From assembly GCA_023078555.1 (NCBI GenBank), contig CM041203.1:2309481-2373480 (forward strand): 64,000 nt of DNA. Direction: 5' to 3'. Under the pieces are notes generated by a model. That model searched no databases. It was given only the letters and a program-made list of their open reading frames with translations, and was not told the DNA's origin. Source of the DNA: Ulva prolifera (lineage: Eukaryota; Chlorophyta; Ulvophyceae; Ulvales; Ulvaceae). The translations under genes and the position numbers were made by a program. Below, in pieces: positions 1 to 64,000 of this stretch; within the stretch, counting starts at the first letter, position 1, and each line of letters begins with the position of its first letter.

Positions 1-152
1 TTGAGCCCGGTCCGAACCCGGAGCAACCTGTTGTTGCGTCACGACAGGTGCAGCTTCTTCGCCGTGTGTGATCATGACCATCATTTGTTTAGCAGCACAT
101 CCCGACATCCGCAGTACACCATGAGTTGCACACAGACTGCAGTGTGTTACAG

Positions 153-1459
153 GTTTTCGACAAAAGTGGGTGTATATCGGACTGGGATGGCCTGGAATGT
201 CTTTTAGAGCACATCTTCTACGAGCAACTCGGCTGGCCGGAAGGCGACGAAGGGTATGTGTTGTGCACAGAAAATGTGCCATGCACACCCCGCAGCAGCC
301 GGGAGCGGCTGACGCAACTCCTGTTCGAGACCTTCAATGTCAAAGGCTGCTATATGCTCGATTCCAGTATAGCTTGTCTTTATGCTGCTGGCAAGGTGTC
401 GGGTATGACAGTGGACGTTGGTCACACTGGCACAAATGTCGTCCAGGTAAGCACCCGACTAACACACAATGTTTTGAGGAGTCACTTGTTGCCTACCCTA
501 TTGACTGTCCGCATTCGCTGAGCGTCTAGCAGCCAGGAGGACCGATATCTCAGTGTCCAGGCACACATCATGCAGGTGATCGATGGGGCAGCGGTAGTGG
601 GCACCAGTGACCGGCATGCAGTCGGAGGTGCCATGTTGGACGATTTGCTGCAAGCTCGTCTGTTGAAAGATGGCATCTCTATGAGCCAGCAGGATCTTCA
701 AGCACTGAAAGAAAAGTGCGCCCTAGCTGCCGACAGCCGTGAGGAGTATGTCGAGGCGCTGGAAGATAACAAAGAGATAGACACCGTGCAGCACACTTTG
801 CCAGATGGACAGGTGGTGACTATTGGTAAAGAAAGGTATGCCAAAGTGGACCACCTGGGATCGCAAAGCTGCCACTGCTGACGGCCTGCATGCGGTGATT
901 CACAGAGTCATGGAATGTGAATCTGGCACTGTTCTGAGTGTGTCGGTCAACATCAGTGTGAACGTGTGCCAATGCAGGTACACACTGGGAGAGAGCCTCT
1001 TACATCCCAGCAGTGGCCAACAAGATTCACACACTGGGATCGACCAGACATCACTGGGTGTATCAGAGGCAGCACTATCGTGCCTGGCGATCCTATCAGA
1101 CTCGCAACAACAGCAGCAGCAGCGGCAGCTTATGATGGACAACATTCTGCTCTGCGGAGGATGCTCTATGATACCCCACTTCGGCTCCAGGTTTATGACG
1201 GAGTTGAGGGGATACTTTCCGTCAACAACGCCCATGAGCAAGCTCACGTGCGACCCTGCACTCATTGCCACAGGACCTCTTGTTGCACACACAACTTCGT
1301 TGAAAGTGCAGAGTACCGGACTACTTACCGAAGCGCTCTGCAAGATTTGCAGCGTTTGCTGGTGCTACAATTGTCGCGAAGACTATGACAGCTAATCACA
1401 CAATGACCAAGGAGGAATATGAAGAACGAGGCCCAGCGTTGATGCAGAAGAAGTGCTGA
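153..1459 (+). CDS. ARP7: Actin-related protein 7-like (5' end missing)
   Basis: Actin-fold nuclear protein. In plants ARP7 is a subunit of SWI/SNF-type chromatin remodelling complexes. Four exons can be joined in phase: 153-446, 576-835, 978-1247 and 1312-1459 (TGA). Seen: ISDWDGLECLLEHIFYEQLG, then an actin-like segment (FETFNVKGCYMLDSSIACLY), HTLPDGQVVTIGKERY joined across an intron to TLGESLLHPS, the C-terminal actin motif NILLCGGCSMIPHFGSRF, and VPDYLPKRSARFAAFAGATI. It ends in QKKC, like the actin-family KCF end. The HTLPDGQ segment and the WDGLE region fit plant ARP7 better than conventional actin. The last intron is only 64 bp and is required by the frame change. The N-terminal exon(s) lie before position 153 or outside the window. 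The family call is from remembered homologues. Confidence 0.85.
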
Positions 1460-2181
1460 AACAAGCACCAACCGCGTCAGGGCGCTAGTATGCTAATGTG
1501 ATCCCTGCAATTTTTTCATGACGCGGACAGCCAAGTACATTTTGAACAGCTCTTGACGTCACCGTCCTTTGAGGCGACGTCGCGGGGGTCGGCACCGCCT
1601 GCATCGTAGTCTCTAGTACCCCATGAAATCCACGTCAGGTAGAGCTTAAATCCATCATTTTCTAAAAATGTCCCGCAAACTGACGAAAGTGGCTAGCGTG
1701 TGTGATGTTTCGGGGCGTGTGTCAGGCACGAGCTGCTGCAGATCGGTGCCATGCACAGCTCATGTGTGCTTCACAGCAGGCCCACTGAAATTCAGCCGAC
1801 CACTGATACTCCCGCGCAGTCCAAAACCGTGCATTGATTGCTGGTGATGTAATTCCGGTGTTACACGCGTACAGGTTGCCGTATATACGTTGACGCAGCT
1901 ATAATTCTCACACAGCCCTAAATCACTCTCTCAAGCTGCCAATCAGATAACAGAATTACGATGCCTTTGGAATGTCACAGCGACCAAGTCCATGAGGCAA
2001 TTGCCAGACCACGGTGTTGCCCAGATATCGCGAGGCTATCACGTGTGCCAATGAGAACCGAATGAGGTCAGCTCGGGATCTGCTGGGTTATCGCAGCTGA
2101 TGATAACAGATACAAATAGCACGGGCATGTTGTCAACGAATTACCTTACTCTGTTTCCTTGGGATCCTTCACAAAGAAAAC
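1460..2181. other. Intergenic, ARP7 3' flank and APR 5' flank
   Basis: About 720 bp between two plus-strand genes. No ORF with family-like content was seen on either strand. It should contain the ARP7 3' UTR and the promoter and 5' UTR of the APS reductase gene, but no individual element could be assigned. Confidence 0.5.
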
Positions 2182-4143
2182 ATGGCCAGTATCATGATTG
2201 CCCCTACGTGCCTTGCACGCCCAGCTGTGCCTCGTCCGCTTGTGAATGCTCAGGCGAGCCGCAACGTGCAGCCTCAAATTCGTTCTGTAGCTGCTGCGGC
2301 CGTTGCTGCTCCCGCCCCTGCGTCGACAGAGTCCACGAACTGGGAGTCCGTGGCCGCAGACCTGGAGGGCAAGTCCCCTCTCGAGATCATGGACCACGCT
2401 CTGGCGACATTCGGCGATGAAATCGCTATTGCGTTCTCCGGTGCGGAAGACGTGGCCATGATCGAGTACGCTCATCTGACAGGTCGCAAGTACCGCGTGT
2501 TCTCCCTTGACACCGGCCGGCTGAACCCCGAGACGTACCAGCTCTTTGACGCCGTCGAGAAGCACTACGGCATCCGCATCGAGTATACCTTTCCAGAATC
2601 TCAGGAGGTTGTTGATCTGGTGCGTGAGAAGGGCTTGTACAGCTTCTACGAGGACGGACACCAGGAGTGCTGCAGGTGCGACCTGTCGCCATACTCAGGC
2701 TTCCGCCTAGCCTCGTCCGGCTAGGTGCCTAGATATCTCACGTTTAACAATAAGCCAATCTCACCGTCCTGCAGGGTCCGCAAGGTTAAGCCCCTCCGCA
2801 AGCAGCTGAAGACACTGAAGGCATGGATCACTGGCCAGCGCAAGGATCAGTCTCCTGGCACCCGCATGGCTGTGCCAGCTGTTCAGTCTGACCCCGTCTT
2901 CGAGGGTGTGGATGGCGAGAACACGCTCGTCAAGTACAACCCGCTGACCGACATGACCTCGGCTGAGGTCTGGAACTTCCTCCGCATCATGAATGTGCCC
3001 ACCAACAAGCTGCACGAGTGTGGCTATGTCTCCATCGGCTGCGAGCCCTGCACCCGCCCTGTCCTTCCCAACCAGCAGGAGCGTGAGGGCCGCTGGTGGT
3101 GGGAGGACTCCGCAGCGAAGGAGTGCGGGCTGCACTCTGGCAACATCTCGGAGGATGGCAGTGCTGAGGCGACTGGCGAGAGCCCAGACCTCTACATGAC
3201 CGGTATGCCCCCCTGCAACCTCGCAGCCCTGCATCCTGAGCTCACAGCCCGAACCCGTTGGCTCGTGTGCTAGATTTGGATTCAAGTGCACTAGCAGGCA
3301 AAGAGTGCCACCGCGGCCTGCACGTTGCTGCCACCTCGTCCACCACCTGTCCCCCGAGCCGCCTCCAATTGGAACTGCCAGAGGTAACGGGCGTCAGCAG
3401 TCTGTCCGCCTGCATGATCACGAAGCGTGCCCATGGGACTGGGCACGCAGCTGCCGCCCACAGCGCACAAGTGTGGTGCTTCCGTGCATGGCGCTGCTGA
3501 TATCAATCCTCGCCCGACACGTGCGCCTGATATGCCCGAGTGTCTACCTGTGTCAGGGTGCTGAGCGCGCCCCAGTGGCCATCAAGGTGCAGATGCCCGG
3601 TGCATCCAGCCACGCTCCAGTGGTGCTTCTGTGGGGGCGGCTTTGCCCCCGCTGTGGCGGGTTTTTGTGCACATGGGGGCGCTGCCGTCGCTGCCAGGGC
3701 CGGCCACAAAAACACCCGCACCATCTCGAGTGCATGACGTCGTCTCACACCAGGACAGCAGCGCTACAGCCCGATGTGTGTACTCACATGATGTGCCCCT
3801 TGCAGAGTCTGTGGAGACTCTGGACAAGGCCAAGCTCGAGGCGATGGTCGGTGGCGAGCGTGACAAGGACACCATGGTCGTCCTGTACGCCCCCTGGTGC
3901 CAGTTCTGCCAGGGTCTGGAGCCCACGTACAACGCTGTGGCTGACACCATCTCTGGGGAGAAGCTGCGTGTCGCCAAGTACCAGGCTGATATCGATAAGG
4001 AGTATGCGCAGTCGATCGGGCTGACCACATTCCCCACCATCCTCTTCATGCCCAAAAACACTGACAAGATTGTCAAGTTCACCTCGGACCGTCGCACTGA
4101 GGAGTCGCTGGAGATGTGGGCCAACGCTCTTGGTGAGCGTTAA
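2182..4143 (+). CDS. APR: Adenosine 5'-phosphosulfate reductase, plastid, thioredoxin-fused
   Basis: Reduces APS to sulfite with glutathione as electron donor in plastid sulfate assimilation. Three exons, 2182-2675, 2775-3202 and 3806-4143, give 419 aa. Residues 1-50 are Ala/Arg/Ser-rich, like a chloroplast transit peptide. The reductase domain shows [28 protein letters not shown], the Cys pair in QECCR split by intron 1, and the second pair in [16 protein letters not shown]. These four Cys are the usual 4Fe-4S ligands. The catalytic Cys lies in KECGLH. The C-terminal exon encodes a thioredoxin/glutaredoxin-like domain with [16 protein letters not shown], the CxxC that replaces external glutaredoxin in plant-type APR. 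Intron 2 (603 bp) separates the two domains exactly. The ATG at 2182 follows an A-rich context and is the first in frame. Confidence 0.95.
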
Positions 4144-4520
4144 ATGCTGGGTTTGGTTTGGAGCTCCGGCGTGGAATTGTGGAGCGCCGGAATTGTGAGG
4201 TTGATGATGTGACAGTATATCTGGCTGTTATGCTTGGAGTGGTGTTCCGTAGCATTGTGAGACAATTATTCCATTGTGGGGATGAGAAAGTGAGTGTAAG
4301 GCAAAATATGTGAAATTCAGGGAGACTCTGCTTCGATCGATTGCGAGTGTGTGTGCGAGCAGTCTGCCCTTGCCATAGACATTCTCATGTCGCCACATGC
4401 ATGGTATGGGGCCACCTCATTGCAGGAGCTGAGATCAAGCTGTGGGTGCATTACACATCACCTCATGTGGTGTAAACGCGGAACTGAAGGAAATGTACAC
4501 ATCATGCGTCCTCGTAGTTG
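4144..4520. other. Convergent 3' flanks
   Basis: Roughly 380 bp between the stop of the plus-strand APR gene and the stop of the minus-strand helical-repeat gene. No coding signal was recognised. It presumably holds the two facing 3' UTRs. Confidence 0.5.
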
Positions 4521-5857
4521 TCACTTATGCCCCCACGGATTTTCTGGAATGGCGTCATACGGAATCATATCCGTCCCCTTCTGCAGAGACAAGACAAAGT
4601 CGGGGTCTGACATCATCATGGACTCGATGTTCAGTCCAGGCATGAGCCGCCTGGCATCATCAACAGCAGCTTTAAAACTAGCTATTGACAGCACACTTGG
4701 GTTCTCCTGCACATCAGCTACTGTTGATTCTCCATTGTACGATCGTATCGACTAGCGAGTTGCACCAGATGCCACATCTGTGTAGTCAATGAGGCCGCTT
4801 AGGCAGGCGTGACGTGGCGTGGCGAATATGAAGCAGAGCATTTTGCATATGTCACCAGAAGCCGCCACCGATGGTGCATAAAGCGTTGACCTCCAGCTGC
4901 TTCAGCAGCCACAGACAGTTAATGCAATGTGAGCAAGGTCAGAGCACACAGATGTCACGGGCAGCACCTGTACAAGCCTGTCGATGTCGACCGTGGGCAG
5001 AAAGTCTCGCAAAGCTTCAGCCCGCTGTGTTAAGCTTTCGATCGACTCGGACATCAGCCCCAACTCTTTCACCAGCATCTTGCCACAGTCTGCAAACGGG
5101 ACCATGCCTGAAGTAGTCTCGTCGGGCTGAATAGGCTGCATCTTGTTCTTGGGTTGGCAGGAAGGCGTGGTCATACCTGCTCTCGGGAAGATTTGCTTCA
5201 ATGCTAAGAGGCGATCGGCAACAGCCTGTCTATCGTTGAGCAACCGTGCCACGATCTCTGGTTTCATGGACGGTAGCCTTGCGGGAATGTCTGGCAGGAG
5301 GCTGACCAGTGTCTGGAGACGACTCTCCAGGGCAGCCTCTGATAGCTCCGTCTTTTGCGCCACGATTTTCTGCACTGCGCAGGAGTCGCTGTGTGCACGA
5401 TTCAGTCATCCATGTTGCGGAATTAAAAAACAGACAAGGGACTGCTGGTGCAAACACGGTGGGGAAGTGCCTTTATGAGCCGAATTTTGAGCTGATCATT
5501 CCACATTATGTTGCGTTCGTTGGTTTGCCAGCCCATACTCCATGGGGCGTGATCGGTGAACAGGGTCGCCTTGGATGACTTCTTAAACACATCTTCAAGC
5601 GTTGCTTTGTAGTGGCCGTCAGAGTGATACGAATACGAAACTCTGTCTCCGCTGTCAGCAGGCTTGATCGGCGAGTGCTTGGCCTCGGTTCCAGGAGACT
5701 TTGATGACCCGGATCTACGCTTCAACGGATCAGCTGCTACTTGGACGCGCCTTGTACTGGCTGCTCGTGTAAGGTCGTGCTTGAAGGCTGTGGAGCGTTT
5801 ACATCGCGTGCTGTGTGACGCAGCAGCTGCTGGGAACAACCTCACAGCAGGTGGCAT
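4521..5857 (-). CDS. Unknown plant-type protein with LPxVDxxRLV helical repeats, probably plastid
   Basis: Minus strand, three exons in phase: 5857-5458, 5374-4968 and 4706-4521, giving 330 aa. The N-terminus (MPPAVRLFPAAAASHSTRCK) is Arg/Ser/Ala-rich and looks like an organellar transit peptide. Residues about 80-130 contain SYSYHSDGHYKATLEDVF and WQTNERNIMWNDQLK. The rest is a series of ~35-residue helical units with a recurring pattern: LESRLQTLVSLLPDIPARLP, RLLALKQIFP, ALRDFLPTVDIDRLV joined to QENPSVLS, then ARRLMPGLNIESMM. The exon 2/3 junction restores one of these units, which supports the model. The repeats recall mTERF-like solenoids in general style, but I cannot name the family. 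Function unknown; an organellar RNA/DNA-binding or scaffold role is only a guess. Confidence 0.7.
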
Positions 5858-7044
5858 TGCACGGGCAACCGAATTTCGTTAAGGGAGAGAATGTCGTTTA
5901 TTGGCGTGCTTAGCGGAAGGTAGCGGGCCTATCCCTATCGCATCAGTGCTGAGTGCACGCAAGCTAACGAATAGATGATGCAAACCCGCTACTGCATTGA
6001 CATGGTACACTTGAGTATCCCCAAATTTCGGCAGATCTACGTAACAAGTTCCATAGAGAGTCGCTGCCCTTGCTTCAAAGAATCGGGACGGTGAGATCGA
6101 TACCGCTATTGCGCAGCATGGCGTGTTTCGCAGGGGCAATTGCCAAAGTCTGGCCAAACACTACCCCGATACAACAAGACAATACTTGTCTCAATATCAT
6201 TGGCATGGCTTCATGTTCTACTTCGGTCGTGTCATCGGTGCATTGCGGTACAATGCTGCAAACATCCAAGTGACATGTGGCTTTAGGTGTACCAGCGTCA
6301 CCCGGCGAGCTACCCTTTGCTGTGGCTACAGGGTGACTCACACTTTTCGAATCACAGAATGCACTCACACTCTCAGACTCTTACTCGAAAATGGTTTAAC
6401 GCGCAGCATTCTATACAATGCCCTTTGTCTAGCCCCTGAGGTTGAAATTTGGCCGCATGGCATGCATCTTCTCCACGCTGTCCGACATGCCATGCAGTCC
6501 ATTGTGATACAAGGAGGCAGCGAGGCGGGCAGCACCGCGAACTCAATAAGCAGAACAAGTGCATGACCACCAGCCCGGTCCGACGCACCCACGCCACAGC
6601 CGCAACCAGCGCACGCAAAACCCACAGTCCCCCCAACAACCGACACACACACACACCCAGACCGCCACACACACCACCACCACACACACTCCCAAACCGC
6701 ATCCCCAAACCCAACTCGTGCCCCCCCCCCCCCCCCCCCCCCACATTCTCACCAATACTAATATGTACCCATCCTAGCCTGCCAGCGTGGGTCCACGACG
6801 CAGCCGCGCCCCAGGCGGCGGCTCCCGAGGCCGCCCGACCGCCTGGGGCCCCTGTCCCAACCCCCCACCCTCCCCACATATCCACAGCGCACCAAGCTAG
6901 CCTGGCTCACCACCTCACAGCCGGTCCAGCCCGCACCAGATCTCACCAGAGACGATGCGGTGTCAATTCAGTAGCCACTCATCACGCGTGCCGGGCGGAA
7001 CCAGGCAGCTGAGGGGCAAAGGCCAACGATTGATTGTGTTGAGC
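5858..7044. other. Gene-poor stretch with CA/C-rich low complexity
   Basis: No convincing gene. Several overlapping short minus-strand ORFs between 5879 and 6370 lack recognisable motifs and may be 5' flank of the gene ending at 5857. From about 6590 to 6760 the plus strand is strongly CA/C-rich (ACACAC runs, then a pure C tract at 6721-6742). The following 200 bp stay C-rich. Confidence 0.5.
6721..6742. repeat. Homopolymer C(22)
   Basis: Uninterrupted run of 22 C within a CA-rich segment. Comparable C/G tracts occur at 44661, 53424, 54667 and 59879. Confidence 0.95.
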
Positions 7045-7500
7045 GGGCGGGGATCTCGAGGGGTGGCCCGCCGCTCAGGCCGATTGGCCTGTGAGCGGCA
7101 GAGGTCGTCGGACAGGACTGCACGTCCCGCAAAAGCTGCCTTGCCAGTGTGGCGTGCCATCAGCAGAGACGCAGCGCAGACCTGGCGAGAGATTGCGTCG
7201 TGGAGAGATTGCGCATCGCATTCTTGAGGAACCGCCGCTGTGAGGCTGTACCAGACCCTGCAGCTGCAAGCCTACTGAGACAAATACAGGCGGCCCGTCC
7301 AACCCGTCTGTATGTCTCATGCGACAGCGGGACCAGGGTGAACGCGCCTGCGCCGGCCAGGCCGTACTTCCTGCGGTTTCGCCGGTCAGCAGCCTCGCTG
7401 ATGTACCGTCATGGAGCGCCGCAGCACCGACATTCCAGGCAGCCAGCGGGCAGGTGACGCACATGTCACCGTTCACCCGGCGCACTCGGAAAGAACGCCA
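7045..7500 (-). repeat. Ancient dispersed repeat, copy 1 (related to 49830-50310)
   Basis: By eye this stretch aligns with 49830-50310 in the same orientation, at very roughly three-quarters identity with gaps. Shared blocks include GGCCCGCCGCT, GTCGGAC, GGTCAGCAGCCTCG and GTGACGCACA. On the minus strand both copies read a similar peptide near their high-coordinate end (GDMCVTCPLAAWNVGAAAL here, GNVCVTRPLPDLSVGVAP in the other). The repeat may therefore be a decayed protein-coding element or an old gene duplication. I do not recognise the product. Confidence 0.5.
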
Positions 7501-8236
7501 GGATGTCGCCCCGCTGAGCGAGTCTGCGGGAATGGGGGACAGCCTCTGACGGCGCGGCCTGTGCCTGGACCTACTGCTGCGGTACTTGCAGTATCTCATG
7601 CGATAAGAGGGGGCCCAAGGGCGGGTGTGGAGTCCCTGCGCGCCATTGGGGGTGGCCGTGGCAGCGCGAGGGGCTGCGCCGGATGCTGCCGTGGCGACAC
7701 CGGAGCACGTGAAGACGGCGGCATAGGTGCGGGGGAAGGTGCCTGGGCGATATAAGAGAGAGCGGGCGCGTCTGCGGCGGGGGCGGGGGAAGAGTCGGGC
7801 CAGTCGGCCACGGTGGAGGGCATCTCGCCCCCCTCGGGACACGCTAGAGCAGCTTGCGGGATGTTGGGAGACGAGGCCTGGGCGCCATGAGGGGGAGCCG
7901 GCGAAACCGAGGCCAGTGTGGTTGCGTGTGTGGCGGTCAGTGATGGAGGAGTCGCAAGCGCACGCGTGTCCGGCAAGCGCTCGATGTGGCGGTGTTCAGC
8001 GGATGCACAATCTATGGCTTCGGGCTCGAAGCAACAGCACCGTGGCTTCCGCCAGCCTGCTTCCTTACGCCAACCCTGTCCGAGTCGACCACACTTCCGT
8101 CGAATCTGCCAAGCATCCTGTCACCATTTCTTGCATCAAGCTACACCATGAAGTGGAAGACGTCGTCTGCAGTACTGAATGATTGCTGCTTCTGCGCGGT
8201 CATCCACAACTTCTTCTCACCATTGACTGTTAGCAC
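7501..8236. other. GC-rich region without a supported gene
   Basis: Open frames exist on both strands, including a Pro/Ala-rich minus frame at 7596-7976, but base composition rather than conservation explains them. No family motif was seen. Confidence 0.4.
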
Positions 8237-8966
8237 TTAGTTGTCGAACCAAACAACCAGGAATTCGTTGTTGTACGGTGGCACATTGACACCTGCATCT
8301 GTGTGAAGCTGGTATGGACCATCGGCAGCCAATGGCTGCTGATTGCCAGCCTGGTCAGTGACATACATCCGAGCGACGTTGTGGTTGATGGCGTCGACTC
8401 GCCCTTGTCCTCCTCCGGGGAAATTAAAACCATAGATGTTTGTGTTGGCCGGCGTGTAAGTAAAGGATCCTTTTGCACCCATGATACCGACACCCCTGGT
8501 TGTAGTCTTTCAATGACTCATTCAAAAGTTCATGTGCAGACCTGCGAGTGCGGTGCGTCACAGAACTGCACACATGCCTGACAGACTATACAAACCGTGC
8601 AAGTAGCGCTAGAGCGCATCTGTTCTGTGTACATTCTAACCCGAAGACAGATATTGAAAATTATCACTCATTTCGTTGCACCGTGTCTGCCAAGTCACAC
8701 AGGCCAAGAACCTTGTTGTCCAATTCAGGAGACAAATCGGTGGGGCACAGATGCGAGTTTGCAATGACCGGAGATCTTTTGCCATAAACGCAGCAAAATG
8801 ATACGTTATCCATTACCTTGCCGTCTTTGGTGGTCGACAAAAGTGGAGCTGTTGTTGAGCGGTTGCTGAGCCTTGCCAAGTCGATACGGAGCTTTGGTGA
8901 GTGTAGAGCAGGATCACCCCACGAAAGCAGGACGAACCAGACGAAATAATTTATCTCAAGGCTCAT
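8237..8966 (-). CDS. Unknown small protein, two exons
   Basis: The first exon begins at or near 8966 (MSLEINYFVWFVLLSW, a hydrophobic start that could be a signal peptide) and runs to about 8680. The last exon is about 8503-8237. It encodes MGAKGSFTYTPANTNIYGFN, then DQAGNQQPLAADGPYQLH and ends NNEFLVVWFDN, with a Gly-rich FNFPGGGQG segment. The last exon has the clean amino-acid make-up of a real protein. A phase-compatible donor (GTGTGA near 8680) and acceptor (near 8503) exist, but other donors are possible, so the junction is uncertain. Family not recognised. The hydrophobic start suggests a secreted or membrane-bound product. Confidence 0.5.
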
Positions 8967-9400
8967 CTACATAGCGCAGGTTGATAGCCTCGCAGAAGCA
9001 GGACGAAGCAGGAAGAAAGTAGCAGACGAAAGCTTTCGTCTATAGATTAACGTAATGGAGTCGAGAGCCTATGCCAGCAGCACGAAAACAACCTGCATGC
9101 CGCTATGGTTCTTTCGCATTTGATTGCAGTTGTATGAAGGCTGGCAGTGCCTAGAAATCAGTCGAGGCTGAAGTCACAAGTCCCTCGCTATCTCATAGGC
9201 AAGGGGTGCGAGAATAGAATGGGTGCTCACCCCGCAATGCATCGTAAGAGACTCTGGCGACTCTATACGCGCATGAAGGTATCGAGGCTGGCGAGCTGAT
9301 GGTCGCCTGTACGTGTGCCGCTTGGACTTCGCGCGACTCTGCCGGTAGTGTCGCTGGCTGATCGTTGTAAATAGTCAATCTTTGTGTATTGCGTGAAATC
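8967..9400. other. Divergent intergenic region
   Basis: About 430 bp between the divergent small-protein gene (-) and UNC-50 (+). It presumably contains both promoters. No recognisable element was seen. Confidence 0.5.
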
Positions 9401-10825
9401 ATGGACGTCAAAAGATCAGCATTACCCACCTTCTTACGCCGTTTGTTCAAGCCCGACCAGATGGACTATGAGTGCGACTTGAGCATGCACCTGCTTGTCT
9501 GGTTTTGCATTCCACTTGTACCAGCTTTTCTCATGGGACTCTACGCGCAGGTTCACCTGCTGGATGATGGTGCAGCTTGTTATATCGCCAAAGACAGCGT
9601 ATGCTCCTGGGCTCCGAGTGAGTTGAGGCGATGTGCATCTTCAGTGAAGGCCAAATTAAACAGGGGGCACATGCTGAATTCAGAGCGTTGCAGGTATCGG
9701 CACACATCGTATCACAAGCAGACCAAGAATCAATGGGCGAGAGATGACCCAGCCTTCCTGGTTGTGTGCATGTACCTTCTGGTTGTCGTTGCAACTGCAT
9801 ATTGCATTGCGTACGTCCTCTCAGAGCACATGCCATGTTGCAAGCCTTAAATTTTGTACAGTACTGACAGCTGAGGTCTTTCCAGTTTCTCGGACGATGT
9901 GTGGAAATCAGTTTTGGCGATCCTGACGGTGATATGTATCGACTTCCTGGGCATCGGACTGCTGTTCTCAACGCTCTGCTGGTGGGTTGCCGATCATGCA
10001 TGTGATCATGCGTGTGATTTAATTGCTACTGAATCCAGTCAAACTTCTGATGAGGTATGCATATGATATTGAGCACAGCGCTGTGCAATTGTATCGGACA
10101 GCTTATTGCAGCTCGGTTTCATGCATTGTGGTGTAATTGCGCTGTTTCCATCATAATGCCCGAATCACTCCACAACGCGAGAGGAGCTGTGATACCGCAG
10201 TACGGCAAATCTCGTCATGTTAATGCAGTGACCCGGTGTTGCGCCTCTTGAACGATCAATGGTCAAGTACCCACGGCACCGGCATGCAGTTTACTCTTAC
10301 AGTCTCGAGCGCCTTCTTAGACATCTGCAGCGCATGCCATTGTCCCGTCCGACGACTTGATTCATATCATGTGCAGGTTTGTTGCCAACCGATTCTTGAA
10401 GCGTAAAGCAGTGCACCATCACACCAGCGAGCAGAGCGTTGAGTGGTTGTACGCCTTTGACGTCCACTGTAACAGCTTCATACCCATGTTCTTGTTGCTC
10501 TATGGTGCGTCATCACATCTGCCTCGATGGTCTGATTTGTACAATGCAAATCACTGACTCCTAGTGTAATGCAGTTGGCCAATACTTTTTGACACCAGTC
10601 CTATTGTGGAAGAGCGTCTTCAGCAGCATCATCAGTTGCATGTTGTACATTGCAGCGATAAGTTATTATCACTACATGAACTTTCTGGGGTACTCTGCGC
10701 TCCCGTTCTTGGAACATACTGAAGCGTTCCTCTGGCCGGTGCCACTTTGTGTACTTGTCCTTCCTTTCCTTTTGTTGGTTGGATTCAATCCATCAAAGCT
10801 GGTCCTTGGCCTCTTCTTCAGATGA
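9401..10825 (+). CDS. UNC50: UNC-50 family Golgi membrane protein
   Basis: UNC-50 homologues are multi-spanning inner nuclear/Golgi membrane proteins needed for trafficking of certain receptors and for Golgi integrity. Six exons join in phase: 9401-9471, 9551-9598, 9694-9810, 9886-9980, 10377-10504 and 10575-10825. Seen: RRLFKPDQMDYE, then a 48-nt exon (QLVISPKT), then YRHTSYHKQTKNQWARDDPA, the family signature. Next come WFVANRFLKRK, EWLYAFDVHCNSFIPMF and NFLGYSALPFLEHT, the C-terminal signature. Several hydrophobic helices lie between. Every junction restores remembered UNC-50 motifs, so the model is strong. The start is the ATG at 9401; the in-frame upstream codon at 9389 is TTG. Confidence 0.93.
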
Positions 10826-10899
10826 CACTAATTGTAAAGAAGCACCCACTACAGTGCAGGCCAGGTGTAGAGCGCTTTCCAGCCGCCATATCAACCCTG

Positions 10900-12071
10900 C
10901 TACAGTCCATCCCGTTTGCTTGAACTTCTGAGGATGTCCTTGGCTGCCAAAACAATCTCAGAAAATTGGGGGTCTGCGTAATCGAGAGACTCAGCATGTG
11001 ATAAGCTGTTCTGTGCTTGTTGACGTTCGCCAATGTGTTCCCAGGCCAAAGCGCCAGCCAATGCAGCCTTGGCTGATGTGCCAACATCCCAGGTTTTTGT
11101 GACCTTGAACACATCTGCTAGCATATCTATGACCTGCAGTCTGACGGCTGTACTTTTATCAAGCCCCGCATGATACCTTCACTGGCATTACAACCCTCCG
11201 GCTCACCATGGTGACACACCTCGATGAGCTGCAGTGTTCCTAGAGGCAGAGTGGGTGCCGAGTGCTGGTCCGTTTCAAGGATGGCGGAGACCTCGAATGG
11301 CTTGGCATTTAGCACCACTTGTCCGAGAGCATTGAGCCATATCCGCACGACCATTGCGTGGTTTGCGAGTGCTGCACTTCGTTCACCTTCAGCTTCAAAA
11401 ACTTTGCCCATGTTATAGAACCCTAGCGACGTTCGTACATCAAGAGGGCCATATTCTTGACTGCAGCAGAAGATGTCTTCCGCAAACGACTCAAGTGCTT
11501 TGTCATAGCGGCTCTGTAGGGAGTACATTTGCCCATAGAGCCTGTGCAGTTGTGATGACATGATGTTAGTGGTCTGATCTGGATACTTTGAGCTGAGCCA
11601 GCAAGCAAGGCCCAAGTAGTTTTCACACTGTTTTGCCCGTCGGAGGCCAAGATTTGCTTGTGCCGCAAGAAGATACAAAGGAAACATCTGAAGCGCTGGT
11701 GCAGGTTTGAACAAGCCCTGTCCTACATGAGACTCCGCAAGTTGTTCATAGGACTTTCTCCTCGACACCATTTGTCGTCAGCGCTCACCTTGATTCACTG
11801 CATCCTTAGCAACTGGGAGTGCCAGTTCATACTGGCCCGAAGCCAGTAGCCTTGCAGTCTCTTGCGACGCAAGCTTCAGGAGGCCCAGCTTGAACGGCTG
11901 CACCAGGTCATGACGACGTTTGTTTGTAAGCAGCTCCTCGACCGTGGACGCTGGCAATAATGTGATGCCGTTCCCTGTGGCATTCTCCACTGGAAGGCCC
12001 AATTCCAAAGTGGTGGCTAATATTTCGGGCGAGTTGCTGTGTTTCTTATAGTATTTTCCACTTCGCAGCTC
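10900..12071 (-). CDS. ZMYND12: ZMYND12-like TPR ciliary protein (5' end unresolved)
   Basis: Minus strand exons 12071-11789, 11722-11177 and 11126-10900 join in phase. Seen: KRRHDLVQPFKLGLLKLASQ, LALPVAKDAVNQ joined to GLFKPAPALQMFPLYLLAAQ, NYLGLACWLSSKY, QLHRLYGQMYSLQSRYDKAL, then EYGPLDVRTSLGFYNMGKVF. The order and spacing match the TPR region of animal ZMYND12, an axonemal protein that works with TTC29. The final exon ends KDILRSSSKRDGL. Upstream of 12071 I could not find the Cys/His MYND finger of animal homologues. It may be absent, or in exons I failed to identify up to about 12450. The third junction (50-bp intron) is the least certain. A flagellar or basal role is inferred from the family. 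Confidence 0.75.
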
Positions 12072-13211
12072 CTACAAACAGATCGATAGTGCAAGGACGA
12101 CCTCTTTTCATCAAAGGGCACCACGGCAGGCGTGACGCGTACGGCCAAGAAAGCAGTTGGCGTTTCTTGAAACAGCTCCACTGCTACTTCGCCCATAACG
12201 AAAACCTGAGCGTGTCGCAAGCCGATTCAGTGTTGTTCCTGCCTCGCCAAAATATGATGTTGCAAATGCACGATACCGCACCTTCCCGATCGGACTGTGC
12301 AGCTGATGGAGTTGAGCCTCTCCGAGTGCAAATACCGTGAAAGGTAGAGGTGGCGCCATACTACAACATTCAAGAGGATGCTCGCGTAGCGCTAGTGAGT
12401 TACCGGACTGGCGTTTCGGGAGCAGTCGGGTTGTGAACACCCTCCTTGGCAAGAAGATCCCGGAGCGAGGCCTAGGCTGTGGCTGTCATTGTTTTTGGAA
12501 ATTTACAAGCGGATGATCCGCCCGAGATGGGGTCCCCGTCGTACTCGTCGCGACCCGTTGTACTTGTACTCTTGAACATGGTAGCCCTGCTCGCCACTAT
12601 CTTGGCCGACAGGAAACATCTTCGCCCACAGCGACTGCACAGCCGCCCAGACACCGTTTCACATGGAAACAGTTGATGTAAGTCGCAGATGCCTGACAGT
12701 TGTGAAGGCCACAAATCAAACTGGCCACGTCGTCTCGGGCGTGTTGCTGATCACAGGACCAGGGCCGTAAGCGCTGTGCACATCTCGTCGGGACCCTCGC
12801 TGCTGTAAGTCAGCCATTTATCTGTTGATTACTGTTGCTGAATATCGTTCTGTGCTCTAGGTCGTTGCCGTGGAGCAATGCGATCGGGGCAGAGACATAA
12901 GCCGGGCTCCCCGTTTTGAGGGGAATGAAGCGTGCACTGTACGGCACTTTAAATTCAATTACAATAATATCTGGAAAGCTTTGCAGGTGCGAGTGCACTT
13001 CCACGTGCTGCGACCGTCGTTCTTCCACCAACCTGCATTCCTTTCGCAATTCTGATCTTGAATCCGCACATTCCGACCTCACCTCTCGTCATTCGATGAG
13101 AATGCTGATGCTGTGATTGGCACCGCATTCTCTATCGAGGCTTCGCGTGCGGTCTGACGGAGGTGGTCGCTTCCTTTCGGCGACCATTGTCAGCATTATT
13201 GGCGATGCAGG
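12072..13211. other. Between ZMYND12-like (-) and DNA polymerase (+) genes
   Basis: May hold 5' exon(s) of the ZMYND12-like gene near 12100-12450 and both promoters. Frames such as 12472-12714 (-) and 12479-12676 (+) lack recognisable motifs, and none is supported as a gene. Confidence 0.4.
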
Positions 13212-16200
13212 ATGCACCGGGGCACACCCCGCGTTGCTGCATCCTCGTCATCTGTGTCCTTGGGACGTAGCTCCGGCTGCAGCAATGTACCCTCGGCAGT
13301 GGCGGGACCGGATTTGGCTTTGAGAGCACAGGAGCATGGCAGGAAGCTAGCGCAGCAGACGATCAAGAGCGTACACCAAGGGTACTTCATCTCACCATTG
13401 TTTGAAATTCGTATCATCGGCACAGGTATTTTGCACATGACTCGTAGAGCTTGCTCATGTGCAGGCAATGGGGCAATCGTGCACCTTTGCTGGAGCTGAC
13501 ACGACTCATGCAAATCTCGCATCCTCACGACGATGAAGTAGTAGAGCTCCCACGAAGTAGGGATCCGCCGGAGCAAGCGCAGCTGGCGTGCGTTGACTCG
13601 ACAGGGGCCCCAGTGATCGACAGTCCTATCCCCACAGTGAAAACTGCAGACACACCGCAGGCGGCAGTCATTGCTGCTTCACCTCCTGAAAGGGCCCCAG
13701 AACACGGGGCGGTTCAAGATTTCTCTTCAGACGACTCCCGCAGATGGTGTTGGGCACGAAAGAGCACAGAGCCGTTTCATTTGCAGCTCGATGTGGAGCA
13801 TGTGGCACCTACAGCCCGGGTGTTCAGATGGCAGCCCAGCGATAATGGCAGAAGCTGGAACGTGAGCCATCACGAAGACGTCCCCAATCTCCCAACCGCG
13901 TCGCCTGCAGAAGACCATGCCGCTTCGCAGCTGCCCATGCCACCGCCATCTAAGGCCCAGCCGCCAGGATCGGGGGCGTCTCACACCCGGGGCAGCATGT
14001 GTGCACATGTGCATATGACGCAAGAGCACGTGCATGTCCCTGCCGCAGGCTCCGCTCTCGAACCAGGATGGGATGCACGCACGAAGACCGACACGTACTT
14101 CCCCGAGGCTGTGTGGGACCAGCCATTCAAGCCCCCGTACGTGCATGTCGTGGACACTGCAGCCGGTGCCCGCCGGGCAATGGCCTTGTTGCGTGGCCTG
14201 GTCGAGAAGGACGCTGCAGCAGCAAGAGCACATGCTCTTGTGAATGACTACGGGCGAAAGTACTGGTCGCGGCGGATTTTTGCGTGCGACACAGAGGTGT
14301 GTTCACTCCTGTGTTACCCCACCCGTGCAAGCTTTCAAAGCTGTGCATGTGCAGGCTGCAACATTGCCTTTTCGGCTGCTCATCACAGCCCCGAGGCCTC
14401 CTGTATGCTATGTCTGCACATGTACCTACGTGCAGCATGTGCCAGCAGCATGAACATGTGTCACCCTGATTGGTCAGGGATGCCAGCGATGGCCATGCTG
14501 CGCCCCATCTTGCGCACTCGTTCACCGTCCCTTCACCGCTGCCACCCTCCACTGCCCTCAACTCACAGCAGCCGACGTGGTCATCCTACTCCACTGTTAC
14601 CTGCGTCCACGCGCCGCATACCCAACTGCACCTCCCGCCACGCGCCCGTCGCGCTGCAGGCAACAGACATCGACGTCGCCTCCGAGTGTGCTGCGGGCCA
14701 CGGCCGTGTCACCTGCTGGACCGCCTACTGCGGCCCTGACGTCAACTTTGCTCGTGACGACCTCGCCGTGCGGCCCGGGACCATCCCCGAGTGTGTCCTC
14801 TACGTCGACACCTACCTCTCCGGCGATGACGACCTGCCCGCCGTGCTGGAGATCTGGGACGCGATGCGCCCGTTCCTGGAGAGCGACGACTACCCGAAGG
14901 CGCGCTCCCGCGGGCAGCGTCTCACACACGTGCTCTGGACCCGGTCTCCGGAGCTGCCCGCGTCCCCATGCATATGGCTGAGCATGCAAATGTACATGCA
15001 TGCATGGTGCGGCGTGCTGTGATTAGGACACAGATGACACGCCGCATCCAAGTGATTGTTTGGTGCGGAGGCGGTCTGCATGCCTCAGACAGGGGCGCAG
15101 GTGGTCTGCATGTGGCGGTGGGGCCCTGTCTGAGGCATGCCGGCACTGCTAGCCTGGCCTGCAGAGCGTGGGGCATGCAGGTGTGGCACAACTACGGTTT
15201 CGACAAGCACATCCTGCAGCGCCGCGGGCTCGGCATCCCGGAGCCACAGCTGCGACAGCACGGGAAGGACCCGGAGCAGCTGTCGCTGTCGCTCGGGGGC
15301 TTCGCCGGGGACACGATGCACATGGCGCGGCTGCACGATGCCGCCCGCAAGGGCACCAAGACGTACTCCCTCGCCAGCCTCACCAGCGACAAGACGGTGA
15401 TGTGCGCCCCGGACCGCAGCGTGCTCACGCGCAGCAAGATCTCGCTGAAGGAGCTCTTTGCGCGGCCCAAGATCTCAAAGTCGGGCAAGCCGAGCGCATC
15501 CCTGAAGGAGCTGCCACCGATCCATGAGTTACAGGTGCGGCCGTGGCACGCTCTTCTAGTGCTGCGCAAGACAGACCTCACGTGTGCTGCGGATCCATCT
15601 TCTGCAGCGCAAGCAGTGATTTGCAGGGCCTTTCGTCAGGTCATCAGTGAAGTAGCTGGTTGGTGTCCAGTGTTGTGTGACCGCTGCGTTGCCCATACTC
15701 GGCAGTGTCTCAGTGGAGCGAGTCCGCGTGCATAGCTTGTCAGCGGGATGATGTGAACAACTCCTTAACCATTCAGAGCTGCACCGTGAAGGCTGCTGAT
15801 AAGCATGATTTTACATTTTGCTGACCGCTGGCTTGTCCTGTGTTCCAATTTGCCCTGCATCAAAGTGTGATGGCCGTCTGATCTCGAGTGCACAATCGTG
15901 TGAAGGCAAGTGGGTGGATCGTGTTGTTTCTGATCGAATCTGTTGCACCGCCTCATGATGCCTCGGTCTGTCCGAGGCTCATCAATTCCTGAGTAGGATA
16001 TCTCGTGTGTGTTCGATCGGCTGCGTTCAAATATGACCTCCCCCCTGCTCTGCCGCAACATTTGCTTGCGCATGGCTGCTAAGGCAGGTCTGCCAGGCAG
16101 GTTTATAGACTTGCTCTGATTTCTCGGGAAGTGCGCGCGATGGCGGAGTGATGACAATTATATCCTTAACCACTCAGAGACGGCAACGTGACGGCTGCTG

Positions 16201-19200
16201 ATACACTGTGACTATCTTCTGACCGCCATCGCTAGACTTCCATCTGTGGGCTGTGACTGCATCTGTAGCAGAATGCTTCTGTCGAATGCTGCTTGCTCCT
16301 GTGGCCGCGTGAGGTGCTGTTCGGGCCGCTACCATGTTGTCCTGGGATGACTCCTGCGCGTTTTCGCAGCATTTTTGTGAAAATACCTTGCAGCGCTGCC
16401 ACGTCTGGTCCTTCTAGCCATTGCTACTGTGCTGACATTGGCATTCTGTCCATACCTATTCAGCGCTTGCAGCTGGTGTGCAACACAGTGCCACTGAAAA
16501 GGAACGCCTCTGCAGCCGCATGAACGATGTGCCACCAGGCCACCTCATGGTGAATGTAACCCTCTGCAGACGACTGAGGATGAGCGCATGAGATGGAAGT
16601 GGGTGGACTACTCAGCCTTTGACTCAAAGGCCACCTGGGATCTGTACCACTCCCTGCGGGAGAAGCTGCAATCTACGACATGCACAATCGACGAGGCCCT
16701 GCGACACGGGATGTGCGGCAGCCTCCCAGAGTACTCCCAGTGGGACCTCTATCTGGACGTGCTGTGGCCTTTCGGCGAGGCTCTGACGGTCATGGAGCAG
16801 GCGTGCTTCTGCAGCCTTTCACCTCGTGCTTGCTGACCTTACAACCGCTCACAGCCAGACCAGGCCCCTGTCCTGCTTTGAATGTCTGGCATGTCACACG
16901 AAACCCTTGATTCTACCCCTGTACGTGGTGCAGCTGCTGAGCGGTTGTGCTGCAGCAAAGGTGGATTCATGCCGGGTGAGTCGATGAGACGATGCGGCTG
17001 CGGTGCAGGAGGGATTCTACGTCGACAAGGAGCACCTTGCAGAGCAGGACCTCAAGGCCCAGGCAGACCTGCACGACGCGGGGGTGCGCTTCCGCACGTG
17101 GTTGCGCAAGTATGCAGCAGTCATCGGCCAGGGCAACGAGGAGCAGGGCTGGCACCCCGACGACATCCCCGGCCTCGTCAACCTGTCGTCGTCGGCGCAG
17201 ATCCAGACGCTGCTGTTTGGCGGCTTCACGGCGTCCAAGGACGTGCTGAAGAAGCCGACCAAGGCCGAGGCTGAGGCAGGGATGAAGGAGCACATGGTCA
17301 AGCCGACGGTCGAGTCGGTGCGCCCCTCCGCAGAGCGTCAACTCGTGCCATCGGCTGCAGGGCACTTTGCCAGGCTGACATGTGCAGTCGTGCCTCCGAA
17401 AGCCAGTCTGCGATTTGAGGCCCAAGAATGCTTTGGACTTTAGTATAGCAGGAGGATCTGCGGTGTGCCAGTAGCAAGCAAAGATGTGGCTCAAGTACTA
17501 CCCTCGCGATCGGTCTGGTGATTGACAAGCCGAAGCTGTGTGCAATGATCGATGCAATGCTGTCCTGATCGCCGGCTGTGGCTACAGGCGAGGCTCTTCA
17601 CGGTCGAGAACCCCAAGTACGGCGAGCCAGGTGAGCGCAAGCAGATGCCCTTCAAGCTCACGTGCGTCTTTGGCACTCAGGGCACCGCGATCGCGCGGGA
17701 GAGTGTCACGATGGTCACCGCCGCCCAGGGCCTCCCAATGACGTCCGCGGCCGCGCTGCGCGTGTTATGCGGCAAGCCCGGGGCCGCCAAGAAGCTGCTC
17801 AAGGAGCTGGACACGAGCAACGTGCATGCGGCCGGGGCAGAGGCCGCCGAGGCCCTCGGGGACGTGGCTTCTAGCATCGCGGAGGACGGCGGGAACGGCA
17901 GCTCCGCGGAGGAGGCGTCTGACAGCGAGGCGCGAGTGTGAGTCGCTGCCTTTTTCTGCGTTGCATGCATGCATTTTCGACTGGACAGCTCACTGTTGCT
18001 CATTCGTGGAGGAGCTTGTTGAGCCGCTGGGCTGCACGCGCTCAGAATTGGGGCTTGCAAATGTGTTGCACCTTACCATATGAACAGTGGCAATGTGTCA
18101 CGATGGCCAATGTCACTTTCCCTGGCGGTCAATCTGTCACCACCCCAGTCTGTCAACCCTGCAGCCCTGCACATGAGCACTGTCTGCGCTGCTTCGCTGA
18201 GTTGGGGCGCCAGCTGTGGCTGCCCCGACGCGAGGAGGTGTCACGGATGCAGGATGACCAAGACCGAGAGGGCGGCATACCAGGCTGAGAAGGGCCTCGG
18301 CCACCTCTACACGGCGTTCCGTGACCACAAGGACGGCCTCGAGGCGTGTGCGGCGGTCGAGGCGCTCATTGAGATCTCCGCCATCGAGACCCTGCGCTCC
18401 GCCTTCCTGCTGCCCCTGCAGGGCGATGCCGTGTCGGCCGAGGTGCGGGCCCCCGCCCCTGTTGCCGTGCCTGGTGCCTTTGTCGGCGCGATGCGTGGCC
18501 GGTGCTTGTCGGGGCAGAGTTGTGGGCAGTGCTTGCAGCGGAATGATGAGAAAAACTCCTTAACCATACAGAGCTGCACCGTGAAGGCTGCTGACATAAA
18601 TGTTTCGCTGACCGCTGGCACGCCCTGCCAACATACTGACCACCCCCGTCCCAGATGGCCGCACAGTAGTGTTAACTTAGCGCACCTCATTGCCACCGCG
18701 CATCGATGACACACAGACCGCGTGCTCCTGTGCAGGACGGCCGGGTGCACTGTAGCATGAATCTCAACACCGAGACCGGCCGGCTGTCGTGCCGGCGGCC
18801 CAACCTGCAGAACCAGCCGGCCCTGGAGAAGGACCGCTACTTCATCCGCAAGGCCTTCCGCGCGCCGGCCGGCCGCACGCTCGTGGTCGCGGACTACGGG
18901 CAGCTCGAGCTGCGTATCCTCGCGCATATGACGGGCTGTGTGTCGATGATCGAGGCGTTTGACAGTGGCGGAGACTTCCACAGCCGCACCGCTGCCGGCA
19001 TGTTCCCGGAGATCCAGGTGCGCAGCGCCGCTGGAAATGCGCTGTTTGCCTCGGGCGGGGGCCGCAGGGCAGGGTAGAGTTGGCCCAGAGTCTGTGAAGC
19101 AAGAACGATTGCGACACCGGCCACTTCACACCTGCTCAAGCTTCGGCCTTGTGGCATCAGTCCCTCCAAGTGGACGCGTTGAACACTGCAGTCTAGAAGT

Positions 19201-20211
19201 TGTATGAATTGTTACCTTCCTGAGAAAGCGCCTCAAGTTGTGCAGACTCTGTGCTGGTCTTTTGGTCTTGAATGAAGCACTGTCCACGATGCGTTGTTAC
19301 ATGCAGCATACGCATGAATCGAGCGCTCAGGGGCGATGTGCAGAAGGACATCGCAGCCGGGCACGTGGCGCTGGACCACATGGACCCAAACTTCAAGGAG
19401 GGCATGGTGCTTGTGAAGGACAAGTACAGCAGCGAGCGGCGCAAGGCCAAGATCCTCAACTTCAGCCTCGCGTACGGCAAGACGGAGTACGGCCTGTCGA
19501 AGGACTTCAACGTGACCCTCGCGGAGGCCAAGGGCATCGTGGAGCGCTGGTACAAGTCCCGCCCTGAGGTACGCGCCATCCCGCTGCCTGTGTCCATTAT
19601 CACACTCCCCGACACCTTGCGGCTACCGCCGTGCCAGACTTCCCACACCGGCCGCACACCGAGTGCAGTCTTGCATTATAGATGTGCATCTCTGATAGTC
19701 GTCCATTGTGCGTTCCATGCCCGATGTCCTGCGAGAAGCATGTGTGCCTCGCTGATCGGCGGTGTGGCTTGCGGAGCTGCGCTCGTGACGCTGACCCTGA
19801 GCACCCGGGACAGACGCACGGCAGCCCCGTACCTGCAGGTCGCCCAGTGGCAGGCGATGGTGCGGGAGCAGGCGAAGAAGGACGTCGGGCTGCACCGCGT
19901 GCAGACGATGCTGGGCCGCCACCGCATGCTGCCGGGGTACGGAAAAGGCAAGACCGCCCGCGAGGAGGCGCGGGCGTCGCGGGCGGCCATCAACACCCCC
20001 ATCCAGGGCTCCGCTGCAGACGTCGTGGCCGCGGCGATGGTCCGCATCCACCACGACCCGATGTTCCGCACGCTCGGGTGGCGCATGCTGCTGCAGGTCC
20101 ACGACGAGGTGCGTGTGTGTCTGATCTGTGTTTGCTGCAACCCCCCTGGGCTCATGCTCTCCCAGATGCAGCGGTCTGTTGTACGTTGTGACACTGGTGA
20201 GGGGGGGGGGG

Positions 20212-20282
<71 letters not shown>

Positions 20283-20821
20283 ATTGGCGGCACTGTAGAG
20301 TTGCACTGCTTATGCCATGTGATCTGTTGCACGTTGGTTTTAGCCCGCAAAGGCTGCTTCTGATTGCAAACAGCGTGAGGCAGTGCGCACTGTAACAATA
20401 GAGTATCCACGCCATGGAGACTTCGCTGTGGTCTGCTGTGAGGGACTACGTTGCTGTCCACAGCTGGCGGGCGGAGCAGGCTCGAACTCGCGCAGCTGTG
20501 CCGATGCTGGAGGAGCGCAGCAACCTGCATCTGCTCTATGCGAATCGGTGCTCTATGCGAAACGGTGTGTACAGCAGAGGCATCTTGCAGGTGATCATTG
20601 AGGGCCCAGAGGAGTCGAGTGCTGAGGCGCAGGCCAGGCTCGTCGAGTGCATGCAGAGGCCTTTCATCAAGGACCGCGCAAAGCTGCATCAATTGATCAC
20701 GCAAGCTCAGGCTGGCGAGCCCCCCGTCGCTGCAGAGTGGGATGAGTGCTACCATTGTGGGATGCAGCTGGAGCTGACTGTAGACTCGAAAGTAGCGCCC
20801 ACATGGTACGAGGCCAAGTGA
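13212..20821 (+). CDS. POP: Plant/protist organellar DNA polymerase (family A, POP)
   Basis: Replicative polymerase of plastid and/or mitochondria. Twelve exons: 13212-13381, 13465-14296, 14660-14929 (or -14899 with a GC donor), 15181-15534, 16570-16800, 17009-17317, 17588-17937, 18253-18442, 18736-19017, 19344-19568, 19839-20108 and 20591-20821. The start has an Arg/Ser/Ala-rich targeting-like peptide. The 3'-5' exonuclease domain shows IFACDTE joined to ATDIDV, WHNYGFDKH and GDTMHMARL. The polymerase domain shows LSCRRPNLQNQPA, motif A VADYGQLELRILAHM, motif B RRKAKILNFSLAYGKTEYGL, INTPIQGSAAD, and motif C LLQVHDE joined to VIIEGP. It ends NWY-type (TWYEAK). The junction after exon 5 (EALTVMEQ to EGFYVDKEHL) needs a GC-AG intron. 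The introns carry snoRNA-like genes and a GT microsatellite. The first exon is the least certain. Confidence 0.92.
15739..15832 (+). ncRNA. Intronic C/D-box snoRNA-like sequence, copy 1
   Basis: In intron 4 of the DNA polymerase gene. An 8-bp terminal stem (GTCAGCGG with CCGCTGGC, one G-U pair) encloses a C-box-like ATGATGT at 15748, a D' CTGA at 15796, a C'-like ATGATTT, and a D box CTGA at 15821 directly against the stem. It shares CTCCTTAACCA and CCGTGAAGGCTG with the copies at 16137 and 18536. The box layout is seen; snoRNA function is inferred. Confidence 0.65.
16137..16232 (+). ncRNA. Intronic C/D-box snoRNA-like sequence, copy 2
   Basis: In the same intron as copy 1. It has a perfect 10-bp terminal stem (GCGATGGCGG with CCGCCATCGC), consensus C box GTGATGA at 16148, D' CTGA at 16198 and D box CTGA at 16219. 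The shared guide-like block reads CGTGACGGCTG before D'. This copy differs most in sequence but has the best stem, so covariation of the stem against copies 1 and 3 supports a folded RNA. Confidence 0.7.
18536..18617 (+). ncRNA. Intronic C/D-box snoRNA-like sequence, copy 3
   Basis: In intron 8 of the DNA polymerase gene. A 6-bp stem (CAGCGG with CCGCTG) encloses a perfect C box ATGATGA at 18543, D' CTGA at 18591 and D box CTGA at 18608. Only 13 nt separate D' and D, so the second guide half seems short. Its first half is nearly the same as copy 1. Confidence 0.7.
20201..20281 (+). repeat. G(11) plus (GT)34 microsatellite in the last POP intron
   Basis: A run of 11 G is followed by AA and then about 68 bp of pure GT, inside intron 11 of the DNA polymerase gene. 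Long artificial HTHT/CVCV reading frames cross it and are not genes. Confidence 0.95.
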
Positions 20822-22360
20822 GAGGTCACTCGGGAGCGGATTTTTTGTGCTATAGCGTCGCCGTTGTTCTTTCTTGTGCTGTGACATGAACAGAGATTAT
20901 GAATGGCCTGCTTGTAACTAATTTCGAATGAATGCAATATCGATGGTGTGAATCTTCAGCCCGATCCACTTCACGTGCACCTGCTGACCATGCACTCTGT
21001 GCAATGAATCTGTCGTGTCAGAGAGCCAATTCAGGCGACGGGTTGTGGCTGACTCTTCCTTTGCGGCTTCAACTTGCAAGCAGCATCACATGGGAATTGT
21101 GTGACTCTTCACAGTGAGGCGCTCATGTGGAGAGTCTGTGCATGCGCACATCCTGTATGGCAGAAAGTGGGCACACAGCATCTTCGAGGCCGCAGAGGTG
21201 ATCACAGGGATACATATTATACCACCTTCTTGGGCTTCCGCTGCATGTCATCAGATGGTACTTTGATGGAATCTGGCACTGCTGAAACGGCAAGAAGCAC
21301 AGCGAACCCATAGGCAGGTGACGCCACCATTGGTGGCACGGCAGATGTATTGGCGTCACAAATTGCAGGATGCGATGTGCAAGTCAAGCTGTGCATGGCC
21401 AGGTGATAGCGGCTGCTTCTGGATTTTTTTCTGGCTCAGTGCGTAAATTGGTCCGCTTCGTGGTCTGCTCTCAGTCATCTGAGAACAGGCTGATGACACA
21501 GCGGCCCGCTCAGGCAACGTTGCCAAACAGCTGAAGTTCACAAGCCGTGCTACAGCTGCCTGATGTAGTATGGGCCGGCGCGGTTTCACAAAGTGATCTT
21601 GCTACTGTAAGGAAGACTGCACCCATACCTGCCGTTCCCCTCGGGTCCTGGCATGAATCACTAAGATGTCCATCTGGAGGGCTCATTGTTCTCCTTTGAC
21701 CTGGCTGGTATTGATCCACCTCTGTGAATTGCACATGGTGTGGTCAGTCAGCGGGTGGAGGACAGCATGATGCTTGCATTTGGCAACCGCGATATCGATG
21801 GCAAATGTTCACATTGGCCAGCCGCCCCAGGCAGCGAATGTAGTCCGCCATCTGGGTCCACTCAATCCATCCACAGCTTTTGTGTGCAAAAAGCCAACAA
21901 GTCAGAACACCATTACCCCCAGGCCGCATTGCCGACCACCTCAGCCATTGTTTTTGGAGTGAACAGGCAAAGTCCACTTGCACAGTGGCCAAATCACTGC
22001 TCTCTACCAGCAGCGTCCCATAGCCATGCACCGCCATTTGTTGACCATGGCTGCCCACCCTTCATGCTGAAATCCCTGCTTGGGGTGACGCCAACATATC
22101 ACATCTTGCTCGCTCCACAGGTGACGTGGGTGTACATTGCCATGGTCTTCTCTTGGTGGGCACAAGTGGATTTAGCCAACCCAACCGGCCCCCCCTTGCA
22201 CGCATTCGTAAAAGGCGCAGCAGATCCCACAGCCATCAAATACCGCATGTACTCGTGCCAGGGACTGTGAAAACTGGAGGTAGCTATCAGACAACAAGGA
22301 CCAGGGCTGGTGCCAGGCCCCAGGGATCTCAAAAGGATGCCCTGTCGACAAGGCCTCCCC
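20822..22360. other. Convergent intergenic region
   Basis: About 1.5 kb between the stop of the DNA polymerase gene (+) and the stop of CFAP251 (-). No ORF with protein-like composition and no repeat was recognised. Confidence 0.5.
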
Positions 22361-25300
22361 TCAGCCAGCTGCGCTCTCGAATCCAAGCAGCTCCACGAAC
22401 GATTCCGGCGTCAGCTTGGCTGGCAGGGCATCCTTCACGGCTGCGTGTCCAGTCAGCAGGCGCAGCGCCTCTGCCAGCTCCTCTGCATCCATGACCTCGC
22501 CAAGGGTTGTCATCACCTCTTCAAAGCGCCCCCCAGACAGCACCATCCCCGGCTCCGTCGCTCCGAGTGTCTTGAACGCCCTCTGCACCTCCTCCAGATC
22601 CACCTGCTCACTCTCACCCGAACAGTCATTCGAACGCACCTAAGCCAGCATTGACACTGCAGATGTATTAGCGCTGAGTAGGCCGAAGCACATGAGCGTG
22701 CCACAGTGCACTGGCCACCATGCAGCGCTCTTGCTATCGCCCACACAAACGCCAGCAGAAACCACCACGCAACAATTCAGGTCACAGATACCGACCAAGC
22801 TGCTGAAAGCCAGCCGCCGCGGCTCATCCAGTCTCGCCTCCACCAGCATCCAGATCCTACAACAAAGTGCTGCCAGACTGCAAACAGAAGAGCCACCCGC
22901 ACCCCATCCACTGGGCTGAAGTTGTGGTACAGGTAGAGCAGCTTCTCGAGGTTGACGGTGGTCGGCTTGGGCTCCTTGCGGAGAGCGGCCGCGGAGGCGA
23001 GGGAGCTGATGATGTCGGTGATGTCCGACTGTGTCGGGTAGTAGCCCATGGCGCACATGAGCTCCGGGATGTGGTCCAGGGGCACCGTGGCCGACACCTC
23101 CCGCGAGCCCGCCACCACATCACCCTGCGCCCGAGTCTGGCTCAGCAAGAAGAGCCTGCACATCCCATAGATCATCTGAGCGTTTCGAAGCTTGACGCTA
23201 CTGCTGGGGATCTTGGAGCGCCGCTTTACACTGCCATCCTGGGTGTATCCTGATTGCGCGATTAATCGGGCCCGCCGGAAAGCGCGCTCAGGCACCGTGA
23301 TCCAGCACACCGAGTCTGCAGCCGCAGGGCCTGGCCTCACGCTCACACCGTGACGTGCAGCACCTGCCATGCTGAACGTTGCGGCCTAGAAGTGCAACAG
23401 CTGTCACCTTTGCTCACATTTCATGAGCATCAATGTCTGGAAGAGTGTGGCAGGTAGGCCTTGCGGCATTCATCAGGACAACGCATGCTGGGGGCTCATG
23501 CAGAGAAGCCGCTAAGAAATGATAAACAGCTTGGAGGCGTGCCAGCGGTGGCAGCAGATCGCTGCACACAGCAGGAGTCAATGCAGCAACCCCTCAAGCG
23601 TCTGAGACAGAGCCTCACCGCTGCACCTCCTCTAGCGAGGGGCCATCGTGGAGGGCATGCCGCCAGCGCTCCGCGCCGGTGCCGGCGGCGGCCGAGCGTC
23701 GCTCCAGGGCCGCCCCGTCCATGGTCCACAGCGCGATGTGACCGTCGCAGCTCGCCGTGATGAGGTGCCGCCCGTCGCAACTCACGGCCACGCCGGCAAG
23801 CTCCCCTGGGTGGGCCATCACAGCGGCAATCGATTCAGGGTGGCCGTCCGTTGGCCACAGCATGATGCCGGCGGCCCGGGTCTTGGACCTGCACAGGCTG
23901 AGCCCTTTGCGGACATACCAGCGCATGGTGCACATCCACAAAAACACCGCAAAGCACGCAGATGGCCATGACGATAATGCTCTGGTGTGGATCAGATGTG
24001 CTAGCAGCCAGCTTGTGGTCGCATGCGAAACACTGCGGCAGAGGAGAGATCAAATCCGCGTTACGCCTTCACAGGAAGGCAGGACCTTGTGTACACTGAG
24101 CAGCGTCCGTGCTCTAGGCCAGACGCTACATTGCCGCAACACCCCTGCGCAGCCGCTAGCCATAGCACGGGCTCTGTCAGGCCACTGGGGCGCATGTGGC
24201 TGTAACACGCACACCATACAGCCACACCAGACCCGCATCCTCACCCACACATCACCTGCTGGACCGGGCCGCCCCCACCAGGCGCGCACCGGAAGGCCAG
24301 GAAGGTGCTGTTGCTGGAGGCTGATTGGAAGATGGCCATCTGAGCGACCGGGTCGGCGCACGTCGGCCCGCGGTACGTGCCGCTCGTCACCGCCGTATCC
24401 GGGTTGAACACCCGCACGTGGAACGAGCCGTCCGCGATGATCAGCTGCGTGTCGATCACCCCCCGCTGAAAGTACGTCAGCGGCGGTGTGAACGACATCG
24501 CGGTCGGCGCCGCATGCATGCACGCCGTCATCTCCGCCGCCACCACCACCCCGGCCTCGAGGCTCGACCCCCCGAGGTCGTACTCGACGAGGCGCCCGTC
24601 CCGGCTCAGCGAGAAGCACCGCGTCTCACCAGACGGCGCCTCGCCAAAGTGCACCGCGACGACCGGCGCATAGTGCACCCGCGCACGCCCAACGTACTCC
24701 CACCGCTTTGTCTTTTTGTACGGCACGAGGAAGAAGAGGAGTGTGTGGCCGTCGGCGGTCGCGGCCGCGATGTGCGCGGCCGAGCTCGACACGCTCACCA
24801 CGACCACCGCCGACTTGGCTTGCCGGAATGTTGCCTCGTCGGCGAGGGTCGCGGCATCGAGCACCGCGACAGCCCCGGACGTGTGGCCGACTGCGAGTGT
24901 GGAGCCCGTGCGTGAGTACGCGGCGCACGCGATGCCGCCGGCGTTGAGGGTACGCTCGGCCACGAGCTCGTGCCGCGCAGTGCTCCACAGTTGCAGCCGG
25001 CCGCTGCGGCCGACAAGGAGGATCTGCTGGCGGACCGGGTGTGCGAGGCAGCACGCGATGTCGCCGACAAGGCGGTGCATCAGAATGGTGCCACGGCGGG
25101 CGCCCTCCTCGGCGGTGTTGAATGCATCGGCCGTCAGCTGCACCACGGCGCCATTGGCCGTGCCGACGATGAAATCTGGGCAGACAAAGGCGTCAAAGTC
25201 GGCGGGGGCGGGCATGCGGGGGCGCGCGCGCGAGAACGACACCATGCGGACGGCGCCGGCCGCGATGTGTTCAAACCACGCGATCAGGCGCAGCATCGGG

Positions 25301-26318
25301 TCAAAGAACCGGACGTGACCATCATCGCCGCCAGTCACGATGAAGTCGCCGATGGATGATATGAAGCTGAGGCGTGCGTTGTGCAGGCGCATGAGCTTCA
25401 CAGCTTTGCGGTCCGTCGGCCGCGTGCCGACCTCGACGGAGATGCCCTGGTGGTCCCACACGACGAGGTCCCCGTCCTCTGTTCCCGTGATCGCCTGTGT
25501 TGTGCCTGGGACAAAAGCGCTGGTGGTGAAGAGGCCGATCTTCTGTTTGAAATCTGGGCTGGAGAGGGGTGGAGAGTAGTACTTGAAGGCCGCGGCTTCC
25601 GGGAGGCACGACTGCCAGAAGAAGGCTCGCCGCTTGCCATTCGAGATGAGCTCGGATGGGTTCCCGGGGTTAAACTTGACACAGGTCTGCATGCGGAACG
25701 CCCAAGTGTCTTGGGAAGGCTTGCGTGGGCAGAAGTGGCAGACGAGTGGTGCAAAGGCGTAGAGGGGGAGAGCGCCTGCATGTCCCCAGCTGGGATGGGC
25801 ACAGTGATCAGGTTCGTGCAGGTATCTGCAGATGAGAGATCCCACAGGGAGATCTCCTGTGCGACACCCTCTCCTGGTATGTGGGAAAGAGTGGCGAGGA
25901 GGCCTGCTTGTGAGCACATGTCCATCGAGACGACTCCATGCTTGTGTGGCTGCGATATCTTCAGCTGGGGTACGCAGGTTATTGTATCCCACAACACGAT
26001 CATGGAATCCTCTCCGGAGTCGGCCGTTGCGACGACCTTTCTGTTGGAGGAGCAGCATGTGCATGTGATGGGGTGAACATGCCCTTGCATCACCGCTTGT
26101 GTGCTCTTGTGCACGTCCTGCATCGAACTGCGTTGAGGCGGTCCAACGACTGAATCTCGTTCTGTGCTGTGACACGAAGTACCTACCTGGATAACGGCTG
26201 TATTGGAGGACACGAAGAAGAATTTTTCATGCTTGTCATCCGACAGATTGTGAACGCATTGCTGAACCGGAGACAGGCCTTGGGCCCATGCGAGCGACAG
26301 GACGTCATTTGATTCCAT
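22361..26318 (-). CDS. CFAP251: CFAP251/WDR66 axonemal WD-repeat protein
   Basis: CFAP251 is part of the calmodulin- and spoke-associated complex at the base of radial spokes in motile cilia. Six minus-strand exons: 26318-26187, 26117-25776, 25686-24245, 23888-23619, 23155-22903 and 22603-22361, giving 893 aa. Seen: DVLSLAWAQGLSP near the start, then WD units (QGHVHPITCTCCSS, VVATADSGEDSMIVLWD, CVKFNPGNPSELISNGKRRA, ITGTEDGDLVVWDHQG, GDFIVTGGDDGHVRFFDP, VSCDGRHLITASCDGHIALW). A CFAP251-specific C-terminal part follows: VPLDHIPELMCAMGYYPTQS, LLYLYHNFSPVDG, then an EF-hand-like tail FKTLGATEPGMVL and FEEVMTTLGEVMDAEELAEA. The exon 2/3 intron needs a GC donor (GCGCTC). Phases agree at all five junctions. 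Confidence 0.92.
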
Positions 26319-27899
26319 ATTTAATGCCTGAAGGTTTTCAATGAACACAAGCTTCACTTCGAGACATGCAAGTGTTTCAACATGACTCGACTAATGCTGC
26401 GTCCGATGTCCGAGACCCATGAACAAATGAAGTTGGGGGCAGTCACGACCCACACATGCTGCTTGTGATTTCAGCACGCATCCAGCCGGTGAAGACACTG
26501 TTTTAGGAAGTCGGGGCCAGAGTGACGAGGCACGGCATGTGTTGGCATGGCATGGCTACAGGCGCTCGAGCCCCGTTCCAGCAACACAGACGACACAAAC
26601 GTCGAGGGGAAGCCGTCTTCAAGGGCGACAAGGCAAAATATAGAGTGCTGCATTTGTGCCCAGCTCTAGCGAAGACAAGCGCCAAATTCAAAGCAAAGCT
26701 AACACATTGCAAGAGGCGAGACAGAACACGGTCACTGTGCGTACCAGCCCTTGTCGAGATACGTCCATCTCACCACATAGAAGCCGTCAAATGAAACGGA
26801 CGCGCTGTGATTACGTCCATGGACAGGCTATTTGCTGTAAAGGGCAAGCCACATGGTGTGACATGTCACCGTGCGGCCAGAAGCCTGAAGTCGCGGCGTG
26901 AAGTCACCAATGCCTTCATCCTAGCGCCTATGCTGTGTTATACATAAAATGTGCATGGCTGCCTGACACTGAAGTTGTCAGATGCCACTTCAGGCGTGCG
27001 GCCCGAATGTCGCTTCTGTTGCCATGCCGTCAAGCACATGTGCGAAGTAATAAACCTTCAGAATCACCGTTCCAGTCAAGAAAACAATGAAGTGGCATAG
27101 TGGCGTGAGCCAACTGCTGTCAAGGTACGTTGCTGTACAGCTGCGCCATGTCCCGCTCGGGCTGACGGGCTTGGTCAACTTTGTGGTGAGTGACGGAAGA
27201 TGAAAGCTGTTGGCCGGCGGTGACTCACGAGTTATCGATTTGTTTACAAGACGCTACCCGAGAGTGGCAAGTGCACGGGGCTACGCGATAGACAACAACC
27301 AGCCGCTTGTTCTGCGCGCACAACCAAGTATATTTGAAGCCAGTGTATGATCTGAAGCCTCCAGGGATCCTCGATGCGTTGTTTTGCGCGTTCATCATGA
27401 CGACAAGCGGGGAGATTTGGACAAGCCGATTTCAGGCGACCGAGAGGCTCACTGTATACGCACACGCCGCGCACAGCCCATGATTACCGAATTGAGAACT
27501 GAGCACATCGAAACGCGGAGTACCGGCCTGCTTGAAATTGCTCCACGCCTAGGACTTTCAACATCAACTTCTGTGTACCGGCATGCCAGAGTGGCGGGGT
27601 GCTCTGTGGCACACACACGTCACGGCGTCTCGTAACATAACCCAACACTGTGGCACTCTTCAAACACTGGGACAGAGCCAATGGGCTTCTTGGAGCCTTC
27701 ACGCCATTGGCTGGTAGTCGTGTCTCTAAACTTCTCTGGTATTATGCTGTTTCTGGCGTCGACAGGACAGCACACCTCTCCACGGCTGCTTTCGATAGAA
27801 CACCAAACACGCACGTGAGTCTTTCTTAAAGTTTGGTACAAACGCATCACTCTCGAAGCACAGTCGTGTGTGTAGCGGAGGCGCCTGGCGATCAGTGCA
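26319..27899. other. Divergent intergenic region, CFAP251 / Obg
   Basis: About 1.6 kb containing the 5' flanks of CFAP251 (-) and Obg (+). A minus frame at about 27620-27910 has mildly protein-like composition but no motif, and I could not build a gene from it. Confidence 0.4.
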
Positions 27900-30629
27900 A
27901 TGGCGTTCACGCAGTCCTTGTTGCAAACTCACTTCAGGTTAAGATGCGAAAACCATCCGCGAAGCTGGGCCTGTCAAGGTACTTTGCTCTACTGTGCACT
28001 TCCTAATGTTATGCTCGGGCGTCAGGGAATCATCGCCGTGCATGTCATGCGCAGGTGCTCCTCGACGCAAGGTGGAACAGCCAAGAGCAAGGCTAGATCA
28101 AGCCAGATCTCCTGAACCGGTCCAAAGATCCAGAATTGTGCGAGCTGCTGCAGCGGCAGAGGCAAGTGTGATCCCATCCGCTCTTTCCAGCAATTGTCTT
28201 GCAGCTATTGCACTGCTCACAAAAAAACAATTCCCTGCTACACCTATGGCAGCTCCTGCCTTGACGGGCTGCTGAACACGGCTCCCGCAATTTTCCGCGC
28301 TGTTTGTAGGTGATACCCGCGAGAAGCACAAGATATTTGATCAAGCAACGGTCTTCTGCCAGTACGTCCCCCCACCTCCAACGGCACTCATGCGAATGCT
28401 TAGGCCGGAGCGATCCGTCTCGACTCACACAACCTGCTGCAGGAGCGGCAGAGGAGGTGACGGCGAAATCGCTGCTGAGGGGCAGGGCCGGTGGGTGGAC
28501 AACCACAAGTACAGACACAACTCCGGCCTCAAAAAGCGGATCTGGCTGCCCGCCAGCGAGCCAGCTGACGGCCAGAATGGCTCAGACGTTGTCATCATCG
28601 CCGACCCTTCGGTGCGCACCTACTCACCCGAGCTCACCGACCACACCGCACCACAGCACTTCCTGCACCACCTCCATAATGAGCATAATGAGTACCCCTG
28701 CCCCACTAGCCTATCCACCAGCTGCTTCCACAGCGCCACTTTGCATCATGGCGCTGGCCCCACAACGGCGCACTACGCCTGCCGCACCCCAATTGTTGTG
28801 CAGCAAGCCTCTTCTGCCGCAATCCTCGCCGCCCCTGCAGGTCGACAGCCTGCTGCACCTGCACGAGCGCAAGAAGTGGGTGTCGAAGCGGGGGGCCAAC
28901 GGCAACCCGGCGGAGGGAACCGGCGGCCCGAAGCGGCGGCGCGCGGTGCAGGACAGCGCGCCCGCCCTCAAGGTGCCCGTGCCGATGGGCACCGTCATCA
29001 AGGACAAGAAGGGCAACCTCATCGCAGAGCTCATCCAGCCGGGCAACGGCTACTGCATCTGCCGTGGCGGCGCCGGTGGCCGGGGCACGCTCATCCCGGC
29101 GACCAAGCGCACCGGTGGCCACACCACGAAGCGGGACGCCAAGCTCGAAGTGTGAACCCACCCCCTCTGCTGCAACACAGCCCACGACTCACTGTCAACC
29201 CACAGCTACCGTGCTACATGCCCGGCGCGCGCTCCGGTGCATGTTCCACTCCACCGCACATGGGTGTCCGCGTGCCACCAACTGTGTCCCAATCTTTAAT
29301 GGCCAGAGGGCAATGCAAGCTGTGATGCCGTCAAGGCATGTACAGCTATATCATCATGGACCGGTAGGCGCGCCCATAGGGACACTGATCACTGGCAGCG
29401 GGGACTGACACCTCTCGCCCGAGCGCTGATCACGCCTCAGCAGTGCCCGGGAATACACCCCCGGTGCGGCTGTTTGAACACGCCGGGCCGCGCTGCAGGC
29501 GGACGGCATCGAGGTGCTCGAGGTGGAGGACACCAACTGGAAGCTGGGCGCGAAGGGCGGCGACGGCGAGACGTGCACCGTCACGCTACAGCTGCGCGTC
29601 GTCGCCGACGCCGGCATCGTCGGCCTGCCGAACGTCGGCAAGTCGTCGCTGCTCACGCGCATGACGCGCTCCAACGCGGCGATCGCAAACTACCCCTTCA
29701 CCACGCTCATGCCGAACCTCGGCGTGATGACGACGGACGAGTTCTCGCGCGACGCGCTGCAGCAGAACGTGCTCGTCGACCTGCCGGGCCTGATCGAGGG
29801 GGCGCACCAGGGCCGGGGCCTCGGGCGGATGTTCCTGCGGCACCTCGCGCGCACGCAGATGCTCGTGCACGTGCTCGACGGCGCCGCGGACGACCCGGCG
29901 GCGGACTACTGGGTCGTGCGGGAGGAGCTGCGGATGTTCAACCCGGCGTACTGCCAGCGGCCGTGCGTCGTGGCGATCAACAAGATGGACCTCCCGGACG
30001 CGCACGAGCTGCGGGTGTGTTCCTGTGCTGTGGCCAAGGGCAAAAGCCCCTGTTCTGTGCGCGTGGGCGGACGTTTGCCTGACCGAGTGTGCGTGTCCTG
30101 GATGCTGTGTTGCTCGGAGAAAGGGGGCGACGCAGCAGGCACAACCACCGCATCTGTGCTGCTTCTCCTCTCGTGCGTTTCATAGACCAGCCCTTGTTTG
30201 TGGTGGTTGGTGCCTGACAGGGTGCTGCGGCGGGCGTGGTGTGAGGTAGATGCCTGTCTGGCAATCTCTTACCATTGCGCTGCAGTGTGTGACCGCATGG
30301 AGTGCCATGATCAAGGGGCACAACACGCTGTGTTGGCATGGCATGGAAAATGACGTGAGTCTGTGGAGGCATGTGGGCTTGAGGTGCAGGAGGAACTGGT
30401 GCATGAGGTGTGGGCGATGGCCGAGAGCCTGGAGAAGGAGCATCCCGAGGTGCATGCTCAGCCGCTGGACGTGCTGTGCTGCAGCGCAGAGACTGGGGAG
30501 GGCGTGGATGAACTGAGCGCGGGTATTCGGAGCATACTGCAGGGGGACAAGGTTGGTGCAGACGATGACGTGCTGGACTGGGACACCTCGCTGCCTGATG
30601 AACATCCTGACAGCAGCGTCAGGTTTTGA
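27900..30629 (+). CDS. OBGC: Obg/CgtA GTPase, plastid type
   Basis: Obg GTPases act in large ribosomal subunit assembly; plant ObgC is in the chloroplast. Seven exons join in phase: 27900-27978, 28055-28165, 28310-28361, 28443-28611, 28841-29149, 29499-30014 and 30390-30629, giving 491 aa. The N-terminus is a basic, Ala-rich transit-like peptide ending IVRAAAAAEAS. Then come EKHKIFDQATVF, the Obg glycine domain (SGRGGDGEIAAEGQGRW, ICRGGAGGRGT), G1 GLPNVGKSSLL, switch I NYPFTTLMPNLGV, G3 DLPGLIEGAHQGRGLG, G4 INKMDLPDA and G5 CCSAETGEGVDEL. The Obg fold departs from the usual Gly-X-X pattern in the middle (a Trp/Lys/Arg-rich segment follows GRW), so this may be a divergent paralogue, possibly mitochondrial. 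Confidence 0.9.
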
Positions 30630-30964
30630 GGGACGTTGCGATCGGTGCCTCACTAGCGCAGTTACGAATGGGCTCACTGTCATGCTTATTGCTAGCCGGA
30701 GCACACCTCTAAGTCAAGTGTCGCTTGTAACTATGTTGCTGTGTTGGCTGGAGGACCACGTGCGGCGCTGTCTAATCATCTCCAGCTACATCGAATCTTC
30801 AAGTCAATGTTACGGGGTCAAAGACACAATCGCCCTGCCTGCTTACGTTCAAAATTTATGGCAACTCTGAGACAATCGATGCTGACACGATGCTCGATGC
30901 CCATCCGACAGTGGCATGCCACAAACCCCGGCCATGATGTCCCAGGGCATTGCGCTTGATCTAT
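30630..30964. other. Convergent 3' flanks, Obg / PI-PLC
   Basis: About 335 bp with no recognised feature between two facing stop codons. Confidence 0.5.
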
Positions 30965-33372
30965 CTACGAGCCGTCGCGTTCTTGAAGTGGGAAGTACTT
31001 GCATGGCTGCAGGTGGTTGATACGCAGCGCCATCAGTACAAGGTATGCTCCCTGGACGTCATCGGCAATCAGAATCTGTGGGAATTGCTCTCTGCCTTCG
31101 GCCAGAGCGGCGTCCACAAAGTCTGGCAGCAGTGGATTCGCTGTGCTGGCCAGCTCTGCAAGAGTGCTCGGGAAACTATACAGACCGTGCAGCAGAGTCT
31201 TGATGTGTGGTGTCAGCGTCCAGCTCATCCTGCAGCAAGCATCGGGCTCAAGTTGTCACCAATGGGGAGAGAGACAACGGCAGTGCAGTCTTCGCTCGCT
31301 GCGTGTGGCCTATTCAGCACAGTGTTCCCGCCGAGTGAAACATAGCCCAGCAGGTTGATAATCGGCCAGGAAGCACTGCAAATATGCACAGGTCGCCCAG
31401 CAAACAGCTGAGTCAATGGCGAATGTAACGACACGTTGTCGGCTGCATCTGCAAGCAGTCGCTGTTGTGCAACCAGATGATGAGCGATGCAATGATGTGT
31501 GAGTCTAGCTCGATCTGCTGCATGGACGGCGCACTTGAACAGTTGAGTGGCATTCAGCCTGTAGTCTTCTAAAACGCCCCGGTTGTAGAACCACATCACC
31601 TCCAGCGTGTCGCTGTTGGCATACGAGTTGTGCACCGTCCCTGGTGGCCACCACAGACACTGCCCCTCGCAGGGCACACTCGACACAAACACCAGCCGCC
31701 GCCCGTCCTCCCACAAACTCTCCATCGTCCTGTCCAAGCTGCACATGCAACCTCCGTGTAAGTGGCAGTGGGGTCCGGCAGGCAGCGCCTCCGCCGCAGC
31801 AGGCAGGCGCAGCAGCACAGATCCAAGCAGCTCTTCGCTACGGCAGGCTGCATGTTTGCCGCAGATGCTGAGAAATCGCCTGATGAGGAAACGCAGCACG
31901 TCGAGCCTCATGATGGCGCAGTGGTGCATCCGGTGACACAAGGCCGCAGCCCAGTCCAGCCTGTTGCCCAGAACATCAGGCAGCCCAGAGAGGTACTAGA
32001 CGCATCGCAGAGGGCGTGCACACCTGCAGCAAGGCGAAATGTGGTGGCCAAGGGATTCGTTGATCATCGAAGCCAGCTCTGCCAGTTCGTCTTGGCCGTT
32101 GTACGTGTGTGTTAGCTCCACCACCAGCACCTCCTGCCTGTGCTGATTCAGGAACTCAGCAATGGCATCAAAGATGCTGGACATGAGCGGCCCTTCTGCT
32201 GTGTGGCATGCTACCCAGGCTGACCCGTTGTAGCCTGCAAGGCGATCAGACTCCGGTCGCACGAGCATGACTGCCATCATCACGTCCACTGGCCACTGCT
32301 AAGGGCCATGGCACTGCCGATGCCGTGTAAACCCCCAAACAATGCATAGAATGTGGTGTACATGTTTGCTGAGAAGGCTTTGCAGTGAAAGAGCTGAACG
32401 ATTGGCCTGTGAGGATCGGGCAGCAGCGCAGGGACCCACCTGCCCTGAGGTCCAGAAAGCGAATGCCGTTATGCAGTTGCTCAGGCAGCGTAAGGACCTG
32501 CGTCTCCGACCACTTGATGATGTAGGTCTCCGAAGACATGCCGAGCCTCTCTGCTAACAGCAAGATCTCACGCAGCGCCCAAGGCAGCTCCCCGGGCATG
32601 ATGTGGCCATTTAGTTGGTAAGCTGCGCTGTCATGTGACCCTGGAAGGGTCAGGTTCAGCAGCGTCTTGTGCTTGATTGTCTCACTGTTCTGAGCCATCC
32701 ATCTGCACACGATCGAGGTGGCGCGCCAACACCACCGAACAACCACTGAGCTGTAATATGCGACGTGTGCGTGCGACTGCTAGCTGCTGCGGTCCCCGTT
32801 CTGAGTGTCATTTGAAATCTGTACGTCTGATGACGATTGTATATGCACTTGCATAACGAGGGGTGACAGGTTGGTAGCCCTTATAAGCGTGACACAGCTC
32901 AACAGGTGCCCGGCATCACTGACACGCAGGTGAAGATGTGCAGCACAACACAGACCAGATGGGGTACTGAGCACATCTTCATAGAGGAGGACTTGACCGA
33001 AAGCACGTTTGCTCGTCTGGCACAGAGTTCACACGACGTGACAGCTCACATCCAGTTTACTGCCAACAGCTGCACCCGCATCTGTCTTCCTTACGTGTTC
33101 ATTGATAGCGATACATCAAACAAGCAGGATAAGAGCTTCCAGAACTGAGTTACGTACGTTGCGCACGAATGAAGTGCATCTTCCTGAAATTCGCTCAGTT
33201 CCACTTCAGCCAAGAGCTCGCTGTCTCTAGCCTTGACACCAACTCCTAGTTCCACCCATGAGGACTTGCCATATCTCGATGCAATACTAGACGATTCTAC
33301 AGCCGCAGCTTTGACTGCACAGAACAAGGCGAGAACAAGACATAGGCCTGACAGGAAAGCCTGTTGGCGCAT
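30965..33372 (-). CDS. Secreted PI-PLC X-domain (PLCXD-like) protein
   Basis: X-domain-only phosphoinositide phospholipase C-like protein. The ATG at 33372 starts a clear signal peptide (MRQQAFLSGLCLVLALFCAV). Exon 1 ends near 33161 at a GTACGT donor. C-terminal exons are firm: 32702-32440, 32234-32024, 31738-31535 and 31229-30965. Seen: NLTLPGSHDSAAYQ with the first catalytic His, IRFLDLRAG, WVACHTAEGPL with the second His, LVVELTHTYNGQDELAELAS, MESLWEDGRRLVFVSS, WPPGTVHNSYANSDTLEVMW and FKMSWTLTPHIKTLL. Both active-site His candidates are present. One or more exons between about 32780 and 33100 (linking signal peptide to X domain) could not be fixed. The true substrate is unknown; many secreted members are not shown to cleave phosphoinositides. 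Confidence 0.85.
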
Positions 33373-34919
33373 GGAGGATGCACGCAACTGGACAAGAATG
33401 CACAAAACTCAGGCTGGAAGTGGGTTAAGGTATCAGGGTGGCAAGCATGGCCATTGGCGCGATGAAAAGACGCAGCGATCGCCGATGCTGCTGGTTCTTT
33501 TCAAAGGGCTTGCTTGTACACACCAACGCCGTGAAGCGCGGGCACCAGCTACGCCGCAGCACTGAAACTTCACCATGATGAACAGTAGGACTCGGCGACG
33601 GGTACTTGTGCCACTGGTCACGCCTCTTTTCCTCCGCTTGATTCCCAGCTGCGACCACGGACCGTCACGCCATGGCGCCAGCGTGCCACGCTGACGCGAC
33701 TTCAGCTGAAGTGGGGAAAGGGACGCCCCCGCTCGCTGCCGGACGTTCTCACCCCCTTGTGAATGTCTCGTGAATCTCCTCGGGCCCGTGATAGATGCTG
33801 GGTCCAGCTGGCTGCCCAGCCTGCCTGCTGCCACCTATGTGGCCCGTCTCTCGCTGTCTCAGCACGCCACACATATGCTGCGGTCTAGGCCGTGCCGTTT
33901 CTGCTTGGCCCTGCTGCGGCCCTGCAACGCGCTGGCCTTGTTCTGGACATGTATCAAACATGCATGCACAGGAAGCATGAACCAGCGCACAGCCAGCTGC
34001 CACTGCACCAAGCGCATGCTTTCGGGGCGAGCGCGTCGGAGCGACAACACAGACACGCCACAGCCGGCAAGGGGTCCGCTCGAGCGCCACGGCACAATGG
34101 CGGCAATTGCAGTACCATCACCGCGCACCCGCGCCGCCACTCCGCACACAGACCCTCACCTGGCCCATCAGGCAGGCACAGCAAGGACACGGCAGGGAGG
34201 GGCCACCGTGCTCAGCAGCGCACGCCACATCAGCACCTGCGCCGCGCGCGGGCCGACCGATTGAAAGAGCGCAGTGGAAGGAACCCGCACAGCGCGCAGG
34301 AGGTCGGCACAACGATGGAGGCGCTGAGCGCAGGCCACGCCCGGCAGCTCTGGCCCGTGATTGTGAGTGCACGAAGTAGCCAGCAGCCAGTATGTATGCT
34401 CTATCTGCAGCAGTGCTCTACAGGGCTTTTTCCTCGGAGGCATTCCCGCTTGATTTCATCAGAATCGAGCGGCATTGCGCCGGTGAGGGACAGGCCCCAC
34501 CGGGCTGCGCTCGTGATTGTTGGCTCTGACATCCCGTTTCCAGCGGCAAATCCCGTTGGATTCCCCCAATCCTGGCGGGATTTCTTGGGAAAACGTCTGT
34601 TTCAGCGGGAATATCGGCGGGTTGTAGAGCACTGATCTGCAGCCCGTGGCGCTCACCGCAATCGTCGTCACGGGCGTGCCTCGGCTGCACCGCCTCCCTC
34701 CGGCCTCCAGTTCCAGGCGCTGCGGCTTTGCTGGCTGCTGCACGCCGGCATGGCCACCGCCGTCATCGCATGTGGGCTGGAGCCCCACAGACACGGCCCC
34801 GGTGCGCCGCTGCATGGGCTGTGGCCTGGGCGTGCTTCTGCGTCGGCGTGCTGGGTGGTGGCGGCGTTGCTGGGTTGGTGTGGCGCGCGCGGGCGCCTTT
34901 GTCTGCAGTTGTTTGGCGA
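33373..34919. other. Intergenic, no supported gene
   Basis: Overlapping open frames on both strands (for example 33770-34264 + and 33433-33834 -) have compositional bias but no motif. The segment around 34440-34640 has short GCGGGA-rich phrases faintly like 49040-49160. I consider that similarity unproven. Confidence 0.4.
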
Positions 34920-34967
34920 GTAAAGTAAAGTAAAGTAAATCTAAATTTACTGAGCCGTATCCGTATC
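34920..34967 (-). repeat. SINE-like 3' tail fragment
   Basis: (GTAAA)n followed by TCTAAATTTACTGAGCCGTA. Its reverse complement matches the 3' end of the SINE-like element at 54012-54057, including GGATACGGCTCAGTAAATTT and the TTTAC repeat. Only about 48 bp are shared, so this is either a 5'-truncated copy or another family with the same tail. Confidence 0.7.
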
Positions 34968-35127
34968 CTAGTGCCGTAGACGTGGTAGAGCTGCTGTGCT
35001 TGCATCCGATGGTCGTCACCGAAGTCACCGTGCCTGCAGCGACGTCCGTGAGATACAATCATGCATGTGTATTGCAAAGTCGGTTGGACTGACGCTCGCG
35101 TGTCAGATGGCGGGCTCGTAAGGCCTG

Positions 35128-35700
35128 TCACCACCAGACTCGTATACCTGGGTAGGTATTATACTCAAAGTACACACAGTTCATTGATGTAATGACATCT
35201 GCAAAGGCTTGCTGTAATTTATGACCCAAGTGTCCCAAGTCCACAGCTTTGAGATGAATTTCGGCGTGTTTACTAGCTGGAATGCATGCTGGACTATGAG
35301 CTGGTGGATCATAAGGTCGAAACCGTGACCCAGGTTCACAAGGCACAACGAATGCGCGATGGTTCACCCAAACGGACATCGATCGCTGACCTGTACACGG
35401 CGGCGTTTGCGGCATGTACTCTGGAAAACAAAGAGCAGGCGAGTTGTGGATCAGCACAGTCGGACATCACGACCTCTTCTGTTCGTCTTCTTGTGTTCGT
35501 GTGAAGTCGCGCCAAACGGTGCCCACGGGGTGTCGCTAGGGCTCTTCACCTGCCTCTGGCCATGTGACAGCAGCATCCGGTGCGATGTGTAAGCCTTGAT
35601 TCCACAGGTCAGCAAATGCAGAAGCACAGCGACCCTCCAGCAAAATACGGCTGTTGCTCGGCTCCCATTGGCCGTGTCGCGAATTTGAAATCGGAAAGTG
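35128..35700 (-). CDS. Unknown protein, C-terminal exons (one a 30-nt microexon)
   Basis: Three minus-strand exons agree in phase: about 35700-35550, 35420-35391 (30 nt) and 35276-35128. The encoded peptide includes SRILLEGRCASAFADLWNQG, LHIAPDAAVTWPEA, then EYMPQTPPCT from the microexon, then AEIHLKAVDLGHLGHKLQQA and a C-terminus ending YPGIRVWW. Splice sites are canonical (GTGAAG donor, TTCCAG acceptor, GTCAGC donor, TTCCAG acceptor). The 5' part of the gene was not resolved and the family is not recognised. Confidence 0.5.
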
Positions 35701-35975
35701 CGTCATAACGCAACCATGTGGTGAGTGCAGCGCTGATGCGAGTGACACAGTCACGTTACCGAATGAAGCAAACTGTGTCTACTGCACTGGTCGCTCTCAT
35801 CAGCTGCACTTGGCTACATCGCTGCATCCAACCGGGACTCCGACACGCTGTGCACTGCTTGGACCGCCAGTGCTGTCACAGTGCTCGTGTGGAGACAGTG
35901 ATCAGCGCAATGGTTCAGAATGCCGGTAACGCGGGCCTTCCAGCTTAGCCAACTCGAATCACGCCGAAGTAAGTC

Positions 35976-38115
35976 ATGAAGGAACTCTCTCGGCTGCAGC
36001 TGCGAAACATCGGGTTGCTGTCGCTGGCTTGGGGATGTGCAGTGGGCTGCCTTTTCCTTCTGGTGGGGCACCTCCTCAAGTGCATGCCTGTACTCGTGTA
36101 ATTCGTCTATGCCACTGAGAATTCACCATGTCATGAATGCATCATGTTGTGTTGTGGTTGCAGATCACTAATGGGACAGGCCTGGCCAGGCAGCTGCAGG
36201 GCAACTCCAAAGCAACCCTCCCACCGGGCATTGCAGTTGCCTGCGCCACACTTGCATCGCTCTCCGCTCCCAGATTCTCCAAACATTTTTCCAAGCGAGT
36301 CTTATTCATGCTCGCCTCCACATCGGGCATCGTTGGAGGGGGCCTGATGTGCATCGCAGGCTGGAAGCGATCATTCCCTCTCCTTTGCATCTCTGGAGCT
36401 CCTCAAGGCATTGCCTACGGCATTTCGAACCTGTACCGTTTCTTTGCGGTGGACACCACGCTGCCACAACACCGCGAGAAGGCGCTGGCTGCAGTGGTCG
36501 GGGGTGCAGTCCTCAGTGCATTCATCGGCCCAGAAGCAGGCCGCCACCTTCGCCTCTCGCTTGACCAGGAGTTCCTCGGTCCATTCGTGCTCAGCATGTG
36601 CCTGTGGGCAGCGCAGGTGCGCCCATTCCGCCGTGCTCCAGCTGTCCGGCAGTCAACACAGGCGCTCCCATGACATTCGCAGGCCTGCAGTTGATCCTCA
36701 TTTCTTCAGTTGACTACACTGTTCCCGAGAAGGTCGCTGCTGCATTGCATGAGGTGGCAGACTCGAGTCCAGCGAAGCCGGCTCTCCCTGAAGTAGCCAC
36801 GAAGGAAGGAGGCGTGCAAGGCCATGTTCCAGTCCGCACCAAAGATGGACACATCGCAATAGGTGGGCTCTGCAACCAATGCCCGGCCAGACACCCAAGA
36901 AACAATGGGTTTCCGGTGTCACACGTGCCCTCCTGGTGGCCCTGTCATGGTAGATGCATGCAAATCCCGATGCATGCACAGCTGCACACAACGGTATGTG
37001 CTGGTCAGCTCCGGGTCAAGGGTCGGGGCCCAGATTTGCCCGCGCTCTCTGAACGTACTTGCGCTCCACTCAATGAATGTCAAGCTCGTCCACTGATCTG
37101 CACATCTGCCTGAAAGGTCAGCTGCATCCACACCACACCGTCAGTTCAGAGACACCGTCAGCCCCCGCACCACAGCCTAATCAAGGCCCGCTCTCCCCCG
37201 CCACATGCAACCTCCACAGACCGCGACAGTGCTGCTTCATTGCAGCTCCCCACCCCGAGCCGCCCGCACCGCCCGCACCAGCCCGTCCGTGGCACAAGAT
37301 CGCTCTCAACGTCGACTTCATCACCGGCGCCAGCATCGCCTGCCTCAGCTTCTTCACCATGGCGGCCCTCATGGCCGCGACGCCCATCGCGATGGCCGAC
37401 GCAGGCCGCTCCATCGACACCTCAACTCTCGTCATCGAGGCGCACATCGTCGCCATGTACCTCCCCAGCCTCTTCTCAGGCAACCTCGTCCGCCGCTTCA
37501 CTCCCGCCGTCATGCTCGTGCCAGGCACCCTGCTGCTCCTGCTCGGCAGCGCGGTGCTGTTCGTGTCGACGAGCACGCTCATATTCTTCGCTGCGTTGAT
37601 CATCATCGGCCTCGGCTGGAACTTCAGCTACGTATCGGCGTCGAGCCTGCTGCTGCTGGCTCTGAAGAGCCCGCTGGAGAAGCCGCTGGGGCAGGGCATG
37701 TTTGACGCGATCGCGCTCGGAGGGCTGTCGGTTGCGGTGATCACCTCAGGGTTCACGTTTGATGGCCTCGGCTGGAGGCACATGTACACGGTGCGCCCTC
37801 CATCCCCCGCCACACGCACCTCACCGCCGCGTGCAGGCTACGCTGCTGCCCGTGATGCTGACGGGGGCCAGGGAGTGCGTGCCGTGCGTATGCAACAGAG
37901 AGACCGACGCACGCCGCTCAGCAGCGCTGCCCCGTACTGGAGCTGACCGAACGCGCATGAGGTGCAGAGATGTGAGCCGCGAGGGGCCGGGCGCCATGCT
38001 GCACTGCGGTGACGTGCGAGGCTGCCCACATGCGCGGGGTCAGGAGCAGCGTGTGGGGGTCTGTGAGGGTGTTCGCGCGAAGGGTTGTTCAAGCCTGCAT
38101 GTGTTGGGGCGGTAG
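35976..38115 (+). CDS. MFS-like multi-pass transporter
   Basis: Five exons in phase: 35976-36062, 36164-36616, 36691-36862, 37246-37790 and 37837-38115. The first two encode NIGLLSLAWGCAVGCLFLL joined to ITNGTGLARQLQGNSKATLP, SKRVLFMLASTSGIVGGGLM and GAPQGIAYGISNLYRFFAVD. A polar central loop (exon 3, VPEKVAAALHEVAD) is followed by helices in exon 4 (FITGASIACLSFFTMAALMA, VMLVPGTLLLLLGSAVLFVS, LIFFAALIIIGLGWNFSYVS). That gives an N-half, loop and C-half architecture of the major facilitator type. The substrate is unknown. The last exon has weak, Cys/Arg-rich coding sequence after ATLLPVMLTGA, so the true C-terminus may lie in a missed exon. The gene direction, hydrophobicity and phases are what I rely on. 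Confidence 0.7.
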
Positions 38116-38527
38116 GCGTGTGTCCGGCAGTGAACGCGGCGGGTCAGCCGCTGCCGTAGACTGCTCAGAAAGCGAGTTTGCGGTCCCGCATGTGTGATCC
38201 GTGGGCTCGGGTATCATGCGTTACACCCTGCATCACAAGAAAGTGCCCCACCATGCGGGTGAGGCCACCGGCAGAGACCACACCATTCCGTGCAGGTACA
38301 TATGTGCTTCAACATCCTCATGAGTATCATAGGCGGCATCTATGCTCTCACCCGGAGGCCCACACCTGCAAAGGCATAAGTACAGTCATGCCGTTTTCTA
38401 GTGGATGAGACGCAGCCGCCTGCTTCCTGTCACATTCCCTGCCCATGGCAGCTCCAATCCCACACGCAGACACCGTGCTGCTGTGCTGACTGCAGCTGCT
38501 TGTTGTATGCTGGCTTGAGAGACGGCC
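38116..38527. other. Convergent 3' flanks
   Basis: About 410 bp between the transporter gene (+) and the minus-strand exon at 38528-38716. Nothing was recognised. Confidence 0.45.
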
Positions 38528-38716
38528 TTACCTGTAGCCAGGCAGCGACGCAGCGTTTTGCAGCCTCTGTTTGAATTGCTTTGTTGAAGCTTCCGCGTTT
38601 GTCCGTGACAAGATGCCAGTTTTCAGCCCACGGTACTTGACGAGGTAGGCGAAGCGGAAGATCACGGAGAAGATACGCTTGTCCAATGAGCAGTCCCGAT
38701 AGGCCACAATGGCAGC
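38528..38716 (-). CDS. Last exon of an unknown protein
   Basis: Follows a TGCAG acceptor and reads AAIVAYRDCSLDKRIFSVIF, RFAYLVKYRGLKTGILSRTN and ends NAASLPGYR. Composition is protein-like and basic. Upstream exons (higher coordinates) were not found and the family is not recognised. Confidence 0.4.
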   Translation of the reverse strand, partial: AAIVAYRDCSLDKRIFSVIFRFAYLVKYRGLKTGILSRTNAEASTKQFKQRLQNAASLPGYR

Positions 38717-39789
38717 CTGCAGGAGGGAGGGACACAATGTAGCTGGCCTTAGACGGGTACAGGCCAAATGTTCGAGGCAGCGACTGGCGGGCCGCACGAA
38801 GTGAAATGATCAACCAAGCACTTCAGGCAGGAAACAGTGGCCATTGCACTGTTTAGCTCTCGGAGATGTTCCCGGTGTAATTAACCTTTAGCATCGAAAC
38901 AGTGTGACGTGCTTGGCTATGCATCGGTGGACAGGCAGGTGCTGTATGCACACGTGCGCACACTTGTGCACCGTTGTGGCAGATGTTTCGAAGTTGTGCA
39001 GCGCAGGTGTCCGGCGTGACGTTGGCTGCACAATTGCTTGCCTGCGTCGACGACCTACATGCTACCGCTCCAAACGACTTTTATGCACTCACCTGCTGAC
39101 ATGGATACACTCATCAATCGCACCTTCTGTCCCACTCCATAGGGAAACGCGCATACCTACTCAACCTACTCAGAGGTCGGCGACGACGGTCTGCAAGCTG
39201 GCCTGCTCTTTCTGCATTGGACTGCCTGAGATTTGTCGCAATCAAGCCATTCCCTATCTTGTACAAGCTGTATGGCAAAGGAATCTTGATCAGCAGTTTC
39301 GGAGATTTACATATAGCCTGGCAGTTGTGCCACACTCTCCTTCAGTAATGACCACGTTCCAATCGATACAGTCTGATCGACTTGGTAGGACCTCTGTTGG
39401 CACAAACCGGCAGCTACAAAGTGGTAGCTGGATTCTTGACAAGTACAGACCTCATGCCGCAAACACACACAGACGCACTAGATTCAGCCTCTTTCAAGCC
39501 CAACATGTGTCGCATCAGTCCCAGGCTCAGTGCTTACAAGCTAATCCACGACGGTTTCACTGGTTGCAGGCCAAAGCTACTGTCGTGGCCTGGCCAAAGC
39601 TCCTCTGCTCCAAGGTTACGATTACACCTACTATGCCGTCTGAAGCCTACGTACGGTATACGTATACCCGCACCAGTTCAGTATGTACATGCTCCCACAG
39701 GCCGCAGCACCAACAACGAAAGACCAGGCCTACACTTCAGACACATCATACACCACAACACTGTCCAGGCGCTTCCAAGCGCCAGCAGC
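38717..39789. other. No supported gene
   Basis: Would hold upstream exons of the minus-strand exon at 38528-38716 and the 3' flank of the ODC pseudogene. Long plus frames (38904-39902) have no motifs. Confidence 0.35.
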
Positions 39790-41617
39790 TTAGCTGCGGT
39801 ACATGCCCAAATCCTGCGGCGAGCCAGCAAGGCACAGCATTTCCTCAGGCGCCCGCCACGCCGGGCAGTCTGCAGCGCTGCCCCGGTGCAAATCATGCAT
39901 AGCACACTGCCGCGGATCCACTGCCGTGACACTTCGGACGTAGAAGGTGTCTGCGTCAGCAGGGGTGAAGCCGTTGACCCCCGTCGCCGCTGCAGTGCTG
40001 TACGCTCCGTGATCCGGGAACTGCAGCCAGTCTCCGCGCCGCAGCACCGGCATCGGCACCTCCTCTAAGATGCGGTCCCAGCCATCGCAGGTCGGACCAA
40101 AGACGGTGCCGTGTTTGTGCAGCCGTGTAGTCTCCAGGCGGGGGCTCCAAGTCAGGGCTGCGGACGATGTGTGCGCGAACGTGCCGGCCGGCAATAGACA
40201 CCCCCGCCAAGGCGCCATGCAAACCTGTGTGGATACACACCCCTCGGTGCCATGACATCCCCGCACACATTTCAGCCACAAGACATGCTTCATAGATCTG
40301 GACAAGGCCGCCTCAGTGCGCGCCCAGCGCATGGAGGGACATGTAATAAACGCACGGCAGCAGGGCGAGGCGTTGGTCGTTGGTCGCACCGTCGGTGATG
40401 TAGTACAACTGCCCACCGTCCGGGCGGGTCTTCACGGTGTGAACCAGCGCAAACAGCGTCACGCACGTCTCCGCGAAGTACCTTCCCGGCTCGGCAATCA
40501 CATCGAGGCCCGGAAACTGTTGCGGCGGGAAGCATCTACCAAGGGCCTCGTTCACCGTGGCCGCAAAGTCCGACAACACGACGTCGCCGTTCTCGTCAAA
40601 CCTCCCACGTAGGCCGCCGCCGATGTCCAGAAGCTTGAAGCGAAATCCGACCGCTGCAGCGGCATCGAATGTGCGTCGCGCCGTCTCAATCGCTGTGCAG
40701 AAAGCCTGCGGGTCCTGGCTGCCGCTGCCAACATGGAACGACACGCCGATGACTGCGAGCCCGCGCTGGCGAGCGGCCGCGAGGAGTGCCGGCGCATCAG
40801 AGTTAGCTTCGGCGCCAAACTTCTCTCCAAGCTGCCGGAGCTCGGTGGGGTCGTCTGCGCGAATCCGTAGCACGAAGCGCGCAGCAGGGCACAGCGCGGC
40901 GACCTTGTCCAGCTCGTCCTCGCAGTCAAACGTCATGGTCTGCAAGCCCCTGGCAAAAGTCGGTGTCGATCGGGGCGTACATAGATACATGTGTGGGTAC
41001 CCACGTATACCGATGGCGTCGTCGTACAGCCTTCGGCAACTTGTCCACAATTAGAGACAAGTTGAATTGTCTAGGATTGACTGTAGACGTGTACAACCTG
41101 TCTGCTTCCGGCGTACATACAAGCGCTGCCTCGGCCCACCCCATAAGAGCCGCACCCCCTGCGGCTCCGTGAGTGACGTTCACTATAAGTGTTTCTTAGA
41201 AACAGCACGACACCGGTCAGGGACTGCCGGCAAGCCGCGCCACACACAGCAGACACTTCAGAGATCTGCAGCGGCTGACAGAAACGTCAATCTGCAAGGC
41301 TGATGTGCTGCTGAACGCACAGCGCAACGACAGTCAAGGACACAGCTTCTTGGAACGGCCGTCTTCAAAAGCGATCTGCAACGACGCACATGGACGCCCG
41401 TCGAAGCTGCGTAGCGGATGTCCCCCGGCAGCTTGCAGGTGTGGGCAAAGATGATGTCTGCCGGCTGCACCCCTGTCGTGAGGGCCTGCCGGATCTCCGC
41501 CGCGGACGCGCAATCAAAGCCGCAGCCGAGGCCCACCATCCCCTGCAGCATCCCGCCGTGCGGGTTGGACTTCACCGCATAGTGCAGCCTGACGCGCGGC
41601 ATCGCACCCACAAACGC
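39790..41617 (-). pseudogene. Ornithine decarboxylase copy A, frameshifted, N-terminal exon missing
   Basis: Three minus-strand exons correspond to exons 2-4 of the other copies: 41617-41390 (HYAVKSNP with the PLP lysine, GFDCASAAEIRQAL), 40939-40390 (TMTFDCEDELDKVA, VSFHVGSGSQDP, LLDIGGGLRGRFD, DVIAEPGRYFAETC) and about 40230-39790. In the last exon the first half reads HVRAHIVRSPDLEPPP in one frame, while GPTCDGWDRILEEVPMPVLR lies in another. Relative to copy C this region is 2 nt shorter near 40120, which shifts the frame. No match to the N-terminal exon (DDTF..LDLGRL) was found upstream of 41617. The gene is therefore probably dead, unless the 2-nt loss is an assembly error and exon 1 was missed. 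Confidence 0.7.
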
Positions 41618-42622
41618 CTGCATATGTATGGTGATCCATATGCATGATGCTCATGCACCAATCTTTGTTCGCACGGCGCGCAGACAATGGGTTCGCGCGC
41701 GATAGCAACGCGAATGTGTATCAACCCGTCAGGGAGGGGGGATCATCCACAGGGATCGTATGTCGAGAGACGCATACGTGCAGCTGCATGCAAGACCACC
41801 CTCTAGGCATCCGTGAGTCGAGGATCAAAGCCAATCTGATTCGTACTGTTGATCTCATGCATGCAGATTTTGAAGAATAGTAACTTGATATCATATATGA
41901 TTAGTGCATGCCGCCTTCGGTGCAACTGCTCACTGAAAATTGTGCACACTGCGACACTCACTGCTTAACTCACATGGATATCTAATGACGCCCTGTGGCA
42001 AGGCCGAACCATGTCGTGTAACAAGCATCAACCAGTGCAACTTCTACCTCAGTACACATCGCGACATGATTGCGATACACTCACATCGATCTGTGCCTGC
42101 ATCGGTTGGTCTAGGTACATATCTTATATAGGATACAGAAGAGTGGGTGGTCTAGATACCGCGACGACACGTCGTGATGTGCATGATGTGCATGCAACAA
42201 ACCGCAGTAATCCAGTGCTACTTCGAATGAGCTCTTTCTGGACTCGTGTGCTGTGAAACTAGCTACAGAAGCGTGGACCGGCATCAACAAACACAGCAAT
42301 AGAGTCACTACTCTACTCAGTGCTGTGACAGCAATGATTCTGAAAGAGTTAAAACAGCAAGTCTAATCTAGCTAGGAAATGCATGTAAACAAAAATCGCA
42401 CGAGAATCTCTCTCGAAACAGTCGCCATGCGGCGCCGCCCCAAAAACCCTGTCAGCGTTGTGCTTCTATCTCACGATTCGACCTCCACTTCATGTAAACC
42501 TATATCCTTTTCTCATTGCGTCGTTACGCGCCGCTACCCTGTAACAGCTGCGCCACCTAGTACATGCATGCTCCCTCGAGCCGCAACACCAACAGCACAA
42601 GACCAGACCGAGCGAGAACATC
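41618..42622. other. AT-richer spacer between ODC copies A and B
   Basis: About 1 kb with lower GC than its surroundings and many GCATG/CATGCA motifs. No gene and no tRNA or LINE-tail copy was seen. Confidence 0.45.
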
Positions 42623-44656
42623 CTACACCACGGCACCGTCCAGAAGGGTTCGAGTGCAGCCAGCTCTGGCTACGTGGATGCCCAGATCCTCTGGCGAGGC
42701 AGTCAGGCAAAGCAGCTCCTCCGGCGCCTGCCATGCTGGGCAGCCCGCAACGCTGCCCCGGTGCAACGCATGCACAGCACGCTGCCGCGAGTCCACCGCT
42801 GCTTTGCTCCAGACGTAGAAGGTGGCCGCGTCTGCAGCAGCAAAGCCGTTGAACATCGATGCCATGGACGTGCCGTACGCTCCGTGCTCCGGGAACTGCA
42901 GCCAGTCCCCACGCCGCAGCACCGGCATCGGCACCTCCTCTAAGATGCGGTCCCCGCCATCGCAGGTCGGGCCGTACACCGTGCTGCGGCGGCGTGAGGC
43001 GGTGTGGGCTTCCGGCGGGGCCGGGAGGTCGGGGCTGCGGACGATGTGTGCACGCACGGATCGGCAGCCTTTATCACACTCCGCAAACGAGCCGTGCAGA
43101 CCTGCATGCATGCACTCCCCTCAAACACCATCGCATCACAGCGCACGCTTCAGCCGCGAACATGCTTCTAAGATCTTGGCAAGAGGGTGTGCGCAAGGGA
43201 TAAATGCTCGTGCAGCACATGTATCGGTGGCTCGAGTGGCTACGGCAGGCAGGCAAAGCCGTTCGCACCGTCAGAGATGTAGTACAGCCCCCCACCGCCC
43301 GGGCGGGTCTTCACGGTGTGAACTAGCGCAAACAGCGTCATGCACGTTTCGGCAAAGTACCTCCCCGGCTCCGCGATCACAGCCAAGCCCGGAAACTGCT
43401 CGGGCGGAAAACAGTTGGTGAGCCCTTCGTTCACAGCTGCCGCAAAATCCGACAGCACAACAGTGCCGTTCGCGTCAAACGTTCCACGGAAGCCACCGCC
43501 GATGTCCAGAATTTTGAGGTGAAATCCGAGTGCTGCAGCGTCGTCGAATGTGCGCCGCGCCGCCTCGACTGCCCTGAGAAATGCCTGTGGGTCCTGGCTG
43601 CCGCTGCCGACGTGGAACGATACGCCGACGACTGCGAGCCCGCGACTGCGAGCGGCTGCGAGCAGCGCCGGGGCCTCTGCATCGGCGTCCGCGCCAAACT
43701 TTTCGCCGAGCTGCACGATCGCAGTAGGGTCATCTGCACGGATCCGCAGCACAAGGCGTGCAGCGGGGGACAGCGAGGCGACCTTGTCCAGCTCGTCCTC
43801 ACAGTCGAACGTCATCGTCTGCAAGCCACCGGAATATGTTGGTGGCTATGCGGATGTACATCCATGCAGGCTGGTTTACGTGTCCTGAGAAAGAATGAGC
43901 TGCCGGCGTGCATGTAAGCGCCGCCCCCGGACACGGCACGCGAAAAACACGCAGCACTCACAGCCCGAGCGGCAAGATGACTTCTGGCAGCAGCCGTCCT
44001 GCAATGCCAGAGCAGGCACGCTGCAGCGGCTGACTGATGCGCCATCGTCTTGCCAGGCTGGTCCCGCCTCCACACTTAGAAGCTATAGCTGAGTAGTTAT
44101 GACCACAGGTGTGTGAGACAGCAGCCCTTGACTGTGTCCGATGCGAGGGCAGGTCTGCGGCATCGCACATGGATGCCCATCGAAGCCGCGAAGCGGATGT
44201 CCCCCGGCAACTTACAGGTGTGGGCAAAGATGATATCAGTCGGCTGCATCCCCGTCGCGAGGGCCTGCCGGATCTCGGCTGCCGACGCGCAGTCAAAGCC
44301 GCAGCCGAGGCCGGCCACCGCCCGCAGCAGACCGCCATGCGGGTTGCACTTCACCGCGTAGTGCGGCCTGACGCGCGGCATTGCGCCCACAAACGCCTGC
44401 ACATGTATGGGGAACCACATGCATGATGTGCATGCGTTGCTGCTGCGTTGCATGACGAGTGGGCTGCATGCAGACAGCCAACCGAGACAGTGGCGGGGGG
44501 TACATTGGACTTCCGCACATGGCCAGAGTGTTTGCAGACCACCCACCGCTCGGGAGCTGCATTCACAGAGACAGGAAGCAATGAACGCCCAATGCTCTCT
44601 CTTGCGCTACCTGTTGGCTTGCATGCCCATCGGCAAGGCTTGCAAACTCGCAACCA

Positions 44657-44694
<38 letters not shown>

Positions 44695-44890
44695 AGACAC
44701 ACACAGCTCCCCTCCGGCCGCCGTGCCACCTCTTGTGGCACGGAGCTGTGTGTATGCTGAGGTACCTGCGCACCTTGTGGAGGCGGCTCAGGCGGCCAAG
44801 GTCGAGGACCTGGAAGGTGTCGTCCAGGCTGTGCTTCCTGACCAAGGCGCACCCGTGGTTGCGCAGGCACGTGACGCCGCCTGCAGGCAT
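42623..44890 (-). CDS. ODC: Ornithine decarboxylase copy B
   Basis: PLP enzyme (group IV, alanine-racemase fold) converting ornithine to putrescine. Exons 44890-44774, 44396-44169, 43818-43269 and 43101-42623 join in phase to 457 aa. Seen: DDTFQVLDLGRLSRLHK; RPHYAVKCNP (Schiff-base Lys); GFDCASAAEIRQALATG; FAHTCKLPGDIRFAAS; VSFHVGSGSQDP; LDIGGGFRGTFD (PLP phosphate loop); VIAEPGRYFAETC; DGLHGSFAECDK; GPTCDGGDRILEEVPMPVLR (the Cys-Asp pair that marks ODC); GDWLQFPEHGAYG. The start used is the ATG at 44890. A TGCAG acceptor 10 bp inside suggests an alternative 5' exon, as copy C has GTG at the aligned position. It is the best candidate for the active gene. Confidence 0.85.
44661..44694. repeat. 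Homopolymer C(34) in ODC copy B intron 1
   Basis: An uninterrupted run of 34 C. The equivalent intron of copy C has a G(16) run at 53424-53439 and another G run near 53622. Confidence 0.95.
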
Positions 44891-45011
44891 AGAAACTCTG
44901 CGGTAGGCTGTGGTTGTCACCAGGGAGGGCAGGTGGCTGGGGGACGTTTCTGTGCACCATGCATGTCAAGGACGGGGGCCGGTGCGCCCACGTGGGCGAG
45001 GGACATGCAAG

Positions 45012-45083
45012 TGGTGAGTGTATGTTGATGTTGATTCGGATGAGATTCGGTTTCAGTGTTTGTTTTCTCCCTTTCACTCTTTT
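45012..45083 (+). repeat. LINE 3'-end fragment
   Basis: Contains GATTCGGATGAGATTCGG, TTTCAGTGTTTGTTTTCTCC and CACTCTTTTGTAA, the 3' terminal block shared by about ten copies in this window. The best-preserved source is the element at 58140-61482. Confidence 0.85.
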
Positions 45084-45117
45084 GTAAACACATGCAAGTC
45101 CGATCGAGATTCCGCTC

Positions 45118-45396
45118 ATATTTGTGTTGTGGCTTTCAGGCTCAGCATCGCACCGTCAGCGAGCTCGCACACCGCGTTCGGGTCGCCATCTACATCGTCT
45201 TCGAGAGCCGATTGCGCGGCGGTTTGCGTCATCTCGCACAGGGTGTCCGATCGCGAGCTGTCTGTGTCGCCAATCTTAAGACCCAGTCGCCCTGACCTTG
45301 CGGAAGTGCTGGGCAGGGGGTCGCCGCCGCCCGTAAACGTGCCGTTGCTTCCATCCTTGCCTTCATCCTGCTCGTCGGCTCCACCGCGTGAACAAC
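45118..45396 (-). pseudogene. Repeated coding fragment of unknown family, copy 1
   Basis: The minus strand reads RGGADEQDEGKDGSN, then GDTDSSRSDTLCEMTQTAAQ, then PNAVCELADGAM. A second copy at 54978-55190 reads HGGAGEQGESSDSGS, DADDSDTLCGKT and EAVCELADGAS in the same order. Peptide conservation exceeds what the DNA alone suggests, so this was coding. Each copy is next to LINE 3'-end fragments, so it may be part of a retroelement or a carried gene fragment. Confidence 0.55.
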
Positions 45397-45967
45397 GATG
45401 ATACGGAAAATTGTTCTCGGTGCAGTTGCACAACTTCAAACAAAGCCGGAACGCCCATCGCGCGCGAGAGTCATCACAGAACAGTGAACGGGCAAGCAAA
45501 CGCAACTCGAAAAGCTACCTCGAAACAGATAGCTGTTGATCGATTGTACACACATGTGCTGAGCACGTACTCAGGGTGTACGGTATACGCATACGCACCC
45601 CTTGAGTAGTAGGCAGGACCGCGGAAAGTTCGCGTCCGGAACAATATTGATATCAGCGTGCACTCCACGTGGCGTTAGCGGGAGCACCGCAGCCATCGAT
45701 CTAGATGTGTGACAGATGAGTAAACGGAGCGATGTAGATGACCGCACCTGTGCGGCGCACACTCTGACGTGCACCGGCATCTGTGCTTGATCCTCAAGGT
45801 TTGAATGCTAGTGGATTCTATTTGACATATGTCTACTGCGAGATCGATGACTCAGACTTAAGTTCGCGCCCCAAAGATGTTTTCAAAGTGCGGGGCGCAT
45901 CGACTGCATCTACTGCAGCTGCGTTGTAACATTCACGTGCATGTGCACCTGCATGCAACACGTACCA

Positions 45968-46166
45968 AAGTTCAGTACAAAAGGAATCACAAAAGAGTGA
46001 ACGGGAAGATAAACACTACCAAAGAATCTCATCCGAAACAACAGCTGCAGCAACATATATACCGTACTAATCAAGTCCATCGACAAAAGTACCAAAAAGG
46101 GAACGGGAGAAGACAAACACCGAAGCCGAGTCTCATCCGAATCAACAGCAACATACACACACACAC
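45968..46166 (-). repeat. Two decayed LINE 3'-end fragments
   Basis: AAAAGAGTGAACGGGAAGA (about 45980) and AACGGGAGAAGACAAACACC (about 46100) with CTCATCCGAATCAACAGC: reverse-oriented, mutated copies of the 3' block described at 45012. Confidence 0.7.
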
Positions 46167-46199
46167 GACAAAATAGGCAGAGTTACATGGGGTCTAGGT

Positions 46200-46699
46200 C
46201 TAATAAATAGCATTGTTGTTGGGCTAGTCACCCCGAAAACTACTGATTATATATACCTAGCTGCAGTACCCATGGGTACTTAGAAAACCCAGCGTTATGC
46301 GTTACATGTCGATGGACTTAATCTAGTACGGTGTATACACATGTACACAATCACACTACAGCCGCGCCCACACCTCAGTCCCGCAGGATCGCGTCCCTAT
46401 TGGTCATCCTCCGGATCTAGGCGCCCGTGAGTCAATTGCAAGGCTGCATGCATATGGTCCTCCGAACTCATATCATAAATATACCGCAGCCCGCAGCTGC
46501 AGATGACGCATTAATTAACGCGTTATACCCACGAGAACAAACAAACAAAGCACAAGCACTGCATCTCTCTCGCAACAGCCACACTGCAGCATCGCCCCAC
46601 AATCTCTCCATCGTTTGAGATTGGAATTGGGCGCTGTGCTCGGGCGGGTTTGACATGGGTCAAAATCTCCTGATGTGCATGTTTTACAAGAGAGTGAAG
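46200..46699. other. AT-rich spacer with LINE 3' UTR remnant
   Basis: Near 46370-46410, CACACCTCAGTCCCGCAGGA and TCGCGTCC resemble 59110-59135 (minus-strand LINE 3' UTR). The rest holds no recognised feature. Confidence 0.45.
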
Positions 46700-46822
46700 G
46701 ACTGAGTTGTGTGTGCGGTTGTAGTGTTCGTACGCGTGTGTGTGTGAGTGTATGTTGCATTTGATTCGGATGGGATTCGGTTTCAGTGTTTGTTTTCTCC
46801 CGTTCACTCTTTTGTAAATACA
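46700..46822 (+). repeat. LINE 3'-end fragment
   Basis: One of the fuller tails: GTGCGGTTGTAGTGTTCG, a GT-rich stretch, GTGAGTGTATGTTG, GATTCGGATGGGATTCGG and TCCCGTTCACTCTTTTGTAA. About 120 bp match the 3' UTR of the element at 58140-61482. Confidence 0.85.
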
Positions 46823-49800
46823 AGAGAGTGAACGGGATCTCCTGATGTGCATACGTTGGGCCGTTGGTGTGTTTGTTGTTGCCCTGGCGGTGCAACCGGC
46901 CACTCTGACTTTGTCCTGGTAACGCAATCACTATACGTCAATACTTCTTTCCCAGGATGTGGCCAGAAACCATGGTTTTTACCTTATAATGTCGAGACCT
47001 GCGAGCTCAAGTCAGGACGTCAGCAGAGACAGCGCTGCGCTTGAGCTAGCACCAGCCGGTGAACGTTCGAGGTGCAACGTGAGCACATGTACAGGTCTTC
47101 TGCAGAAGAGCGAACGCGGCCATAGACACACACAACGAAAGAGCCTCTTCCGTTCAAGCGTCGCTCTTACAGCCACACTGCAAGTCGAGGACCTCTCGAG
47201 GGTCTCGAGGTGCACCTCGAGGGTCTCGAGGGTACTCTTTTGTAACAAACAGGACCTCGAGGGACTCGAGATACCGGTACACCTGCACCAGGATCAGTAC
47301 TGCGAAGCACGACGTCTACATGCGCTGAAGACCTGGCTCATCGCGACGGGATGGGTGCTATCTCGTGTCTCAATAAATCAGTCCATATACAAATCGTCCA
47401 GCCGCAGTAGCGCACTCTCTGAGGCTGAAGATCTTCGCTGTCCAGCGGCAGGATCTTGACAGCGACAGCAGATCACAGATCACAGAGGCGCAAGTGATCA
47501 TGAACATGAGGTGCCGTCCAAGTGCGCATGTCGACTTTGAACAGAACGTCTCTACGTTACCTATGGACTGCCATTTACGTACGTAGCAAATGAAGTAGCT
47601 GAGAACTTGCACACTGTTGAGCAGCATGAGCGGACTCCCAGAGACCGTCATGACGACAAGACGAGGGAACGGTTCAATCACGCCCTTGTCAGTTTGATTG
47701 TCGACCGCATTTCGTCCTGTGTATCTTTGGCTCTGTTCTTTTGACACCCACGGCTGACGACACGTGTAGTCCAGCGGGGTGTACGCGCACGCAGAGCCAA
47801 ATTTGAAAGCGCGCGACTGTGAACTCCCAATACACTGCGCATGATGTAGTCGCTGCAGTGCTGTAGTGCTCTTCGAAGAGCATGATTCGTTCCTAAACAT
47901 GTCACTGTGTTCACACTGTCTGCAGCGGGAGCGCCGCGTTGAATGCGGCGCAGCTGCCTTTCATGAAACCGCACCTGACCAAGGCACGTGGGCTGTTATC
48001 GCCGCGTCCCCCGCAATGCATGGTTCGGGCACAGCAGGGCAGCCACCACCACCGCGCGGGTTGCCGCCACTACTTGCCTATTGATCTCAAGCAGTGAGGA
48101 TCAGTGGTCTACAACCCACTACAAAAGACGGGTTTTCTTGTAAGAAGCCGCCAGGAGTGAAAACAATTTGAATTGGCGGTTGACGCCGCTGAAATTGGGC
48201 TGCCCGAGCAAATGCCAGCGCGCGCAGCCCGTTGGGTCCTGGCCTTTTGGGCGGTCTTGCCCGCTGGAATATGCAGCGCGCGAGCGAAGCGAGCGGGATG
48301 TGTTGTCACAGCTAGCGCAGCGAGCGAGCTTGGTTGGCATTGGCATCAGGCGTACATGTCTTCGAGACGCCACTTGACGCCTTGCCCCGCAGCCGCGACA
48401 CGCTCACTCTGAATCACTACGTCACTTAAGCTTTACAGAGCGCAACCCACAGTACCAATAGACGCCGTGTGTCTCTTCTGCTTTGAGCAATGCTTATTAG
48501 TCCATTCGGTCTCAAGGGGTCAGCCTCCACAAAATGCGCTCGTGACGATAGAGTCAAACACGGTCAGCGCTGTATCTGCTTGGACCTCCGGCACGAACAT
48601 ACTTGCGAGGAATGAGCCAGGCGGTGCTAATGCTGAAAATATTGACGCGTGGCTGCGGCCTCTGGCGAGGCAGCTGCCCCCGCCGAAGGCGATGGACCAT
48701 CGAAAGGACCTCGCGTGTTGACTGCAAAGCTGATCGTGGACTTCGCGGACCTCCAGATGAAGTTTGCACAGCATATTGGATTCAAAGATGGCCGTGCAAG
48801 GCGTTGCAGGGCTTGCCACAGCTTCTGCGATCGCAAATGCCAAGTTGAGGTGTTCACTAGCTGCAGTACTGGAGACGCCAATGCTGTCAAAAGGCATCAG
48901 GACTTGGGGAGTCATGGCAAAGCCGTAGATTACAGAGAAAAAAGGTTATCTGCATTGCATCAAGGGCACAACAGATCATGAGTGATGCAGGCAGACACTT
49001 GTTATTGCAAGCGGAGCAAGGCCGATTTGTTTTGGGCATCCCTCCAGAAAAAAATAATCACAGCGGGATATCCCTCCAGAATTTCGGGGAGCCAGCGGTG
49101 CCGGCCCTCTGACAATCGGGGGAAAGTCAACGGGAATCCCTCCCCAAGAAAACGGTGCTGTAGAGCACGGGTGAGGATACGTAAGACATGATGCAGATCA
49201 TCAGGAGCATGACTTAATCAACCTGCTTCAATATTAACTTAATCGAATGTGCTGCGGACTTATCTGCACGTGTGGACGGGTGCAGGTGTTGGCGTCTCTT
49301 CGCATCGGTGTGGTCGCTCTGGACTCTGCTTGTGTTGAGCTGTCGACAGTGGCTGGCCATGGGGTGCGTTGTGCTGCGCACAATGCATGCAGCCATGGGC
49401 TGGCGTAAATGTTATTGAGCTGCTGGCTGTTTTCGCCTGCTGCCTGCCACACCGCCGTGGTCCTCTCTCAGCACACTCACCCATGTGCAAACACTCATTT
49501 GGCACCGCAGCCGCGTCGAGGCGGCCCCACATCATGATGTGGCCATGCATACACACACGGTGTGGATACCCACTGGCAGCTGGGCCGCCGGCTGAGGGTC
49601 CCCACACACCGCCCAAACCGCCCCCCGCACACCAGCAATGAAGCAGGCCAACCGCCGCACGTGCCTCCCTGTCCGAAACTTACACCATGCTATATCAGGG
49701 CTATGCTGGCTGCGGCGCCCCCACCACCGGCCATGCAGCCACAATTGTCAACTGGAACCCACGCCGCGCTCTACTGTGAGACGTGCAGCCTGATGGCCAA

Positions 49801-49829
49801 CGCCATGTGAAGATGGCGCCTAGTCGGGG
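46823..49829. other. Gene-poor, repeat-marked region
   Basis: No supported gene. A CTCGAGG-rich short-period repeat lies at about 47178-47275 and is interrupted by a LINE-tail phrase (ACTCTTTTGTAAC). A minus frame at 48520-48915 contains FGGGSCLARGR, superficially like a P450 haem loop but with the wrong Cys spacing. A G/C-skewed segment at 48180-48330 (GAGCGAAGCGAGCGGG) stands out, but I could not classify it. Confidence 0.4.
47178..47275. repeat. CTCGAGG-rich short-period repeat
   Basis: Repeated GGTCTCGAGG / CCTCGAGGG phrases, largely self-complementary because CTCGAG is palindromic. Confidence 0.7.
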
Positions 49830-50310
49830 GCCAGAGCTTTTTGGGCGGCCCGCCGCTGCTCTAGAGCATCGAGAGATTGTCGGACGGGGCTGTGAGTCCC
49901 ACCGATTCTAGCAGCCCTGTCTACATGGTGACCCATCAGCTGCCCGGGCCGTGGCACACACCTTGCGAGCGGCATTCACGACAGGGCACTGTGGACATTT
50001 TGAGCATGGTCTGTACCAAGGACTGCCGTTTCGAGGCAGCGCCCTGCAGCCACACACGTCACGAAGCCTGTCGAGGAACGCTACTAATGCACGCTTAGTA
50101 ACGCTGCCAGGGGCCTGTTTGCCGATATGTCACAGGCTACAGCCGGCCCCGGGTGACGGCGCCAGTGAGGGCGGAGCCGCACTCACTGCGTTGGCGCTGG
50201 TCAGCAGCCTCGATCGCGAGCTCTGTGGAGGCGACAGCATGGGGCGGTGCGACACCGACACTCAAGTCGGGCAGCGGTCGAGTGACGCACACGTTGCCAA
50301 TCAACTGGTA
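49830..50310 (-). repeat. Ancient dispersed repeat, copy 2 (related to 7045-7500)
   Basis: Collinear with 7045-7500 as described there. The minus strand reads GNVCVTRPLPDLSVGVAP. The reading frame just beyond (50310-50582, minus) continues as a Pro-rich peptide containing a 14-residue tandem repeat. Confidence 0.5.
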
Positions 50311-50375
50311 GGGAACGTGTCGGCCGTGGCTCCCGGAGCCTGTGCGTCAATCATGGCGGCATAGCCGGGGCCTGC

Positions 50376-50459
50376 GTGAGCATCGTCAACTTCACAGTAG
50401 CAATGGCTGGCCTGCCAGTGAGCATCGTCCACTTCACAATAGTAATGGCCGGCCTGCCA
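50376..50459 (-). repeat. 42-bp tandem repeat, two units, coding-like
   Basis: Two adjacent 42-bp units (50376-50417 and 50418-50459) differ by a few substitutions. On the minus strand they encode HWQAGHYYCEVDDA and HWQASHCYCEVDDA in an open frame. The unit length is a multiple of three and changes are mostly conservative, so the segment may once have been translated. Confidence 0.7.
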
Positions 50460-51327
50460 GTGGGCGCCATATACATATATGGGAGTCCCAGGCGTGGGTG
50501 GAAATGTGTTACAGTTGCTTAAGCACGACGTCGGAGAGGCCGGTTGCACCGCCGGGGGCACGCACAAGCGCGCCAGCGCCACCAGGTGCGTACGTGGGAA
50601 GGTGTGTGAGCAATGGGCGGGGTTGCGTGGAGGTGTCGGTATGTGCTGGCAGTGCTGACTGACGGCCGCATCTCACATGCTGATGACAGGGGTTTCATCG
50701 AACTCATGCCGTGTGCACATACTAGTAGCCGGGCTTGCCTCCCGGGTTCGGCGGCTATAGCTACGTATACATGCACTGTACGTACACGGTTGTCTTGACT
50801 TTAAGCTTCTGTCACGACGCCCAAAACGACCACTCCAGGCTTCTAGTTTCAGCCTGCCCGTGTCAACAATGACCCTTAATCTTATCCTCCCGACTGATCA
50901 TTTGAGTTCACTCAATAAATTCAACGCTGGCTTGTCCCAGGTGACCTACATTCACATGCATGTGGGTGCACTTCATAGGCGTGCATACCCAAAAAGACAA
51001 CGGCCTCATCACAGCCTGCTGTACCATTCCATGTGCACACATGCCTGCTTCGCCACCGAGCGCACTAGAAGCTTTACTCTCAGCAGCGCAAGGACTCTGC
51101 ACAACAGCGACACTTCCCTACACAACTCAACACTATCTAGTCGAGACTACTGCAGCCATGCCTTCGCGTGGTCACTGCCCACTACTAGTAGTACACAGTC
51201 TGCCCACACCTGAAGAGGTATACGCATGCCCCCACAGGCTGCAGCACCAACAGCGCAACACCAGACCTATGTACCAGGAGCATCCTACGCCATATCACCG
51301 CCCAGGATGCATCAAACGCCAGCAGCT
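50460..51327. other. No supported gene
   Basis: About 870 bp before the ODC copy C stop. Short frames only. Confidence 0.4.
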
Positions 51328-53758
51328 TCAGGTGCAGTGGATGCCCAGATCCTCCGGGGCGGCAGTCAGGCAGAGCAGCTCCTCTGGCGCCTGCCATGCT
51401 GGGCAGCCTGCAACGCTACCCCGGTGCAAAGCATGCACAGCACACTGCCGCGGCTCCACCGTCGCATTGCTCCAGACGTAAAAGGTGGCCGCGTCCGCGG
51501 CGGCAAAGCCGTTGAACGTCGACGCCATTGATGTGCCGTACGCTCCGTGGTCTGGGAACTGCAGCCAGTCCCCGCGGCGCAGCACCGGCATCGGCACCTC
51601 CTCAAGGATCTTGTCCCAACTGTCGCAGGTCGGGCCAAAGACTGTGCTGCGCCTGCGGGCAGCCGTGAAGTCTTCAGGCGGAGGCGCGAGGGCCGGGCCC
51701 CGGAGGATGTGTGCGCGGACTGTCGTGCGTGCACTAGCTACCATTGTGAAGGAACCGTGGAGGCCTGCATGCATGCTCACCGCTCAGCACCATGCCATCA
51801 GCACGCTCCTCCGCCACAGCACACGTTTTGGATATGTGGATGGGAAGGCTTCGAATGCTTGTGTGGGCGCGCTGCTTTGAGCATGGCAGCGAGGTAGTGC
51901 AAAGCACACCGTCAGAGATGTAATATAGTGCCTGGACATCCGGGCGGGTCTTCACGGTGTGAACTAGCGCAAACAGCGTCATGCACGCCTCCGCAAAGTA
52001 CCTCCCTGGCTCTGCAATCACATCGAGGCCCGGAAACTGCTGAGGTGGGAAGCATCTGGTGAGGGCCTCGTTCACCGCCGCCGCAAAGGCTGACAGAGTG
52101 ACGTTGTCGTTTGCATCAAAGCAGCCACTAAAGCCGCCGCCGATGTCCAGAACCTTGGGCTGAAACCCGAGCGCAGCAGCTTCATCAAATGTGCGCCGAG
52201 CCGCCTCAATCGCCCTGCGGAACGCCTGCGGGTCCTGGCTGCTGCTGCCGACGTGGAATGACACGCCGTCGATCGCGAGCCCGCGCCGGCGGGCGGCCGC
52301 GAGCAGCGCCGGCGCCTCCGTGACCGCGTCCGCGCCAAACTTGTGGCCAAGCGGCACGAGGGCGGTGGGGTCGTCTGCGAAAATCCGCAGCACGAGGCGC
52401 GCAGCCGGGCACAGCTCGGCGACCTTGTCCAGCTCATCTTCACAGTCAAAGGTCATCGTCTGCAAGTCCTGGCAAGATTTGATGTCTACAGGTCTGTACA
52501 TGCATGCAGTGCATGCAGTGCATGCTCACGAGTCTAACCAAGACTCCAGGAGCATGCCATGTGTACAGACATCGGAGAATTGAAGCGGTGGCGTGGTCTA
52601 CGATATACTGTGATAGCAAATGCTGCTGGCATGCATGCAAGCGCAGTCCCGAGCCCGGCCCACAACATGCAGCTGCCTTTGGTCCCCTGCATGACCTCGT
52701 GTGGATCCACAATTGTGATATTAATACCTGTTTTGGCCCCGGGCCGGCGGGCACAATGCTAGTTGGGGATCGCCGTTCCAACATGCCACAGGACATCAGG
52801 CACTGCATGCAGAATGGCATTCTGCAGCGGCGGATAGATATGTCGACTCGCAATTGATCGATGCTTCCCGTGCCGGCCCACCGCGCGCGGCAGTGATGGC
52901 CACGGCCCAGCACGCACAGCGCACATCACATGCAGCAGCACTGGTTGCGGCGGCGCACATGGACGCCCATCGAGGCCGCGAAGCGGATGTCCCCCGGCAA
53001 CTTGCAGGTGTTGGCAAAGATGATGTCCGCCGGCTGCACCCCCGTCGCGAGGGCCTGCCGGATCTCGGCCGCCGATGCGCAGTCAAAGCCGCAGCCGAGG
53101 CCCGCCACCGACCGCAGCAGCCCGCCATGCGGGTTGCACTTCACCGCGTAGTGCGGCCTGACGCGCGGCATCGCGCCCACAAACGCCTGCACATGCGCGG
53201 CGGACTACATGCATGGTACACATGCATTGCTGCATGTGCATCGTGAGAGAGTGTCATACACGCGGCGCTAGGGTGTGTGGCTTGCAACGCAGTCAACCGG
53301 AATGTGAAGATCACACATGCTCAGCGGCTCAGAACTAGAAGTAGAACTTGATGGACGTGAAAGAGAACCTCCAAGAATTGCGCTTGTGCATGTTGATGCA
53401 GTGCACATTGTGCAGGCCAAGCCGGGGGGGGGGGGGGGGACACAGGCTGTGAGTGCTTCAGCTTAGTTCAGGCCTGCTGGAAACGTGAAGCACACTGTTG
53501 GAGCATGCAGTATTGTAGGGCTAGCATGCCCACCGGCAAGGATCGCTGGCGCTGTTCTTCTCAATGCACTGCCATCGTACCGTACAGCTACCCTGTGGCC
53601 ACTGTGTCACCTGGTGTGGCGGGGGGGGGGTGTTCTGTGGTGCCTGCGCACCTTGTGGAGGCGGCTCAGGCGGCCTAGGTCCAGGATCTGAAAGGTGTCG
53701 TCCAGGCCGTGCTTCCTGATCAAGGCGTGGCCATGGTCGCGCAGGCATGCAATGCCGC
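51328..53758 (-). CDS. ODC: Ornithine decarboxylase copy C (5' end unresolved)
   Basis: Same architecture as copy B: exons 53758-53652 (CLRDHGHALIRKHGLDDTFQ, LDLGRLSRLHK), 53186-52959 (HYAVKCNP), 52459-51910 (TMTFDCEDELDK, VSFHVGSSSQDP, LDIGGGFSGCFD, VIAEPGRYFAEAC) and 51764-51328 (GLHGSFTMV, GPTCDSWDKILEEVPMPVLR, GDWLQFPDHGAYG, ending EDLGIHCT). Exons 2 and 3 are exactly 228 and 550 bp, as in copies A and B. The PLP Lys, glycine loop and Cys-Asp pair are kept, but the usual Gly after CD is Ser. The codon aligned with copy B's ATG is GTG, and a SINE-like element lies immediately upstream, so the start may lie in another exon or be lost. No internal stop or frameshift was seen. Confidence 0.75.
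53424..53439. repeat. Homopolymer G(16) in ODC copy C intron 1
   Basis: Uninterrupted G run, with a second G run near 53622 in the same intron. Confidence 0.9.
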
Positions 53759-53774
53759 CTGCAAGCACAGCAAC

Positions 53775-54057
53775 GGGTTTGGGTCCAATGGGTTGAGTAC
53801 GGATTAAAAGCTATAGTATACCCCCTCCGTTTCAGGAGGTCGTGGGTTCGACTCTGCGTGCGCTTTGGGGAATCGACACGGCCGTACGTGACCACCTCGC
53901 TTAGCACAGGGGGAGGCCCTGCGAGTTGTGTACGGTCGTCTGAGGGGGTTTCCAGGTGGTTGACCCCTTCGGCATATTTGGTCCCGTTCACTCGGAGTTG
54001 TCAATGTCCAATAGGATACGGCTCAGTAAATTTAAATGTAGATTTACTTTACTTTAC
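53775..54057 (+). mobile_element. tRNA-derived SINE-like element with (TTTAC)n tail
   Basis: An A-box-like GGGTCCAATGGGTTGAG near 53785 and a B-box GGGTTCGACTCT at 53844 lie about 55 bp apart, with a hairpin (CCCTCC...GGAGG) between them like the long variable arm of Leu/Ser tRNAs. The body ends in TAGGATACGGCTCAG, an AT-rich stretch and TTTACTTTACTTTAC at 54043-54057. The same 3' tail occurs inverted at 34920-34967. Head plus short-period tail is the SINE layout. No target duplication was found, and the 5' boundary is approximate. Confidence 0.6.
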
Positions 54058-54665
54058 GCTGCAGTGTGCTGCGGTCGTCACCAGGCCCCCCAGCCCCTCA
54101 GCACACGTGGGCGGGGGTGGGGCGGTGGTCTACAGTCAGACTGAAATTCAGGTGAAAAAGATTTTAATGGGTAAATCCCACGCAGTTTGCTTGGATGGCG
54201 GGGGTACTCCGGTGGGCGACGAGCAAATGCGCGGCGTAAGCCGCGCGGTTGCGAGGATCTCCACCGAAGTACCCCCGCGCCGTTCCACTGCGCGCGGTAC
54301 TACTAGTAGGGCTGAGCTGGAGGCTGTAGTGGATCGCTTGACTGACTCAGTTCGGAACTGCTTGCAAGTGGAGTGTACACATGTGATGCACAGTGCGTAG
54401 AGTTGGTGAAAGGTTCAACATATGATTTTCCGATTTTCCCGAGTGATTCTGCATGTGACAGCCTTTCTTCTGTGGCACCGTAAAAGACGAGCATATGCGC
54501 GGCGTCAGCCGCGCATATGCGGAGAGCCCCGCTTACTCCACGCACAAAAAAATTAGTGCACCCGACACTCTGAGCAGATTGAAAAGACAGAGCGGATACT
54601 CCGATGTGAAAAGCAGAGTCGCCCCGACATCCCGGGGACCAAATAAAGAAAATAAACACCACTGG

Positions 54666-54666
<1 letters not shown>

Positions 54667-54707
<41 letters not shown>
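54667..54707. repeat. Homopolymer G(41)
   Basis: Uninterrupted run of 41 G, the longest homopolymer in the window. Its length may be unreliable in an assembly. Confidence 0.95.
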
Positions 54708-54710
<3 letters not shown>

Positions 54711-54977
54711 TGCATGCGCACGGAGACAAGTTCTTACGTGTGCTGTGTGCCACAGTGTCACAAGGATGAAGTAAGCAAGGCAGGTGCAACGTGTGCTGTG
54801 TGTTACAAGGACAAAGCAAGCGAGGCAGGTAGCACCGCAAGCAAGAACCAGGGGAACCGCACAGCACGCAGCAAGCCACACGAAGCGCACACCAAAACAC
54901 CCACGCAACGGCAGCACCCGCGCCGGACACAGCCACACAGCCACACAGCCACGTGTGCTGTGTGTGAATTGATGAAC

Positions 54978-55190
54978 TTATGACGCACCGTCCGCGAGCT
55001 CGCACACCGCTTCCGAGGCGCCGCCCATGTGACTTCCGAAAGACCGTTGCGTTGCGGCTGGCGTTTTCCCGCACAGCGTGTCCGAGTCGTCTGCGTCGCC
55101 ATGCTCCAGTCGCGCTACGGAAGCTACCGGTAAGCTGCCCGAGTCGCTGCTTTCGCCCTGCTCGCCGGCTCCACCGTGTAAAGTCTTCTA
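54978..55190 (-). pseudogene. Repeated coding fragment of unknown family, copy 2
   Basis: The minus strand reads HGGAGEQGESSDSGSLPV, DADDSDTLCGKTPAATQ, then EAVCELADGAS and a stop at 54978. It pairs with copy 1 at 45118-45396, where the order of conserved blocks is the same but a longer middle segment is present. Confidence 0.55.
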
Positions 55191-55326
55191 AAAAGCAAAG
55201 ACTTGATGAAATATGCATGTATGTAGACGAGTACATACTAGCTATAGTAGATGCAACGCGAAGCCCCCGCCGCGGGCGTGAGGAGGCAACGCTATCGTGC
55301 ACGCGTGTATCCGCGGCACACTATTT

Positions 55327-55430
55327 GGTATTTACAAAGAGTGAACGGGAGAAAACAAACACCAAAACCGAGTCTCATTCGAATCAACGCACACATCCAC
55401 ACACGATCACACTACAACCGCGCACGGCGC
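55327..55430 (-). repeat. LINE 3'-end fragment
   Basis: TTACAAAGAGTGAACGGGAG, AAAACAAACACC and CACACTACAACCGC: the reverse complement of the shared 3' block. Confidence 0.8.
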
Positions 55431-56489
55431 TACACAAGCACATCACGAGTATCTCGAGAAAAGCATATCCATCGCATTCAGCTCATCACCAGAATCGACG
55501 CTTATCCGCCGATAATTTTGTACCACAGAGTAGACGGGCGAAGACAAACACTCATCCGCCGATATGCATACATCTTGAAGGTTCGCACCTGTGCGGCGCA
55601 CAGTTTGATGTGCGACAGCATCTCGTCACGCTCATCAAGGAGCGGGGTGTTGGGGAGCCGATATGACATCATGATGCTGCGACCTGGTCTCCGAGGCAAA
55701 GCCTGTCCGGATTTTCAAGATGCGTGCCACGTTGCGGCGTAGTTCGGAGGCGGATCTCCGTGCACGTACCTACACGCGGCAACGTCCGATCGGCGCCAAT
55801 GAGTCGAAGATCACAAGCTGAATGTATTCTTGTCTTGCCGTGCAGCCATGTGGCCACAAAGCGTGCACGTACACATCGTGTGTACGTTGCGATCGATTCA
55901 GCAATCGTGACGGCCGGCGGCCGGCCGCTTCCGGAAGAGCGTACGTGCAGGTCTGAACGCGTTTACAGATGGGTGAACGGGAGAAAAAAAACACCAGAAC
56001 GGGTCTAAACAAAGATACAGTGCAAATATAGCCACATTGTAAATAAATGATCAGGCGTGCATGAGGTTCACGTGCACGCGATTGCAGTTGCCTGGATCCG
56101 GCTCGAGGTGCGCATGCGCATACCGTAGATCCAGAGCTCCAGACGGACAAACTAGTGGCGAAGCTGGCTTCAAGTTGATCAAAATGCCTGATCGCTCCTG
56201 TTCGTCTGTGCTTTATGTGCGCAGCGCATGCTACTTCAATTTACGTAGCTGGAGTGGAGGGGGATGCCGGTGCGCGATCGCTCATGCATGCGCGGCCGTG
56301 TAGCGCACTGTCACATATGACAGCCATGTTACAAGCAAGTTTCGGAGCATCGAGAGTTCGGAGCTCAAGTCACTGTCAAAACTCCAAAGAGTGAACTAAA
56401 CAAATTTGTGTTAACACAACACACGAGTGTCTCTACGAAATATCAAACCTTCCGATCACAGCCGTGGTGCACACTGCAAACGTTTTCTG
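55431..56489. other. Repeat debris, no gene
   Basis: Contains further weak LINE-tail phrases (GACGGGCGAAGACAAACAC near 55535; GTGAACGGGAGAAAAAA near 55973). No coding feature is supported. Confidence 0.45.
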
Positions 56490-56598
56490 AGTTGTGAGTG
56501 CGGCTGTAGTGTTCGTGTGTGTGTGAGTGTATGTTGCTGTTGATTCGGATGAGATTCGGTTTCAGTGTTTGTTTTCTCCCGTTCACTCTCTTGTAATT
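56490..56598 (+). repeat. LINE 3'-end fragment
   Basis: GAGTGCGGCTGTAGTGTTCG, a GT-rich stretch, GATTCGGATGAGATTCGG and CCGTTCACTCTCTTGTAA, nearly identical to the other plus-strand tails. Confidence 0.85.
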
Positions 56599-57040
56599 AA
56601 CGTTTTCTGTAGTACTGCGGCCATGCACACCCGGTGGAGTGCACGTGTGACATCTCCGGGGTGCTAGGACGATGAACAGCTGAAGGGGCACGATATCAGT
56701 CAATCGAACAGTCACGGGAAAGTATTACGGAAGATCTCGAGTTCTTTTGTGGCCACAAAAACGATGTCGAGTACCATGGTACTCGAGTTCGTTTGTGGAA
56801 TGTGTCTTCTCCCATTTACTCTGTTGTAACTTCAGTTATCACATAATTATGCACGCATTTCTCTCGAAGCAGCTTCCGCATGCGCAACCACCCTGACGCC
56901 CCCCAAAGCTTAGCTCTAGACAATCAACGGAAATGTGTACGCCACACCGCGGCCTTCGGTTCAACAAAGTTTTTCCGTGACGGGCCCGTCAGTTTGTTGC
57001 GCAGTCGCGTTTGCCTGGACACGATTACTTCCGAAGTGTT

Positions 57041-57094
57041 TACAAAAGAGTGAACGGGAGAAAACAAACACTGAAACCGAATCTCATCCGAATC
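57041..57094 (-). repeat. LINE 3'-end fragment next to the TG array
   Basis: TTTACAAAAGAGTGAACGGG and AAACCGAATCTCATCCGAAT, reverse orientation, ending about 60 bp before the giant TG tract. Confidence 0.85.
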
Positions 57095-57153
57095 ACCCGA
57101 TTACTCGTCTGTAACATGCACACTCGCTCTACGTGCAGCACAGTATATGCTTG

Positions 57154-57833
<680 letters not shown>

Positions 57834-58225
57834 ACATGCTCCATGCATGCGCTGTACCACGCACGGGCTTCGAGTTGGGATCGACCTCCTTATCGGGACC
57901 CCCCGCGGCTGGGGCACGGCATCATGGTGCGTACTTCGCGAATCGAGCTGGTGTGGCCATGGGTTCGCCTAGGTGTCACTAGCTAGCCAGCAGGACAACG
58001 TCTTAACAGGAGTTTTACCTCAAAACCGCAGACGTTTGCATGCCGCACACCCTCGTGTCGCGCACCCGATCTCCCGCGCACCTGGGTGTGTACATGTCAA
58101 TAGTCGCGTAGTCGCTGTGCACAGGGCCTACAGCCGGAGTTACAAAAGAGTACTCGTGAACGCGAGAAAACACACACTAAAACCGAATCTAGATCTCATC
58201 CGAATCAACATCGACATACACTTAC

Positions 58226-59076
58226 TGTTGTGGGATATCCATATCTGGGGATCCAAGAATATAGATGACATAATCAAGGGAGGAGTCATCTAACAAAGGA
58301 CTCGTTGCTTCAGGTGAGCCCTAGTGGTTAGAGCATGTAGTGTGTACTCATGAGGTCACCGGTTCAATTCTTACTTTCATTTCTGCCGCGCGACTTTACG
58401 CGATGGCAAGGTACGCTCCCCTCCACGTCGTCATGCACAGTCAGCATGCTTACCAGCTCAGGCACGCGCATTAACCCCTGTGCACACTCGATGAGACTAA
58501 CACGCGTCTTGACAGGTATCGGTGAGCAGACTTCGTAATCTGCCTCACAGCTTCCATCTTCATTACACCTTCCGCTGTGTGAGCTCCTCCCGAGCGATCG
58601 CATCCCAGTCAGCATAGCTCTCGAGCTTAAGGGAGTCCCAGTTATATGAGTTCGGTTACAGCGGGTTGGGCCCCCGTGGACTCGGGACGCGAAGAGAAGG
58701 TTCCAACATTCCATCAGGAGTATCGAAGATATCCCACAGTTATCAGATCTGGATCTCCCTACGCTCGATCCTCGTTAAGGGGGGAAGTGTTGTGGGATAT
58801 CCATATCTGGGGATCCAAGAATATAGATGACATAATCAAGGGAGGAGTCATCTAACAAAGGACTCGTTGCTTCAGGTGAGCCCTAGTGGTTAGAGCATGT
58901 AGTGTGTACTCATGAGGTCACCGGTTCAATTCTTACTTTCATTTCTGCCGCGCGACTTTACGCGATGGCAAGGTACGCTCCCCTCCACGTCGTCATGCAC
59001 AGTCAGCATGCTTACCAGCTCAGGCACGCGCATTAACCCCTGTGCACACTCGATGAGACTAACACGCGTCTTGACA
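58226..59076 (+). mobile_element. Miniature LTR retrotransposon (TRIM), intact, nested in the LINE 3' UTR
   Basis: Two direct 289-bp LTRs (58226-58514 and 58788-59076), both starting TGTTGTGGG and ending CTTGACA, appear identical. They flank a 273-bp internal region without coding capacity. Just inside the 5' LTR, GGTATCGGTGAGC resembles an initiator-Met tRNA primer-binding site. AAGGGGGGAAG (58777-58787) is a polypurine tract abutting the 3' LTR. A 5-bp target duplication, CTTAC, lies at 58221-58225 and 59077-59081. Removing the element plus one CTTAC restores the LINE 3' UTR seen in other copies. Each LTR contains tRNA-like boxes (see next entry). It is non-autonomous and must use another element's proteins. 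Confidence 0.93.
58315..58384 (+). promoter_or_regulatory. tRNA-like Pol III boxes inside the 5' LTR
   Basis: CTAGTGGTTAGAGC (A-box-like, 58321) and CCGGTTCAATTC (B-box-like, 58359), with ACTCATGAGG (CAT in the anticodon position) between them. Spacing is that of a tRNA gene. The same sequence recurs in the 3' LTR at 58877-58946. The acceptor stem is not convincing, so this is a tRNA relic or internal promoter, not a functional tRNA gene. Confidence 0.65.
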
Positions 59077-61546
59077 CTTACACACACACGAACACTACAA
59101 CCGCACTCACACCTCAGTCCGGCAGGATCGCGTCCTCCAGGCCCGCATCATACCGCAACCCCTGCTCCCGAGAGATGACAAGCCCAGACTTCCGATACAT
59201 ATCCGCATTGCCACGCTAGCGCTGCAATGACACCGACAACACCCGCAGCGCCCACTGGACAAACGCGCCTTTGGAGATGCGCCCACTGGCAGCGGCCACA
59301 TCCCCCAACTGACCGACGAACCTCACGGCAGCCTTGCCCATGAAGCCACACGATTCGACTGCAAACGGAACAAACCAAAACGCGGCATGGTCAGGCACGT
59401 CCCGCCGGAAGCGGTCCCGCTTCCTGTCCTCCGCACGTTCCGCCGTCGCACCCGTCTCCCGCGCCGCAGCGGCCACGTACGAGGCCGCCGGCGCATGTGT
59501 GACCACGACGTCCACGGCCGCCATCTCCAGGCGCGGCATGACCACGACGATGTCCCCGCGGCGATTCAGCTCCACACCCGCGCCCCTCGCGAGGGCACGG
59601 TAGAGCGGCTCCAGGGCAGACTGCAGTCCGGCGTAAGAGGCGACCAGGCGCAAAGCACGAGCCAGGTTGTCATGGCGCATCTGGGTCTCCTTTGCCACCG
59701 TCTTGCAGACCATGGCATGGTCTGGTTCGGCGGCAACACCTGCACTGCATTTGCACGGAGGGGGGGGGACGTCCTTCGGGACGCGGATTCGCAGGCGGTG
59801 CCACTCTGCCAGGACAAACATGTCGTCGCCCAAGGTGAGAACGCCGCCCGGCAGAGCGGAGAGGAAGGCGCCTGCAGGCCCCCCCCCCCCCCCCCCCCCC
59901 CGACGCGCTCCTGAGCCACGCCGCTTCCCGCCTGCCGGCCGGCGTGTCGAGGTCAATGCCCTGTAGCTGGAGTGAGGCCGCATGGTCCGCGACCGCCTCG
60001 AGCTGGGCCGCCAGCAGCTTGTCCGCGACGAACTCGTCCGGTAGGTCGCGGGCTTCGGCCTCCCACCCCAGCAGCTCATGCAGCACGTCGAACAAGCCCT
60101 GCCAGCGCTGCAGCAGACTGCCCCGGCTGCAGCCGCAGAGGGGGCGGAGCAGGTCCGGGCAGCCGGCGAGGTTGCGCTCGGCCATGCCGGCCCCCAACAG
60201 GAAAGCCGCGTCAGCGACACTGTCCACCAGCATCGTCAGTCCGAGCCCGCCATGCCTGACAGGGGACATCAGTCGATAAGACAGCCGCCGCGTCTCAACA
60301 TCAGTGGCTGAGTTGTCAGACGCGGCATCAGCCTCTGCAACCTCAGGCGGCAGGCACAGGATTGCAGCGGCACCGCGCCACACAGCGGCCTCCGCCCTGC
60401 GCATGTGCGGCTCGACCACGGCATACGGCACCGTCCGCATCAGGTGCGTCATGCGCACACTCAGGGACACACGCAGCAGGAGGAACTGCGCCTGCACTGA
60501 GAGCGGGATGCGCACGAGGGTCTCGACGAGGCCCTCAACCTCGCGTGCCTGCGCGTCCAGCGCCTCGGCGACGTACTCCGGGGTGCCTAGCGGCGTGCCG
60601 ACTGCCTTGAAGCCCTCGTGCAGATCCCGAATGCCGAGCTCTGCGGCCACAGCGGCCGCCGCCTCGGCGTCAGTGCTGTGGACGCCACATTTGGCCGGGT
60701 TCACCTCCAGCCCGACGCTGCGCACGCCATCAGCTTCCATGCACAGCCGCCGGAACACGGCAGCTCCAGCCGCAAGGTCGCCCGCGTTGCTGGTGTCGTC
60801 CAGGTACGCCACCACATGTACAGGGGCGCCGGCGCCTGACGCGTCAACGCGCTCCAGGACAGGCTGCAGGGTCAACGCAACAGGAGGGGGCCCAGGGGTC
60901 ACCTTGGCGGACGCCACGTTGGCAGAGAACCGGCTCGACGTCCTCCAGAGCGCCCGCGATGTGCAGCGGGGTCCCGGCGCCGTACGCCCATTGCGTGAAG
61001 GGCAGCAGCGCCGGGGCACGCTCCTTCACGGCAGCGAACATGGCCGCGCTGTCGATGCAGTTGAAGGCGTTCTTCATGTCGACCGAGAACACCGAAGCGC
61101 CCTCAGCGAGAGCGAAGACAGGCCGTGCACGACTGTCTCGGTCCCGCCCCGTGTGCCAACGCCGACCTGCAGCGGCGCCAGGCTCTCTCCGATGCCGCGG
61201 CCGTACTCGCGCAGGGTGCAAACTGCCGCGAACCGGTACCAGGGCTCCCCCACCGCGATCGGCCGCGTGCCACCATCCGGCTTCTCCAGGCCGATGAGGA
61301 GCCCGTCCAGCAGGAACGTCTCCCGTCGCAGCATGCCGGACAGCATGTGGTTGACGACTGCCAGCAGCGCGTCGATGGCTGCGTCCGAGGACCGGCATGC
61401 TGCGCAGATCATCTCGAACGTCAAGCCGGACGGGCCGGCTGATGACCCTCGATGGTGTGCGCTCACGGCGGCCTACAGCCAAGTCTAGATCTGTGCAGAA
61501 GAGTAGCTGTGGTGGTTTTGCTCCTGCGGTGCTCGCAGCCTCAACC

Positions 61547-61608
61547 GGTTATTCGGATGAGATTCGGTTTCAGTGTTTGTTTTCTCCCGTTCACTCTTTT
61601 GTAAATAC
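61547..61608 (+). repeat. LINE 3'-end fragment upstream of the LINE
   Basis: TTCGGATGAGATTCGG, TTTCAGTGTTTGTTTTCTCC and GTTCACTCTTTTGTAA on the plus strand, opposite to the LINE it abuts. Confidence 0.85.
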
Positions 61609-61734
61609 ACGCTGACCTGCCTACCATCCTTGTAGTGTTTGTTAGCATGTTGTACAGCCGATCAGGGAAATCTGTCCTGCATCAGTCATCAGCGTGAGCC
61701 AGTTGTTGCCAGTGTCGCAGAAGTCCAATGTAGA

Positions 61735-61870
61735 GAGGGTTGCGGTATGATGCGGGCCTGGAGGACGCGGTCCTGCCGGACTGAGGCGTGCACGGGGGCG
61801 AGGTTGTAGTGCGATCATGTACATGTACATGTGAGATTCTTTTGCAGTATTTGTCTCTCCCGATCACTGT
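61735..61870 (+). repeat. LINE 3' UTR fragment
   Basis: GGTTGCGGTATGATGCGGGC, CTGGAGGACGCGGTCCTG and CCGGACTGAGG match the reverse complement of 59105-59160 (LINE 3' UTR). It is followed by a decayed terminal block (TTTGTCTCTCCCGATCACTG). Confidence 0.75.
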
Positions 61871-62233
61871 GGAGTCACTGCGAAGTGGGCTAAAAAATCA
61901 CGACACAAGAATCTCCATCGAAACAGGCAGCCTGAGCTGATAGATGTACCAGAGAGATGCATGTAAACAATCACTCGGAGCGCAATGGCGACTGCACCCT
62001 GCGACATGTATAGCACGCTGCGCATTCGCCATCGCAGCCTCTTATGGCCAATGCATGCTTCCGAACGAACACCGCTTCTCATGTTGGCACGTTTGCCATA
62101 TGTATCGACACAGAACATGGCCGGCGGCCCCATGGCCATGCATGGGCCCTGCTCGTGATATGCACGCATTCATCCCGCAAGCGTGTGACTACGTTCTGGA
62201 TTGCTTTCGTCACGCGCTCGTTCGAAGATTAAT
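61871..62233. other. Spacer, no feature
   Basis: About 360 bp without a recognised gene or repeat, ending in the TTAAT that flanks the foldback element. Confidence 0.4.
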
Positions 62234-62627
62234 TGTGGCAATCCAGTGATATGGCCGCTATACCACTGGACCCTTGCACGTCGCGACGTGCAAGGGTCCA
62301 GTGGTATAGCGGCCATATCACTGGATTGCCACAAAAGTTGGGTTCGTGAGGTCGGTAGTTCGACACCCGCCTTGCACAGTCAGGTCGCGGCCACTCGTGT
62401 CGCGTTAAGTGGGGCATAGGATCACGGGACCAGCGTAAGTCCAGAGAGGCAGTGGTCGGATCGATGCTGAAACGGACCGGGGGAGCTGGAGGACTGGCCA
62501 GCCTCAGATCTCAGAGGACCCAGCTTTTGTGGCAATCCAGTGATATGGCCGCTATACCACTGGATCCTTGCACGTCGCGACGTGCAAGGGTCCAGTGGTA
62601 TAGCGGCCATATCACTGGATTGCCACA
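62234..62627. mobile_element. Foldback element made of two 100-bp palindromes
   Basis: Each end is itself a palindrome centred on GTCGCGAC: 62234-62333 (perfect by eye) and 62528-62627 (one mismatch pair, GGATCC against GGACCC). Arms read TGTGGCAATCCAGTGATATG inwards from each side. The 194-bp centre has no ORF; its edges, AAAAGTTGGG and CCCAGCTTTT, extend the inverted repeat. TTAAT flanks both outer ends (62229-62233 and 62628-62632), a likely target duplication (or TTAA). It is non-coding, so it would be mobilised in trans. Class is unassigned; TTAA sites would suggest piggyBac-like transposition, but that is speculative. Confidence 0.85.
62288..62377 (+). other. tRNA-like sequence across palindrome and core
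   Basis: GTGCAAGG (62288) and CCTTGCAC (62370) can pair as an 8-bp acceptor stem. Inside are CAGTGGTATAGCGG (A-box/D-arm-like) and GGTAGTTCGACACC (B-box-like). The T-arm stem does not close properly, so this is a degenerate tRNA or Pol III promoter relic. The A-box half is repeated in every palindrome arm. Confidence 0.55.
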
Positions 62628-62632
62628 TTAAT

Positions 62633-62899
62633 TGTGACCGAACGGGGGACACGTATGTTCAGGAGATTAGTATTGCACGGGGTCGCACGCGGGCTTGAAC
62701 GAACGCGCCAGCTTCATGATCCGGGATACGCGCGTACGTGCCGAGCAGCGGCCACGCGAGCAGCGGCCACGCCCCCCATGCGGCCACTGGCAGAGAATTC
62801 TCTTAACCGTCCAGCAGCCTTGCCCGTGCATGTGCCGCACGCCTCCACAGCAAAGGCAGCCGAGCGGAAGCCTGCATATGCGCATGATTAGGAACCTCT
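62633..62899. other. Spacer
   Basis: No recognised feature between the foldback element and a LINE remnant. Confidence 0.4.
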
Positions 62900-63115
62900 C
62901 GGTAGGGGTACGTATACCGGACGTCCGCCCACTCGTGCTCCGCGACTGCAACCGCAGCACGAGTGGCGGCGGCCGCATACGAGGCCTCTGGCGCATATGC
63001 ATGCGTGAATATGGCGACGATCGGCGTACCTGGCAGACACCTCAAGGCGCGGCATGACCACGACGGCGCGCGTCCACGATCCCGGGGCCCGCGGCGATGC
63101 TTCTCCACCTGATAA
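62900..63115 (-). repeat. Decayed LINE endonuclease-domain fragment
   Basis: CAAGGCGCGGCATGACCACG, CCGCGGCGAT and CATACGAGGC match 59470-59575 of the LINE. The minus strand reads AVVVMPRLEVSA against IVVVMPRLEMAA there. It is interrupted and diverged. Confidence 0.7.
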
Positions 63116-64000
63116 TACATAGTTCACCCGGCCGCCGCGTGACACTGTACGAGAGATGACCGTATTTGATATGATCAAGAGATTTAAGATGAGTCATGTT
63201 CAGGTGCACGAAAAACTGCGTCATGATTCCGCTCGCCCGTTCGTGCGACACGGTAGACGTGGCCATGGCGCATCAAATTCCACCCTTTCACGTCGTCGAA
63301 CCTGCGTCTTTCCGAGGTGCTGCGCATGTGCGCGTGTGAGCCGCAAAAAGGACACAAGCGTGAACGCATATGCTGCGGCTGTGCACAGCTGTCAAGACCT
63401 GGCGAGGCATGCGCATGCATGCAAATCCTCGGACCGCACCGCGCAACTCTGGTTTTCAGCCAAGCTCGGTGTGTTCACATCCAAGGTTTGGCATGACTCA
63501 GCAGGCTGAGGCCGAGCGAGCCCGCCATGCCAGCCCCCAATTCCACCAGCTTGCTGGCTTGCTTAGCACTTGTAGGAGTAGCAGATGTAAATTATGTGGC
63601 AGGTAGGATCCATGTGAGGTGCTGTCCACCTCCATATATGCCCAAAAACTGGCTTTTTCAATTCTCAGTGGAAGGATGAGTCACAGGCCACTGTGACACC
63701 CCAGAGTGCATTACCACTGTAGTTGTGTTGTGAAAATTCGCAGCCTCGAGGCCAAATAACCAACATGCAGCTCGACCAAAATCCGCCCGACCAGCACTTC
63801 ACATACACCTCAAGTGATCTCCTGTTCGAATCTGAGCCTCAATCCTTGCACACCAGCTCCAACAGCTATTCTGCGTGGCGAGCCCGAACATGCGTGTGCT
63901 TCACCATTTTCTGTGCTGAAAGTTGCTGTGCACTCAGTCTGACAAATCGAAGGCATTCACCAGCAGCTTTTTTGCGTGCTTCGCGAATCTGCAATCCAGT
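63116..64000. other. Window end, no supported gene
   Basis: About 880 bp with short frames only. No motif, tRNA or repeat match was seen. Confidence 0.4.

Follow-up and report, generated by a model that had tools for sequence, protein, structure and literature searches.

The question raised by positions 58226..59076 of the window, by which we mean the whole stretch of 64,000 nucleotides of Ulva prolifera DNA, is how a very short element with the complete hallmarks of an LTR retrotransposon comes to carry, inside each LTR, paired boxes resembling the internal promoter of a tRNA gene. We read it as a non-coding TRIM of the Helenus type, whose LTRs hold a tRNA-derived internal promoter for the putative use of RNA polymerase III (Pol III), and we assign this reading a probability of about 0.68. 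Its LTR nature is observed directly, while the use of Pol III is inferred.

An earlier note on this DNA, made from the letters alone, had described 289-bp LTRs with TG...CA ends, a primer-binding site (PBS), a polypurine tract and a CTTAC target-site duplication (TSD), all of which were confirmed to the base (Table 1). The element is 851 bp long and its two 289-nt LTRs are 100% identical over their full length in pairwise comparison, with the PBS GGTATCGGTGAG adjoining the first LTR at its downstream end and the polypurine tract, AAGGGGGGAAG, abutting the start of the 3' LTR. The interior had been called non-coding, and the longest stop-to-stop frame over the element is indeed 136 codons, on the minus strand. 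The features that characterize a TRIM, namely two LTRs, a length below ~1 kb, the absence of coding capacity, a PBS, a polypurine tract and a short TSD, are therefore all present.

Table 1. Positions in the window of the parts of the element and of its flanking duplication.
Feature	Position	Strand	Basis
Target-site duplication CTTAC, left	58221..58225	+	Sequence, flank comparison
5' LTR, 289 bp, TG...CA	58226..58514	+	100% identity with 3' LTR
A-box-like motif in 5' LTR, RRYNNRRYGG 9/10	58318..58327	+	Motif scan
B-box motif in 5' LTR, GWTCRANNC exact	58362..58370	+	Motif scan
Primer-binding site GGTATCGGTGAG	58515..58526	+	Complementarity to initiator tRNA-Met 3' end
Internal region, 273 bp, non-coding	58515..58787	+	33 genome matches
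Polypurine tract AAGGGGGGAAG	58777..58787	+	Sequence; family comparison
3' LTR	58788..59076	+	Same sequence as 5' LTR
A-box-like motif in 3' LTR	58880..58889	+	LTR identity, motif scan
B-box motif in 3' LTR	58924..58932	+	LTR identity, motif scan
Target-site duplication CTTAC, right	59077..59081	+	Sequence, flank comparison

At window 57155-57832 lies a 678-bp dinucleotide array, a perfect (TG)339, which ends 393 bp upstream of the element, and three diverged copies of a block at window 39799-53774, with starts ~2.9 and 8.7 kb apart and 80-91% in the longer families, are probably a duplicated gene. The window also holds a pol-I-like DNA polymerase fragment, an APS-reductase-like fragment and, on the minus strand, an ORF (24241-26226) that matches the ciliary protein FAP251 of entry 8glv, which we take to be from Chlamydomonas, with 485.7 bits (223 for the next chain). 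The FAP251 match, with which the two fragments agree, points to a flagellated green alga as host and not to a basidiomycete, which the occurrence of Helenus in fungi might have suggested. The GC content of the window is 57.7%, and the genomes of Ulva compressa and U. mutabilis appear in a published account with sizes of 80.8 and 98.5 Mb and GC contents of 57.3% and 57.2%, respectively (PMC9266709).

A genome-wide search for the LTR, for which the earlier note had called, was made over 88.9 Mb in 44 contigs. It gave 33 matches to the internal region, all of at least 95% identity and 29 of them full-length, and each of the 40 LTR candidates scored, out of 195, reached at least 98%. LTR 5' ends (first 23 bases, up to three mismatches) occur at 181 places, compared with none for the reversed control. 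That they outnumber the internal regions so clearly suggests that many copies are solo LTRs. When the family was read at 95 loci, merged to 45 regions with a total of 150,237 bases, 22 complete copies with two LTRs were found, of which 18 have a perfect 5-bp TSD, two a 4/5 match and two none; the LTRs are identical in 13 of the 22. Every one of the 13 full-length solo LTRs has a perfect TSD, and 13 more pieces, truncated, interrupted or tandem, were left out of both counts. The reverse transcription signals are equally recurrent, with the PBS GGTATCGGTGAG in 21 and a one-base variant of it, GGTATCGATGAG, in nine of the 30 internal regions that include position 1, and the polypurine tract kept in 29 of the 30 that reach position 273. 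Taken together, the copy counts, TSDs, identical LTRs and solo LTRs establish the family as a mobile LTR element that has been active recently, and they bear out the recent insertion first proposed from the identical LTRs of the window copy.

Several copies depart from this simple arrangement. At G000:C7:4650413-4651824 a tandem of three LTRs (LTR-internal-LTR-internal-LTR) retains an intact outer TSD, CAGGG, and its outer LTRs differ by five substitutions and three gap positions, which indicates that subfamilies are mixed within it. The LTRs of a complete copy with a perfect TSD at G000:C6:6858591-6859440 differ from each other by five substitutions and one gap, being 99.3% and 97.9% identical to the window LTR, and this copy is possibly a recombinant of two subfamilies that arose during reverse transcription. 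Copies of the element are also found within tandem-repeat arrays, at G000:C10:629184-631947 (steps of ~180 bp) and C3:5024384-5026053 (steps of 94/188 bp).

The A-box consensus is RRYNNRRYGG and the B-box consensus GWTCRANNC; with up to one mismatch allowed in the former and none in the latter, the window LTR has an A box at LTR position 93 (one mismatch) and a B box at 137. The proposed A-box/B-box pair at tRNA spacing is thus present in each LTR, the two motifs lying 34 nt apart, and it is the only such pair on both strands of the LTR; the internal region contains none. Of 5000 dinucleotide-shuffled LTRs, 94 contained a pair at a spacing of 25-60 and 13 a pair at a spacing of 33-35. Loss of the boxes in other copies, which had been set as the test of this proposal, is not what the family presents: of the 66 LTRs with a length of 250 nt or more, 63 have an exact box B, 65 a box A with no more than one mismatch, and 61 the two boxes together at a spacing of 30-40. 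Furthermore, over the stretch between and including the two boxes the window LTR can be aligned in register with one of the genome's own tRNA-Ala genes, the alignment score being reached or exceeded by 13 of 2000 shuffles on the plus strand and 263 of 2000 on the minus strand. A second LTR variant has a weaker likeness to tRNA-Ala (45 of 2000 shuffles score as high), and for both variants likeness to the initiator tRNA is at chance, with 892 and 571 of 2000 shuffles scoring as high. GGTTC and YGG are found in the LTR, and TRGCY is interrupted by a single base that a true tRNA does not have. On these sequence comparisons, it is likely that the LTR holds a tRNA-like promoter that has decayed structurally.

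The most serious competitor to this reading, although we consider it unlikely, is that the element is an ordinary TRIM with a Pol II promoter in its U3, and that the box-like motifs arose by chance or are what is left, without function, of a SINE or tRNA once inserted into the LTR. The conservation data are compatible with such an element, as across 44 distinct LTRs the boxes are kept no better than other positions: conservation equal to that of the 15 specified positions is reached by 93 of 289 circular shifts, and invariant positions make up 9 of the 15 in the boxes compared with 170 of 289 overall. By this measure the family provides no significant sign of purifying selection on its boxes. 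In favor of a tRNA-like promoter, on the other hand, a subfamily change at LTR position 97, within box A, falls on an unspecified (N) base. An ordinary TRIM would equally be expected to contain nothing that ARAGORN or Rfam recognizes as a tRNA, and no Pol III terminator, as is the case here. However, it leaves the rarity of a tRNA-spaced pair among shuffles and the in-register alignment with tRNA-Ala to coincidence or to an inert relic, and no TATA motif of the kinds searched was found in the LTR from which Pol II would have to start.

Termination is a point against the Pol III reading. T4 is absent from the plus strand of the window copy and of the 2000 nt downstream, and likewise from 65 of the 66 LTRs and all 29 internal regions, so that a Pol III transcript, if made, would end in host sequence. 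Selection against T4 is unsupported, since 30% of shuffles of the window unit also lack it. Downstream of 38 three-prime-most or solo LTRs, the first T4 lies between 16 nt and more than 1000 nt away, and the putative Pol III transcript of the window copy would, given the 2000 nt without T4, be very long.

A search for tRNAs with an acceptor stem able to pair with the PBS gave 19 places, among them one initiator tRNA-Met-like gene (G000:C10:1882405-1882475), which we take to be initiator tRNA-Met from its anticodon loop. Between the PBS and the 3' end of this tRNA, 12 contiguous bases are paired, nine with letters of the tRNA gene, two with the CCA tail, which is added to tRNA after transcription, and one with an assumed discriminator A. 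The first expected PBS base, a T opposite the last A of CCA, is replaced by A in the window copy. In addition, AACAGGTATCGGTGAGTAA occurs at 12 or more places among the matches listed, three of them at exact 470-bp steps (G000:C2:3953149-3954102), and these places probably represent another TRIM-like family whose primer site is identical, arranged there as a tandem array.

A non-coding element has to borrow its enzymes, and the earlier note had accordingly proposed a search for an autonomous partner that shares its primer site and tract. Two TRIM copies are split by inserts, with halves that overlap by five bases (1-69 / 65-273 on C7 and 1-122 / 118-273 on C4); the halves of the C4 copy (G000:C4:1071449-1081756) lie ~10 kb apart. 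The C7 insert, G000:C7:4930292-4940076, is itself an LTR element, 9785 bp long and nested in the TRIM copy, with two 800-bp LTRs that are 99.1% identical and a flanking 5-bp duplication, GTGAG. Its LTRs start with TGTTGTGAGATATC (13/14 bases as in the TRIM) and end with GTCTCAACA (7/9), its PBS starts with GGTATCGAT, which agrees with the variant PBS of the TRIM in 9/9 bases and is preceded by the same A for T, and its polypurine tract, GTTAAGGGGGGAGG, agrees in 13/14. From these common ends, PBS and polypurine tract we regard the nested element as a candidate partner type for the TRIM. The search for a partner thus yielded a 9.8-kb element with a common PBS and polypurine tract, in which the frames read have no Pfam match. 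These are a frame of 215-218 codons, kept open through 646 bases 3' of the 5' LTR, and one of 161 codons near the 3' end; the edge frames also had no match in the phage collection. A second LTR of this kind, from C10:1674068 onward, starts with TGTTGTGAGA, is preceded by GTTAAGGGGGGAAG and is 72% similar to the LTR of the nested element over 181 bases.

The existence of larger LTR elements with the same ends raises the possibility that the TRIM is an internally deleted derivative of an autonomous LTR family, having whole LTRs in common with a coding relative to which the boxes would then belong. We judge this improbable. The 800-bp LTR of the larger element aligns with the TRIM LTR over the first 14 bases only and lacks an A/B pair on both strands, and identities of at least 95% for all 33 internal-region matches are those expected for copies of a miniature. 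In favor of a coding relative, Copia RT and gag domains are plentiful (at least 150 each: 150 matches of each were scored, of 676 RT and 447 gag candidates). PBS-like sites number 69 and 61 in two sets, compared with 10 and 1 for the reversed controls, and some of them, TGGTATCGGTGAG or CAGGTATCGGTGAG, are followed 4.4-5.7 kb downstream by a Copia RT on the same strand (4/69 and 3/61, with 150 of the 676 RTs scored). Over the same 150 RTs, however, the four same-strand pairings of the first set are no better than the opposite-strand ones (four downstream and five upstream), and the three of the second set compare with two for all other arrangements together.

That an LTR element is merely imitated here, by a SINE, by tandem duplication in place or by faulty assembly, as the small size and tRNA-like boxes might suggest, has a negligible probability, since the LTR-internal-LTR structure at 22 complete places rules out a tRNA-derived SINE, and a genome-wide family with perfect 5-bp TSDs at 18 of these and at 13 solo LTRs rules out local duplication and artefact. 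A separate SINE with a tRNA-like head was not found either, 48 of the 51 pattern hits lying in LTRs of the TRIM family and the other three being unassigned; tRNA-derived SINEs are described as having no LTRs and as being moved by target-primed reverse transcription (PMC10886601).

Comparison with known elements clarifies what is new here. The earlier note had likened the element to a SINE-LTR hybrid, and of this the young TRIM, the LTR hallmarks and the persistence of tRNA-spaced boxes hold, whereas the novelty does not, such elements being already known as Helenus/TRIMp3 (PMC10886601). As that source describes it, Helenus, which received its name in 2024 and makes up TRIMp3 together with Cassandra, is a TRIM with tRNA-derived sequence in its LTR, with conserved boxes and, in fungi and plants, 5-bp TSDs; the primers of fungal Helenus are drawn from tRNA-iMet, mostly from its anticodon loop and in some families from its 3' end (Kojima 2024, PMC10886601). 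The present element resembles the Helenus described there in being short and non-coding, with two LTRs, tRNA-like A/B boxes in the LTR, a PBS and a polypurine tract, in its 5-bp TSDs (18/22 complete copies, 13/13 full solo LTRs), in the use of the tRNA-iMet 3' end seen in some fungal families, and in having tandem copies, solo LTRs and a larger relative at the ends, with a common primer site and another LTR body. The last point recalls one Helenus and its Copia relative, in which the internal ends are common and the LTRs different, the Copia link being reported in fungi (PMC10886601). It differs from most Helenus described in that box A is not an exact TRGCY, and from their host range, given as fungi, animals and, among plants, the lycophyte Selaginella moellendorffii only (PMC10886601), in being found in a green alga. 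The likeness described here is one of architecture. We would therefore place the element with Helenus by architecture, its formal membership being qualified by the form of box A and the putative use of Pol III.

Cassandra, a plant TRIM with 5S rRNA in its LTR, is also described with a Pol III promoter in the LTR (putative here), LTR-internal-LTR-internal-LTR tandems, terminators in the LTR and the PBS TGGTATCAGAGC (PMC7215508). The present element is not a Cassandra, as its LTR has no Rfam 5S rRNA match; moreover, the window LTR lacks T4, which is found in 1/66 LTRs of the family. The PBS given for Cassandra is presumably of the iMet type. Retrozymes carry a hammerhead ribozyme in the LTR, and no Rfam match with E up to 1 was obtained over 57900-59500, which rejects this identity as well. 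Among green algae, Chlamydomonas reinhardtii and Volvox carteri are both recorded as having TRIMs (Gao et al. 2016, PMC4717578). Neither tRNA nor polymerase III is mentioned in the main text of that paper, and no Pol III promoter is thus described in it. In the openly licensed literature, judged from search listings, no report of an algal TRIM of the Helenus/TRIMp3 type was found.

A cycle can be proposed for a TRIM with a tRNA-derived promoter of this kind, of which the LTRs, the match between PBS and tRNA, the polypurine tract, the 5-bp TSDs, the recent spread, the solo LTRs and the ends common with a larger element are observed. In this model, TFIIIC would bind the A and B boxes of the 5' LTR, and Pol III would start around LTR position 75-83, which is ~10-20 nt 5' of box A, leaving a U3 of ~80 bp and placing the boxes within R. 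Because the plus strand of the element has no T4, we propose that Pol III would read through the internal region and the 3' LTR and stop either where the flanking host DNA has a T-run or at a weak site. The RNA may then be taken into the particle of a larger LTR element, for which G000:C7:4930292-4940076 is a candidate, where the minus strand would be primed at the PBS by the 3' end of initiator tRNA-Met and the plus strand from the polypurine tract, before integrase would insert the cDNA and generate the 5-bp target duplication.

More tentatively, and at somewhat less than even odds, the family may represent a chlorophyte lineage of Pol III-driven TRIMs, in which a tRNA-Ala-like promoter was independently captured into the LTR of a parasite of the larger element, the ends, primer site and polypurine tract of that element having been copied. 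Its RNAs would lack a terminator of their own and read through to host T-runs; Cassandra has its terminator built in, whereas this lineage would rely on the host flank for its RNA ends. If true, this chlorophyte lineage lies beyond the reported range of Helenus.

The finding would add a chlorophyte alga to the known hosts of TRIMs for which a Pol III promoter is proposed, and it comes with a candidate partner that has in common with the TRIM only the ends required for reverse transcription and integration. The Pol III transcription of Helenus was stated in 2024 to lack experimental validation (PMC10886601), and with its identical LTRs and intact TSDs the Ulva element is young enough for it to be tested whether Pol III can feed LTR retrotransposition.
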